Positions 1 to 57,570 of a DNA stretch of 57,570 bases are shown piece after piece; the first letter of the stretch is position 1; each line of letters starts with the position of its first letter. The DNA comes from Pedosphaera sp. GTDB taxonomy: Bacteria; Verrucomicrobiota; Verrucomicrobiia; Limisphaerales; DSYF01. The notes under the pieces are model-generated. The model did no database searches. It had not been told where the DNA came from and saw nothing but the letters and a program-made list of their open reading frames with translations. The stretch spans positions 1-57,570 of the forward strand of contig JAFMIZ010000006.1 in the NCBI GenBank assembly GCA_017853715.1. The letters are read 5' to 3'. A program made the translations under genes and the position numbers.

Positions 1-1784
1 TCGGGGGTGTTCTTGCCCATGTAGAAGGTCAGGATGTTCGAGACATCGTGCTTGGGGGCGTATTCCACCTTGCTCAACTTCATTCCCTTGCCGATGAATT
101 GCGCGAACTCCTTGGGGCTGATTTCACCCAGACCTTTGAAGCGCGTGATCTCGCAGCTCCTGCCCAGCTTGGCGCTCGCCGTGTCGCGCTCCGCTTCGCT
201 GTAGCAGTAAATCGTCTCCTGCTTATTGCGCACGCGGAACAGCGGCGTTTCCAGCACGTAGAGATGGCCGTTGTGGACCAGTTGCTCGAAGAACTTGAAG
301 AAATAGGTGATGAGCAGATTGCGGATGTGCAGGCCGTCCACGTCGGCGTCGGTGGCCAGAATCACCTTCTCGTAGCGCAGCTTCTCGATGTTGTCCTCGA
401 TGTCGAGGGCGCACATGAGGTTATACATCTCGTCGTTCTTGTAGACGATGTCACGTTTGAGGTCCCAAACGTTGAGCGGCTTGCCCTTGAGCGTGAACAC
501 CGCCTGTGAATTAACATCGCGGCAGCTCGTGATGGAGCCGGCGGCGGATTGACCTTCGCAGATGAAGATCATGGATTCCTTCTCACGACCCTTGGCGGTG
601 TTGTAGTGGTTCTTGCAATCCTTGAGCTGCGGGATGCGGAGCGTGACAGCCCTGGCGCGTTCGCGTGCGAGCTTCTTCACGTCCTGCAATTCCTTCCGCA
701 GCGCCTTGGTATCCTCGACCTTCGCCAGAATCTGGTCAGCCACCTGTTTGTTACGGCTGAAGAACAGGAGCAGTTCCTCGCGCACTTTGTTGACCAGTTC
801 GGTGCGGATTTCCGTGTTGCCCAGCTTGTTTTTGGTCTGGGATTCAAATAGCGGATCCTTCAGACGGATCGCCACCGCGCCCACCATGCATTCACGGACA
901 TCGTCGCCGTCGTAGCTTTTCTTAGCGTGCTCGTTGACCGCCTTCAGCAGGCCCTCGCGGAAGGCGCTCAGGTGGGTGCCGCCGTCGCTGGTGTACTGAC
1001 CGTTGACAAAGGAATAAAACGACTCGCCGTAACGGCTATTCGTATGCGTGAAGCAGAACTCCAACGTCTTGCCCGTGTAGTGCAGCGGGGGATAGATGGG
1101 GTCCGACCCGTCACTCTCCAAGTCTTCCATCACCAGATCCATCAGGCCGTGGCGCGAGACGAACTCCTTGCCGTTGAAGATCAGGCGCAGGCCGCTGTTC
1201 AGATAACTGTAATGTCGCAGGCGGCGTTCGATGAACTCCGGCTTGAACGCGCTGTCCTTGAAGATGGTCGGGTCCGGCTCGAAAGAGATGAACGTGCCGT
1301 TGGGCTCCTTGGTCTTGCCTTCGTCCTTCTTCTTCAGCTTGCCCTTGCTGAACTGGGCCTCGACGTATTCGCCATCACGATGACTGCGGACGATGAATTC
1401 CCTGGAGAGCGCGTTGACGGCCTTGGTGCCGACGCCGTTGAGGCCGACGCTGAACTGGAACACGTCGTCATTGTATTTCGCGCCGGTGTTGATCTGGCTG
1501 ACGCACTCGACGACCTTGCCCAGCGGGATGCCGCGGCCAAAATCGCGGACGCAGACGCAATTGTCCTCCACGCTGATCTCGACGTGCTTGCCGTGGCCCA
1601 TGATAAATTCATCGATGGCGTTATCGATGACCTCCTTGAGCAGGATATAGCAACCGTCGTCGTAATGCGCGCCGGTGCCGATGCGCCCGATATACATGCC
1701 GGTGCGCAGGCGGATGTGCTCGATGCTGGAGAGGGTCTTGACCTTGCTCTCGTCGTAATTGTGTTTCGTCTTTTCGTCAGCCAT
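1..1784 (-). CDS. parE: DNA topoisomerase IV subunit B / GyrB-like type IIA topoisomerase ATPase subunit (partial, C-terminus beyond window start)
   Basis: Translated from the reverse complement starting at the ATG at 1784: MADEKTKHNYDESKVKTLSSIEHIRLRTGMYIGRIGTGAHYDDGCYILLKEVIDNAIDEF...; also ...ATDADVDGLHIRNLLITYFFKFFEQLVHNGHLYVLETPLFRVRNKQETIYCYSEAERD. Absent from the ORF track because it runs off the edge. Confidence 0.93.
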   Translation of the reverse strand, partial: MADEKTKHNYDESKVKTLSSIEHIRLRTGMYIGRIGTGAHYDDGCYILLKEVIDNAIDEFIMGHGKHVEISVEDNCVCVRDFGRGIPLGKVVECVSQINTGAKYNDDVFQFSVGLNGVGTKAVNALSREFIVRSHRDGEYVEAQFSKGKLKKKDEGKTKEPNGTFISFEPDPTIFKDSAFKPEFIERRLRHYSYLNSGLRLIFNGKEFVSRHGLMDLVMEDLESDGSDPIYPPLHYTGKTLEFCFTHTNSRYGESFYSFVNGQYTSDGGTHLSAFREGLLKAVNEHAKKSYDGDDVRECMVGAVAIRLKDPLFESQTKNKLGNTEIRTELVNKVREELLLFFSRNKQVADQILAKVEDTKALRKELQDVKKLARERARAVTLRIPQLKDCKNHYNTAKGREKESMIFICEGQSAAGSITSCRDVNSQAVFTLKGKPLNVWDLKRDIVYKNDEMYNLMCALDIEDNIEKLRYEKVILATDADVDGLHIRNLLITYFFKFFEQLVHNGHLYVLETPLFRVRNKQETIYCYSEAERDTASAKLGRSCEITRFKGLGEISPKEFAQFIGKGMKLSKVEYAPKHDVSNILTFYMGKNTP

Positions 1785-1873
1785 TTGCGTGCGGGGAAAA
1801 TGGGAGAAATGCGGCGCAATGCAAACTGGAAAAGTGAATCGCCATCGAGAGACCGCTTCGCCATGCTCGCCGG

Positions 1874-2245
1874 GTGAACTCCACCTTCCTCATCGCCTTC
1901 CTCATCGCGGATATAATCATCGTGTCCCTCATCCTGACACGGGTGTTTGGGCAGGTCTCCGAAGCGCGGGCGCGCGAGTTGGTGCAGCGCGGGGCGCTGC
2001 TGCTCGATGTGCGCACGCCGGAGGAATTCCGGTCCGGCCACCTGCGCGGCGCGGTCAATGTGCCGTATCAGGAAGTCGGGCAACGGATTGTATCGCTGGC
2101 ACCGGACAAGTCATCGCCGGTGCTGGTGTATTGCCTGAGCGGCGGACGCAGCGGCATCGCCAAGAGCAACCTCCGCCGACTGGGCTACGCGGAGGCGCAC
2201 AATTTGGGTTCACTCAAGCGCGCACGGAAGATTGTGGAGGGGTAA
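1874..2245 (+). CDS. rhodanese-like domain protein with N-terminal membrane segment
   Basis: LLLDVRTPEEFRSGHLRGAVNVPYQEV...VLVYCLSGGRSGIAKSNLRRLGY: rhodanese motifs with active-site Cys loop. Confidence 0.9.
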   Translation: MNSTFLIAFLIADIIIVSLILTRVFGQVSEARARELVQRGALLLDVRTPEEFRSGHLRGAVNVPYQEVGQRIVSLAPDKSSPVLVYCLSGGRSGIAKSNLRRLGYAEAHNLGSLKRARKIVEG

Positions 2246-2300
2246 CCAAAGCGGTCCCGTGCGCAGGGGGGCGAGGGGGCAAAGTATTCGCGGATCAGGT

Positions 2301-2333
2301 TTCCGGCGTCTCGCCGGAAGCTGTCAAGACAGC
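2301..2333. repeat. two-hairpin REP-like palindromic element (copy A)
   Basis: TTCCGGCG-TCT-CGCCGGAA (2301-2319) followed by GCTGTC-AA-GACAGC (2320-2333). Confidence 0.7.
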
Positions 2334-2384
2334 GCCCTCTCCCACCCCATCCCGTTTGGCAGGGACACAGGCTCGAACGCAATC

Positions 2385-2426
2385 CGGCGGGACGCCGAAT
2401 TGAACCGGCCAGAGGCCGGCGCCACC
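2385..2426 (+). repeat. two-hairpin REP-like palindromic element (copy B)
   Basis: CGGCG-GGA-CGCCG then CCGGCC-AGA-GGCCGG then CGCCACC; aligns with the copies inside the U32 gene at 35278-35433. Confidence 0.7.
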
Positions 2427-3917
2427 CTAAGCGAACTTCTCGCGCAGGCTGGCCAGATGCGCGGCACTATTCGTGGGTGCGCCGGTGGCCAGCTTCATCA
2501 ACGGCTGCGGATGATGGCGCATGCCGTGACGATGCACTTTCTCGCGCAACCAAGCCAGCAGTGTCGAATACTTTCCTTCGGCCAGTTCGGCATTCAGTGT
2601 CGGGTTATCTGATGCCGCCCTCCGCATGAGTTGAGCCGCGTTCAAATTGCCAAGCGTGTAAGTAGGGAAATAGCCGAGCAACCCGATGCTCCAATGGATG
2701 TCCTGCAAGCAGCCATCGGCATCCTTGGTGACTTTCAGGCCGAACATCCTCTCGAATTGCTCGTTCCAATAGGCGGGCACGTCGGCGACGTGGAGCTGGC
2801 GTTCAAGCAATTTCATCTCGACCTCGAAGCGCAGGATGATGTGCAGGTCATAGGTGACCTGGTCGGCCTCGACGCGGATGAAGGAGGGGGCAACGTGATT
2901 GACGGCCGCGTGAATCTGCCCGGGCGCGAGCCGGAGCAAACTGGGAAAATGGCGGCACGCGCGCGGATGCCAGTGGCGCCAGAAATCGAGGCTGCGGCCC
3001 ACGTGATTCTCCCAAAGGCGCGATTGGGATTCGTGAATACCCAGCGAGATGGCGTTGCCGAGTGGGGTGCCGTAATGCTCCGGCGGCAATCCCTGATCGT
3101 AGAGGCCGTGACCCGCCTCGTGCATGACACCGTAGAGCGACACGGTGAAGTCCTCCTCGCTGTAACGCGTCGTCAGGCGGCAATCGTTCGGCCCCAGCCC
3201 GGTGCAGAAGGGATGCGTGGTGGTGTCAATGCGGCCAGATTCAAAGTTGAAACCGATCGCCTCCGCAACCTCCCGATTGAAGGCCTGTTGCGCGGCGATG
3301 GGGTAATGTCCATTCAACAGCGAGCGAGGCGCCGCCTTGGAACGTTCCACCGCCGGCCCGAGGATGGAGGCGATCTCAGGTCGCAACGCGGCGAACAACA
3401 CACGCAAGTCCTCCGCGCGGGCGCCGGGTTCGTATTCATCGAGGTGGGCGTTGTAGGGCGAACCGGTGTGGCCCCAGAGGTCGGCGAACTGCAGTTGCAG
3501 GTCGAGCAGCTTTTGCCAATGCGGTTTGAACAGCTTGAACTTGGACTCCTGTCGAGCCTCGCCCCACGCCTCCCGGGCGTGTGAGCGGAGACGTTGAAAC
3601 TTCTCGACCAGGCGCGCGGGAATCCTGGTCTTGCGATCGTAACTGCGCCGCCACTCGCGCACGTTGGCGGCCTCGTCGGAGTCGGGCGCAAAGCCGTGCT
3701 GCTCACATTCCGAAATCAAGTCGCCCACCAGACCGGCGGTGAACAGCCGATGGGCGCGGCCGCTGAGGTAAGCCATCTGTTCCGCGCGATGTGCCAATGC
3801 CTTCGGCGGGAGATACGTTTCCTCATCCCAAGAGAGGATGCTGCCGGTGCTGTCGAGAAGGGCGATCTCGCGGGCGCGCTTCAGCAATTTGCGATAGGCA
3901 GGAAACGTCGCACTCAT
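2427..3917 (-). CDS. carboxypeptidase Taq (M32 family metallopeptidase)
   Basis: 496 aa; HEAGH zinc motif in VMHEAGHGLYDQGLPPEHYGTPLGNAISLGIHESQSRLWEN. Confidence 0.95.
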   Translation of the reverse strand: MSATFPAYRKLLKRAREIALLDSTGSILSWDEETYLPPKALAHRAEQMAYLSGRAHRLFTAGLVGDLISECEQHGFAPDSDEAANVREWRRSYDRKTRIPARLVEKFQRLRSHAREAWGEARQESKFKLFKPHWQKLLDLQLQFADLWGHTGSPYNAHLDEYEPGARAEDLRVLFAALRPEIASILGPAVERSKAAPRSLLNGHYPIAAQQAFNREVAEAIGFNFESGRIDTTTHPFCTGLGPNDCRLTTRYSEEDFTVSLYGVMHEAGHGLYDQGLPPEHYGTPLGNAISLGIHESQSRLWENHVGRSLDFWRHWHPRACRHFPSLLRLAPGQIHAAVNHVAPSFIRVEADQVTYDLHIILRFEVEMKLLERQLHVADVPAYWNEQFERMFGLKVTKDADGCLQDIHWSIGLLGYFPTYTLGNLNAAQLMRRAASDNPTLNAELAEGKYSTLLAWLREKVHRHGMRHHPQPLMKLATGAPTNSAAHLASLREKFA

Positions 3918-4061
3918 GCGGGGAATGTGCGGGCCGGCGGCGGAGGTGTCGAACTCATTTGAGAACAGGGTTTCGGGACCCGTTCCGGGTCAAAGTCACT
4001 TCACACCTTCGTCACCACTTTTTAACTTTCGTCGCGGGGCGGTTTACGTCAGGCTTGGGCC

Positions 4062-4466
4062 ATGGCAGAAGTTGCAGAATTCGTCAACCACGGGGCAGCG
4101 ACCATCACGCCCTCGGTGGTCGAGCAAGTGGTGCGGCATTTGCCGCATTGGAAGCTGGAGTTTTCCCAGATCAACGCGCCCCAATTCCCCCATTTGGTGG
4201 ACCAGCTGGAGTTTCTGGCCAACGCGGTGGAAGACGCGGCGGATGGCACCTATAAGAACCTGCCTTTCTACGCCATGGCGCACGCGACCTTTGCGCTGAT
4301 CTACGCGCACAAGAAATTCGGCATCATCCCCGACAGCCTGATGGATTTCGGGAAGGCGGATGACTCGGTGGTGGTGAGGGCCGCTCTGATCCAGAACCAA
4401 AAAGCGTTCGAACTTTACGCGGCGGTTCAGGGCGAGGATTGGTCCAAGGTGACCAGCAGGCCCTGA
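4062..4466 (+). CDS. small conserved protein, possibly YkvA/DUF1232-like
   Basis: 134 aa; segment LIYAHKKFGIIPDSLMDFGKADDSVVVRAAL resembles the DUF1232 core (IPD..P..G..DD). Family assignment tentative. Confidence 0.6.
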   Translation: MAEVAEFVNHGAATITPSVVEQVVRHLPHWKLEFSQINAPQFPHLVDQLEFLANAVEDAADGTYKNLPFYAMAHATFALIYAHKKFGIIPDSLMDFGKADDSVVVRAALIQNQKAFELYAAVQGEDWSKVTSRP

Positions 4467-4501
4467 CGGATACTGGGTGGCCCTGCAAGGGCGAGGCCAA
4501 C

Positions 4502-7500
4502 CTACTCTTCAGCAGGCTGGCCAGAATCTTCAGGTCCAGGCGGAAGCGCGGGGGCGTTGGTGGCTCCGGGGCCTGCCGACATCACTTCCGGCAGGGCATA
4601 CGGCACCAGCGGGTCAGGCAACATTTCGTAATCGGTCCCAGGCTTATCACCAAACATCCCCCCCACGGATTGCAATGGGGCGACCACCAGGCGCGGGACC
4701 AGGTAGACCGGCTCGGGCTTCGGATCCGCCAGCGTGCCGGTGACCTTGTACTTGAACAGCTTGCTGACCGGCCAGAGGGCAGTGCTCAGCAACCGGCCGA
4801 CGCCCCAAGTGTCCCGTAACAATTCCGCCTCCACGCGCGCGTTGACCCTCGTCTCAAAGTCCACCGACCCCTCGTAAAGCAACCGCATGCCGGAGGCGCG
4901 GATGTCCAAGTCGCCGGTCTGAATGACGCTGTTGGTGATGATGAACGTCCCTCCTGCCGCGCTGGCGCGGCTGTTGCCGATGCCCGGCACCACCGTATTC
5001 ATCACCGTGGACATCACCCCGAACACGGGCGTGTTCCAAATCAAACCATCCCGCAATTGTGCCTGCCCGCGCCCCTGCCAGGAGTTGAGGTCGTTGGCGT
5101 TGGCATCGGTGACCAAGAGCTGTCCGCTGAGGGAACCTTCAAGCTGATTGGTCGGGGAATGCAAATCGGACATCAACGCGTGCAGGTCCGCGTTGGTGAC
5201 GTTCATCAAGAAGCAAAACGGCGTCGAGCCGCGGTGACGGACATCGAACCAGGCAAAGCCGTTGGCCGCACCGCCGTAGAAGGACATTGCCATATTGGTC
5301 AGCGTGACGGTCTCGTGAGCCCAACTCACCTTGCCGGTGATTTCGGGCACGCGAAACCTCATCCAGTGAAACGGGCCGCCCTTCAACACTTCAAAGTGCA
5401 AATCCGCGCCCTGCTCGCCTTTCAAGGGAATCACTCCGTAAACGCGCGCCTCGGGCGGCTTCAAAAATTGATACGGGGCGACGGCCTCAGCGGTCTTCGG
5501 CCCGATGATGCGCGCGATCGCCATGGGGTCCGTCGTGGAATAGCCATTGGTCAGATAGGCGCGGTGGGCGCGAAAATCAAATGCCAGCGCCTCCGCCGTC
5601 GCAATGCCGTCCTCACGTTCCACCCGCGGGTTGAGGACACGCAGCAAATGATTGGAGTAAACCAGTGTGGCGTTGAGCGCGCTGACGGATTGCTCGCGAT
5701 AGGTGAAGTTTGTCCACGCCAAATCAGCGCGAACCGAAATGCGGTCCAGCTCATACCAGTTGCCCCGCAGCTGGGCGTCAAGCCACGGCGCGTTGCTGGC
5801 CTGCAAATGGTCCAAGCCGTGATGGCCTTCGCCTTTGAACTTGATGGGCAGCACACGCGGATCAAGCCGGCCACGCAGGTTGACGGAAAAATTGTGGCTG
5901 ATCTCGTCGGAGCGCAGGTTGGCGCGCACGGTTCCTTCGGGGCGACGCACAATCAGGTCCGGCAACCGCCAGACGCGGTTGGTGTAATTGAGAGGAGTCC
6001 CAAGCGACGTCATGCTGACACCGCGAAAGCTTAGATTCGTCACGGCGACGTTGCCCGCCAGCTTGATGCCGGGCTGGACTTCGTTGCGCCAGTCGGGTGC
6101 GCGGTTGGTCCACGCGGGCAAAACGAGCTCTCCCTGGACATCCACAGAGGGTGGACTCGCCCAATGAAAGTCCCGCAGCCACTTACGGCTCTTTTCCGTC
6201 AGCAACGGCTCAAAGCGATGGAAGTCCAACGCGGCGGCGAGATCGAATTGCAGGCGGCGCGACAACACGTCCAAGGCCGCCGTAGCAGCGGCTTGACCGC
6301 CAGCCAGGTGACCGCTCACATCATGCACTTGCAGCCAGGGCGCCTCCCAATCGGCACGGATCCGGAGATCTTCTGCCTGCAAGCCGCGCGCACTCACGTT
6401 TGTGGCGGCAGCAGACACGGTGAGGGCGCAGGGCGAAAGATGATTCCAGATGCCCAGCGCAGGATCATTCATGGCCAGCGGTTCGATGGGGGGGCGTTGC
6501 ATCACATCCAAATGCAGCCGGTCCGCACTGAGCCAGCGATTTGAGACGGCCCCAGCCTTGATGCTGGCCTCTGCCAGACGCGGGAGCCACCCATTCGTTC
6601 CGTGCGTCCACTTCAGTTCCACCGATACCTCCTGCGCGGCAGTCCACGGTCCGGTCACACTGGTCGCCGCCAGTGAGCCGCCACATTGGATTTCGTTGGT
6701 GGTGGTCCGCGTGCCGCCGAAGCGCAGCTGCAGTCCATCAACACACGCCCAACGGGTTTCAACGTGCGCGGCGTCGAGGTCAACCTCGGCAGACAGACCC
6801 TGCACGAACACCGCCTCATCCAAACGCGCGGTGAGTTTGGCTTGCTGAAAACTTCCCCACGGCGTCTCCGCATCCGGAGCCACCACCGTGAATACGCCTA
6901 CAAAACTCGTGGGGTCAGCCGCGTCGCCGCTGAACGTGAGTCGGAACCCGGGATGCTCATGAAAACGCACCCGACACAGTTGAGCATGCACCCGTTGCAA
7001 GCGGGCCGTTGCGGCATCCGGCGGACCTTTCGGGCCTTTGAACAAGTCACGCAAGCGGCTGGCATTGGTGACCTGACCTGTCACGGAAAACTTTGCGTCC
7101 CGATAACCCGCATCCAACCGGTCGAGCATCCACTGGTCACCCGGCAAAAAACGAACCGTCGCCATCAAATTGGTGATGGCCATCGTGGAGGACGGCAGGT
7201 GATTGGTGTCGAAACGCCAGACCAGAGCGCCGTCATGCAGGGTGACGGACCGCACGTCGGCAGTGAACCGGAGCAGCGAGGCGTAACTTATCTCCAGGTC
7301 CGCCGACTTGGCGGAGATGACCGGAGCGGCGGCATTGGCGGACCCGACGATACGCACATTGTCCGCCACAATTCCCCGGTGTCCGCGCAAGCGGAGGCGC
7401 GTGAATTCCAAATCCACGCCGCGCTTCTGCAGGCTCGCAAGCAAAGGCCGCTTCATGAAGTCGGGCAGCCCGATCTGGTTCAAGTAAGCGCACGCGAAAA

Positions 7501-7606
7501 CGGTGAGGAAGAGGACAACCCAAACCGCGAGCCGGCAGCGACGGGACCAGAGCCGCAGCTGCTGCCATTTTGAGGGATGCGTCTTGCGGGAAGGTTCAGC
7601 GCTCAC
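4502..7606 (-). CDS. AsmA-like C-terminal region protein (large membrane-anchored protein)
   Basis: 1034 aa, N-terminal TM, C-terminal FKYKVTGTLADPKPEPVYLVP typical of AsmA-like/DUF3971-type proteins; GTG start overlaps the preceding gene stop. Confidence 0.75.
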   Translation of the reverse strand: MSAEPSRKTHPSKWQQLRLWSRRCRLAVWVVLFLTVFACAYLNQIGLPDFMKRPLLASLQKRGVDLEFTRLRLRGHRGIVADNVRIVGSANAAAPVISAKSADLEISYASLLRFTADVRSVTLHDGALVWRFDTNHLPSSTMAITNLMATVRFLPGDQWMLDRLDAGYRDAKFSVTGQVTNASRLRDLFKGPKGPPDAATARLQRVHAQLCRVRFHEHPGFRLTFSGDAADPTSFVGVFTVVAPDAETPWGSFQQAKLTARLDEAVFVQGLSAEVDLDAAHVETRWACVDGLQLRFGGTRTTTNEIQCGGSLAATSVTGPWTAAQEVSVELKWTHGTNGWLPRLAEASIKAGAVSNRWLSADRLHLDVMQRPPIEPLAMNDPALGIWNHLSPCALTVSAAATNVSARGLQAEDLRIRADWEAPWLQVHDVSGHLAGGQAAATAALDVLSRRLQFDLAAALDFHRFEPLLTEKSRKWLRDFHWASPPSVDVQGELVLPAWTNRAPDWRNEVQPGIKLAGNVAVTNLSFRGVSMTSLGTPLNYTNRVWRLPDLIVRRPEGTVRANLRSDEISHNFSVNLRGRLDPRVLPIKFKGEGHHGLDHLQASNAPWLDAQLRGNWYELDRISVRADLAWTNFTYREQSVSALNATLVYSNHLLRVLNPRVEREDGIATAEALAFDFRAHRAYLTNGYSTTDPMAIARIIGPKTAEAVAPYQFLKPPEARVYGVIPLKGEQGADLHFEVLKGGPFHWMRFRVPEITGKVSWAHETVTLTNMAMSFYGGAANGFAWFDVRHRGSTPFCFLMNVTNADLHALMSDLHSPTNQLEGSLSGQLLVTDANANDLNSWQGRGQAQLRDGLIWNTPVFGVMSTVMNTVVPGIGNSRASAAGGTFIITNSVIQTGDLDIRASGMRLLYEGSVDFETRVNARVEAELLRDTWGVGRLLSTALWPVSKLFKYKVTGTLADPKPEPVYLVPRLVVAPLQSVGGMFGDKPGTDYEMLPDPLVPYALPEVMSAGPGATNAPALPPGPEDSGQPAEE

Positions 7607-9368
7607 GGGCGGGAAGGCTCAGATACGTTTCGAGGTATTGCCACGTGACCCAGGGGAACTCCATCACCCACGTCTCCCCGTCGCGGGTGGCCAGTGCGTA
7701 AGGATACTGCGACGGCGCAACCCCTCCGAACTCGATGACCTGTTGTGTCCCATCGGTGAGCGTGACGGTCAATCTATCCGGCGACTCCTTAAAGCCATAA
7801 CGGGCACGGTCCACCGCGCCGCGATCCACCCAGCGCGACACCGACAGATCGCCCAAGCGATGAATGGCCTCATCCACTCCGAACGTGTTGATGACGCCAA
7901 ACGAACCCTCGGCCAGCGCCCACGAGTTGGTGCCTTTGCGCACAATTTCGCGCGTCCGCTGGTTGGCCTCAATGCGCACCGAGGCGACCTGAGACTCGTT
8001 GAACGCCCATACACGACGATCGCTCAGTTCGATGACGGCCGCAGGCAGGAAGTCGTAATCGACCCTGCGCACCGAGGCGACCGAGGTTTCGTCTGCGCGT
8101 TTGGCGAAGACTGCGCCGTTGGTGTCGGCACCGAAGAGGACCGTGATGCTGGCCGCGTTCGAGCCACCCAAAGTCACGGTGCATTCGCTTAATGCTGGGG
8201 CCAGCCCAAACGTCGGCAAGTCCGGCCCCGTAACCACATCCTTCACAAACTCGGTCACCTGCATCTGCGCAAGCCCGAGGATGAGTTCGTTCACGTAATT
8301 GCTGTCGGCCACAAAATCACCCGGGCGCACCCGCCACGTGCCGACCGCTTCACGGGTCAGTGTGAATTCCTCCCTGGCGCGCACGCTGATTGCGTCCGGC
8401 AAGGAGCAGAAGGAAAACAGCCGGGAGTCACGGAACTTGGCGGCCGATTCGCGCCACGGTGCGACCGCCTCCGCCGCAACCGCGAAGATGTCATCCGACC
8501 TGCCCCGGCGGGCATAGACGTAATTGGTGGCGTTGGTCACACTGTTGCCGAACTGCAGGACTGCCTGGACGTTGCTGCCCGCCGAGAAGGTCAGTTCCAG
8601 CGCAGGCGATTCGAGGCCCGAGATGTCACCGCCGACCGTGCCTTCCGGAAAAAACTGGGCGACCTCCGCCTGGGCCAAGTGCGCGAGCGATTTCTCCACG
8701 AGCTGGCGGTCCGCACGAGCCTGCAACCGCGCAAGCCGCCACTGGCGATTGGTGGGGTTGACGACCAGTTCAATGGGGCGCCCGGCTTGGTTGACGAGCA
8801 GCCGGTCGAAGCCGAGGGACTTCCAATCGAGCAAGGCCGTGTCGCGCCAGTCGCCCGAGTTGCGCGGGATGTAGTTCAGAAGATTGGTGGAGGCCAGGTG
8901 GATGCCCGGCGTGCCCACCAGCTGGACGAACACTTGATCGCCGGGGGCGGTGCGCGACCCGATCAACACCTGCCGCCGCTGGTTGCCAGCGAAAAGCATG
9001 AGCGAAATCGAGGGGGCATCGAAACCGAACTCGGCGTCGGCATTGGGGTGATCCAGCATCTCGCGCGGCGACAGATAGCCGTCGGGCTTGAGTTGAGCAA
9101 GGTAACGCAGCAGCGATTCGATGACCTGCGGGCGAACTTTTGATTCGAGCGGTTTGGACATCAGCCAGCCGCCGTCCGTGCGGTCGGCAATCATCTCCGC
9201 CGCACCCGTCACCCGCACTTGAACACGACTGACCTTGCCCGGATCGAGGCCGGGCACCACAACCAGCGGCTGGCGCACCCCACCGGCCCCGTATTTTTCC
9301 CAAGCCACAATGAATGCGGCCATCGTCAGCGCGATGGCCAGCAGAATCCATGTGCTCCTGGAATTCAT
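7596..9368 (-). CDS. DUF4340 domain-containing protein
   Basis: 590 aa, N-terminal TM then repeated DUF4340-type motifs (VRPQVIESLLRYLAQLKP; LIGSRTAPGDQVFVQL); located next to Gld-type ABC genes as is usual for the family. Confidence 0.8.
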   Translation of the reverse strand: MNSRSTWILLAIALTMAAFIVAWEKYGAGGVRQPLVVVPGLDPGKVSRVQVRVTGAAEMIADRTDGGWLMSKPLESKVRPQVIESLLRYLAQLKPDGYLSPREMLDHPNADAEFGFDAPSISLMLFAGNQRRQVLIGSRTAPGDQVFVQLVGTPGIHLASTNLLNYIPRNSGDWRDTALLDWKSLGFDRLLVNQAGRPIELVVNPTNRQWRLARLQARADRQLVEKSLAHLAQAEVAQFFPEGTVGGDISGLESPALELTFSAGSNVQAVLQFGNSVTNATNYVYARRGRSDDIFAVAAEAVAPWRESAAKFRDSRLFSFCSLPDAISVRAREEFTLTREAVGTWRVRPGDFVADSNYVNELILGLAQMQVTEFVKDVVTGPDLPTFGLAPALSECTVTLGGSNAASITVLFGADTNGAVFAKRADETSVASVRRVDYDFLPAAVIELSDRRVWAFNESQVASVRIEANQRTREIVRKGTNSWALAEGSFGVINTFGVDEAIHRLGDLSVSRWVDRGAVDRARYGFKESPDRLTVTLTDGTQQVIEFGGVAPSQYPYALATRDGETWVMEFPWVTWQYLETYLSLPARER

Positions 9369-9402
9369 GTTTCAGAAACGAACAACCGTGCGCAAGCGCC
9401 CC

Positions 9403-10884
9403 TCAGTTGCGCCGCCGCAACCAGACCAAAGTGCCGAGCAACAAAACCGCCCCCGGCAAGCCGAGCAGCAAAATCCACTGGGCAGACTTGAGCTGGGATT
9501 CGGTCATCACCAGCCGCGTCTCGGTGATCGGTTTCGGCCCCAATCCCTTGATGAGTTCCAGCCGGTCAACCAACCAGTTCACGGCGTAAGCGGCCAAATC
9601 GCGGTTTGCAGCCTGATCCAGCAGGTCGTTTTCAAAAACCAATGAGTCGCCCAGAACAACGATGCGCGTGGTGCCACGCGCGCTGGACACGCCAGCCACC
9701 GCACCTTTTTCAACAGCTACGCCGATGGGATATTCTGCGGGCGGAGCGCTCAAGCCCTCTAAAACAGAATCTTTGCTTGTGAAAGCCAGCGGGACGACCT
9801 TGGGCGCGTCGGCAGCAGTGGAAGCTTGTTGCACCTCCGCAATCATGCGAGGCGAATAAACATAAATGGCAGATTGCTGTAGCGGATTGACGACCGGGTG
9901 GGCCGAGAATCTCCGGATGATCAAATCCTTGTCACGACTCGGCGAGTTGCCAGGATCCAACACCACGTTGGGGCTGACGTCCACGCCCCACTTTGCCAGC
10001 AACGACTCAAGGCCGGTGGGATTGTTGGTGGAAGCAAAGTTGAACATCACCAACAAGCGTCCACCCGTGTCAAGATAGCCGCCAATCGCATCCAACTCGA
10101 TCTGCGGAATGCGCGTGCTTGGGCCGGCAATCACCAACAAATTGCAATTGTCGGGCACGCCATTCGTCACCAGCGAGACCGGCTGGGCTTGCAGATAGTT
10201 CTTCATCAGCAACCCAATGAACTTGGAATAACCGAAGGGGTCATCGTCCTTGCCCACGGCATGTTCGCGGTGGCCCGTGAGGTAATACACGTTCATGGGG
10301 ACCGGATTCTTCACCGCGAGCAACATGGCGGTGAAAAGCATCTCACCGTTGAAGGCGATACGGCGCTTTTCATATTCACGCCCACTTTCGCTCGGGACCG
10401 CCTCCAGCTTCGTCTCCACCAGCGCATCGCCGTTCACCATCTTCACCCGGCCCTCACAATCGAAAATCACCAAATCCTTGGCACCCGGAGTGTCCATGCC
10501 GTTCTTTTCATACTTGGCCTTGATGCGTTGCGCTCCCGCTGTATCCCGGGTGTAGTCCACCTTCTCCACCTCGATGCGCGGACTGGCTTCGTGGTACTCC
10601 TTGGCCAGGGCCTCGATGGTGGTGAACATCGGGTCGGATTTGTCGTAATAGAGCGTGATGCGGACTTCGTTGGTCAGCGACTTGAGCAGCCCCAAGGTTT
10701 GCGCGGAAAGCTCGACGCGCGTGTGGCTGCCCACGGTCACGCGCCGGAAGAAGTAATTGTGCCCGATGAAATTCGCCATCATCACGATGGCCAGCAACGC
10801 AGCCATCCCGATGACGACAGATGAACCGGCGCGCCATTTGCGTCCGGGGGTAAAACTGGGGCGATCTTCAGGGTGCTCGGCCAT
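9403..10884 (-). CDS. GldG-like ABC-type auxiliary transport protein
   Basis: 493 aa; SAQTLGLLKSLTNEVRITLYYDKSDPMFTTIEALAKEYHEASPRIEVEKVDYTRD...; VYYLTGHREHAV. Confidence 0.85.
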   Translation of the reverse strand: MAEHPEDRPSFTPGRKWRAGSSVVIGMAALLAIVMMANFIGHNYFFRRVTVGSHTRVELSAQTLGLLKSLTNEVRITLYYDKSDPMFTTIEALAKEYHEASPRIEVEKVDYTRDTAGAQRIKAKYEKNGMDTPGAKDLVIFDCEGRVKMVNGDALVETKLEAVPSESGREYEKRRIAFNGEMLFTAMLLAVKNPVPMNVYYLTGHREHAVGKDDDPFGYSKFIGLLMKNYLQAQPVSLVTNGVPDNCNLLVIAGPSTRIPQIELDAIGGYLDTGGRLLVMFNFASTNNPTGLESLLAKWGVDVSPNVVLDPGNSPSRDKDLIIRRFSAHPVVNPLQQSAIYVYSPRMIAEVQQASTAADAPKVVPLAFTSKDSVLEGLSAPPAEYPIGVAVEKGAVAGVSSARGTTRIVVLGDSLVFENDLLDQAANRDLAAYAVNWLVDRLELIKGLGPKPITETRLVMTESQLKSAQWILLLGLPGAVLLLGTLVWLRRRN

Positions 10885-10885
10885 G

Positions 10886-11638
10886 TTATTTCCAGCGGCG
10901 GCTCTCCACGACCCGCAACGTGAGGACGAGGAAGAACACGGTGAAACTCACAAAGAATATCGCCGGCCGGGTGTCGATGACCCCCCGTGCGAAGTCGTGC
11001 ATGTGATCGAACAAGGCCACCCAAGCCAGCAGCTTGGCTGCCCGCGTCGCCGTGTCGGGCAACAGACTGGGCAGAAAGCCCAGCAGGAACAAACTCGTGC
11101 AAAGCGCCAGGCTCACCATCGCCGCCACCGTCTGCGACTTGGTCAACGCCGAGGCAAAGATGCCGAACGACAAAAACAAAGCGCCCACCAGCAGGATCCC
11201 CAGATAGGTGCTGCCGATGATCGACGGGTCAAGGGACTGCCGTTCGTTGCTGAAGTGTTGAATCACGGTCACCACGGCAATCATCGGCAGCCACATGACG
11301 AGGTAGAAAAACAACGCGGAGAAAAACTTGGCCAGCACCACGGTGCCCTCGCGCACGGGCGAGGTCATCAATGTCTCATACGTTCCGGTGGCCCGCTCCA
11401 ACGCGAAACTGCGCATGGTGATCACCGGCACCGCCAGCAACAGCACGATCCAGAAAATCGGCGTCACATAATACATCTCCGTGACGGGCATCGGCGAAGC
11501 GGACTGGCGCAATTGCATGAGCAACAGGACGAATCCAAAGCTGTTCAGGAACGTCGCAGCGGCGATGATGACATAGCCGGAGAGCGAGAGAAAATACGAC
11601 GCCATTTCGCGCCGCATGAGGGTGAGCAACACGCGCAT
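10886..11638 (-). CDS. ABC transporter permease (GldF-like)
   Basis: MRVLLTLMRREMASYFLSLSGYVIIAAATFLNSFGF; start set to 11638 from the ATGA overlap with the upstream ATPase gene (track start 11863 is too long). Confidence 0.88.
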   Translation of the reverse strand: MRVLLTLMRREMASYFLSLSGYVIIAAATFLNSFGFVLLLMQLRQSASPMPVTEMYYVTPIFWIVLLLAVPVITMRSFALERATGTYETLMTSPVREGTVVLAKFFSALFFYLVMWLPMIAVVTVIQHFSNERQSLDPSIIGSTYLGILLVGALFLSFGIFASALTKSQTVAAMVSLALCTSLFLLGFLPSLLPDTATRAAKLLAWVALFDHMHDFARGVIDTRPAIFFVSFTVFFLVLTLRVVESRRWK

Positions 11639-12600
11639 CAGACCTCGTCCTCCTCGCCGGGTTGCGTGACCTGAATGTAGATGTCCTCCAACGAATGACG
11701 GCTGCGGGTCAACTCGCGCAGCGTCCAGCTGTTCAGCCGCGCCAATTCGTAAACCATAAGCCGCAGGTCCAGCCCATCCTTCGCCGTCAGCGCACAACGC
11801 TGGAACGAACCGTCGAGCGCCGAGATGTTGAAGCTTTCCAACTCGGGAATCTGGGAGAAACATTCGTGCAACTGCTGCGCGGGCGCGTCCACTTCCGCCA
11901 CGATCTGGCCGTTGACGTTCATGCGCCGCTGCAAATTGTCCGTGGAGTCCGCCGCGAGGATGCGCCCCTCATACATGATCAAGACGCGGCTGCAGGTCAT
12001 CTCCACCTCGGGCAAAATGTGCGTGGAAATGAGCACGGTGTGCTTCTCCGCCAGCCCCTTGATCAAGGCCCGGACGGCGCGAATCTGGTGCGGGTCCAGA
12101 CCGATGGTCGGCTCATCGAGGATGATCAGTTCGGGATCATGCAACAGCGCGTCCGCCAAGCCGACACGTTGCTTGTAACCCTTGGAAAGCTGGCCGATGA
12201 GCCGCTTGGAGACGTCGGTGATACCGCACTGATCCATCACCGTGTCGACGCGCTCGCGCGAGCGGCGAACGCCGAGGCCCTTCACCCGCGCCCGGAACTT
12301 GAGGTATTCGCGCACGCGCATGTCCATGTGCAACGGATTATTCTCGGGCATGAACCCAATGCGCCGCCGCACCTCCAACGAATCATGGAAGACATCCCAC
12401 CCCGCCACCTTCGCCGTGCCTGAGGTGGCGGGGAGGAAGCTGGAAAGAATGCGCATGGTCGTGCTTTTGCCGGCACCATTGGGCCCAAGCAGGCCGACGA
12501 TCTCACCGCGCTCGACCGTGAAGGAAATATTGTCCACGGCGGTATGCCCGGCATACCGCTTGGTCAAATCACTGACTTCAATCATCGGTTCTCGACTCAT
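11638..12600 (-). CDS. ABC transporter ATP-binding protein (GldA-like)
   Basis: MSREPMIEVSDLTKRYAGHTAVDNISFTVERGEIVGLLGPNGAGKSTTMRIL; LSKGYKQRVGLADALLHDPELIILDEPTIGLDP. Track ORF extends to 12624. Confidence 0.95.
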   Translation of the reverse strand: MSREPMIEVSDLTKRYAGHTAVDNISFTVERGEIVGLLGPNGAGKSTTMRILSSFLPATSGTAKVAGWDVFHDSLEVRRRIGFMPENNPLHMDMRVREYLKFRARVKGLGVRRSRERVDTVMDQCGITDVSKRLIGQLSKGYKQRVGLADALLHDPELIILDEPTIGLDPHQIRAVRALIKGLAEKHTVLISTHILPEVEMTCSRVLIMYEGRILAADSTDNLQRRMNVNGQIVAEVDAPAQQLHECFSQIPELESFNISALDGSFQRCALTAKDGLDLRLMVYELARLNSWTLRELTRSRHSLEDIYIQVTQPGEEDEV

Positions 12601-12670
12601 GCAAGCGGTGCGGAGAGTAGTCAATCCGTGGTGTTACGGGCGATGAAAAACTTTGCCGTGGGGTAGCCGC

Positions 12671-14131
12671 TCAAGGCTTGAGCAGGTTGACATCCACCTT
12701 GGCCTGTACTTGTTGCACGTAGGGCCCACCCAGCGACTTCAACGCGATGATGGTCAGCTTGGCAGTGAGGTCATGCGGGGCCTTGTTGACGAGAGCAAAA
12801 CCAAAATCGCGCAAGTCGTTGACGGCGGTGACATCGAATCCCGTGACCACCATACCGGCTTTCAACTCAGCTTGCGCCGCCGGGCTGCCGCGCTCTATGG
12901 ACCGGATGAGCAACCCCTGCCCGTCACGAAGACCGATGCGCAGGGCATCCGTAGAGGTCAGTTCCTGAAGCACCAACCCGGTGCGCTGTTTGATCATATC
13001 ATCAAAGGACTCAAGCTTCACCGTCACCGTCCGTGGCGCGGGACCGGCGATCACGAGCTGCAACTCGTCCAGGTCCGGACGATTCACCATTTCGAGAAAG
13101 CTGAACACACTACGCGTCGGCTGACCGTTGACCTGAGCGATCTCCATGCCGACCTTGAGCCCGGCTTTCTCCGCCGGACTTCCCGGCTGCACGGCGCGAA
13201 GCACCAACCCGGGCGCCCCCCCACGAAACCAAGCCCCGAACCACTTGTTCGCGGCGACTTCCGGCGAAACAAACTGTGACAGCGCCGTCGCCACCTCACG
13301 AACAGGGATGGCAAACCCAATCCCCTGCCCTTCCTTGTAAACAGCCACGTTGATCCCGATGAGTTCGCCGCGCAGGTTGACCAAAGGCCCACCACTGTTG
13401 CCCGGGTTGATCGCGGCGTCGGTTTGCAACCAGTCCGCGATGTTCAATGGCTCGTTGCCAGTCGGGGGACGGCGGTTCTTGGAACTCAGGATGCCGCGCG
13501 CCACTGAACCGCCCAAGCCGAAGGGGTTGCCCAGCGCCAAAACGGTTTCACCCAAGAGCAAATCATTGTCCGCCGCGAACCGGACGACCTTGAACTTCTC
13601 ACCGGGCTTCGCCTTGATCTTGAGCAACGCCACGTCGCTCTTTGAAGTGGCGACAATTTTTTCGGCGTCATATACCCGCCCATCGGCGAGCTTGATTTGA
13701 ACGCGACTGCCGCTGCGAACAACATGCCAGTTGGTAAGGATGTAGCCGTCCTCATCGATGATGACCCCCGAACCCAAATTGTCCAACTGCTCCTCCGTGC
13801 GCGGCTTGCTGATGGGCGGCAACCCGAAATACTGGCGCCGCAGTTCGTCATAGAAATCGTGATACTCCAGGATGCGGGAGGTGGCGATATTCACCACGCC
13901 GGGCATGACTTCCTCCACCGCCGCCACCGTGGCGTCCCGCCGGATATCGTTTGGCGGCACCGTCGGTGCCAGTTCCTGCGTGCCCGGCTGGTCAGCTGAA
14001 GCGGGCTTGGACGTATTCACGGGCAATTCCGCCTGGGTAAATCCCAGCCAGCCGGCCAAGCCGCCGCCGGCCAACAGGGCCGCCCAAAAACGACGATGTC
14101 CGATTTGTTTCATAGCTATAACAACAGTCAA
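12671..14131 (-). CDS. HtrA/DegP-like trypsin-like serine protease with PDZ domains
   Basis: LGSGVIIDEDGYILTNWHVV; DVALLKIKA; TDAAINPGNSGGPLVNLRGELIGIN. Confidence 0.95.
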   Translation of the reverse strand: MTVVIAMKQIGHRRFWAALLAGGGLAGWLGFTQAELPVNTSKPASADQPGTQELAPTVPPNDIRRDATVAAVEEVMPGVVNIATSRILEYHDFYDELRRQYFGLPPISKPRTEEQLDNLGSGVIIDEDGYILTNWHVVRSGSRVQIKLADGRVYDAEKIVATSKSDVALLKIKAKPGEKFKVVRFAADNDLLLGETVLALGNPFGLGGSVARGILSSKNRRPPTGNEPLNIADWLQTDAAINPGNSGGPLVNLRGELIGINVAVYKEGQGIGFAIPVREVATALSQFVSPEVAANKWFGAWFRGGAPGLVLRAVQPGSPAEKAGLKVGMEIAQVNGQPTRSVFSFLEMVNRPDLDELQLVIAGPAPRTVTVKLESFDDMIKQRTGLVLQELTSTDALRIGLRDGQGLLIRSIERGSPAAQAELKAGMVVTGFDVTAVNDLRDFGFALVNKAPHDLTAKLTIIALKSLGGPYVQQVQAKVDVNLLKP

Positions 14132-14215
14132 AGCGCCGGGTGGTTGCGTTCAATCTTTCACCCAGGTCTCTCGCTGGCTTGACTTTGCGGGGACGCCATC
14201 GCAAAAGCAATTCGA

Positions 14216-15691
14216 GTGTCTTTCTCCCTCAACAACTTCTACGCCCGTTGGCGGCGACACAGCGGGGCCGTACCCACCTTGCGCGAAGGCGCGGACCCAC
14301 CGCCCGAGCAACTGCTGCAATCCATCTGGCAGCAACAACGCCTGCGCCGCGACCAGCTCACCACGTTCGACGGACAACCGGTACGAATCCTTCACCCCGG
14401 GTTCCTCAGCCGCGAGGGCGGACCGGACTTTCGGGCGGCGGTCATCCAGTTCGGCAACCATCCGCCCGTCAGCGGCGACGTGGAATTGGACATCGTCGCG
14501 GGCGGCTGGAAGGCGCACGGTCACGACCGCAATCCCAAGTTCAAGTCCGTGGTCCTCCACGCCGTCTGGCAGGCACCCACGCGACCCGCGGCGGGACCGC
14601 CCCTGGTGGCACTACACGGCAAACTCGATGCGCCGCTCGCTGAACTCGCTGAATGGCTCGGCGGCGAAGGGGTGCCCGGCCTGCCCGAAGAATTTCGTGG
14701 CCGCTGCGCCGCGCCATTATGCGAACTGGGTGACGACGCGTTGCAACAGTTGTTACAACAAGCTGCGCTCGTGCGTTTGCGTGGCAAGGCAAGCCAGTTC
14801 GCCGCCCGCGCACGCGAAGCGGGTTGGGAACAATCGCTCTGGGAAGGTTTGTTCCGGGCGCTCGGCTACAAACACAACCCCTGGCCCATGCAACGACTCG
14901 CGGAATTGCGTCCGCGCTGGCAGAGCAAATCCGCCGATGCCGTCAGCCTGCAATCGCGTTTGCTGGGCATCGCCAATTTGTTGCCGACGGAACTCACGCG
15001 CGCCCGGATCGAGGCCGATGCCCACCTGCGCCAACTTTGGGACGGCTGGTGGCGTGAGCGCGACGCCTACGAGGACTGCGTTCTGCCACGCTCACTTTGG
15101 CGACTGCATGGAATCCGCCCGGTCAACCATCCTCAACGCCGTCTTGCGCTTGCCGCACATTGGCTGGCGGATGGCAAACTCGTGACGAGCCTTGAACGCT
15201 GGGCGACCGCCCCCTGCGACGACCGGCGCAAGAGAACATCGCGGCGCCAAGTCAGCGAACTCGCCGCCGTGCTGCAACCCGCACCAGATGAATTCTGGTC
15301 GCGCCACCTGACGTTGCGCTCCCGGCGCTCGGCCAAACCGCAGTTGCTGCTCGGAGACGCCCGCGTCACCGATCTGGCGATGAACGCCGTTCTGCCCTGG
15401 CTATGGGCCCGGGCCGCTGAAGGCAACGAAGCCTCACTGACCGACAACCTGCAAACGGCTTATCTGATGTGGCCCGCAGGCGAGGACAACTCCGTGCTCA
15501 AACTGGCACGGCAACGTTTGCTGGGCGCAGCGAGCGAGAAAGACTTCAACACTGCATCCGCCCAGCAGGGGCTTCTTCAGATCGTCCGCGACTTCTGTGA
15601 TCGCTCAAACGCCATCTGCGATCACTGTCGCTTTCCGGAATTGGTGAAGGCGTGGGGCATGGAGCCGCATTCGGCTTCGCCCCAGCGATAG
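14216..15691 (+). CDS. DUF2851 family protein
   Basis: 491 aa; LHPGFLSREGGPDFRAAVIQFGNHPPVSGDVELDIVAGGWKAHGHDRNPKFKSVVLHAVW. Confidence 0.88.
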   Translation: MSFSLNNFYARWRRHSGAVPTLREGADPPPEQLLQSIWQQQRLRRDQLTTFDGQPVRILHPGFLSREGGPDFRAAVIQFGNHPPVSGDVELDIVAGGWKAHGHDRNPKFKSVVLHAVWQAPTRPAAGPPLVALHGKLDAPLAELAEWLGGEGVPGLPEEFRGRCAAPLCELGDDALQQLLQQAALVRLRGKASQFAARAREAGWEQSLWEGLFRALGYKHNPWPMQRLAELRPRWQSKSADAVSLQSRLLGIANLLPTELTRARIEADAHLRQLWDGWWRERDAYEDCVLPRSLWRLHGIRPVNHPQRRLALAAHWLADGKLVTSLERWATAPCDDRRKRTSRRQVSELAAVLQPAPDEFWSRHLTLRSRRSAKPQLLLGDARVTDLAMNAVLPWLWARAAEGNEASLTDNLQTAYLMWPAGEDNSVLKLARQRLLGAASEKDFNTASAQQGLLQIVRDFCDRSNAICDHCRFPELVKAWGMEPHSASPQR

Positions 15692-15777
15692 AAGCATGGG
15701 AGCGCGGACAGCTACAGGCTTCAATGGGTTGGACACCTCCCCTTCATAAGTTTATTGTAGCCAACAAATTCGTTGCC

Positions 15778-16143
15778 ATGAACGCCTTTCAAATCATCTT
15801 CACCCCAGCCAGCGCGGCTGAACTCGCGCGAATGCCCAAGGACCTGCAACTGGAGATTCTCGGCGATTTCCGCGGCGTGCCGCATCAGGTGCTGTCCACC
15901 GAACTGGAAGACTTCGGCAAGCTGGAGCGCGAGGGACGCGTCCTGCACCGGCTGCGCATTGGGGACTACCGAATTTACTTCGAGAAGCACGATCTGGGCG
16001 TGCTGGTGCATCGCATATTGAGCAAAAACACGCTCAAGGATTTCTACTACCGCCACGGCCTGAAAGTGCCGGAGGATGAAGCGCTGCAAAGCAGTCCCCG
16101 CTTCTGGGAACTCATCGAAAGCGCACGCACGCAAAAGGCGTAG
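15778..16143 (+). CDS. RelE/ParE-superfamily toxin-like protein
   Basis: MNAFQIIFTPASAAELARMPKDLQLEI...LHRLRIGDYRIYFEKHDLGVLVHRILSKNTLKDFYYR; ATG at 15778 preferred over track start 15652, which overlaps the DUF2851 gene. Confidence 0.75.
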   Translation: MNAFQIIFTPASAAELARMPKDLQLEILGDFRGVPHQVLSTELEDFGKLEREGRVLHRLRIGDYRIYFEKHDLGVLVHRILSKNTLKDFYYRHGLKVPEDEALQSSPRFWELIESARTQKA

Positions 16144-16239
16144 CCCCTGGTCCGTAAGAACCGACGTGAGTGACGCAAGCGCCTCTGGAAGTAGAGGCTG
16201 CGGTGACGGTGAGGAAGAATACCAAGCAAATATACCAAG

Positions 16240-16863
16240 CTAATCCGCACTCTCGCCGAGCTCCACGTTCCAGTAGGCAATATCCACGAAGTGTTTCCAA
16301 CTTTCATGCTGCTGGAAATGCAGGTTGACCTGCACGAACGGCCGCCACTTCGGCTTCTTCGGCTTGCGGATGAGATGCATGCCCGCCTCGTTGGGGGTGT
16401 GGTTGCTCTTGCGAGTATTGCAGCGGATGCAGGAGCACACGATGTTTTCCCACGTCGTCGGGCCGCCGCGATCACGCGGGATGACATGGTCCAGATTAAG
16501 GTCCTTACGGTCGAAAATTTTCCCGCAGTATTGGCAGGTGTTCTTGTCGCGCTCGAAGATGTTATGGCGGGTGAACTTCACCTCCTTCTTCGGCATGTGA
16601 TCGAACACCGCGAGCAAAATGACGCGTGGCACACGAATGCGAAATGAAATGGTGTGGATGCTTTCCGGGTGCGGTTCGGCCTGGGAGAAATCATGCCACT
16701 CGCCGAAGTCGAACGTCTGGAAGCTGCCATCGGGCCGGTTGAACACCACTTCCGCGTGGCCTTGAAAGAGAAGGGTAAGCGCGCGGCGGACGGAGCAGAC
16801 ATTGACTGCCTGCCAGAGCCGGTTCAGCACCAGCACCTGCGAGTTGAGAAACGCAGCGCTCAT
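16240..16863 (-). CDS. HNH endonuclease
   Basis: NTCQYCGKIFDRKDLNLDHVIPRDRGGPTTWENIVCSCIRCNTRKSNHTPNEAGM. Confidence 0.95.
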   Translation of the reverse strand: MSAAFLNSQVLVLNRLWQAVNVCSVRRALTLLFQGHAEVVFNRPDGSFQTFDFGEWHDFSQAEPHPESIHTISFRIRVPRVILLAVFDHMPKKEVKFTRHNIFERDKNTCQYCGKIFDRKDLNLDHVIPRDRGGPTTWENIVCSCIRCNTRKSNHTPNEAGMHLIRKPKKPKWRPFVQVNLHFQQHESWKHFVDIAYWNVELGESAD

Positions 16864-17102
16864 AGCGTTAAAGGTGCGCGGACGCTAGCAAGGGCGCAAC
16901 CTGCTGTCAACGGGGCCAGCAGGTCGTTACTTGTTCGTCACGCCACCCATCGTCCCCGTTCTCCTCCTCGTCCTCCAAATCGAGTCTGTAATTCGGGAAC
17001 GAGGGCGACGACGAGGATGATTCCCAGCGCCAAATCCACCGCATCATCATGTGAGTTCATTCGGGTGGCATCGCGCGGCAATTCCATGCTAAAAAGTCTC
17101 TT

Positions 17103-19811
17103 GTGCAACTGACGCTGAAGCTCCGGTTCAAAACGAACTACGGCCAAAACCTTCTGGTCACCGGCAATCATCCCTTGCTCGGCAACGGCAACATCGAGCG
17201 CGCCGTGCCGTTGCAATATTTGAACGGGGAGTTCTGGCAGGTCACGCTGGCCGTGCCGCACGGAACGGCGTTCCCCAAGGACGGCGTGACTTACAACTAT
17301 CTGCTGCGCGAGGCTGACGGCACGGTGACGATGGATGGGGGCAGCGACCGAATCCTGTCAGCCGACCTGCTGAGCGCAAGCGACATGGTGATTGTAGATA
17401 CCTGGAATCCGCCCGGTGCCCCGGAGAATGCCTTTTACACCGAGCCATTTCAGAAGGTTCTGTTGCGGGCACATCAATCCACGTTCCGCGCCGCAACGCC
17501 CAGGCACCCGACGCATGTGTTTCGCGTCAAAGCGCCCCTGCTCGCCAAAGGCCAGACACTGTGCCTGCTGGGCAGCAGCACGGCGCTGGGCAACTGGGAC
17601 ACGCACAATCCCATCCTGCTCAACCGCTCGGCCGAAGATGTTTGCCTGTGGAATGCGGTGAATCTCAGCAACCAACCATTTCCACTCGAATACAAATACG
17701 GCGTTTATGACGTGGAACGGCGCTTCCTCGTGGCGTATGAGGAGGGGGAGAATCGTCGCTTGAATGAAGGCGTCCACACTGGTCGGCAAGTCATCCTCAA
17801 CGACGGCTTTGCGCGGCTGCCCGCCAAGGGCTGGCGTGGCGCGGGCGTGGCCATCCCCGTCTTCAGCTTGCGCAGCGAGAAAAGCTTCGGCGTGGGCGAG
17901 TTTTCGGATCTGAAACCACTGGCGGATTGGTGCCAGAAGGTTGGACTGAAGGTGATTCAGATCCTGCCGGTAAACGACACCACCTCCACCCACACCTGGA
18001 TGGATTCGTATCCGTATTCCGCCATCTCCGCGTTCGCGTTGAATCCGATCTATCTCAACCTGGCCGCTGTGGCTGCAGGCGCAACCAAAACGAAACTCAA
18101 AAAACTTGAGCCGGAGCGGAAGCGATTGAACGCATTGCCCGCACTGGACTACGCCGCGGTGATGAAAGCCAAGCTGGCGTTCTTGAAGGAAGCTTACGCC
18201 AGCCAAGGAAAGAAGACATTGCAGAGCAAGGCGTATGCAGAGTTCTACGCAGACAACCAGCACTGGCTCACCCCGTTCGCCGTGTTCAGCTTCCTGCGGG
18301 ATAAATTTGGCTCGGCCAATTCACGCGAATGGCCCGCAGGATATGAGTGCAACCCGGAGCTGATTGGGAAGCTGACCCGCGAGGATGCGCCCGAGTTCGC
18401 GGAGGTTTCATACCACTGCTTCGTGCAATTCCACCTGCACCAGCAGTTGCAGGACGCTGCTGCCTACGCGCATGAACGCGGCATCATCTTGAAGGGCGAC
18501 ATCGCCATCGGCGTCTCCCGCAACGGCGCGGACACTTGGCAACGACCCGGCCTTTACGACCTGAGCGTGCAAGCGGGCGCTCCGCCCGATCCGTTCTCGG
18601 ATAAAGGCCAGAACTGGGGATTCCCCACCTACAACTGGCCGCGCATGATGGAAGATGGTTTCACGTGGTGGAAACAACGCTTCGGCCAGATGGGTCATTA
18701 CTTCGACGCGTTCCGCGTAGATCATATCCTCGGCTTCTTCCGCATCTGGAGCATCCCCACGCACGCGGTCGAGGGCATTCTCGGCCACTTCGTCCCCGCC
18801 ATTCCCGTGCGGCTGGAGGAATTCGCCGAACGGGGCATCGCATTCGATCGCGCCCGATTACTGGAGCCATTCATCACGGATGCCGTGCTGGCAGAAATCT
18901 TCGGTCATGGCGCGGAGTCGGTGAAGCAAACATACCTGCAACCCACCCCGAGTGGCCACCATGCACTGCGCCCTGAGTTTGCCACACAGAGAAAAGTGGA
19001 AGCTCACTTCGCCATACTCGACGAGTCCGAAGCCAACCGGAAGTTGAAACAAGGGTTGTTCGATCTCATCAGCAACGTGCTTTTTGTCAAAGCCGAAGAC
19101 ACCAACGGAACCCATCTGCACTGCCGGTTCTTCATGGAAAAGACGGCTTCGTTCCGCGCGCTGGATTCCCAGACGCAAGGCAAGCTGCGTGAACTCTACG
19201 TGGATTATTTCTTCCGCCGCCAAGATGGATTCTGGATGAAGCAAGCGATGCAAAAACTCCCGGCGATGAAACGGGTGACCAACATGCTCATCTGCGGCGA
19301 GGACTTGGGTTTGGTCCCCGCCTGCGTGCCGGATGTGATGAAGGGATTGGGACTCCTCAGCCTTGAAATCCAACGCATGCCCAAGGGCCCCGGCCAGTCC
19401 TTCGCTCGACCGTCAGACGCGCCTTACCTCAGTGTGGTCACGCCCTCGACCCACGACATGAGCACGATTCGTGGCTGGTGGACCGAGGACGCGGCGCTGA
19501 CGCAGCGCTTCTACAACGAGGAACTCGGCCTGACTGGCCCCGCTCCATCGGATTGCTCCGGCGCGCTGAACGAAGCCGTGGTGCGACAGCATCTCGCATC
19601 GCCCGCGATGTGGAGCATCTTCCAGCTGCAGGATCTGCTCGGCTTGGACGAGTCATTGCGGAGCCCCGATCCGCACCGTGAACGCATCAACGTGCCGGCG
19701 AATCCGAAACACTATTGGCGCTACCGGATGCACTTGACGATGGAATCCCTCCAATCTTCAAATGTCTTCAACGACAAGCTGCTGACGCTGATCCGTCAAC
19801 ACGGCAGATAG
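17103..19811 (+). CDS. malQ: 4-alpha-glucanotransferase (GH77) with N-terminal CBM20 starch-binding domains, DPE2-like
   Basis: 902 aa; CBM20-like segments (NYGQNLLVTGNHPLLGNGNIERAVPL; GQTLCLLGSSTALGNWD), then GH77 motifs (AFRVDHILGFFRIWSIP; LICGEDLGLVPACVPDVMKGLGL). Confidence 0.93.
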   Translation: MQLTLKLRFKTNYGQNLLVTGNHPLLGNGNIERAVPLQYLNGEFWQVTLAVPHGTAFPKDGVTYNYLLREADGTVTMDGGSDRILSADLLSASDMVIVDTWNPPGAPENAFYTEPFQKVLLRAHQSTFRAATPRHPTHVFRVKAPLLAKGQTLCLLGSSTALGNWDTHNPILLNRSAEDVCLWNAVNLSNQPFPLEYKYGVYDVERRFLVAYEEGENRRLNEGVHTGRQVILNDGFARLPAKGWRGAGVAIPVFSLRSEKSFGVGEFSDLKPLADWCQKVGLKVIQILPVNDTTSTHTWMDSYPYSAISAFALNPIYLNLAAVAAGATKTKLKKLEPERKRLNALPALDYAAVMKAKLAFLKEAYASQGKKTLQSKAYAEFYADNQHWLTPFAVFSFLRDKFGSANSREWPAGYECNPELIGKLTREDAPEFAEVSYHCFVQFHLHQQLQDAAAYAHERGIILKGDIAIGVSRNGADTWQRPGLYDLSVQAGAPPDPFSDKGQNWGFPTYNWPRMMEDGFTWWKQRFGQMGHYFDAFRVDHILGFFRIWSIPTHAVEGILGHFVPAIPVRLEEFAERGIAFDRARLLEPFITDAVLAEIFGHGAESVKQTYLQPTPSGHHALRPEFATQRKVEAHFAILDESEANRKLKQGLFDLISNVLFVKAEDTNGTHLHCRFFMEKTASFRALDSQTQGKLRELYVDYFFRRQDGFWMKQAMQKLPAMKRVTNMLICGEDLGLVPACVPDVMKGLGLLSLEIQRMPKGPGQSFARPSDAPYLSVVTPSTHDMSTIRGWWTEDAALTQRFYNEELGLTGPAPSDCSGALNEAVVRQHLASPAMWSIFQLQDLLGLDESLRSPDPHRERINVPANPKHYWRYRMHLTMESLQSSNVFNDKLLTLIRQHGR

Positions 19812-19854
19812 GCGCCCAAAACGAATCCCTTTTGCTTTCAAGAGACACTCGTCC

Positions 19855-20910
19855 ATGAACCCCACTTCCATGAATGCCGACCCCAAGATTCACGCCCCGG
19901 TTGCCCTGCTCGCATTGACGTACATTTGCCAACTGCACGCCGCGCCGCCCAGTCCCACCAGCCATGATCGCAATACACCGCCGCCCCCGTTCGTCGATCC
20001 TGGATATCCGGGCACGCAAGAGAAAGCGGGTAAAGCGCCGTCTGATGCCGTCGTGCTGTTTGATGGCACCGGCCTCGCCCAGTGGGGTGACATGGATGGA
20101 AAACCCACCAAGTGGATTGTTCGCGATGGTGTGATGGAATGCGCCAAGGGCAGCGGTTACATCCGCACACTGCAGAACTTTGGCGACTGCCAGTTGCACG
20201 TGGAATGGGCGGCGCCCACGCCAGCAGAAGGCAAAGGACAAGGTCGCGGCAACAGTGGTGTGTTCCTCGGCGGCACGCGCTACGAAGTGCAGGTGCTCGA
20301 TTCCTACAACAACAAGACTTACGCCGACGGCTCGGCGGCATCCATCTACGGACAATACGCCCCGTTGGTAAATGCCACGCGCCCGCCCGGCCAATGGCAG
20401 ACCTATGACATTCTCTACACTGCCCCGCGTTTCGAGTTGGATGGCCAGTTACAGTCCCCCGCGCGCATGACCGTGTTTCACAACGGTGTGGTCGTGCAAA
20501 ACAATGTCGAACTCACCGGGCCAAGCGGCTGGATTGACCGGGCCCCTTACTTGCCGCATCCCGTGAAGCAACCCATCGCATTCCAGGACCATGGCAATCC
20601 GGTGCGCTTCCGCAATGTTTGGGTGCGCGAACTCGGCAACCCAGGCCGCAAGGAATATACCCTGGCCAAGGACTTGCTCGACAGTTACTGCGGCAAATAC
20701 GAAGGCGGCCCCGAAATCCGCCGCGATGGCAACAACCTCACCGCCGAGGTTGCCGGCGCAAAACTGACCTTCTTCGCCGAATCGCCGACCACGTTCTTTG
20801 CCAAGACCACGGACGTGCAGTTGGAATTCAAGACAGGTGCCGACGGCCAAGCTGCTGAAATGGTTTGGACTGTGGGCAATGAGGGCGAAAAGCGCGCGAG
20901 GCGGAAATAA
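19855..20910 (+). CDS. DUF1080 (3-keto-disaccharide hydrolase-like) secreted protein
   Basis: AVVLFDGTGLAQWGDMDGKPTKWIVRDGVMECAKGSGYIRTLQNFGDCQLHVEWAAP...GNSGVFLGGTRYEVQVLDSYNNKTYADG. Confidence 0.93.
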   Translation: MNPTSMNADPKIHAPVALLALTYICQLHAAPPSPTSHDRNTPPPPFVDPGYPGTQEKAGKAPSDAVVLFDGTGLAQWGDMDGKPTKWIVRDGVMECAKGSGYIRTLQNFGDCQLHVEWAAPTPAEGKGQGRGNSGVFLGGTRYEVQVLDSYNNKTYADGSAASIYGQYAPLVNATRPPGQWQTYDILYTAPRFELDGQLQSPARMTVFHNGVVVQNNVELTGPSGWIDRAPYLPHPVKQPIAFQDHGNPVRFRNVWVRELGNPGRKEYTLAKDLLDSYCGKYEGGPEIRRDGNNLTAEVAGAKLTFFAESPTTFFAKTTDVQLEFKTGADGQAAEMVWTVGNEGEKRARRK

Positions 20911-20956
20911 CCACCCCAGCATCCACGCAAGCTGCAGAGCACCGATTAGTCCCCGG

Positions 20957-20976
20957 CCCACGGCGTGAGCCGTGGG
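20957..20976 (+). terminator. 8-bp hairpin with GTGA tetraloop downstream of the DUF1080 gene
   Basis: CCCACGGC-GTGA-GCCGTGGG followed by GTGCTTTCCT; weak U tract so terminator function is tentative. Confidence 0.45.
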
Positions 20977-21057
20977 GTGCTTTCCTCGGACCTGCGGTGT
21001 CAAAGCCCGTCAAAAATGGTTCGCCTGCCCGCGCGCGTTTAGCCACCTTATCACGGC

Positions 21058-21936
21058 ATGAATTCAATGACGGGCCATGGGCGCGGTGAGTGCTCCCAAG
21101 ACGGCTTCAAAATCACAGTCGAACTGAGCTCGGTAAACCGCAAGCAGGCCGAGGTGTCGGTCAACCTGCCACGCCAACTCGAACTCCTTGAGGGCCAGGT
21201 GCGCGATGCCGTCAACAAAGCTGTCGCCCGTGGACGGATCAACGCACGAGTGTCCATCCACGCCGCCGGTCGCAATGCCGCGAGCATGCATTTGAACAGC
21301 GACCTCGCCCGCGCCTACGCCAAGGAACTATCCGCCCTCGCCAAACAGCTAAAACTCAAGTGTGAAGTCACCCTTGATCAACTTGTCCGTGCCCCCGGCG
21401 TGTTCCAAACCGATGAGGAACTTGTCGGCGAAGAAGATTTCTGGCCGGCCGTGGAGTCCGCCCTGAACAAGGCGCTCGCCGCGCTCCTAAAAATGCGCGC
21501 GCGCGAAGGCGCTCACCTCGCCAAAGATCTCGCCAACCGCATCGCACTGATGCGCACCTCAGTTGATAGCGTGCGGGAACAGGCGCCGAAAGTTGCAGAG
21601 CGTTATCGGACCGCCCTGGTCGAGCGCATCAAGTCCGCCGGCTTAGAAGGCATCGCGCCTGATGACGAACGCCTGCTCAAGGAAGTCGCAATCTTTGCCG
21701 ACCGCTCCGATATTTCGGAGGAACTGACCCGCCTCGCCAGTCATTTCCATCAGTTTGAAGAATTGGCGAGGGCCAAGGAGCCTATCGGCCGCACGCTGGA
21801 TTTCCTGGCGCAGGAAATCAACCGCGAGATCAACACCATCGGCTCGAAGGCAAACGATGTGGAAATCTCCCGCGCCGTCGTGACGCTCAAGGCGGAGCTG
21901 GAAAAGTTCCGCGAACAATCCATGAACGTGGAGTAG
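21058..21936 (+). CDS. yicC: YicC/YloC family endoribonuclease-like protein
   Basis: MNSMTGHGRGE...VELSSVNRKQAEVSVNLPR...GRTLDFLAQEINREINTIGSKANDVEISRAVVTLKAELEKFREQSMNVE. Confidence 0.97.
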   Translation: MNSMTGHGRGECSQDGFKITVELSSVNRKQAEVSVNLPRQLELLEGQVRDAVNKAVARGRINARVSIHAAGRNAASMHLNSDLARAYAKELSALAKQLKLKCEVTLDQLVRAPGVFQTDEELVGEEDFWPAVESALNKALAALLKMRAREGAHLAKDLANRIALMRTSVDSVREQAPKVAERYRTALVERIKSAGLEGIAPDDERLLKEVAIFADRSDISEELTRLASHFHQFEELARAKEPIGRTLDFLAQEINREINTIGSKANDVEISRAVVTLKAELEKFREQSMNVE

Positions 21937-21938
21937 GC

Positions 21939-22559
21939 ATGGCGAGAAAACGCATCCCCCTGTTACTGCTAATCTCGGCCCCCTCGGGCGCGGGCAAGAC
22001 CACGCTCGTGCATCAGTTGCTGGCCGCGCGGCCGGACATGAAGCGCGCCGTGACCTGCACCACGCGCGCGCCACGGACCGGCGAGAAAGATGGCGTGGAC
22101 TATTATTTTCTGACCGAGGACCGATTCGCCAAGCTGCTACGCGCCGGCAAATTCATCGAACACGCGAAGGTGTATGGCTTCAGCTACGGGCTGCTGCGTG
22201 CTGAGGTCATCAAGAAGCTGCGCGCGGGCACCGACGTGCTGGTGAACGTGGATGTCCAGGGAGCCGCGACGATCCGTACCAGGGCGGCGAAAGACCCGGA
22301 ACTCAAGCGCGCCCTGGCCACGTTGTTCCTCACGCCGCCCTCGATGGAAGTACTGCAGAAGCGTCTGCGGCACCGCGGGACAGATTCGGACAAGGTCATC
22401 GCGCGGCGGTTGCGGGCGGCGAAACGCGAGATCAGGCAGTGGGGACAGTTTGATTATCTGGTCATCAGCGATACGATAGAAGCGGACCTGCGAAGCGCGC
22501 TGGCCATCGTGGAAGCGGAAAAGCAGCGTAGCAGCCGCTGTCCGGCCCCGGCACAATAA
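21939..22559 (+). CDS. gmk: guanylate kinase
   Basis: LLLISAPSGAGKTTLVHQLL; TTRAPRTGEKDGVDYYFLTEDRF; immediately follows yicC. Confidence 0.97.
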   Translation: MARKRIPLLLLISAPSGAGKTTLVHQLLAARPDMKRAVTCTTRAPRTGEKDGVDYYFLTEDRFAKLLRAGKFIEHAKVYGFSYGLLRAEVIKKLRAGTDVLVNVDVQGAATIRTRAAKDPELKRALATLFLTPPSMEVLQKRLRHRGTDSDKVIARRLRAAKREIRQWGQFDYLVISDTIEADLRSALAIVEAEKQRSSRCPAPAQ

Positions 22560-22565
22560 GGAACC

Positions 22566-23117
22566 ATGAGCACAGCGAAACGAATCGTTCTCGGCGTCAC
22601 CGGCAGCATCGCGGCGCACAAGGCGGCAGACCTGGCAAGCCAGCTGACCAAGGGCGGATTCTCCGTGCATGTCGTGATGACTTGCGACGCGCAGCGCTTC
22701 ATCACTTCCCTGCCCTTCAAAACTCTCTCGCGCAACCCGGTCATCACCGACCTCTACGACGAGGCAGACGGCTGGAAGCCGCAGCACATCGAACTTGCCG
22801 ACTCGGCGGACTTGCTGCTGATCGCGCCGGCCACGGCCAATTGCATCGCCAAGTTAGCTTTGGGCATCGCCGATGATGCGCTGAGTTGCATCGCGCTGGC
22901 GCTGAACCCAACGGCGCGAGTGCTGATCGCCCCTGCCATGAACGGCAAGATGTGGCTGCACCCGGCCACACAGTTGAACGCGAACACGCTCCGTGGTCGC
23001 GGCGTTGAATTCATTGGGCCGGAGGAAGGATTGTTATCCTGCGGTTACGAGGGCGTGGGCCGGTTGTGGTCGGTGGACCAGATCGCGCGACGCGTGGGCG
23101 AGTTGGTCACGAGGTAA
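22566..23117 (+). CDS. flavoprotein, CoaC-type (phosphopantothenoylcysteine decarboxylase domain only)
   Basis: IVLGVTGSIAAHKAADLASQLTKGGFSVHVVMT; APAMNGKMWLHPATQ; 183 aa, lacks a CoaB domain. Confidence 0.9.
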   Translation: MSTAKRIVLGVTGSIAAHKAADLASQLTKGGFSVHVVMTCDAQRFITSLPFKTLSRNPVITDLYDEADGWKPQHIELADSADLLLIAPATANCIAKLALGIADDALSCIALALNPTARVLIAPAMNGKMWLHPATQLNANTLRGRGVEFIGPEEGLLSCGYEGVGRLWSVDQIARRVGELVTR

Positions 23118-23141
23118 CCGGCCCAGTGCCGGCTTCTGGTC

Positions 23142-24620
23142 ATGACTGCGAACCTGACGACCCGGCTGAAACAACTGCTCCGCTCGTTGGAATTGCCCGC
23201 GCCTGAAGTCGCTCTACGGCTCGAACGGCTTCAGTCGATCGAGCGCAATCTGGTCCTGCCGCTCAAAGCCTTTGCCATCGGCATCATCCTTTACTCGCTG
23301 CATCTTACGCCGTGGTTCGGCATGCCGCTCGGGTCGTTGGAAATCACCGTCACCACGATCAACACGCTGTTCGCCGCGTATGTGGCAATCAACATCGTCG
23401 GCGCAATCATCCTGCTTTCGTCGAATCGTCTCCCTTTCACGCTGGTGCAGTGGGCCGTCTTTGCCATCAGTCTGGTGGATGCGATATTCATCGGGGCACT
23501 GACCTTGGTCAGTGGCGGCTATTATAGCCCGCTGTTCTGGCTGTTTGCAGTGATGATCGTGCGGAATTCGGCCAGCACGCCGCCACTTTGGTCGCAATTG
23601 ACGCTAAACCTCTGCGTGACCGCGTGCTTCGCCGCTGCGAGCCTGGTGGCAGCAGGATTGGATGCGCAGGTTCAAGAGGAACTTTACGGCCGTCCACCGC
23701 CGCAAAAGCGCCACACAACCAACGTGGTTGATCATGCGATTGATCCCGCAGGCAGCGGATCGGTTGTTGCAAGAACGACCACTCATCAAGACACGGTCGA
23801 GGAGGATCCGGCCGAAGCCATTTTTATCCGCTGGCTGACGCTGGCTCTGGCGGCCGTGTGGTTGTATGTCGTGCAAGTGTTGCTGGAGAAGCAGCGCCTG
23901 GCCCAGGAAGAAGCGCGCGAGTTCAGCTTGCGGGAGAATCAGCTCCGCTCCGCCGGCCGACTGGCCGCTGAATTCGCCCACCAAATCAAGAATCCACTCG
24001 CGATCGTCAACAACGCCGTCTTTTCACTTGGGCGATCACTTAAGTCGGGCAAGGGTGATCCGCAGGCGCACCTTCGAATCATTGGCGAGGAGGTGGAGCG
24101 TGCCGACCAGATCATCACCCAGGTCATGGGGTATGCCGAACTAACCGAGGGCCGGGTGGAGAAGTTGGACTTGGTGGAGGAGGTAGATCGCGCCACTGAG
24201 GCCGTTTTTCCCAAGGGGCTCAAGCCCGCGGTTCAAGTCACAGTAGACCTGAAGGGGCCGTTTCCGCCAATTTTGATGCAACGCCGCCACTTGTCCGAGG
24301 TGTTTGTGAACCTGTTCCAGAATGCCCGCGAGGCGATGAACAATGCTGGCAGTCTGCACGTCAAGGGAGTGGTGCGTTCTGACCTGGCCGTGCAACTCAT
24401 CGTGGCCGATACCGGGCCGGGCATTCCGCCGGACAAATTGCCCCGGATTTTCGAAGCCTATTTCACCACCAAGCAACGCGGGACCGGACTGGGGCTGGCC
24501 ATCGTGCGCAACAACATGGAGCTTTACGGGGGCACGGTCAGCGCCGAGTCGGAGCTTGGAAAGGGCACGCGCTTCACCCTAGTATTTCCGGCGAAAGCCG
24601 TGCCGCAACTGCGCCCATGA
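23142..24620 (+). CDS. membrane sensor histidine kinase
   Basis: N-terminal TM segments; H-box EFAHQIKNPLAIVNNAV, G-boxes DTGPGIPPDKLPRIFEAYFTTKQRGTGLGLAIVRNNMELYGGTV. Confidence 0.95.
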   Translation: MTANLTTRLKQLLRSLELPAPEVALRLERLQSIERNLVLPLKAFAIGIILYSLHLTPWFGMPLGSLEITVTTINTLFAAYVAINIVGAIILLSSNRLPFTLVQWAVFAISLVDAIFIGALTLVSGGYYSPLFWLFAVMIVRNSASTPPLWSQLTLNLCVTACFAAASLVAAGLDAQVQEELYGRPPPQKRHTTNVVDHAIDPAGSGSVVARTTTHQDTVEEDPAEAIFIRWLTLALAAVWLYVVQVLLEKQRLAQEEAREFSLRENQLRSAGRLAAEFAHQIKNPLAIVNNAVFSLGRSLKSGKGDPQAHLRIIGEEVERADQIITQVMGYAELTEGRVEKLDLVEEVDRATEAVFPKGLKPAVQVTVDLKGPFPPILMQRRHLSEVFVNLFQNAREAMNNAGSLHVKGVVRSDLAVQLIVADTGPGIPPDKLPRIFEAYFTTKQRGTGLGLAIVRNNMELYGGTVSAESELGKGTRFTLVFPAKAVPQLRP

Positions 24621-26035
24621 ATTCGATTCTGCCACCCATCCTCGTCGTGGATGACGAGCGCAACATGCGCCAGACGCTTATGGATCTGTTGACGGCAGAC
24701 GATTACAAGGTGCGAACGGCGGAGTCGGCGGAGCAGGCGCTGCAACATCTCGCTCAGGGCGAGCACCTGATGGTCATCACCGACGCCCGGCTGGGCGGGA
24801 TGAATGGCTACGAATTGCTGGGCCGCATCAACAATCTCTGGCCCAACCTGCCAACACTGATGATCACGGCTTATGCCACGCCGAAGTTGGCGGTGGAGGC
24901 CATCAAAGCAGGTGCGATGGATTACCTGCCCAAACCATTTGGTCCGGAGGAGTTACTGCATGCCGTGGCCCGCTGCGCGGAGCGGCACCGGCTTCTGAAA
25001 GAAAACGCCTCACTGCGGGCGCGCGCCTCTGAGATCCACACCATCGACCACATCATCGGCGAATGTCCAAAAGTTCGTGAGCTGCGGCAGCTGATACAGA
25101 CGGTCGCAAAAACCGATGCTCGCGTACTGGTGTTGGGTGAAAGCGGCACGGGCAAGGAGCTTGTCGCGGGCGCCCTTCACAGCCTGAGCGCACGCCACAA
25201 GAAGCCCTACATCCGCATCAATTGTGCAGCCATCCCGGAAACGTTGTTGGAGAGTGAATTGTTCGGCCACGAAAAGGGCGCGTTCACTGGCGCACTGAAG
25301 CAAAAACATGGCCGCGTGGAGGAAGCCGATGGCGGCACCATCTTCCTGGACGAAATCGCCGACATGAGCCGCCCCCTGCAGGCGAAGCTGCTACGGTTCC
25401 TCGAAGACGGCAGCTTTACCCGCGTGGGCGGCACGCAGGAGCTGCGCGTCAATGTCCGTTTGATCGCTGCCACGAACCGCGACATCGTGGACGCCATCCG
25501 TAGAGAGGAGTTCCGCGAAGACCTATTTCACCGATTGAACGTGGTGCAATTCCGCCTGCCGCCACTCCGCGAGCGCGGCAACGACATCGCGCTGCTGGCG
25601 GAACATTTCCGGCAACACTTTGCGACGACGATGAACCGGCGGGTGAAAAGCATTTCCAGGCCGACGCTTAACAAGCTACTCACGCATGCATGGCCGGGCA
25701 ACGTGCGCGAGCTGCGGAATGTGATTGAGCGGGCGTTGATTCTCGAGACGAACAACGAGGTCCAGCCGCCCAGCCTGCCTGACTTCCAATTGGAGTCACG
25801 CCTGCAGCATAGCGAGACGCCCAAGCCGGCGGGCGATTCGCTGGACGAAATTCTCGCCAACTTTGAGCGTGAATTGATCTCCAACACGCTCGAGCGTAAC
25901 CAGCACAATGTGACGCGCGCGGCGGAGCAGTTGAAACTGAGCCGCCATGCCCTGCGGTATCGGATGCAACGGTTGAATCTTGCTGATGATTCCACCGACG
26001 AAGCCACAGCGCCCGCCGCACCCGCCTCCAGCTAA
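24617..26035 (+). CDS. sigma-54-dependent response regulator (NtrC family)
   Basis: REC domain (ILVVDDERNMRQTL), AAA+ GESGTGKE and GAFTGA, C-terminal Fis-type HTH; ATGA overlap with the kinase gene. Confidence 0.97.
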   Translation: MNSILPPILVVDDERNMRQTLMDLLTADDYKVRTAESAEQALQHLAQGEHLMVITDARLGGMNGYELLGRINNLWPNLPTLMITAYATPKLAVEAIKAGAMDYLPKPFGPEELLHAVARCAERHRLLKENASLRARASEIHTIDHIIGECPKVRELRQLIQTVAKTDARVLVLGESGTGKELVAGALHSLSARHKKPYIRINCAAIPETLLESELFGHEKGAFTGALKQKHGRVEEADGGTIFLDEIADMSRPLQAKLLRFLEDGSFTRVGGTQELRVNVRLIAATNRDIVDAIRREEFREDLFHRLNVVQFRLPPLRERGNDIALLAEHFRQHFATTMNRRVKSISRPTLNKLLTHAWPGNVRELRNVIERALILETNNEVQPPSLPDFQLESRLQHSETPKPAGDSLDEILANFERELISNTLERNQHNVTRAAEQLKLSRHALRYRMQRLNLADDSTDEATAPAAPASS

Positions 26036-26041
26036 CGAAAC

Positions 26042-26398
26042 ATGAACACCGCTCCGCTCCAGATTGGTTCCTGCGTCAGCTTCGCGATGACCGAGGAGGT
26101 CCAGGTCCGGCTGGTTTATGCGGGCACGTTAGTCGCCGTGGTGTTCGGATGCGCCTTGATTGCATGGCTGGTGGCACGCCGTAAAAGGAAGCGCAAAAAG
26201 AAACAGCCGCATCGCTGGGAGGGGAAATTCCAGCCTGAAGCACATCATTCGCACAAACACCGTCACAAGACGCGCACGGAGCGAACGCAGAATCCCACCC
26301 TCGCCGAAACCGGCGGTCTGCCACCGTGCAAAACCACCAGCGCACCTTCGTCCCAGCCAGACACAGGTGAACTCAGCAGCAAGGACGACTCTGCTTGA
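26042..26398 (+). CDS. small single-TM protein with polybasic/His-rich tail
   Basis: 118 aa; LVYAGTLVAVVFGCALIAWLVARRKRKRKKKQPHRW...HHSHKHRHK; stop overlaps the start of the next gene. Confidence 0.6.
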   Translation: MNTAPLQIGSCVSFAMTEEVQVRLVYAGTLVAVVFGCALIAWLVARRKRKRKKKQPHRWEGKFQPEAHHSHKHRHKTRTERTQNPTLAETGGLPPCKTTSAPSSQPDTGELSSKDDSA

Positions 26399-27270
26399 GC
26401 ATTGAGCACAGCCAGTCCATCACGGAGCGTAGCGCATCGAATCTGGCGCTGGCATTCATCATGTTGCCGCGCGCGAAGCGCGAGGCCATGTCTGCACTCT
26501 ACGCGTTCTGCCGTGAGGTGGACGATGTGGCCGATGAGGAAACACGCTCCATCGAGCAGCGTCGAATCTCCCTGGCCGCCTGGCGCGGGGACATCCGGCG
26601 CGCTTGCGAGGGCGACAACCCTGAATTCACCACCAACCGCGAGATCCAACCCATCATCCAACGCCACCAACTTTCGTTCGAGCTGTTCGATGAATTGATT
26701 CGCGGCTGTGAGATGGATCTCGATACCACTCGGTACGAGAGTTATGAGGCGCTGGAGCTGTATTGTTACCGGGTGGCTTCCGTAGTGGGACTGTTGAGCA
26801 TTGAAATCTTCGGTTACCGCGAACCAGCCACCCGCGCCTACGCCATCGCCCTCGGCAAAGCGCTTCAATTTACGAACATCCTCCGCGACGTGGGTAACGA
26901 TGCCGCGCGGGGGCGGATTTACCTGCCGCAAGCGGAGCTTGCGCGCTTCTCGGTGTCGCCGGAGGACATCCTTCAAGGGCGTTACTCGGAGAGCTTCGCC
27001 GCCATGGCGAAGGCATTTGCGCAGCGGGCGAAAGATTTCTACGAATCGGCACGCAATACCCTACCTGCCGCGGATCGTTCCAACATGGTGGCCGCGGAAT
27101 TGATGGGTTCGGTGTATTGGGAGCTGCTGCTGAAGCTGGAACGCGAGGAATTCCGCGTGCTCCGACGCGAACCAATCCGCCTGAGCAAACCCCACAAGCT
27201 TGCGCTCATCGCCCGTAGCTGGCTGAGATTTGTGATGCGGTCGAGGGCACCTGCTTACGGTGTCGCCTGA
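26395..27270 (+). CDS. squalene/phytoene synthase family protein, HpnD-like
   Basis: YAFCREVDDVADE; LGKALQFTNILRDVGNDAARGRIYLPQAELARFSV. TTG start overlapping the upstream stop (alternative ATG at 26461). Confidence 0.92.
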   Translation: MSIEHSQSITERSASNLALAFIMLPRAKREAMSALYAFCREVDDVADEETRSIEQRRISLAAWRGDIRRACEGDNPEFTTNREIQPIIQRHQLSFELFDELIRGCEMDLDTTRYESYEALELYCYRVASVVGLLSIEIFGYREPATRAYAIALGKALQFTNILRDVGNDAARGRIYLPQAELARFSVSPEDILQGRYSESFAAMAKAFAQRAKDFYESARNTLPAADRSNMVAAELMGSVYWELLLKLEREEFRVLRREPIRLSKPHKLALIARSWLRFVMRSRAPAYGVA

Positions 27271-27938
27271 AGTGAGTCACGCACCAACTCGTCAAGCAAG
27301 CTTCCCAACCGCTTCGCACAAGCGTCCAGTTCACGCTGAAAGCGAACGAGCTTGGGAATTGTTGCCGGTGAACCAAGCAAGACCAATGACAGGCGCGAGT
27401 AGCTGATATTGCCATCCGTTTTGGCCAGCGCGTTGAAATCAATCGGCAGATCAGTCACGGCATCATCGGAGATGACCCGAAGGGTAGCCGCCGGAATCCC
27501 CTGCTCATGGCAGCGCAGACGAATGATGCCGGACTCCATCTCCACCACGTCAGCACCCGTCTGCAGGCGCAACTGTCGCTTGTCGTCAGCGGTAACGGCG
27601 ATGCGGTCAGAGCAATGAAACTTCGCCGGGCGAGCACCCAATCGTTGCAACGGAATCGTCAACCACTCTGCATCGGTCGCGTCGAATACAATATCGCCCC
27701 GGTGCAGTTCGGGGTTGAGACCGCCTGCGAACCCACAGGTCAACACGAGCGCTGGCCTTTGGCGGGCGAGCGCGGATTGAAGAGATTGCTCCGCGTTGCG
27801 CGAACCGATCCCCGTGATGAGCACCGGATTTGAAGTCGCTGGTTGAAAATACCCCGCCTCTTGGCGCACGGCAAAGCAGGTCAGGATTAGGGGGGCATAC
27901 CCCGGTCCCGCGTTCTGCGCTCCGCGTTCGACGTTCAT
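27255..27938 (-). CDS. nucleoside phosphorylase / MTA-SAH nucleosidase-like protein
   Basis: VLTCGFAGGLNPELHRGDIV; VVEMESGIIRLRCHEQGIPAATLRVISDDA; start set to the ATG at 27938, which overlaps the upstream TGA (ATGA). Confidence 0.85.
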   Translation of the reverse strand: MNVERGAQNAGPGYAPLILTCFAVRQEAGYFQPATSNPVLITGIGSRNAEQSLQSALARQRPALVLTCGFAGGLNPELHRGDIVFDATDAEWLTIPLQRLGARPAKFHCSDRIAVTADDKRQLRLQTGADVVEMESGIIRLRCHEQGIPAATLRVISDDAVTDLPIDFNALAKTDGNISYSRLSLVLLGSPATIPKLVRFQRELDACAKRLGSLLDELVRDSLQATP

Positions 27939-28654
27939 TTGATGCCAGCCAGCCGTTCTTTCCAAATGCGGTGCAGTTCGACAGTGGCGCGCACATCACG
28001 CAGGCAATATTCGGCAATCTCCCGGAACCGTCCTTCAGCCATCAACTGGCTGACATCCATGCCAGTCACTCCGTGGCTCTTCGGCGACTCGATGCCAAAG
28101 GCTTTGCAGTAGAAATCCAGATTAAATCGCTTGGCCGCCCCTTCCCGCCCGCTAACGCCGTAGAACGTAAGTTGTTCTGCCAAATCACAGTGCGGCTCGG
28201 TAGCGAAGCGGTATCCGAGCCAATCCTTGCGGGTGATGGGCACGTCGAGCAGCGCAGAGCGCAGATAGAGGAATGGCACATCGAAACCCCGGCCATTGAA
28301 TGTGACGATGGATTGGTAATGCTTGGAAGCATCCCAAAATGCGCTCAATAATTCGGACTCGTCGGCGCAGGGAACAAATTCGACCGGTCCGCCCTCAACC
28401 GCATCCTCCTCATAGTCGTCCGCCAGGAAGACCACCTGCCCGCGTTGGCTTTCCGCATTCAGCATCGCGACACAAACCACTTGGGCAGTGAGGGGCCAGA
28501 GATTGAATTGCCGCGTGATTTCCACGCGCCGGTTCTCGCGCTCCACTTCGTCGGGAATTTTTTGCAGCTCGCGGTAGAGATATTCTTGCTGCGTCTCGTC
28601 AAACGTCTCCACGGGCAGCGCTGACGTTTCGATATCGAACACGAGTGTAGCCAT
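27935..28654 (-). CDS. PolB-like 3'-5' exonuclease / ribonuclease H-like protein
   Basis: MATLVFDIETSALPVE...; SIVTFNGRGFDVPFLYLRSALL; start at 28654 preferred over track 28687. Confidence 0.88.
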   Translation of the reverse strand: MATLVFDIETSALPVETFDETQQEYLYRELQKIPDEVERENRRVEITRQFNLWPLTAQVVCVAMLNAESQRGQVVFLADDYEEDAVEGGPVEFVPCADESELLSAFWDASKHYQSIVTFNGRGFDVPFLYLRSALLDVPITRKDWLGYRFATEPHCDLAEQLTFYGVSGREGAAKRFNLDFYCKAFGIESPKSHGVTGMDVSQLMAEGRFREIAEYCLRDVRATVELHRIWKERLAGIK

Positions 28655-28677
28655 GTGATGTGATGATGCTCGGTCTA

Positions 28678-28731
28678 TAAAAGACAACCAGGATGGGAAA
28701 CTGATCGGAGGATCGAGTCTGCCATCCTGGT
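28678..28731 (-). terminator. long hairpin plus U-rich tail downstream of the Lys-rich mini-ORF
   Basis: Minus strand: ACCAGGATGG...(inner ACTcGATC-CTCC-GATCAGT)...CCATCCTGGT followed by TGTCTTTTA; arms at 28722-28731 and 28687-28696. Confidence 0.6.
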
Positions 28732-28747
28732 GCCGTTACTTACCCTG

Positions 28748-28810
28748 TTACTTCTTCTTTGCTCCCTTTTTCTTCGCAACTTTCTTCGCAGCTTTCTTCT
28801 TTGCGGGCAT
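28748..28810 (-). CDS. 20-aa lysine-rich peptide MPAKKKAAKKVAKKKGAKKK
   Basis: ATG at 28810, TAA at 28748; GGAGGTGA Shine-Dalgarno on the minus strand at 28826-28819; below ORF-track threshold. Confidence 0.6.
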   Translation of the reverse strand: MPAKKKAAKKVAKKKGAKKK

Positions 28811-29035
28811 GGTCTACTTCACCTCCGATCCTATATGTTTGGGGTTGACGTCCATGAGTTACCGCAACTCACGTGATGTGGCTAGCTGATTTTTCAGAAA
28901 AGTTCAAAGTCTTTTTCGTGTTCATCTCACTGACTCTGCGACCGAACAGTCACACACGACGACGAGAGCAGCGCCTCATCAACACTTCAAACCAATCAAA
29001 TTGACCGCGTGACTTCATCGAATGATGATTCACCC

Positions 29036-30583
29036 ATGAACATTCAACGGCTCATCATACTCGTCTTCGTGGTCTTCGCAGCAGTGCACACGCTAGCCAA
29101 CGGCAAGGCTGAACACACCGTGTTGGTCGTGTGGGATGGCATGAGGCCTGATTTCGTTTCGCCGGAACTCACCCCCACGCTCTGGCAACTGCGCACCAAC
29201 GGAGTGTGGTTTGCCAATCATCATTCCGCGTATCCCACCTCCACCAAGGTCAACGGCGCCACACTCGCGACGGGTCTGTATCCACAACATCACAACATAC
29301 TCGGCAATTCCGAATACCGACCGCAGATTGATCCCTTTTCCTCGTTTGGAACCGACAATCTCAAACAGGTGCGCCTGGGTGATGCGTTGATGGGCAACAA
29401 GTATTTGGGCGGCCCCACCTTGGCCGAGTTGGTTGCCGCTCAACGACAGAGCACCGCCGTGGCGGGAACCAAGGAAGTTGCGTTGTTCCAGGACCGCCTG
29501 CCACGCGCTGACACCGGCTCGACCAATCCCGTGTTGTTCCGCGATGACACCTTGCCCCATTCGCTCTGGGATGAGTTGGTCAAAAGGCTCGGCAAACCTC
29601 CCGAATCCAAATCTCCGAATGAACAACGCGACCTCTGGACGACCCGGGCGTTGACCCGGGTGATATGGGAGAAACAAATACCCCGCTATTCACTGCTGTG
29701 GTTGAGCGAACCCGACCTGACCCAGCACAAACACGGTCCCGGTTCGCGGGAGGCGCTGGATGCCATTCGTGGTTCTGACCGCAATCTTGCCCATGTGCTG
29801 GACGCGCTGGCGAAGCACGGCAAACGCGACAAGACCGACCTGATTGTCATCTCAGACCATGGATTCTCCAGCATCACGGCCAATGCTGACGTTAAGAAGA
29901 TTCTTCAGCGGGCCGGATTGAAGGTCGAACAGAAGTTTGAACACCCACCCCGGCAAGGAGACATCCTGATGGTGGGCCTCGGCGGCTCCGCCCTGCTCTA
30001 CGTCATCGGCCATGGCACCAATGTGATCCAGCGCGCCGTCACCGCGCTCCAACAAGAGCCGACCACCGGCGTCATCTGCACACGGCTGGCGTTGCCCGGC
30101 ACCTTTCCGCTGTCGGAAGTGCGCCTGGATGCACCGCATGCGCCTGACATCATCATTTCGTTCAACTGGAATCGCAGTCCGGTTGGTCAAACCGCTGGGT
30201 CATTGGCGCACGAAGCGAACGCGGACGCCAAAATCACCGGCGGCACTCACACTTCCTTGTCACCCTTCGACACTCATAACCTCTGTGTAGCAGCGGGCCC
30301 GGATTTTCGCGTGGGCGTCACCAACACCACCCCAACTGGCAACATCGACATCATGCCTACCATCAGTTGGCTGCTGGGTATCACACCAAAACCAAAGACG
30401 GACGGACGCGTCATGATGGAGGTGCTGACCCGATCCACCGGCGACGCGCCCAAAACAACGACACGCACGCTGCAAACCAGCATCACAGTTCCCCGGGGCG
30501 AATGGTCGCAACACCTCACCATCACAGAGGTGGAAGGAGTCCGTTACCTTGATGAAGGGAACGGTGAGTTTAAAGCAAAGTAA
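29036..30583 (+). CDS. alkaline phosphatase superfamily / nucleotide pyrophosphatase-like phosphodiesterase
   Basis: Signal peptide MNIQRLIILVFVVFAAVHTLANG; VVWDGMRPDFVSPELTPTL; TKVNGATLATGLYPQHH; LIVISDHGFSSI. Confidence 0.9.
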   Translation: MNIQRLIILVFVVFAAVHTLANGKAEHTVLVVWDGMRPDFVSPELTPTLWQLRTNGVWFANHHSAYPTSTKVNGATLATGLYPQHHNILGNSEYRPQIDPFSSFGTDNLKQVRLGDALMGNKYLGGPTLAELVAAQRQSTAVAGTKEVALFQDRLPRADTGSTNPVLFRDDTLPHSLWDELVKRLGKPPESKSPNEQRDLWTTRALTRVIWEKQIPRYSLLWLSEPDLTQHKHGPGSREALDAIRGSDRNLAHVLDALAKHGKRDKTDLIVISDHGFSSITANADVKKILQRAGLKVEQKFEHPPRQGDILMVGLGGSALLYVIGHGTNVIQRAVTALQQEPTTGVICTRLALPGTFPLSEVRLDAPHAPDIIISFNWNRSPVGQTAGSLAHEANADAKITGGTHTSLSPFDTHNLCVAAGPDFRVGVTNTTPTGNIDIMPTISWLLGITPKPKTDGRVMMEVLTRSTGDAPKTTTRTLQTSITVPRGEWSQHLTITEVEGVRYLDEGNGEFKAK

Positions 30584-30644
30584 CGGCGCCGGCTGGACGG
30601 CTTTTTCCTTTTGCGGCATTTCGCGGGTTGGCAGTATCGCGTTG

Positions 30645-31247
30645 ATGGGCATATCGCTTCAGCAGTTCGAGCAGATGAAGGCGCGCGTCACCGCGCCACG
30701 CCGGAAGGTTGTCTCTGCCGAACTTGTTTCAACCCGTCGCACTGCCAATCAAATCATCCTCGGCATCGATCCATCATTGCGCGGCACGGGCTTTGGCGTC
30801 ATCAGCACGACTCGCCGAGAAATCCGCATGCTCACATGCGGAACCATCAAGTGCGCCGCCACGTTGGAGCGCTCACGTTGTCTCGCCAAGATTTCGCAGA
30901 CGTTGCACGAGGTCATCCAAACCCACAAACCGACCTTGTGCGCGATCGAAGGACTGTTCTTCGCCCAAAACCTGCAGACCGCGCTGATCATGGGTGAAGC
31001 ACGCGGCGCGGCGATGGCAGTCGTTGCCGAGGCGGGTTTGGAGATCTACGAAATCGCCCCGCGCAAAGTGAAGCAGGCCATCGTGGGTTACGGCGCAGCC
31101 CAAAAGCTGGCCGTGGCCAAGATGGTCCAGCGCATGATAAATCTCCCTGAACTCCCTGCCCCGGACGCCGCCGACGCACTCGCGCTGGCGCTGACTTACG
31201 CCCAAACGAACTCTGGGCGAGGCTTGGGCGCTCCGAAACGTATCTGA
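30645..31247 (+). CDS. ruvC: Holliday junction endodeoxyribonuclease RuvC (with N-terminal extension)
   Basis: IILGIDPSLRGTGFGVI; AIEGLFFAQNLQTALIMGEARGAA; DAADALALALTYAQ. Start 30645 avoids overlap with the upstream gene; followed by ruvA. Confidence 0.95.
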   Translation: MGISLQQFEQMKARVTAPRRKVVSAELVSTRRTANQIILGIDPSLRGTGFGVISTTRREIRMLTCGTIKCAATLERSRCLAKISQTLHEVIQTHKPTLCAIEGLFFAQNLQTALIMGEARGAAMAVVAEAGLEIYEIAPRKVKQAIVGYGAAQKLAVAKMVQRMINLPELPAPDAADALALALTYAQTNSGRGLGAPKRI

Positions 31248-31249
31248 CC

Positions 31250-31852
31250 ATGATCACCTTCCTCCGCGGCAAACTCGTCGAATCCCTACCCACCCAAGCC
31301 ATCGTGGACGTGAACGGCGTGGGCTACGAAGTGCTGATCCCACTCTCGTCATTCGACAAACTGCCTTCACCCGGCGGCGACGTGACCATGCTCACCCACC
31401 TCGCCGTGCGCGAGGATGCCCACGTGCTTTACGGATTCATGACCTCTGCCGAGCGCGACTTGTTCCGCCTGCTCATCAACACTGTCAGTGGTATCGGACC
31501 CAAGATTGCATTGAACGTCCTGAGCGGCATGAATGTGCCCGCCTTTCGCGGTGCGGTGGCCAATGGCGACGTCAAATCGCTCTCCCAGATCTCCGGCGTC
31601 GGACGGAAAACCGCTGAGCGCATCGTCGTCGAACTCAAGGACAAGGTCGGTGCTGCGGGCGCTTGGGAGGCCGCCAGTGACCAGCGCAGTCTGAGTGCCG
31701 GCGATCAAAAGGTGAATGACGCCGTGCTGGCCCTCATGGCACTGGGCTTCAAGCAACCCGATGCCCACGAATCCGTGCGCGCCGCGCTCGCGGTCCTCGG
31801 CGAGACCGCCACGGTGGAACAACTCGTCCGCGCCTGTTTGAAGAAAGGTTAG
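31250..31852 (+). CDS. ruvA: Holliday junction DNA helicase subunit RuvA
   Basis: MITFLRGKLVESLPTQAIVDVNGVGYEVLIPLSSF; GIGPKIALNVLSG; GVGRKTAERIVVELKDK. Confidence 0.97.
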   Translation: MITFLRGKLVESLPTQAIVDVNGVGYEVLIPLSSFDKLPSPGGDVTMLTHLAVREDAHVLYGFMTSAERDLFRLLINTVSGIGPKIALNVLSGMNVPAFRGAVANGDVKSLSQISGVGRKTAERIVVELKDKVGAAGAWEAASDQRSLSAGDQKVNDAVLALMALGFKQPDAHESVRAALAVLGETATVEQLVRACLKKG

Positions 31853-31854
31853 CG

Positions 31855-32571
31855 ATGTCCGAAGCCACCGCCAGTTCAACGCCCGCGCCACGCAAACGTG
31901 TCAGCGGCGTGGTCGTGCCGAATGCACCTACGCGCCTTCAACGCGGCGTGGCATGGCTGATTGGCACTGCCCTTAGGCTGCTGGCGGCGACGCTCCGTTA
32001 TCGGGTGAACGGCAAGTCCGGCCCATTCGAGCTTCCATCCGAGCCCCTGATCTTCGCGCTATGGCATAATCGCCTCGCACTGTGCATGAAGTTATACCGC
32101 AGCTACGGGCGACCCGAGCGCCCCAATGACCGCCTTGCCGCACTCATCAGCGCCAGCAAAGACGGAGCGTTGCTCGCCGCGTTGCTGGAAAACTATCGGG
32201 TGCAACCCGTTCGCGGCTCCTCCAGTCGTCGTGGTGCGCAGGCACTGGTTGAACTGACCTCCTGGGCTGAACGCGGCTACGACATTGCCGTCACTCCCGA
32301 CGGCCCGCGTGGCCCCTGCTATGTGATGCAGCCCGGCGTGATGACGCTCGCGCAAGTCACCGGATTGGCTGTCCTTCCATGTTCCTACCACTTGAACTGG
32401 AAAATCCGTCTCAAAAGCTGGGACCGCTTTCAAATCCCCCTGCCCTTTGCACGCTGTGACATTCACACTGGCGACTTGATCCGCGTTCCGCGCGACGCCA
32501 GCGAACCCGACCGCGACCGCCTGCGTCAACAGCTCCAGGACGCCCTCATGGCCATCAGCCACGACGACTGA
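31855..32571 (+). CDS. DUF374 / lysophospholipid acyltransferase family protein
   Basis: LIFALWHNRLALCMKLYRSY...GSSSRRGAQALVEL...IAVTPDGPRGPCYVMQPGVMTLAQVTG. Confidence 0.92.
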   Translation: MSEATASSTPAPRKRVSGVVVPNAPTRLQRGVAWLIGTALRLLAATLRYRVNGKSGPFELPSEPLIFALWHNRLALCMKLYRSYGRPERPNDRLAALISASKDGALLAALLENYRVQPVRGSSSRRGAQALVELTSWAERGYDIAVTPDGPRGPCYVMQPGVMTLAQVTGLAVLPCSYHLNWKIRLKSWDRFQIPLPFARCDIHTGDLIRVPRDASEPDRDRLRQQLQDALMAISHDD

Positions 32572-32616
32572 CTTTCGTCCTCGCCCTCCTTCTCGTCCCT
32601 CTCTTGGACAATTCGG

Positions 32617-33510
32617 CTACCCCAGCCGCGCCAGCTCTGCTGCATACCCTTCCCGAAACGTGGGAAACCGAAACGAGTAACCCAGCGCGTCCTTCAGCTT
32701 CCGATTGCTCAGTCGCTTGTCGCTGGCCCCACGCTTGCGGTTTGCCTCCGCGCTTGCGGGTGCCTTTGGCGGCAGATCACGACTCAACTTTTCCGCCAGC
32801 CAGACAAAGAACTCGCGCTGCCTCAGCGGTTCATCATCCACGGCATTGTAAACCTCACCCGGGACGCCGCGTTCCAGCGCGGCCATGATGCACCCTGCCA
32901 CGTCATCACGGTGAATCATGTTCAAGTGTCGATTGCCCTCACCTTCGATGCGTGCCTCGCCCGCGAGAAATTGACGCAGATACCAGCTTCGCCCGGGGCC
33001 ATAGATCCCTGCCACGCGCAACACCACGGCCGGAAAGCCTTGCTCGCGCGCCGCAGCAAGAAAGACCTGCTCCGCCTCCAGCAGCACGCGACTCGTCTCC
33101 GCAGCTGGATCCGTCGCGGATGTTTCATCCACCCAAGAGCCATCGTTCTGCCCATAAACACCGGTGCTGCTGGTGTAAACCATCTTGGTCGGCGGAGATT
33201 CACGCAACCACTCGACGAGATTCTGCGCTCCCTGCCGATAGACCCGGCGATAATCGTCCGCCCCACCATGCGATGACGAGACACAGTTCACCACCCAGTC
33301 ATATTGTCGCGGCAGCGAGTTCAGTGTGGACGGCTCGGTGATGTCCCCTTTAAGCGCGTTGATTCCAGCCGCACGCAACTCACCCGAGCTGTCGCCGCTC
33401 CGACGCAACCCGAACACCTCGTGACCGTTGGCGACAAATTGCCGCCCAAGCTCGAGGCCGATATATCCGGGTCCGACGATCAAAACACGCATCAAAGGAG
33501 TTAAGCGCAA
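32617..33510 (-). CDS. NAD-dependent epimerase/dehydratase family (SDR) protein
   Basis: VLIVGPGYIGLELGRQFVANGHEVFGLRRS; YTSSTGVYGQNDGSWVDE. Confidence 0.9.
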   Translation of the reverse strand: MRLTPLMRVLIVGPGYIGLELGRQFVANGHEVFGLRRSGDSSGELRAAGINALKGDITEPSTLNSLPRQYDWVVNCVSSSHGGADDYRRVYRQGAQNLVEWLRESPPTKMVYTSSTGVYGQNDGSWVDETSATDPAAETSRVLLEAEQVFLAAAREQGFPAVVLRVAGIYGPGRSWYLRQFLAGEARIEGEGNRHLNMIHRDDVAGCIMAALERGVPGEVYNAVDDEPLRQREFFVWLAEKLSRDLPPKAPASAEANRKRGASDKRLSNRKLKDALGYSFRFPTFREGYAAELARLG

Positions 33511-33567
33511 AGCTGCAGGCGCGCAAAGAGCCTTTGTTTCTGTAATGACAACGATTACTTTTCCGCA

Positions 33568-36300
33568 GTGGCCGGGACATCAACAACTCAAAATCAGTCG
33601 CAGGACGCGGAATCCGCTGCGCGTTCCGAGTTCCGCGCTCCACGCGTACCGGAGTTACTCGCGCCCGCCGGCGACTGGGAATGCGCCAAGGCAGCCGTCG
33701 AGAACGGTGCCGACGCCATTTACTTCGGTCTGGATCGCTTCAACGCGCGGATGCGGGCGCACAATTTCACCGAGGCCGATCTGCCCAGGCTGATGGAGTT
33801 CCTGCACCGCCGGGGCGTGCGCGGCTACGTGACCATGAACACGCTGGTGTTCGAGAACGAGCTGGCCGACGCGGAAAAATACCTGCGCAGCATCATCGCC
33901 GCTGGTGTGGATGCCGCCATCGTGCAGGATGTGGGCATCTGCCGCCTGATCCGCGACATCTCGCCCGACTTCCCGATTCATGCCTCAACGCAGATGACCA
34001 TCACCAGTCCTGCCGGGGTTGAATTCGCCCGGGAACTCGGCTGCAGCCTCGTTGTCCTCGCTCGCGAGCTTTCGATCAATGAAATTGGGAAGATCAATTC
34101 CGCGTTCCCCGTTCCGCACTCCGCATTGCCTTTGGAGGTTTTCGTCCACGGCGCATTATGCGTGGCTTACTCAGGTCAATGTCTCACCAGCGAGTCCCTC
34201 GGCGGACGCTCTGCCAATCGCGGAGAATGCGCCCAAGCCTGCCGCATGCCCTACGATTTGCACTCGGACGGCAAGCTCGTTCCCCTCGGTGACCGCCGTT
34301 ACCTGCTCAGTCCGCAAGACTTGGCGGGCATTGAAGTGCTCCCCGAGCTCGCCGCCGTGGGTGTGGCTTCACTGAAGATTGAGGGCCGCCTGAAAGCCCC
34401 GGAATACGTGGCCAACATCACCCGCGTCTATCGGAATGCACTCAACAAGCTTGGTGGTAGCCGACGTGAGGAGGCCCACTCTGAAAAGTCTGAAGTAAAA
34501 CTTGGAACTCCTCACGTCGTCCCCTACCAGCTCACAGAGGCCGATCAATACTCCCTTGAGATGGCTTTCAGCCGCGGCCTCTACACCGGCTGGTTCGGCG
34601 GCATCAACAATCAGGAACTCGTCCATGCGCGCTTTGGCAAGAAACGCGGCGTGTATCTCGGGGCCGTGACACGCGTTTACCGCGATGCAATCGAAGTCGT
34701 GCTTGAATCCGCACTCAAACCCGGCGACGGCGTGGTCTTCGACGCCGGTCGCCCGGAAGAAAAGGAGGAGGGCGGACGCGTCTATGAAGTGCGGGACTCG
34801 AAACCTCAAGCCAAAAACCCAAAACCCGTCCTGCTTGCTTTCGGTCACGGCCATATCAATTACGACCGGATCAACGAAGGAGACAAGCTCTGGAAAACCA
34901 GCGATCCCGAACTGGAGAAGCGTTGGCGGCAAAGCTTCGAGGGCGACACACCCAAATTCACGCGCCCGGTGTCCCTCGAAGTCCACGGACTCGCCGGCAA
35001 GCCGCTGACTCTGATTGCGCGCGATGAGTTTGGTCACGTGGCGCAGGCCGCCTCAACCATGCCGCTGGCCATCGCCGAGAAGCAGCCACTCTCGACCGAG
35101 CGCTTGCGCGATCAACTGGGACGACTCGGCGGCACGCCATTTCACTTGGGTGATTTGGATAATAAGTTGGAGGGTGCAGTGATGCTCCCCGTCAGCGAAC
35201 TGAACCGTCTCCGTCGCGAAGCAGCAGCGGAACTCGAGCGGCAACGAGCATTGCCAACGCGGTGGACGCTGAATCAGGGCGGCACCGGGCTCCGGCCGGT
35301 TGTTTCGGGCGTCCCGCCCGAAACCGGGGAGACGCCCACGCTGACTCGACACGCGCAACCCTCAACCAACGCCACGTCGCTGGCAGAATTCCGGCGGGAC
35401 GCCGGAATTAACCCGCGAGACGTGGGTGCCACCTTGATTGTATTGGTCCGCTCCCTGCCCCAGCTGGAAGCGGCGTTGAAGTGTGGGATCACGACCCTCT
35501 ACTGCGACTTCGAGAGCCCGAAGAAGTATCGCGAAGCCGTCACGCTCTACCACACCGCCCGCGGCTGCTCGGTCCATCAACCAACAACCAACCGCCATCA
35601 AGCCGGTATTTTCGTCGCCCCCCCACGGATCTTCAAACCCGGCGAGGAATGGACGCTCGAACAAGTCCGCTCCTGCAATGCCGATGGCTACCTCGTCCGC
35701 AACTACGAACACCTGCGCTACTTCGCCAATGACCGGCGCGTCGGTGATTTTTCGCTGAACGTCGCCAACCGTCTCTCCTCCGATTATTTCCGGAACAAGT
35801 TTGGACTGGAACGCGTCACCGCCAGCTACGACCTGAACTTCCAGCAGTTGGAGGCGCTGCTACAGGGTGCGCCGCCGGAGTGGTTCGAGATCACCATTCA
35901 CCAGCACATGCCGATGTTTCACATGGAGCACTGCGTGTTCTGCGCGTTCCTTTCCAGCGGCAAGGACTACCACGACTGCGGCCGCCCCTGCGACAAGCAC
36001 GACGTGCGCCTCCGCGACCGCGTGGGCATGGAACATCCGCTCAAGGCCGACGTCGGCTGCCGGAACACCGTCTTCAACTCTCAGGCCCAGACCGGCGCCG
36101 AATATGTGGAGCGCATGTTGATGCTGGGCGTCCGCCAGTTCCGCGCGGAGTTCTTGAACGAATCACCCACCGAGGTCGCAACGACCATCGCTAAATATCG
36201 CCAGCTGCTGCGCGGCGAAATCACCGGCACCCAGCTCTGGCGCGAACTCAAGCTGCACAACCAACTGGGTGTCACCCGCGGCCAGATGGGGAATGTGTAG
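33568..36300 (+). CDS. U32 family peptidase (with C-terminal DUF3656-like region)
   Basis: PELLAPAGDWECAKAAVENGADAIYFGLDRFNARMRAHNF; SLGGRSANRGECAQACRMPYDL; VASLKIEGRLKAPEYVA. Confidence 0.95.
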   Translation: MAGTSTTQNQSQDAESAARSEFRAPRVPELLAPAGDWECAKAAVENGADAIYFGLDRFNARMRAHNFTEADLPRLMEFLHRRGVRGYVTMNTLVFENELADAEKYLRSIIAAGVDAAIVQDVGICRLIRDISPDFPIHASTQMTITSPAGVEFARELGCSLVVLARELSINEIGKINSAFPVPHSALPLEVFVHGALCVAYSGQCLTSESLGGRSANRGECAQACRMPYDLHSDGKLVPLGDRRYLLSPQDLAGIEVLPELAAVGVASLKIEGRLKAPEYVANITRVYRNALNKLGGSRREEAHSEKSEVKLGTPHVVPYQLTEADQYSLEMAFSRGLYTGWFGGINNQELVHARFGKKRGVYLGAVTRVYRDAIEVVLESALKPGDGVVFDAGRPEEKEEGGRVYEVRDSKPQAKNPKPVLLAFGHGHINYDRINEGDKLWKTSDPELEKRWRQSFEGDTPKFTRPVSLEVHGLAGKPLTLIARDEFGHVAQAASTMPLAIAEKQPLSTERLRDQLGRLGGTPFHLGDLDNKLEGAVMLPVSELNRLRREAAAELERQRALPTRWTLNQGGTGLRPVVSGVPPETGETPTLTRHAQPSTNATSLAEFRRDAGINPRDVGATLIVLVRSLPQLEAALKCGITTLYCDFESPKKYREAVTLYHTARGCSVHQPTTNRHQAGIFVAPPRIFKPGEEWTLEQVRSCNADGYLVRNYEHLRYFANDRRVGDFSLNVANRLSSDYFRNKFGLERVTASYDLNFQQLEALLQGAPPEWFEITIHQHMPMFHMEHCVFCAFLSSGKDYHDCGRPCDKHDVRLRDRVGMEHPLKADVGCRNTVFNSQAQTGAEYVERMLMLGVRQFRAEFLNESPTEVATTIAKYRQLLRGEITGTQLWRELKLHNQLGVTRGQMGNV
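34462..34519. repeat. 12-bp perfect inverted repeat inside the U32 peptidase CDS
   Basis: CGACGTGAGGAG (34462-34473) and CTCCTCACGTCG (34508-34519), 34-nt loop. Confidence 0.8.
35278..35433. repeat. inverted pair of REP-like two-hairpin elements translated in frame within the U32 peptidase CDS
   Basis: GTTTCGGGCG-TCC-CGCCCGAAAC (35302-35324) and AATTCCGGCG-GGA-CGCCGGAATT (35387-35409), flanked outside by GGCGGCACC (left) and TGCCACC (right); the reverse complement of the left copy aligns with the right copy and with 2385-2426. Confidence 0.8.
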
Positions 36301-36417
36301 CGGCTGCATCACCCAGAAAAGCGGCAGAGGTCCGCCGCACTCCCGAACGCTGCACGACATTGCAAGGCGCACCTTTCGCGGCAACGTCGCAGACTCCGCC
36401 AGCCCTCTGGCGCTTTG

Positions 36418-37389
36418 CTACTTCGCATTTAATCCAGCCAGCTGCTTCGCCAACCGGATGGCCGCGATCATAGAGGAGGGATTCGCGATGCCCTTGCCGA
36501 CGAGGTCGTAGGCGGTGCCGTGGTCGGGGGAGGTGCGGATGAAGGGGAGGCCGAGTGTCCAGTTCACGCCATTGTCGAACGCAGCCAGCTTCAACGGCGC
36601 AAGGCCCTGATCATGATACATTGCCACGACGGCATCGTAGGAGCCGTGCAAAGCGTGATGAAACACGGTGTCGCCGCTGAGCGGGCCCACCACGTCTAGT
36701 CCGTCGGAACGGGCCTGGTGGATGGCGGGGTCGATGATGCGCGATTCCTCGTCGCCAAATTCACCACCCTCGCCTGCGTGCGGATTCAAGCCGCACACCG
36801 CCACGCGACGACGCAGCAGACCGAGAAGTTCGCAGGCTTCAGCCGCACGTTCGATGGCGAGCAACACTTTCTCGGGCGTCAGCTTCACCGGCACTTCACG
36901 CAAGGCGATGTGAACCGTGGCCAGTGCCACGCGCAGCCAACGAGCGCGCTCATCAGGCCCAAGCAGCATCATGACCGTGCGGTTCACGCCCGCGCGCTCA
37001 GTGTAGAATTCAGTCTGCCCGATGAAGGGGATACCTGCACGGTTGATGGCCTCCTTGTTCACCGGCGCGGTGACCACGCCTTGAACGGCACCGTTCAAGC
37101 AAAGTTCGGCGGACTTCTCCAGCCATGCGACCGCGGCGCGGGCAGCCTGAGTGGAGCCGGACTTAAGGTCATCTGCAGCCAAACCAACCGAGTCGCAAAA
37201 CTTGATTCGCGAGGAGGACCAATCCAATCCAAGTTGCAGCTCCCGGTTGAATCGCTCCATTTGGCAGCGATCGCCGATGAGAACATACTCCGTATCGTCA
37301 GTCGGAAGTTCCACCGCCAGTGCCTTGAGGGCCACTTCCGGCCCGATGCCTGAAGGATCGCCCAGCGTAATGGCGAGACGGGCTGGCAT
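36418..37389 (-). CDS. pdxA: 4-hydroxythreonine-4-phosphate dehydrogenase
   Basis: LAITLGDPSGIGPEVALKAL; VTAPVNKEAINRAGIPFIGQTE; NPHAGEGGEFGDEE; YHDQGLAPLKLAAFDNGVNWTLGLPFIRTSPDHGTAYD. Confidence 0.97.
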   Translation of the reverse strand: MPARLAITLGDPSGIGPEVALKALAVELPTDDTEYVLIGDRCQMERFNRELQLGLDWSSSRIKFCDSVGLAADDLKSGSTQAARAAVAWLEKSAELCLNGAVQGVVTAPVNKEAINRAGIPFIGQTEFYTERAGVNRTVMMLLGPDERARWLRVALATVHIALREVPVKLTPEKVLLAIERAAEACELLGLLRRRVAVCGLNPHAGEGGEFGDEESRIIDPAIHQARSDGLDVVGPLSGDTVFHHALHGSYDAVVAMYHDQGLAPLKLAAFDNGVNWTLGLPFIRTSPDHGTAYDLVGKGIANPSSMIAAIRLAKQLAGLNAK

Positions 37390-37395
37390 GGACGG

Positions 37396-38349
37396 TCAGA
37401 AGTACCGCACGAACGTCTTCTTCTTGAGCTTGTTGATGTACTCGTCGGCGAGGCGAGATTGTTCTTCGAGGGCAAGGTTGCGCTCGATTTCGTCACGCAC
37501 TTCGGCGATCGGCCGCGCATGGGCGGGCTTGGCCTCTTCAACCAGCATGATGAAGCAGGCGCTGTCGGTCTGGATGACCGGGCTGACTTCCCCAGCCTTC
37601 AAGGTGAAGGCAACGTCTGCCAACTCCTTACGCAAGGATGAACGCGTGCCCCACCCCCAGTCCCCGCCTTCGCCTCGCTGTGAACCCGTGGAATAGACCG
37701 ATGCCATCTCGGCGAACTGCACCCCCTCCTTGAGTTTGGTGATGATTTCCTCGGCGAGCTGGACGGTGTTGGTGTCATCCGCCCCGGTCTTATTGAGCAC
37801 GATCATGCGTAACTTGACCTGGTCCTCCACTTGATAATCCGCCGCGTGAGCCTTGTAATACTCCTCGATCTTTGCCGGTGAAATGACGGGGTCGGAGGGG
37901 ATGTTTTGGGAACGCAGCGCACGCACGATGATCTGATCACGGATTTGCTGGCGATACTCCTCGATGGTTTGACCGCGCGCACGGAGCGTCTGGATCATCG
38001 TCTTGCGATCGTTGAACTCGCTCTTGATCTGGTCCTGAATGGCGTCCTCGAAGTAGGACTCGGGCAGGTTGTAACCGGAGGCCTTGAAGTCTTGGAGGAC
38101 TAATTGCCGTTGCACCAACTGCTCCAAACTGGCGGCGAGCAGTTCTCCGACCTTATCATTAAACTTCTGCGGCTCGCCGCGCAGCTGGCGTCGGGCGGTC
38201 TCGATCGCCGGGGCAGCGAACAGCTCCACCTCTTGGTAGGTAATGACCGAATCGTGCACGATGGCCTTCACGCCGCTGACCAACTCAGCACGGACCATTC
38301 CTGAGAGCAGCGACGTCAGGACCAAGAGGGCATATGTTTGCCGAAACAT
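37396..38349 (-). CDS. SurA-like parvulin peptidyl-prolyl cis-trans isomerase
   Basis: Signal peptide, SurA_N-like region, PpiC core VKLRMIVLNKTG...GEGGDWGWGTRSSLRKELADVAFTLKAGEVSPVIQT; upstream of pdxA. Confidence 0.92.
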   Translation of the reverse strand: MFRQTYALLVLTSLLSGMVRAELVSGVKAIVHDSVITYQEVELFAAPAIETARRQLRGEPQKFNDKVGELLAASLEQLVQRQLVLQDFKASGYNLPESYFEDAIQDQIKSEFNDRKTMIQTLRARGQTIEEYRQQIRDQIIVRALRSQNIPSDPVISPAKIEEYYKAHAADYQVEDQVKLRMIVLNKTGADDTNTVQLAEEIITKLKEGVQFAEMASVYSTGSQRGEGGDWGWGTRSSLRKELADVAFTLKAGEVSPVIQTDSACFIMLVEEAKPAHARPIAEVRDEIERNLALEEQSRLADEYINKLKKKTFVRYF

Positions 38350-38400
38350 GAGCGCATCCTAACAACCGGACCCCCGGGGTCAAGCGCGCCACCGGGCCGC

Positions 38401-38429
38401 TTGACGCTGGCTGGGGGGATCCGTAGGGT
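38401..38429 (+). promoter_or_regulatory. candidate sigma-70-type promoter for the leader-DAHP synthase transcript
   Basis: TTGACG (38401-38406), 17-nt spacer, TAGGGT (38424-38429); -10 matches only T1, A2, T6. Confidence 0.5.
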
Positions 38430-38435
38430 TGCACC

Positions 38436-38516
38436 ATGAACCCTGTCACCCGCTTCAGCTTTGTATTTGGCTTCCGGTATTTTTGGACGGAATCCACGAA
38501 CTTGCGGCAGCACTAA
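38436..38516 (+). CDS. aromatic leader peptide MNPVTRFSFVFGFRYFWTESTNLRQH (putative attenuator leader)
   Basis: 26 codons ATG..TAA; Phe codons at 38454, 38460, 38466, 38472, 38481, Tyr at 38478, Trp at 38484; followed by terminator and DAHP synthase gene. Confidence 0.85.
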   Translation: MNPVTRFSFVFGFRYFWTESTNLRQH

Positions 38517-38569
38517 AGTAGAACCCAAATGAGACCAGACGCCGCAGGTCGCCACGCCTGCGGTTTTTT
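38500..38569 (+). promoter_or_regulatory. mutually exclusive antiterminator/terminator structures (attenuator)
   Basis: ACUUGCGGC (38500-38508) pairs with GCCGCAGGU (38541-38549); terminator CCGCAGG (38542-38548)/CCUGCGG (38557-38563) followed by UUUUUU (38564-38569). Confidence 0.85.
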
Positions 38570-38600
38570 GTGAGGCTCCGGCCCAAATCAAAGGAACAAA

Positions 38601-39617
38601 ATGATCATCGTATTGAAACCCAAAACTCCACCTGCGCAGGAGAAGCGGGTGTTGGCTGAGATCCGCCGGCTGGGCTATACACCGCACGTCATGCGCGGCG
38701 TGGCGCGCGTGGTAATTGGGGCCATCGGCGACGAGCGCACCCACAAGTCCCTCGAAGTGTTGATGACCTGGCCGCAGGTCGAGAGCGTGATGCCAGTGCA
38801 GAAGCGCTTCAAACTGGTCAGTCGCGAAGCGCACCCGCAAAGTTCCACCATCAAGGTGGGCAAGAATGTCGTCATCGGCGGTGGTAACTTCCACGTCATG
38901 GCCGGTCCGTGCTCGGTTGAGGATGAAAAGCAACTGATGACCACTGCCGTAGCGGTGAAGAAGGCTGGCGCCACCATCCTGCGCGGCGGAGCATTCAAGC
39001 CACGCACGTCGCCCTACGAATTCCAAGGCCTGGGCGAAAAGGGATTGAAGCTGCTGGCCAATGCGCGCAAGGAAACGGGCTTGCCGGTCATCACCGAGCT
39101 GCTCTCGGAACAACAAGCCGAGATGGTGGCTGAATACGCAGACATCCTGCAGATCGGCACCCGCAACGCACAAAACTTCCAACTGCTCATCGCGGCCGCA
39201 AAAACGGGGCGGCCCGTCCTGCTCAAACGTGGCATGTGCATGCGTATCGAGGAATGGCTGCTGGCGGGTGAATACATCCTCGCCAACGAAAACCCCAACC
39301 TGATGTTCTGCGAGCGCGGCATTCGCACGTTCGAGACTTACACCCGTAACACGCTCGACCTCTCGACCATCCCAGTCATCAAGCGCGAGTCGCACTCACC
39401 TATTGTGATCGATCCCAGCCAGGGTGCGGGACGTGCAGACTTGGTGGCGGCGATGTGCAAAGGTGCCGTAGCCATGGGCGCTGATGCCTTGCTGATTGAA
39501 GTGCATCCGAATCCAACGACAGCTTGGAGTGATGCCGCGCAGCAATTGTCATTCGACGGGTTTGCCAAGCTGATGAGGGAACTCAAGCCGTTCATTGCTG
39601 CCGCCGGGATGAAGTGA
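38601..39617 (+). CDS. aroF: 3-deoxy-7-phosphoheptulonate (DAHP) synthase, type I-beta with N-terminal ferredoxin-like domain
   Basis: MIIVLKPKTPPAQEKRVLAEIRRLGYTPHVM...; VMAGPCSVEDEKQLM; GGAFKPRTSPYEFQGLGEKGLKLL; LIEVHPNPTTAWSDAAQQL. Confidence 0.97.
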   Translation: MIIVLKPKTPPAQEKRVLAEIRRLGYTPHVMRGVARVVIGAIGDERTHKSLEVLMTWPQVESVMPVQKRFKLVSREAHPQSSTIKVGKNVVIGGGNFHVMAGPCSVEDEKQLMTTAVAVKKAGATILRGGAFKPRTSPYEFQGLGEKGLKLLANARKETGLPVITELLSEQQAEMVAEYADILQIGTRNAQNFQLLIAAAKTGRPVLLKRGMCMRIEEWLLAGEYILANENPNLMFCERGIRTFETYTRNTLDLSTIPVIKRESHSPIVIDPSQGAGRADLVAAMCKGAVAMGADALLIEVHPNPTTAWSDAAQQLSFDGFAKLMRELKPFIAAAGMK

Positions 39618-39630
39618 CGCGAAGTGATCG

Positions 39631-43596
<3,966 letters not shown>

Positions 43597-43663
43597 TGGC
43601 GGGGGTTTCGCGGCTCCTCTGGTAACAATAATCACTCTCACTGGCAAGCCGCCTCTGGGATGC

Positions 43664-43698
43664 AAAAAGCCGGGGACGACACCAATCGCCCCCGGCTT
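43664..43698 (-). terminator. intrinsic terminator downstream of the DUF481-like gene
   Basis: Minus strand AAGCCGGGG...CCCCGGCTT followed by T-run. Confidence 0.8.
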
Positions 43699-43714
43699 GG
43701 GTGAAAGTTTTGTC

Positions 43715-44455
43715 TTAGGAGAACTTGTAAGCCAGCTGCATCAGGAACTTGACGTCATTGTGCTTAAGTCCCGGTGCAGGAGTGGTATCGTAAGTGTCCT
43801 GGATGATAGCCCGCAGGCTCATCTTCTTGGTCAGGCTGGCATCCACACCCACTTCGCCATTGATGATACCGTCCTCGAAATCTTCGACTGACGGGAGCCA
43901 TTCGACGAACTGCCAGAGCTTCACGCGCTCATTGATCCGGGTCTCATAACGTTCAGCGACACGGAGGGTGACGTATTCATCATCCACACCGCCGACGCGT
44001 TCCCACACAAAACCGGGACCGGCTTCAAAGCGGAGGAAGGTGTTGGTCGTCTTGATGAAGTAATAACCGACGCCAGGGCTGAGCGTCCCGCGGTAGGAAA
44101 CGTCTGAGACGTCATCATGAAGACCGTCCAAACGCAGCAAGCCGTAAAAGCGCTCACTAAAAAGGCGGTTGTATTGCCCGAAGGCATGAGCGTTGGCGGT
44201 GTTGCGGGTTCCGTCGGATTCGCCGTAAGCACCGTCGGCTCCAAGATCGATCTCATTCATGTCCCACTTGCGAGAAGTGATGAGGTTGGCATTGAACAGG
44301 GTGTTTTCAGAGTTGCCGTCCGAGATGGATATGCCAAGCGCGCCGCTGGTGTTCCACTTGGGGCCTTCCGTGGTGGTCGGGGCGCTTTGCGCCAGGGCTG
44401 AGACAGCGCCCGCCAGCAACAGCGTCGCGCCTATGATCTGAGCATATGTTTTCAT
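43715..44455 (-). CDS. DUF481 (YdiY-like) outer membrane beta-barrel protein
   Basis: Signal peptide; [51 protein letters not shown]-terminal LAYKFS. Confidence 0.9.
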
Positions 44456-44507
44456 GGTTGTTGTTTTGACTTCAGCTCACCCACGCACTTTGAAGGTGGC
44501 AATTGAA

Positions 44508-44996
44508 CTATTTGAAAAGGTTGTTGATGGCGCTCGCCGCATTAGTGCCGGACAAAGCGGTCATCGCCTTTTGAATTTGGGCCTTCAAATCGGCCACGAG
44601 CTTTTCCTGCTCAGGGGTGAGCTTCATATTGGAAAGCTGGTTCAGCAGGTTGGTCGCATCAGAATACTTCGTCTCACTAATTAGCTTCTTGGCTTGGGCA
44701 ATCAACTCGTTGGCCTTGATGGTGGTGTTGGCAACTGCTGTGCTGGCTGCTTCCTTCACTTCCTTGGCGGCCGCTTCGACCGCAGGCCTGGCAGCCTCGA
44801 CAGCTTTGTTGACTTCTTCAACCACGGGCTTGGCGGCTTCCTTGACGGATTGAGCAACCTTCTCGGTCGTGGTCTTTGATTCCGTGGTTGTGGCCGAACC
44901 GCCAGATTCTGGTGGAGTGGACTCTGTTGATTTGCCGCAGCCAGTCAGGTAGGCGAAGACCAGCAGGGCACTAACCGCAGTAAGGATCTGTTTCAT
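44508..44996 (-). CDS. small Ala/Glu/Lys-rich lipoprotein
   Basis: [25 protein letters not shown] lipobox; long AEAA-rich helix. Confidence 0.75.
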
Positions 44997-45173
44997 GTTT
45001 TGGTTTTTGAGCAGGGAAATATTCCCAAAATGTTTGCAACCGATTTAGCAACCCGACCTCGGGACGCACCTGCATCTAGCAGGCACTGGTTTTACAGGCC
45101 GACTTGCCTGGGTCATACTAACCCTACTTTTGGCAAAATCAAACGGCGTCCGAGAGAATATCAACCTCCCCAC

Positions 45174-45665
45174 TCAGGCGGAAGTTTCGTCAAGAAAGGT
45201 GATTTTTCCGCCGGAAGCCGCCAGGTTTGAAATACTGTCCAGCAGAGTCGGCGCGCTCTTGGGCGCACTCACTGGCGCCGGTGCAGTCTGGGGTGCCAAC
45301 GCTGACCGCAACGCACCCTCCACGAGTTGAGCGCAGTGAATCTTCATCGGCGGCAACGGCCCTAATTCACCCGCCAGTTCCTCCGTCTTGAGCGCCAGTG
45401 CTTCCTCCGCCGTTTTACCGCGAATCAACTCGGTGGCAAGACTGGCCACTGCAATCGCCGTCTCACAACCAAACGACTGAAAGCTGGCCTTGTCGATGAT
45501 TTTGCGTCCGCCGTCCTCGCGGAATTTCACCCACATACGCAGCATCTCGCCACAATCCGAGTTGCCGACGGTGCCCACCGAATCGGCGTCGGCCATCTCA
45601 CCCAAGTTCTTTGGGTCAGCCATGGCCTGTTGGATGCGTTTTTGTAAATCGTCGTTCATAGCCAT
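45174..45665 (-). CDS. NifU N-terminal/IscU-like Fe-S cluster scaffold protein
   Basis: VGTVGNSDCGEMLRMWVKF...FQSFGCETAIAVASLATELIRGKTAEEALAL...LPPMKIHCAQLVEGALRSAL. Confidence 0.93.
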   Translation of the reverse strand: MAMNDDLQKRIQQAMADPKNLGEMADADSVGTVGNSDCGEMLRMWVKFREDGGRKIIDKASFQSFGCETAIAVASLATELIRGKTAEEALALKTEELAGELGPLPPMKIHCAQLVEGALRSALAPQTAPAPVSAPKSAPTLLDSISNLAASGGKITFLDETSA

Positions 45666-45741
45666 AAAAGTAGTTTGCCAAAAAAAGTAACAGATGGCGC
45701 AAAAAGGGGGGGCTTTTCGTGCCGCTTATGCCTTTTTGTCG

Positions 45742-46284
45742 CTAGCCAAGTTTATATCTCCTCACCGTGGCGTCGACTTCCTGCGACCAGGCATCAATGC
45801 CACCGCGCAGGCAGCGCACGTTCTGCAAGCCGTGCCCCATGAAATACGCCGCCGCATCAAGACCATGCTTGCCCTTATGGTCCACAACGACGAGCGGACG
45901 CGTGTTGGCACCTTCCGCCATGATTTGCTGCATCACTGGCTGAGAAAGCAGCACCGAGCCTTCAATGCGAACCGCCTCAAATTCCTCGCGCGAGCGCACG
46001 TCCACCAGGCGAACGCTGGCATCACTTTGACGCCACTGGGCGAGCTCTTTGGCTCCGATCAAAATCTTCTCATCCTGCTCGTGGCTCGATTGGATGTGCG
46101 CGAGCACCTCGGCCACGTTCAAGTTGCCGTTCCGCCCACACACGCCCGCCAGCGTCTCCGTCGGTTGAAATCCACAGCTCGCACAACCCCCGATGTGGTA
46201 TTTGCGAAACAACGCCCGCTGCGCTCCGGGATACGCGGCGAGAACCTCGCTCATCAGTGATTGGCCTGTGATGGTCACGCTCAT
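45742..46284 (-). CDS. N-terminal CxxC (DUF1858-like) domain fused to rhodanese domain
   Basis: GGCASCGFQPTETLAGVCGRNG plus VRLVDVRSREEFEAVRIEGSVLLSQ; catalytic loop lacks a Cys (VVVDHKGKHGLDA). Confidence 0.8.
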   Translation of the reverse strand: MSVTITGQSLMSEVLAAYPGAQRALFRKYHIGGCASCGFQPTETLAGVCGRNGNLNVAEVLAHIQSSHEQDEKILIGAKELAQWRQSDASVRLVDVRSREEFEAVRIEGSVLLSQPVMQQIMAEGANTRPLVVVDHKGKHGLDAAAYFMGHGLQNVRCLRGGIDAWSQEVDATVRRYKLG

Positions 46285-47519
46285 GACCCAAAGAACTTCT
46301 GGATCTCCTTCAAGACGTCAAACAGGCGATCGATTTCGGCTGTGGTGTTGTAGAAGTAGAAACTTGCGCGACTGGTGGATTCGACGCCCAGCTTGCGCAT
46401 CAGCGGTTGCGTGCAGTGGTGACCACCTCGCAAAGCGATGCCTTTCTGATTGGCCAGTTCAGTCACATCATGCGCGTGGATGTCGTTCAACAGGAAGCTC
46501 ACCAGCCCGGCGCGGCCTACGTGCGGACCAAAGATGCGAATCTTGTCCAAGCCCATCAATTTTTCGTAGGCGTAAGCACCCAACTGCTGGTCATGCTCGG
46601 AAATCATATCCCGACCAATGGCATCCAAGTAGTCCATCGCAGCGTGCAGTCCGATGGGGCCGGAAATGTCGGGCGTGCCCGCTTCGAACCGATGGGGCGG
46701 CACTTTGTAGGTGCTCTTGTGGTAATCGGCCGTGAGAATCATTTCCCCCCCGCCATGATAGGGCGGCATCTGCTCCAGCAGTTCCATGCGTCCGTAAAGG
46801 AAACCAATCCCCGTCGGTCCGCACATCTTGTGGCCAGACACCGCGAGAAAATCGCAACCGATCTCCTGCACATCGAGCGGACGATGGCCCGCACTCTGAG
46901 CAGCGTCCACGAAGGTAGTGATGCCCTTGCGACGGGCACGTTCGCAAAGCTCGACCACCGGGTTGATGGTGCCCAGCGCATTGGAGATGTGAACGAACGA
47001 GAGCAATTTCACACGGTCGGTCAGAAACTCATCCAAGCGAGCCAGATCGAGCAGCCCGATATCACCGATGATGGGCAGGAAGGCGAGCTTGGCACCGGTG
47101 CGTTGCGCCAGCAACTGCCATGGAACGATGTTGCTGTGGTGCTCCATCTCAGTGAGGAGAATGACGTCGCCCGCTTTGATGAACTTGGTGCCCCATGCGG
47201 TGGCGACAAGGTTGATGGCTTCGGTAGTGCCACGCGTCCAGATGATCTCGTCGGACTGGCGGGCATTGATGAATTTCGCCGCACGCTCGCGGGCCGCTTC
47301 AAAAGCCTTCGTCGCGCGATTGCTCAGTTCGTGGAGCCCGCGATGCACATTGGCGTTGTCTCGTTCATAGTAGTTGACCAGCGCCTGCACTACCTGGCGT
47401 GGCTTTTGTGACGTGGCCGCGTTGTCGAAATATACCAATGGCTGTCCGTGGACTTGTTGATTCAGGATGGGGAAATCCTTCCGCAATGCCGACCAATCAA
47501 CTTTCTGTGAATCGTTCAT
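46281..47519 (-). CDS. sufS: cysteine desulfurase SufS
   Basis: VDWSALRKDFPILNQQVHGQPLVYFDNAATSQKP; FLAVSGHKMCGPTGIGFLYGR; LRGGHHCTQPLM. Confidence 0.97.
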   Translation of the reverse strand: MNDSQKVDWSALRKDFPILNQQVHGQPLVYFDNAATSQKPRQVVQALVNYYERDNANVHRGLHELSNRATKAFEAARERAAKFINARQSDEIIWTRGTTEAINLVATAWGTKFIKAGDVILLTEMEHHSNIVPWQLLAQRTGAKLAFLPIIGDIGLLDLARLDEFLTDRVKLLSFVHISNALGTINPVVELCERARRKGITTFVDAAQSAGHRPLDVQEIGCDFLAVSGHKMCGPTGIGFLYGRMELLEQMPPYHGGGEMILTADYHKSTYKVPPHRFEAGTPDISGPIGLHAAMDYLDAIGRDMISEHDQQLGAYAYEKLMGLDKIRIFGPHVGRAGLVSFLLNDIHAHDVTELANQKGIALRGGHHCTQPLMRKLGVESTSRASFYFYNTTAEIDRLFDVLKEIQKFFGS

Positions 47520-47591
47520 TGAAATTGAGCCGCGGAGATGCGGAAGCGCAGGGAGGGATTCAAGTCCGCGTCTGTGCGCCTCCGCGATAAA

Positions 47592-48140
47592 TCACATCAA
47601 CCCCAGTTGCAGCTTCGCCGCTTCGGTGAGCATGCCTTGGTTCCACGGCGGATCCCAGACCAGTTCTACTTGCACGTCTTGCACCGGATCAATGCAGAGC
47701 AGTTTGTTCTGCACGTCCTGCTGCAGGACCGGGCCCATGCCACAGCCGGGCGCAGTCAAAGTCATCTTCACGGCAACCTTGTATTCATTTGTGCCCATTG
47801 GCTCGATGTGGCAGTCATAGATCAATCCGAGGTCTACGATGTTGACGGGGATTTCCGGATCGTAGCAGGTCTTGAGTTGAGCCCAGATCTCCTTCTCCAC
47901 TTCTTCTTGGGACATGGGGCCAACCGGAGCGGTGGTCTTGGCGGCGACCTCGTACCCCAAGGCGTCAGCATCCTGACCGCCGATGCGGAACATGTTGCCA
48001 TTGACGATGACGGTGTAACTGCCGCCGAGCGATTGCGTGACGTGTGCTTGTTCACCCTTGAGCAACGTGACCTTTGTGCCTGCGGGAACAATCGAGGCTT
48101 CCACATCGCGCGTCAGTGTGACTGGTTCGTTTGCATTCAT
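47592..48140 (-). CDS. sufT: SufT-like Fe-S cluster assembly protein (DUF59/MIP18)
   Basis: EKEIWAQLKTCYDPEIPVNIVDLGLIYDCHIEPMGTNEYKVAVKMTLTAPGCGMGPVLQQDV; start ATG at 48140. Confidence 0.92.
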   Translation of the reverse strand: MNANEPVTLTRDVEASIVPAGTKVTLLKGEQAHVTQSLGGSYTVIVNGNMFRIGGQDADALGYEVAAKTTAPVGPMSQEEVEKEIWAQLKTCYDPEIPVNIVDLGLIYDCHIEPMGTNEYKVAVKMTLTAPGCGMGPVLQQDVQNKLLCIDPVQDVQVELVWDPPWNQGMLTEAAKLQLGLM

Positions 48141-48160
48141 GACTTGAGATTCCAAATTCT

Positions 48161-48616
48161 TTAATTGTGTTCGTTCTCGGTCGAAACCGGCTGACCCTCG
48201 CCTTTCAAGGCCGCCATCAATGCGTGCCAGGAGAGGATTGCGCATTTCACGCGCGCAGGAAACTTATGCACTCCGGCAAATACCGCCAGCTTGCCGACGT
48301 CGCCCTCGGCCTTGCCTTTCGTGACGAGTTCGCGCACCAGTTCAAACATGGCGCCAGCCTCGTTGCGCGTCTTGCCCTTCACCGCATCGGTCAGCAAAGA
48401 GGCTGAAGCCTTCGAGATGCAGCAACCGGAACCTACAAAGGCGGCTTCCGTAATCTTGTCGCCGTCCAAGTTAAGAAACAGCTTCAACTGATCGCCACAC
48501 AACGGGTTCCGGCCCTGCGCGGAACAGGTGCACGGCGTCAACTCACGGAAATTCCGCGGGTGCTTGCAGTGGTCCAGAATGACCTGCTGATATAAGTCGG
48601 CGACGTCGTCGAACAT
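48161..48616 (-). CDS. sufU: SUF system scaffold SufU
   Basis: LYQQVILDHCKHPRNFRELTPCTCSAQGRNPLCGDQLKLFLNLDGDKITEAAFVGSGCCISKASASLLTDAVKGK. Confidence 0.96.
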   Translation of the reverse strand: MFDDVADLYQQVILDHCKHPRNFRELTPCTCSAQGRNPLCGDQLKLFLNLDGDKITEAAFVGSGCCISKASASLLTDAVKGKTRNEAGAMFELVRELVTKGKAEGDVGKLAVFAGVHKFPARVKCAILSWHALMAALKGEGQPVSTENEHN

Positions 48617-48734
48617 GGGCTCAATCTACCAAAGAATCCGGGAAATACACCAAACAAAGTGGGCCTGACATATTCCGTGTTCTGTAATGCGTAAAACAGC
48701 CGGGAGGGGAAGCCCCTCCGGAACACCCGCCCCG

Positions 48735-50069
48735 TCAATGAGTCGCGACCAGCGGGTTCGCCTCCAGCCGGTCCCACACCACCTTGTCCAGCTCCTCGCG
48801 GGCGCCCTCATGCTTGATGCGCTCGATGATTTCACCAGCGAACGCATGAATGAGCATCCGGCGGGCAGTATCCGTGCCGATACCACGGGCGCGCAGGTAA
48901 AAAATGGATTCGTCATCGAGCTGTCCAATCGTTGCGCCGTGCGTGCACTTCACGTCGTCGGCATAGATCTCCAACTGCGGCTTGGTATCTGCGGTGGCGT
49001 CATCGCTGAGGAGCAGGTTCTTGTTGGTCTGCTTCGCGTCCGTCTTTTGCGCGATGGGATGCACGTAGATGCGACCATGAAAAACACCCTTCGATTTGTC
49101 ATCGAGGATACCGTTGAAATACTCGTGGCTGGCGCAGTTCGGTTGGGCGTGCTCCACAATCATATGGTGGTCGGCCAACTGGTCGCCTTTGGTCACGTAA
49201 AGTCCGTTGAGAATCGCCTCCAAACCTTCGCCCGCGAGGTTGGTGCGGAGGTTGTTGCGCGAGAGCTTTGCGCCCAGCGCGAACGAGTGCGAAGCGAAGT
49301 TGCTAGTGCGTCCCAGCTTTGCGTGCAACGCCGCGATGTGATAGGCCGCGAGACTTTCGTCCTGCACCTTGACGTGTTCAAACACGGCGTTGTCGGAGGC
49401 GACGATCTCCGTGACGACGTTGGTGAAGTAGGCCGCCTCAGTGGTGGCGACGTAGCTCTCCAGCACCGTCGCCTGTGAATTTGCCTCCGTGATGAACAGG
49501 TTGCGCGCCTGCACCGTGGCCCCGGATTCGTCCACCGTTGAGATGTAGAGCAGATGAACCGGTTGTTCGAGCACCTTACCCGCCGCAATGTAAACGAAGC
49601 CGCCATCGCGGAAGGTAGCGCTGTTGAGCGCCGCAAATCCATCGCCTTCACCTGTGGCCTGCTGCGCAAGGTACTTTTCGATCAACAGGGAGTTCTCGGT
49701 CATCGCGGCGGCCAGATTCTTGACGATCACGCCGGCAGGGAGCTGGCCGATAGTGGACAACGCAGTGGAGAAATGCCCGTTCACAAAGACCAATCGGTGG
49801 GCCGGGAGGGTTCCGAACAAAGCGGCGTTCACGGTTTCCGCCGTAGCTTTGCCACCGGTGGCTGGCTTGAAATTCAACTTGGTCAACGGGGCAACGTTGG
49901 TGAAACGCCAGTCCTCATGCTTGGTTGAGGGGAAGCCGAGAGCGGCAAAGTGCGCCGCACCCGCCTTGCGTACGGGTGAAAGCCACGCGGGTTGAGTGGC
50001 GGGTTCGGTTTGGGCGAGCTGCAGCAGCACCGCCGTGGTATCAAGGGTTTCCTGTTGTGCCATTTTCAA
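48735..50069 (-). CDS. sufD: Fe-S cluster assembly protein SufD
   Basis: LFITEANSQATVLESYV; DDVKCTHGATIGQLDDESIFYLRARGIGTDTARRMLIHAFAGEIIERI. Confidence 0.96.
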   Translation of the reverse strand: MKMAQQETLDTTAVLLQLAQTEPATQPAWLSPVRKAGAAHFAALGFPSTKHEDWRFTNVAPLTKLNFKPATGGKATAETVNAALFGTLPAHRLVFVNGHFSTALSTIGQLPAGVIVKNLAAAMTENSLLIEKYLAQQATGEGDGFAALNSATFRDGGFVYIAAGKVLEQPVHLLYISTVDESGATVQARNLFITEANSQATVLESYVATTEAAYFTNVVTEIVASDNAVFEHVKVQDESLAAYHIAALHAKLGRTSNFASHSFALGAKLSRNNLRTNLAGEGLEAILNGLYVTKGDQLADHHMIVEHAQPNCASHEYFNGILDDKSKGVFHGRIYVHPIAQKTDAKQTNKNLLLSDDATADTKPQLEIYADDVKCTHGATIGQLDDESIFYLRARGIGTDTARRMLIHAFAGEIIERIKHEGAREELDKVVWDRLEANPLVATH

Positions 50070-50223
50070 AGTCTGGATTCACCGAAAAGTCCGACACTTT
50101 TCCATGAGACGGCCCCTGGCGCAAGCGCGCGGAGGGCCTCATTTTGACAGTCTGGACCGCTTAACCAAGCTTTTCCATCCATTTACGGCTTCACAGGTAG
50201 TTCATGCTGGCTACCTTTGACAC

Positions 50224-51216
50224 ATGAAGGCTGCCTACATCACCCGCACCGGCCCGCCTGAAGCCATCCAATACGGCGACCTGCCTGACCCCGTGCCTAA
50301 GGCGGGCGAATGCCTGATTCGCGTGAAAGCGGCGGATGTAAACCCCATCGACGTCTATTGGCGTGCCGGGATGGTGCCCGCGCCCATGACGTTCCCTTTC
50401 ATCCTGGGGCGCGACTTGGCAGGTGTAGTGACTGAATGTGGTGAGGGCGTGCGCCACTTCCAAGTCGGTGACCGGGTCTGGTGCTCCAATCTGGGGTTCC
50501 AAGGCCGCCAAGGCGGCTTCGCTGAATTGTGCGCCGTGCATGAGGACTGGTTGCATCCCATACCGGCGACTGTGAAAGAGGAAGACATCGTTGCCAGTTC
50601 CCTCACCGGCATCACTGCGCATCTGGGGTTGGTGGGCCGGGGCAAATTGCAATCCGGGGAAACGCTCTTCGTGAACGGCGGTTCCGGCGGTGTCGGTTCC
50701 TGCGTGGTGCAAATGGGCAAGCTGCTGGGCGCAAGGGTCATCACCACGGCAGGCAGTGACGCCAAAGCGGAGCTCTGCCGCCAGCTCGGCGCGGATCTGG
50801 CAATCAACTACCGCACGCAGGATGTGGACGCAGCCATCCGTGAATTCGCGCCCGACGGCGTCAACGTCTGGTGGGAGACACTGCGTGAACCCAATTTCGA
50901 ACGCACCGTTTCCCTGCTTGCGTTGCGCGGGCGGATGGTGGTGATGGCCGGTCGCGACGCCAAACCAGTTTTTCCTGTGGGTCCGTTCTACGTGAAAGAT
51001 TGCGCGCTCCACGGCTTCGCAATGTTCAACGCCACCGCCGAGGACCAACGTCCCGCTGGCGACGCCATCAATCGCTGGATGGCCGCTGGCCTGTTCAAGG
51101 CGCGGATTGACCGAGTGCTCCCGCTCTCCGAAGCAGCGCAGGCCCACCGCTTGCAGGAAGAAAGCACCATCGGCAAGACTGGCGCGATATCGGGTAAGAT
51201 TGTGCTAAAGCCCTGA
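50224..51216 (+). CDS. zinc-binding-type alcohol dehydrogenase / NADPH:quinone oxidoreductase (MDR family)
   Basis: MKAAYITRTGPPEAIQYGDLPDPVPKAGECLIRVKAADVNPIDVYWRAG; LFVNGGSGGVGSCVVQMGKLLGARVITT. Confidence 0.95.
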   Translation: MKAAYITRTGPPEAIQYGDLPDPVPKAGECLIRVKAADVNPIDVYWRAGMVPAPMTFPFILGRDLAGVVTECGEGVRHFQVGDRVWCSNLGFQGRQGGFAELCAVHEDWLHPIPATVKEEDIVASSLTGITAHLGLVGRGKLQSGETLFVNGGSGGVGSCVVQMGKLLGARVITTAGSDAKAELCRQLGADLAINYRTQDVDAAIREFAPDGVNVWWETLREPNFERTVSLLALRGRMVVMAGRDAKPVFPVGPFYVKDCALHGFAMFNATAEDQRPAGDAINRWMAAGLFKARIDRVLPLSEAAQAHRLQEESTIGKTGAISGKIVLKP

Positions 51217-51349
51217 CTAGGTTGACGGGAAGCCCCTTGACCGGCGCAGCGAGCCCCTCAGCGCCCGGCCTCGGAGGGGTCCCGAAACCACTTTAACGAG
51301 CGTCGGACCGGTTAAGCCGGGACTAAGGATGGAGGTCGCGGAAGCACAA

Positions 51350-53320
51350 TTACTGCTTCCCTTGCACCAACGCAGTCACCACGCCTGGATCGGCCAGTGT
51401 CGTCACATCACCGATCTGGTCGGTCTGGTTTTCGGCGATCTTGCGCAGGATGCGGCGCATGATCTTGCCTGAGCGCGTCTTGGGCAATCCGGGTGCGAAC
51501 TGCAATTTATCTGGCGCAGCGATCGGCCCAATCTCCTTGCGCACATGCAGCACGAGTTCCTTCTTCAACTCGTCGGTTGGATGGATACCGTCCTTCAAGG
51601 TCACAAACGCATAGAGCGCCTGACCTTTCACATCATGCGGCATCGGCGCAACGGCTGCTTCGGCCACCTTGGGATGGCTCACCAGCGCGCTCTCCACTTC
51701 CGCCGTGCCGATGCGATGCCCAGACACGTTCACCACGTCATCAATACGACCCATCAGCCAGTAATCACCATCGGGATCAATGCGGCAGCCGTCGCCCGTG
51801 AAATACATGTTCGCAAACATCGTGAAGTAGGTGTCAATGAAACGGTCGTGGTCACCCCATGTGGTGCGCATCATGCCCGGCCACGGTTTCTTGATGCACA
51901 ACTTGCCGCCCTCGTTCGGTGCGCACGGCGTCCCGTCGTCTTTCAAAACCACCGGTTCGACGCCAAAGAACGGTCTGCCCGCGCTGCCCGGTTTGAGCGT
52001 GTGCGCGCCCGGCAAAGGCGTGATCAAGTGCCCGCCAGTCTCTGTTTGCCACCATGTGTCCACGATGGGGCAACGTTCCTTGCCGATGACGCGGTAATAC
52101 CACATCCATGCCTCGGGGTTTATCGGTTCGCCCACTGAACCCAGCACGCGCAGGGAACTGAGATTGTATTTGTTCGGCCATTCCTCGCCCAAACGAATCA
52201 ACGAACGAATCGCCGTCGGCGCAGTGTAGAACGAGGTGACTTTGTATTTCTCGCAGACCTGCCAGAACCGTCCTGCGTCCGGGAACGTCGGCACGCCCTC
52301 AAACATCAGGCTCGTGGCGCCAATGCACAGGGGACCGTAAACAATATAGGTGTGACCAGTCACCCAGCCGATGTCCGCCGTGCACCAATAGATGTCATCG
52401 TCGTGGAGGTCGAAGGTGTATTTGGTCGTGAGCGCTGCGTGCAACAAATACCCCGCCGTGCTGTGGACCACGCCCTTGGGTTTGCCCGTCGAGCCGGAGG
52501 TGTAGAGCATGAACAGGTAATCCTCCGCGTTCATCGCCTCCGCCGGACAGTCCGAGCTCGCCGTAGCCATCACATCATGCCACCAAATGTCGCGCTTATT
52601 ATCAAAGTGACAGGGCGCGTCGGTGCGCTTTACCACCACAACGCGTTCAATGCTCGGCGTATGCTGCAGGGCCTCGTCCGCAATATCCTTCAGCGGAATG
52701 TTCTTTCCCGCGCGCAAACCGACGTTCGCCGTGATGAGCAGTTTGCAGGTGGAATCGTTGATGCGCCCCGACAGCGCTTCCGCGCTGAAACCTCCGAAGA
52801 TAATGGAGTGAATCGCCCCGATGCGTGTGCAGGCCAGCATGGCCACGGCCAACTCGGTGATCATGGGCATGTAGATCGCCACACGGTCGCCCTTGTGCAC
52901 GCCTAGGGATTTCATCACGTTGGCAAACTTGCACACCTCCTTGTGCAACTGCGCGTAGGTCAGCGTGTGCGTTTCCTCGTCCGCCTCGCCCTGCCAGACG
53001 ATGGCGGGTTTGTTGGGAATGGTCGTGAGGTGCCGGTCCAGGCAGTTCACGGAGACATTAAGCTGACCGTCTTCAAACCACGTGTGCCGGATATTGCGGC
53101 CCGCAGTGTTCCAGTTGTAACGACGCGCCACGGTCGGCGGCTTGGACCATTGCAGCGTCGCCGCCTGTTCCAGCCAGAACGCATCCGGTTCCTTCACCGA
53201 GCGGTCATACATCTTCTGGTAGGTGTCGGCGCTGATCCACGCGCGCTTCGCCGCCTCGGGTGAGGGCGGGAAGGTGCGGCTTTCCTGCAACAACGAATCG
53301 GTCTTGATGGGTTCAGGCAT
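51350..53320 (-). CDS. acs: acetyl-CoA synthetase
   Basis: [81 protein letters not shown]. Confidence 0.98.
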
Positions 53321-53448
53321 GGCAGTTGGTACTAGTATTTTGAATTGGAAATGGTGTAGCCCAGAATGAAGAGCAGGCCAATTCCCTTTTTAGAATTTCG
53401 CCCGGAACTTGAATCGCACCGCCCCGGCGGCTAAAACCACCGCAACGA

Positions 53449-54030
53449 ATGCATCCAGCCACGCGCTTAACCGGACTTTCACCCGCTGTGTTCCTCGACC
53501 GCGACGGCACGATGATTGAGGAGCGGGAATATCTCTGCCGGCCCGAGGGCGTAGCGCTGTATCCCGGCGCGGGCAAGGCCCTGCGGCAGCTGATGGACGC
53601 GGGCTTCAAGCTGGTAGTTGTCACCAACCAGTCCGGCATTGGCCGCGGGTATTACACCGAGGCCGACATGCATCGCGTGAATGACCGCATGTTGGAACTG
53701 CTCGCCATCGATGGCGTCCGCATCGAGAAAATTTACTTTGCCCCGGAAGCTCCGGACCAGCCCAGCCGCGGTCGCAAGCCGAGTCCGCAATTCCTTTTCG
53801 ACGCCCGGGAGGAACTCGGGCTCGACCTCGCCCAAAGCTGCATCATCGGTGACAAACTGATTGATCTCGAGTGCGGTTGGAACGCAGGCGTGCGCCAGGC
53901 CATCCTCGTGCGCACCGGCTACGGAAAGAAGCTCGAGCAGAGTCAGCCCGAGGCGGTAGCGCGGGCTTGGGTGGTGGATGACCTGACGGCGGCGGCTGCC
54001 CGAATCGCGGGCGTTGACCACGCTCGGTGA
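53449..54030 (+). CDS. gmhB: D-glycero-beta-D-manno-heptose 1,7-bisphosphate 7-phosphatase-like HAD hydrolase
   Basis: AVFLDRDGTMIEEREYLCRPEGVALYPGAGKALRQL; VTNQSGIGRGYYTEADMHRVNDRM; IGDKLIDLECGWNAG. Confidence 0.93.
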   Translation: MHPATRLTGLSPAVFLDRDGTMIEEREYLCRPEGVALYPGAGKALRQLMDAGFKLVVVTNQSGIGRGYYTEADMHRVNDRMLELLAIDGVRIEKIYFAPEAPDQPSRGRKPSPQFLFDAREELGLDLAQSCIIGDKLIDLECGWNAGVRQAILVRTGYGKKLEQSQPEAVARAWVVDDLTAAAARIAGVDHAR

Positions 54031-54094
54031 TTTCTTCACGCGACCGGAGACAAAGCGCATTGACTCATTTCGGAAATCCCCGATTGTGGCTGCG

Positions 54095-54505
54095 ATGAGC
54101 GATGCACGAAAGGGACGTTTGAATGAAATTCGCGCAGCGCTGCTCGATTTGCACAAGGCGCTCGTGGTTTCCGAACGCGCCAGCTACGAAAAAACCGTCG
54201 GTCCCATCCAGTCCTCCACCCACTTTCTCAACCTGCTCACGAGCGACCCGTGGTTCGCTTGGCTGCAGCCCGTGTCGCATCTGATTGTCACCATCGACGA
54301 ACGCATGGAATCCGACGAGCCACTGACGGATGCGATGGTGGAAAGCACAATTCAAGAGACTCGCACGCTACTGGCCCCATCGGAGGACGGCCAGGGATTC
54401 GCCCGACATTACTTTGAAGCCCTGCAAGCCGACGCCGACGTAGTGATCACCCATTCCGACCTGATGCAGGTGCTGGGCAAGCTCAAGCCTAACGGCCAGA
54501 TATAG
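54095..54505 (+). CDS. conserved hypothetical protein
   Basis: MSDARKGRLNEIRAALLDLHKALVVSERASYEKTVGPIQSSTHFLNLLTSDPWFAWLQPVSHLIV; start 54095 chosen to avoid overlap with gmhB. Confidence 0.7.
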   Translation: MSDARKGRLNEIRAALLDLHKALVVSERASYEKTVGPIQSSTHFLNLLTSDPWFAWLQPVSHLIVTIDERMESDEPLTDAMVESTIQETRTLLAPSEDGQGFARHYFEALQADADVVITHSDLMQVLGKLKPNGQI

Positions 54506-54539
54506 CGGTGCTTACCAGCATTCGCAGGCACAGCTCCCG

Positions 54540-55181
54540 ATGAATTCGAAACCCAAAGCTGCCGTTGCAAAGCTGGTGGGGTTGTTCGTAATGGTGGGCG
54601 CTTGGGTATGCCTGCCGTTGTTGGTTTTCGGACAGGGCTTCGCGCTTCCTTGGTTGGAGTCGCATCAGGAGAAAGCCGCCGTATTGATGCTCCTAGCCAT
54701 CGGTCTGCTCGCAGTGGATTCCGTCGCACCGATTCCCTCCACGCTGGTGATCATGTTTCTGGCTGCCAAAGCGGGTGTGCTGGCCAGCGTTGTGGGCAGC
54801 ACGATTGGACTTACGCTCGGCGTGTTGACTTCGGTTTGGTTCGGTCGTGCGGCGGTGGGGCGCGTCGCGCCAAAGTTCATTTCAGACGACGAGCTAAAAC
54901 GACTGGGTGTTGGCGTGCAAAACCGCCTGAGCCTGACGCTGGCTTGCTGGCGCGCTGTGCCGGTGATGGCGGAGGCCAGTGTCATCACTGCGGCGGCGGC
55001 GGGAGTACCGACCCGAAAAATCTTCACCGCCACCCTGCTGCCAAACGTCATCGTAGCCATAATCTACTCGGTAGCAGCCAAAGACTCCGTGCACATCGCC
55101 TGTGCCGCCTTCTCCGCCACACTGGCCGCGTCCGCCTTGCTCTGGTGGCTGTTGGCGAAGCGCAATCCCGCCGAGGCATAG
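54540..55181 (+). CDS. small multi-TM protein (VTT/DedA-like)
   Basis: APIPSTLVIMFLAAKAGVLASVVGSTIGLTLGVLTSVWFGRAAVGR; several TM helices; family tentative. Confidence 0.65.
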   Translation: MNSKPKAAVAKLVGLFVMVGAWVCLPLLVFGQGFALPWLESHQEKAAVLMLLAIGLLAVDSVAPIPSTLVIMFLAAKAGVLASVVGSTIGLTLGVLTSVWFGRAAVGRVAPKFISDDELKRLGVGVQNRLSLTLACWRAVPVMAEASVITAAAAGVPTRKIFTATLLPNVIVAIIYSVAAKDSVHIACAAFSATLAASALLWWLLAKRNPAEA

Positions 55182-55245
55182 AATGACTGCTTCGCTTACG
55201 CCCTGCCTGGTTGAGGTGTTGAACTTAGAAGTAGGTGGAGAAAAT

Positions 55246-55322
55246 TGGAGCGAGCGAAGGGATTCGAACCCTCGACAATCACGTTGGCAACGTGATGCTC
55301 TACCAGGCTGAGCTACGCTCGC
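55246..55322 (-). tRNA. tRNA-Gly (anticodon GCC), CCA encoded
   Basis: Minus strand GCGAGCGTAGCTCAGCCTGGTAGAGCATCACGTTGCCAACGTGATTGTCGAGGGTTCGAATCCCTTCGCTCGCTCCA; 7-bp acceptor stem, TTGCCAA anticodon loop, GGTTCGAATCC T arm. Confidence 0.97.
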
Positions 55323-55339
55323 TTCCAAAAGCGTGCGCA

Positions 55340-55367
55340 AGAATACGGATGCCGCCCCTGATTGCAA
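55340..55367 (-). promoter_or_regulatory. candidate tRNA-Gly promoter
   Basis: Minus strand TTGCAA - 16 nt - TATTCT, 17 nt upstream of the mature tRNA 5' end. Confidence 0.5.
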
Positions 55368-55475
55368 GTCTGGATTTGGGCCATTTTCAGCCTGCCTCCC
55401 CCCCGCAACGGCAGCAAAGAGGCGGGCATCTGACGACGCCCGCCTGCCTGCCTGACAAACATTTTGAAATCCGAA

Positions 55476-56465
55476 TCAACCCAGCAGTTCGGCCACCAGC
55501 CCTTTTTCTTCCTTAAGCTCGTTCTCCGTGGCGGCGATCTTGGCGCGGCTGAATTCGTTCAACGGCACGTCCTGCACGATGCTCCAGTTCTTGCCGTCAC
55601 TGCGGATCGGGTAGCTGAACATGATGCCCTTCTCGATGCCGTAGTCGCCGGGCGAAGCAACTGCCACGCTGAACCAGTCGCCGGGTCTGGTGGGCGTGGT
55701 GAGATTGCGCACGGTGTCCACCACGGCGTTCGCGGCACTCGCTGCGCTGCTCAAGCCGCGAGCCTTGATGATTGCCGCGCCGCGCTGTTGCACAGTGGTG
55801 ATAAAATCACCCTTGAGCCACGCTTCGTCCTGGATAACCGAGGGAACCGGCTGTCCGTTGATCTTCGCGTTGGGAAAATCGGGATACATGGTGGCGCTGT
55901 GGTTGCCCCAGATCGCGAGGTTGGTGATGGCCGTGACGTCCACGGCCGCCTTCTTCGCCAGCTGCGTCTTCGCGCGATTCTCGTCGAGCATGGTCATGGC
56001 GAAGAATTGATTCTCCGGCACACCCTTCGCGTTGGCCTTGGCGATGAGCGCGTTGGTGTTGCAGGGGTTGCCCACCACGAGGGTGCGCACATCGCTGGCA
56101 GCATTCTTCGCGATGGCCTGACCCTGACTGGTGAAAATCTTGCCGTTGATGCCAAGCAGGTCCTTGCGTTCCATGCCTTGCTTGCGCGGCACGGCGCCAA
56201 CGAGCAACGCCCAGTTCACGCTTTTGAAGCCCTCATCCAAGCTGGAGGTTGGGACGATGCCTCTGAGCAGGGGAAACGCGCAGTCATCGAGCTCCATGCA
56301 AACCCCCTGCAACGCATTCATGGCTTTTTCATCGGGGATTTCGATGAGGTGGAGGATGACGGGCTGGTTGGGCCCGAACATCGCGCCGGAGGCGATGCGG
56401 AACAGGAGTGAGTAACCGATTTGACCGGCAGCACCGGTGACGGCGACGCGAATGGGATTGCTCAT
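55476..56465 (-). CDS. mdh: malate dehydrogenase
   Basis: [91 protein letters not shown]. Confidence 0.98.
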
Positions 56466-56588
56466 GATGATTTAGATTTTGATATCGTAACTGGGCACGC
56501 AGTATGAAAGGCGTGGCGACGACTCGCAAGCCCATGTCCTGATTGGTTGGAGGGTTTAGGTCGGCTGCTCCACACCGGAATAGAAGGG

Positions 56589-57570
56589 TTAATTGACCGA
56601 GCGTTTGCCGCGCATGGCGAGCAACCACACCATCAGCAATCCCCCAAACGCCACCCCGGCGGCCACGGGCATCAGCCGGAGCAGCGCGGGCAGTGACGTG
56701 CCGAACGTCAGGAGAATGAGCCAATAGGCCAGGCCCAGCACTCCGTAGAGCAGCGCCAGGCGCGACCATCGGCTGGCTAGCGACCAGAATGCCAGCGATT
56801 GAAGCAACCCCACGAACACCATGGTGACGGACAGCGGCACCAACATCGCGTGAACCTCCGGCGAGTAGCGGTTGAGAATCTTCAGGCAGAGGCCACCCAG
56901 GGCAATTAAACCTGCCGCGCCGCACGCCAGCCCGCCCGCATAAAGGGCGAGCAGTTTTAATTGCTCGCGCAAGTCATCCGCCTGTTGCCGCCCCGAGCGA
57001 TAGGTAAACAGCACGGTGAGCAGCGGTGCCACCGTCAATGGCAGCGCCCTCGCCAGCAGCCCGGCGGCGGTGTAGGCGTCCAGGTCTTCCTTGCCGAGAT
57101 AGCGTTTGGCCACCAGCTGGTCGCCTTGCATGAAACAGTAGCCTCCACCCACGCACGCGAGTGAGATGAAAATGAAGCTGATGAACTCGGGGGTCCAGGG
57201 CGATTCCGGGTGGTCACTGGGAAGAGCGAGTTGCTTGCGCCACCTGAGCAGGATGAGGTTGGCGAGCAATCCGGCGGCGGAGATGAGCACCACGACCTCC
57301 GCCATCATGTGCCAGTGCGAGGCCCCGAAGCCGAGCACCACGCGCACTGTCACCATACCCAGCCCAATGGCTGCCAGCCGCTTGAACCAGCCCAACCCCT
57401 GACATAACGCCGTGGCAAAAGCCCCCCACCACAAGGCGAGAACGTAAAAGACGATGGTGAGCACCAAACTGGAACGCGGGAAACCGAAGAACGCGCTGAT
57501 GGGTTTCACCAGCAACAGAGCGAGCAACGAACCGGTCCAGGTCAGATGGAACAGAAATTTGCGGCAGCCG
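56589..57570 (-). CDS. MurJ/MviN-like or polysaccharide flippase-type integral membrane protein (partial, N-terminus beyond window end)
   Basis: Frame is open to the window end on the minus strand (upstream codons GCRKFLFHLTWTGS); multiple TM segments; GDQLVAKRYLGKEDLDAYTAAGLLARALPL. Confidence 0.75.
   Translation of the reverse strand, partial: GCRKFLFHLTWTGSLLALLLVKPISAFFGFPRSSLVLTIVFYVLALWWGAFATALCQGLGWFKRLAAIGLGMVTVRVVLGFGASHWHMMAEVVVLISAAGLLANLILLRWRKQLALPSDHPESPWTPEFISFIFISLACVGGGYCFMQGDQLVAKRYLGKEDLDAYTAAGLLARALPLTVAPLLTVLFTYRSGRQQADDLREQLKLLALYAGGLACGAAGLIALGGLCLKILNRYSPEVHAMLVPLSVTMVFVGLLQSLAFWSLASRWSRLALLYGVLGLAYWLILLTFGTSLPALLRLMPVAAGVAFGGLLMVWLLAMRGKRSVN

Follow-up and report, generated by a model that had tools for sequence, protein, structure and literature searches.

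Can twenty codons, eleven of which specify lysine, form a gene of their own, and what would the product of such a gene do? This question is raised by the minus strand of the window, by which we mean the whole 57,570-nucleotide stretch of Pedosphaera DNA analysed here, where a short lysine-rich open reading frame (ORF) preceded by a strong ribosome binding site had been pointed out in a preliminary description made from the letters alone. The features of the locus are collected in Table 1.

Table 1. Features of the lysine-rich locus and its downstream neighbour in the window.
Feature	Positions	Strand	Basis
Small stem-loop GAGTTGCGGTAACTC in the 5' leader (tentative)	28856-28870	minus	sequence
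Extended Shine-Dalgarno GGAGGTGA	28819-28826	minus	direct sequence reading
20-aa ORF MPAKKKAAKKVAKKKGAKKK and stop codon TAA	28810-28748	minus	sequence reading and relatives
Terminator-like hairpin ACCAGGATGG...CCATCCTGGT and interrupted U-tract TTGTCTTTT	28731-28687, U-tract to 28679	minus	folding
PolB-related 3'-5' exonuclease (PF10108), 239 aa	27935-28654	minus	Pfam, E = 6.8e-18

The window ORF and its ribosome site

Direct reading of the sequence from 28826 to 28748 confirmed the ORF as first described. Specifically, the minus-strand frame runs from an ATG at 28810 to the end of its final sense codon at 28751 and closes with TAA at 28750-28748, while an 8-base spacer, AGTAGACC, separates the Shine-Dalgarno sequence from the start codon. 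The deduced peptide carries lysine at 11 of its 20 positions and, as had been noted, its codons are mixed, with AAG and AAA used for lysine and GCA, GCT and GCG for alanine.

Among the ORFs of the window that encode 10-100 aa, only that of MPAKKKAAKKVAKKKGAKKK reaches 40% lysine, and none appeared when the entire window was dinucleotide-shuffled 60 times. The GGRGGTGA motif by itself is not rare, being found at 3 sites against 3.7 expected; what is exceptional is its occurrence together with a lysine-rich ORF. Since 20 codons fall short of the usual gene-caller minimum, it is reasonable to suppose that ORF calling missed this gene, and standard annotation would probably do so as well. Genes this short lie below annotation cut-offs, so that the entire conserved family described below is probably invisible in most verrucomicrobial genomes.

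Relatives of the gene in Verrucomicrobiota

A peptide search of 58 related genomes recovered relatives from the same genus (MAAKKKAAKKKVAKKKGAKKK), the same family (MPAKKKAKKKVAKKKK) and the same order (MPAKKKAAKKAVKKAASKKK), each with a GGRGGTGA site and each placed relative to the downstream exonuclease gene as it is in the window. We also read 90 regions upstream of the exonuclease, a search by position in which the relatives were thus not chosen by their own sequence. A lysine-rich ORF preceded the exonuclease in 46 of these regions, starting 53-142 bases (usually 75-110) from the exonuclease start, with one outlier, G098, at 221 bases; the full GGRGGTGA motif, which was not a search condition, stood before the start codon in all 46 copies.

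A strict nucleotide pattern, GGRGGTGA-N(3-9)-RTG-NCN-RYN-AAR-AAR-AAR, was run together with a reversed-pattern control. Within the order it matched 84 of 312 genomes, nearly always at a single site, and matches also came from further orders of the class (a total of 33 of 287 genomes, counting members of the same order), the control giving no match in either set. In a second class a similar pattern returned mostly longer members and again no reversed match; some of the matches there were unrelated proteins and were set aside. No clear copy was detected in the large families f43, f64 and f72 or in most of f9, nor did a looser pattern, with a background above zero, reveal one. This patchy, pattern-dependent distribution suggests that the lysine-rich gene is not universally needed.

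The compiled carriers amount to 116 genomes, mostly metagenome bins, from 46 families, 66 genera and at least two classes of Verrucomicrobiota. One genome, G005, holds a second copy (L240, on G005:C115) whose peptide is identical to that of L222 (G149:C238) in family f27, with mutS adjoining in both cases; this second copy is probably a bin contamination. Conservation in relatives had been set beforehand as the test that could overturn the proposed gene, and the ORF, the GGRGGTGA site and the lysine pattern proved to be kept across the 116 genomes.

Selection on the encoded peptide

Close relatives were compared in 24 pairs, 13 of them independent. In the independent pairs, 66 of 92 substitutions fell at third codon positions, and 55 of 77 codon changes were synonymous, whereas random single changes in these codons would be synonymous in 27% of cases (p = 1.2e-15). 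The amino-acid changes were mostly exchanges among alanine, valine, threonine and proline, with lysine mostly kept. The ORFs of the window and of its genus relative differ by one in-frame codon and otherwise mainly by synonymous changes. The third-position bias and the synonymous excess together support translation and selection for a lysine-rich peptide, and so bear out the earlier suggestion that selection acts on the peptide rather than on a simple DNA repeat.

Hairpins on both sides of the ORF in some families might be taken to indicate that the locus is an untranslated element, either a structured small RNA or low-complexity DNA arisen by chance. We regard this as very improbable, given the codon statistics (p about 1e-15), the fact that G000 and G001 differ in length in frame, the GGRGGTGA motif always in register and the shuffled windows devoid of comparable ORFs. 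A known small RNA was rejected, as no Rfam match was found at the window locus, and so was a phage origin, as no DNA similarity was found in phage records. In conclusion, amino-acid selection is accompanied by an in-register ribosome site, and the comparison of sequences indicates that MPAKKKAAKKVAKKKGAKKK is encoded by a real protein gene conserved in Verrucomicrobiota.

Hairpin, leader and promoter elements

The hairpin downstream of the stop codon in the window has a folding energy of -36.3 kcal/mol (z = -5.0), and none of 200 shuffled sequences was equally stable. A simple terminator scan of the window did not list the hairpin at 28731-28687, for which its large interior and the interruption of the U-tract are the presumed reasons. 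In the relatives, hairpins located 3' of the stop codon have a median z of -3.3, with 79% below -2 (115 genomes), and 54% are followed by at least six T within 12 bases after the stem. From family to family these hairpins vary in sequence, a pattern that suits terminators rather than a conserved RNA. The Shine-Dalgarno sequence (GATCGGAGG) might pair with the loop of the window hairpin (CCTCCGATC), but this idea was dropped on inspection of the relatives' hairpins: the pairing is disrupted in G001 and missing from G002.

The tentative stem-loop in the 5' leader has a counterpart in G001, CTTGCGGTAAG. Leader hairpins are weak in general (mean z of about -0.7 by family), with an excess in some families, and the 45-nt leader of the window itself has no hairpin excess (z = +0.72). 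Small hairpins lie directly 5' of the ribosome site at L213-L217 (f84), L225-L226 and L277-L278 (f2) and L087-L088 (f8), where they may stabilise or regulate the transcript. Elements resembling TTGCCA-N18-TACAAA/C are found about 75-83 bases upstream of the start codon in several families (f59, f57, f44); the promoter search of the window gave no convincing element of this type, none being clearly recognisable.

Genomic neighbourhood

Of 320 genomes of the order, 292 carry the exonuclease gene. It usually lies downstream of the lysine-rich gene in this order, where many genomes have the latter between a divergent mutS and the exonuclease. Divergent mutS genes were recorded upstream of L222-L224, L227, L228, L236, L237 and L241 in Limisphaerales. 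Elsewhere in the class the neighbours are a flavoprotein, a sigma-54 or a YgbB/IspF gene. In the window, the plus strand between 29009 and 32571 has an ordinary content, namely a divergent type I phosphodiesterase/nucleotide pyrophosphatase gene followed by ruvA and a DUF374 gene.

Between the end of the U-tract and the exonuclease ATG (28679-28654, minus strand) there are 24 bases with no evident ribosome site, which suggests that the window exonuclease may be expressed by read-through of the terminator. This spacing, and the fact that in about half of the genomes read the ORF lies 53-142 bases before the exonuclease with a hairpin between, would suit a leader peptide acting as an attenuator, in which translation of the lysine codons sets the passage of the polymerase through the hairpin into the exonuclease gene. 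Yet the same lysine-rich unit stands beside unrelated genes without the exonuclease, whereas an attenuator should always precede the gene that it regulates; in addition, some members are proteins of more than 100 aa, no link between lysine and the exonuclease is evident, and selection on the peptide extends beyond the lysine codons. A leader peptide was accordingly rejected as the main reading and appears quite improbable. The copies located away from the exonuclease point to a stand-alone gene, and the exonuclease is a neighbour only, outside the unit of the lysine-rich gene. These copies, together with the stability of the window hairpin (z = -5.0), also support the initial view of a self-contained transcription unit with a hairpin of its own.

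Composition and length of the family

The 116 proteins range from 12 to 142 residues, with a median of about 22 and most relatives at 12-35 aa; the shortest is MAAKKKKGKKKK, of 12 residues. Overall they consist of 53% lysine, 32% alanine, 6% proline and 5% valine, while acidic, aromatic and large hydrophobic residues are nearly absent (acidic residues occur in five proteins and large hydrophobic ones in one). The ends are constant, as 102 of the 116 terminate in KKK and the N-terminus is nearly always M-[A/P/T]-x-K-K; translation starts at ATG in 83 cases and at GTG in 33. In family f2, L226 (G178) and L225 (G165) reach 70-134 residues through AAPKRKAVKKKAA-type repeats, and set against the 12-35 residues of most families they form a natural repeat-expansion series. 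A length varying from 12 to 142 aa with constant composition and ends leads us to expect a disordered polycation rather than a folded protein.

Proposed function

Taken together, the data are best accounted for by an autonomous gene for a disordered polycationic microprotein, likely to bind nucleic acid in the manner of a free-standing histone H1 tail, a reading to which we assign a probability of roughly 0.6. The unit would comprise a leader, the extended Shine-Dalgarno sequence, the very short Lys/Ala-rich ORF and the terminator-like hairpin. The ORF would be translated at a high level into an intrinsically disordered microprotein; to judge from its charge, this peptide most likely binds DNA or RNA, as a detached piece of the histone H1 C-terminal tail might, and it could thereby neutralise and compact DNA in the nucleoid or coat RNA. 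Every verrucomicrobium studied by cryosubstitution, strain Ellin514 from the same order among them, has shown a condensed nucleoid (PMC2647929). Against the proposed gene and its function stand the patchy distribution of the copies, the absence of a clearly recognisable promoter in the window and the consideration that a polycation of 12-20 residues may bind DNA weakly at cellular salt.

Small ribosomal proteins are typically tiny, very basic, single-copy, provided with an extended Shine-Dalgarno sequence and strongly selected. The family shares these traits, being usually single copy, and a ribosome- or RNP-associated microprotein comparable to eukaryotic eL41 or bacterial bTHX, binding rRNA and relying on the strong ribosome site for stoichiometric production, is therefore an alternative, albeit an unlikely one. 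A length of 12-142 aa with repeat expansion is unlike that of a protein fitted to a ribosomal pocket, many close relatives have no clear copy, and no ribosomal gene is found among the identified neighbours.

Somewhat less likely still is a polycation binding polyphosphate or other granules and organising storage granules in the nucleoid, as the tails of AlgP or PhaF might. The Lys/Ala/Pro composition is common to these tails and the family, AlgP is located at polyphosphate granules (PMC9239181) and granules occur inside verrucomicrobial nucleoids (PMC2647929), but a granule-binding domain is absent and no polyphosphate gene was identified among the neighbours.

If the nucleic-acid-binding microprotein acts in the nucleoid, it would be among the smallest nucleoid proteins known and would bear on how the condensed nucleoid of these bacteria is kept up, and the family would offer a natural length series, from 12 to 142 residues, for the length requirement of H1-like tails; should it instead belong to the ribosome, it would represent a new ribosomal component specific to the lineage. 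More speculatively, and with clearly less confidence than in the autonomous gene itself, the family may represent a class of stand-alone "naked tail" microproteins that spans the phylum and has not been described before, the smallest having the 12 residues of MAAKKKKGKKKK. Each would be equipped with an extended ribosome site and a terminator of its own and would serve the nucleoid or the ribosome as a gene-encoded counter-ion of peptide nature, much like a polyamine specified by a gene.

Comparison with known systems

The 20-aa protein and its relatives of 69-134 aa gave no match in Pfam, and the 134-aa relative gave none among solved structures. In NCBIfam the window protein was unmatched, and the only hit was that of the 134-aa relative to NF038053, the Burkholderia-type histone H1-like protein, a weak compositional match of 14.2 bits against a cut-off of 80. 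The curated models, including those of chlamydial Hc1/Hc2 and other bacterial H1-like proteins, are thus not matched. The family was not found described in the open-access papers searched.

The resemblance to an H1/Hc1-like tail originally proposed stands as regards composition, which is rich in lysine together with alanine and proline, valine or threonine and almost free of acidic and aromatic residues; it does not extend to membership of a described family. The eukaryotic histone H1 C-terminal domain shares the lysine/alanine/proline composition and the presumed disorder. Histone H1, however, possesses a globular winged-helix domain that the lysine-rich family lacks, the window protein consisting of 20 low-complexity residues, and there is no evidence of common descent. 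At such low complexity, likeness to Hc2, AlgP or H1 is no guide to common descent. The proteins eL41 and bTHX, of about 25 residues and very basic, resemble the family in size and charge, but the family has no fixed length and its sequence pattern differs.

Closer comparisons than histone H1/Hc1 are Hc2 and the tails of AlgP. Chlamydiota belong to the same superphylum as Verrucomicrobiota, and chlamydial Hc2 (HctB) has a similar Lys/Ala-rich disordered composition and a large length variation based on lysine-rich repeat units. These units are lysine-rich pentamers and Hc2 measures 165-237 aa (PMC2848022), against the 20 aa of the window protein and the 12-35 aa of most relatives. The C-terminal tails of AlgP (AlgR3) and PhaF from Pseudomonas, whose repeats resemble the histone H1 tail, are alike in their Lys/Pro/Ala composition, and DNA binding in vitro has been shown for KPAA-repeat peptides derived from AlgP (PMC9239181). 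In AlgP and PhaF the tail is joined to a distinct N-terminal domain within a larger protein, whereas the lysine-rich protein consists of the tail alone.
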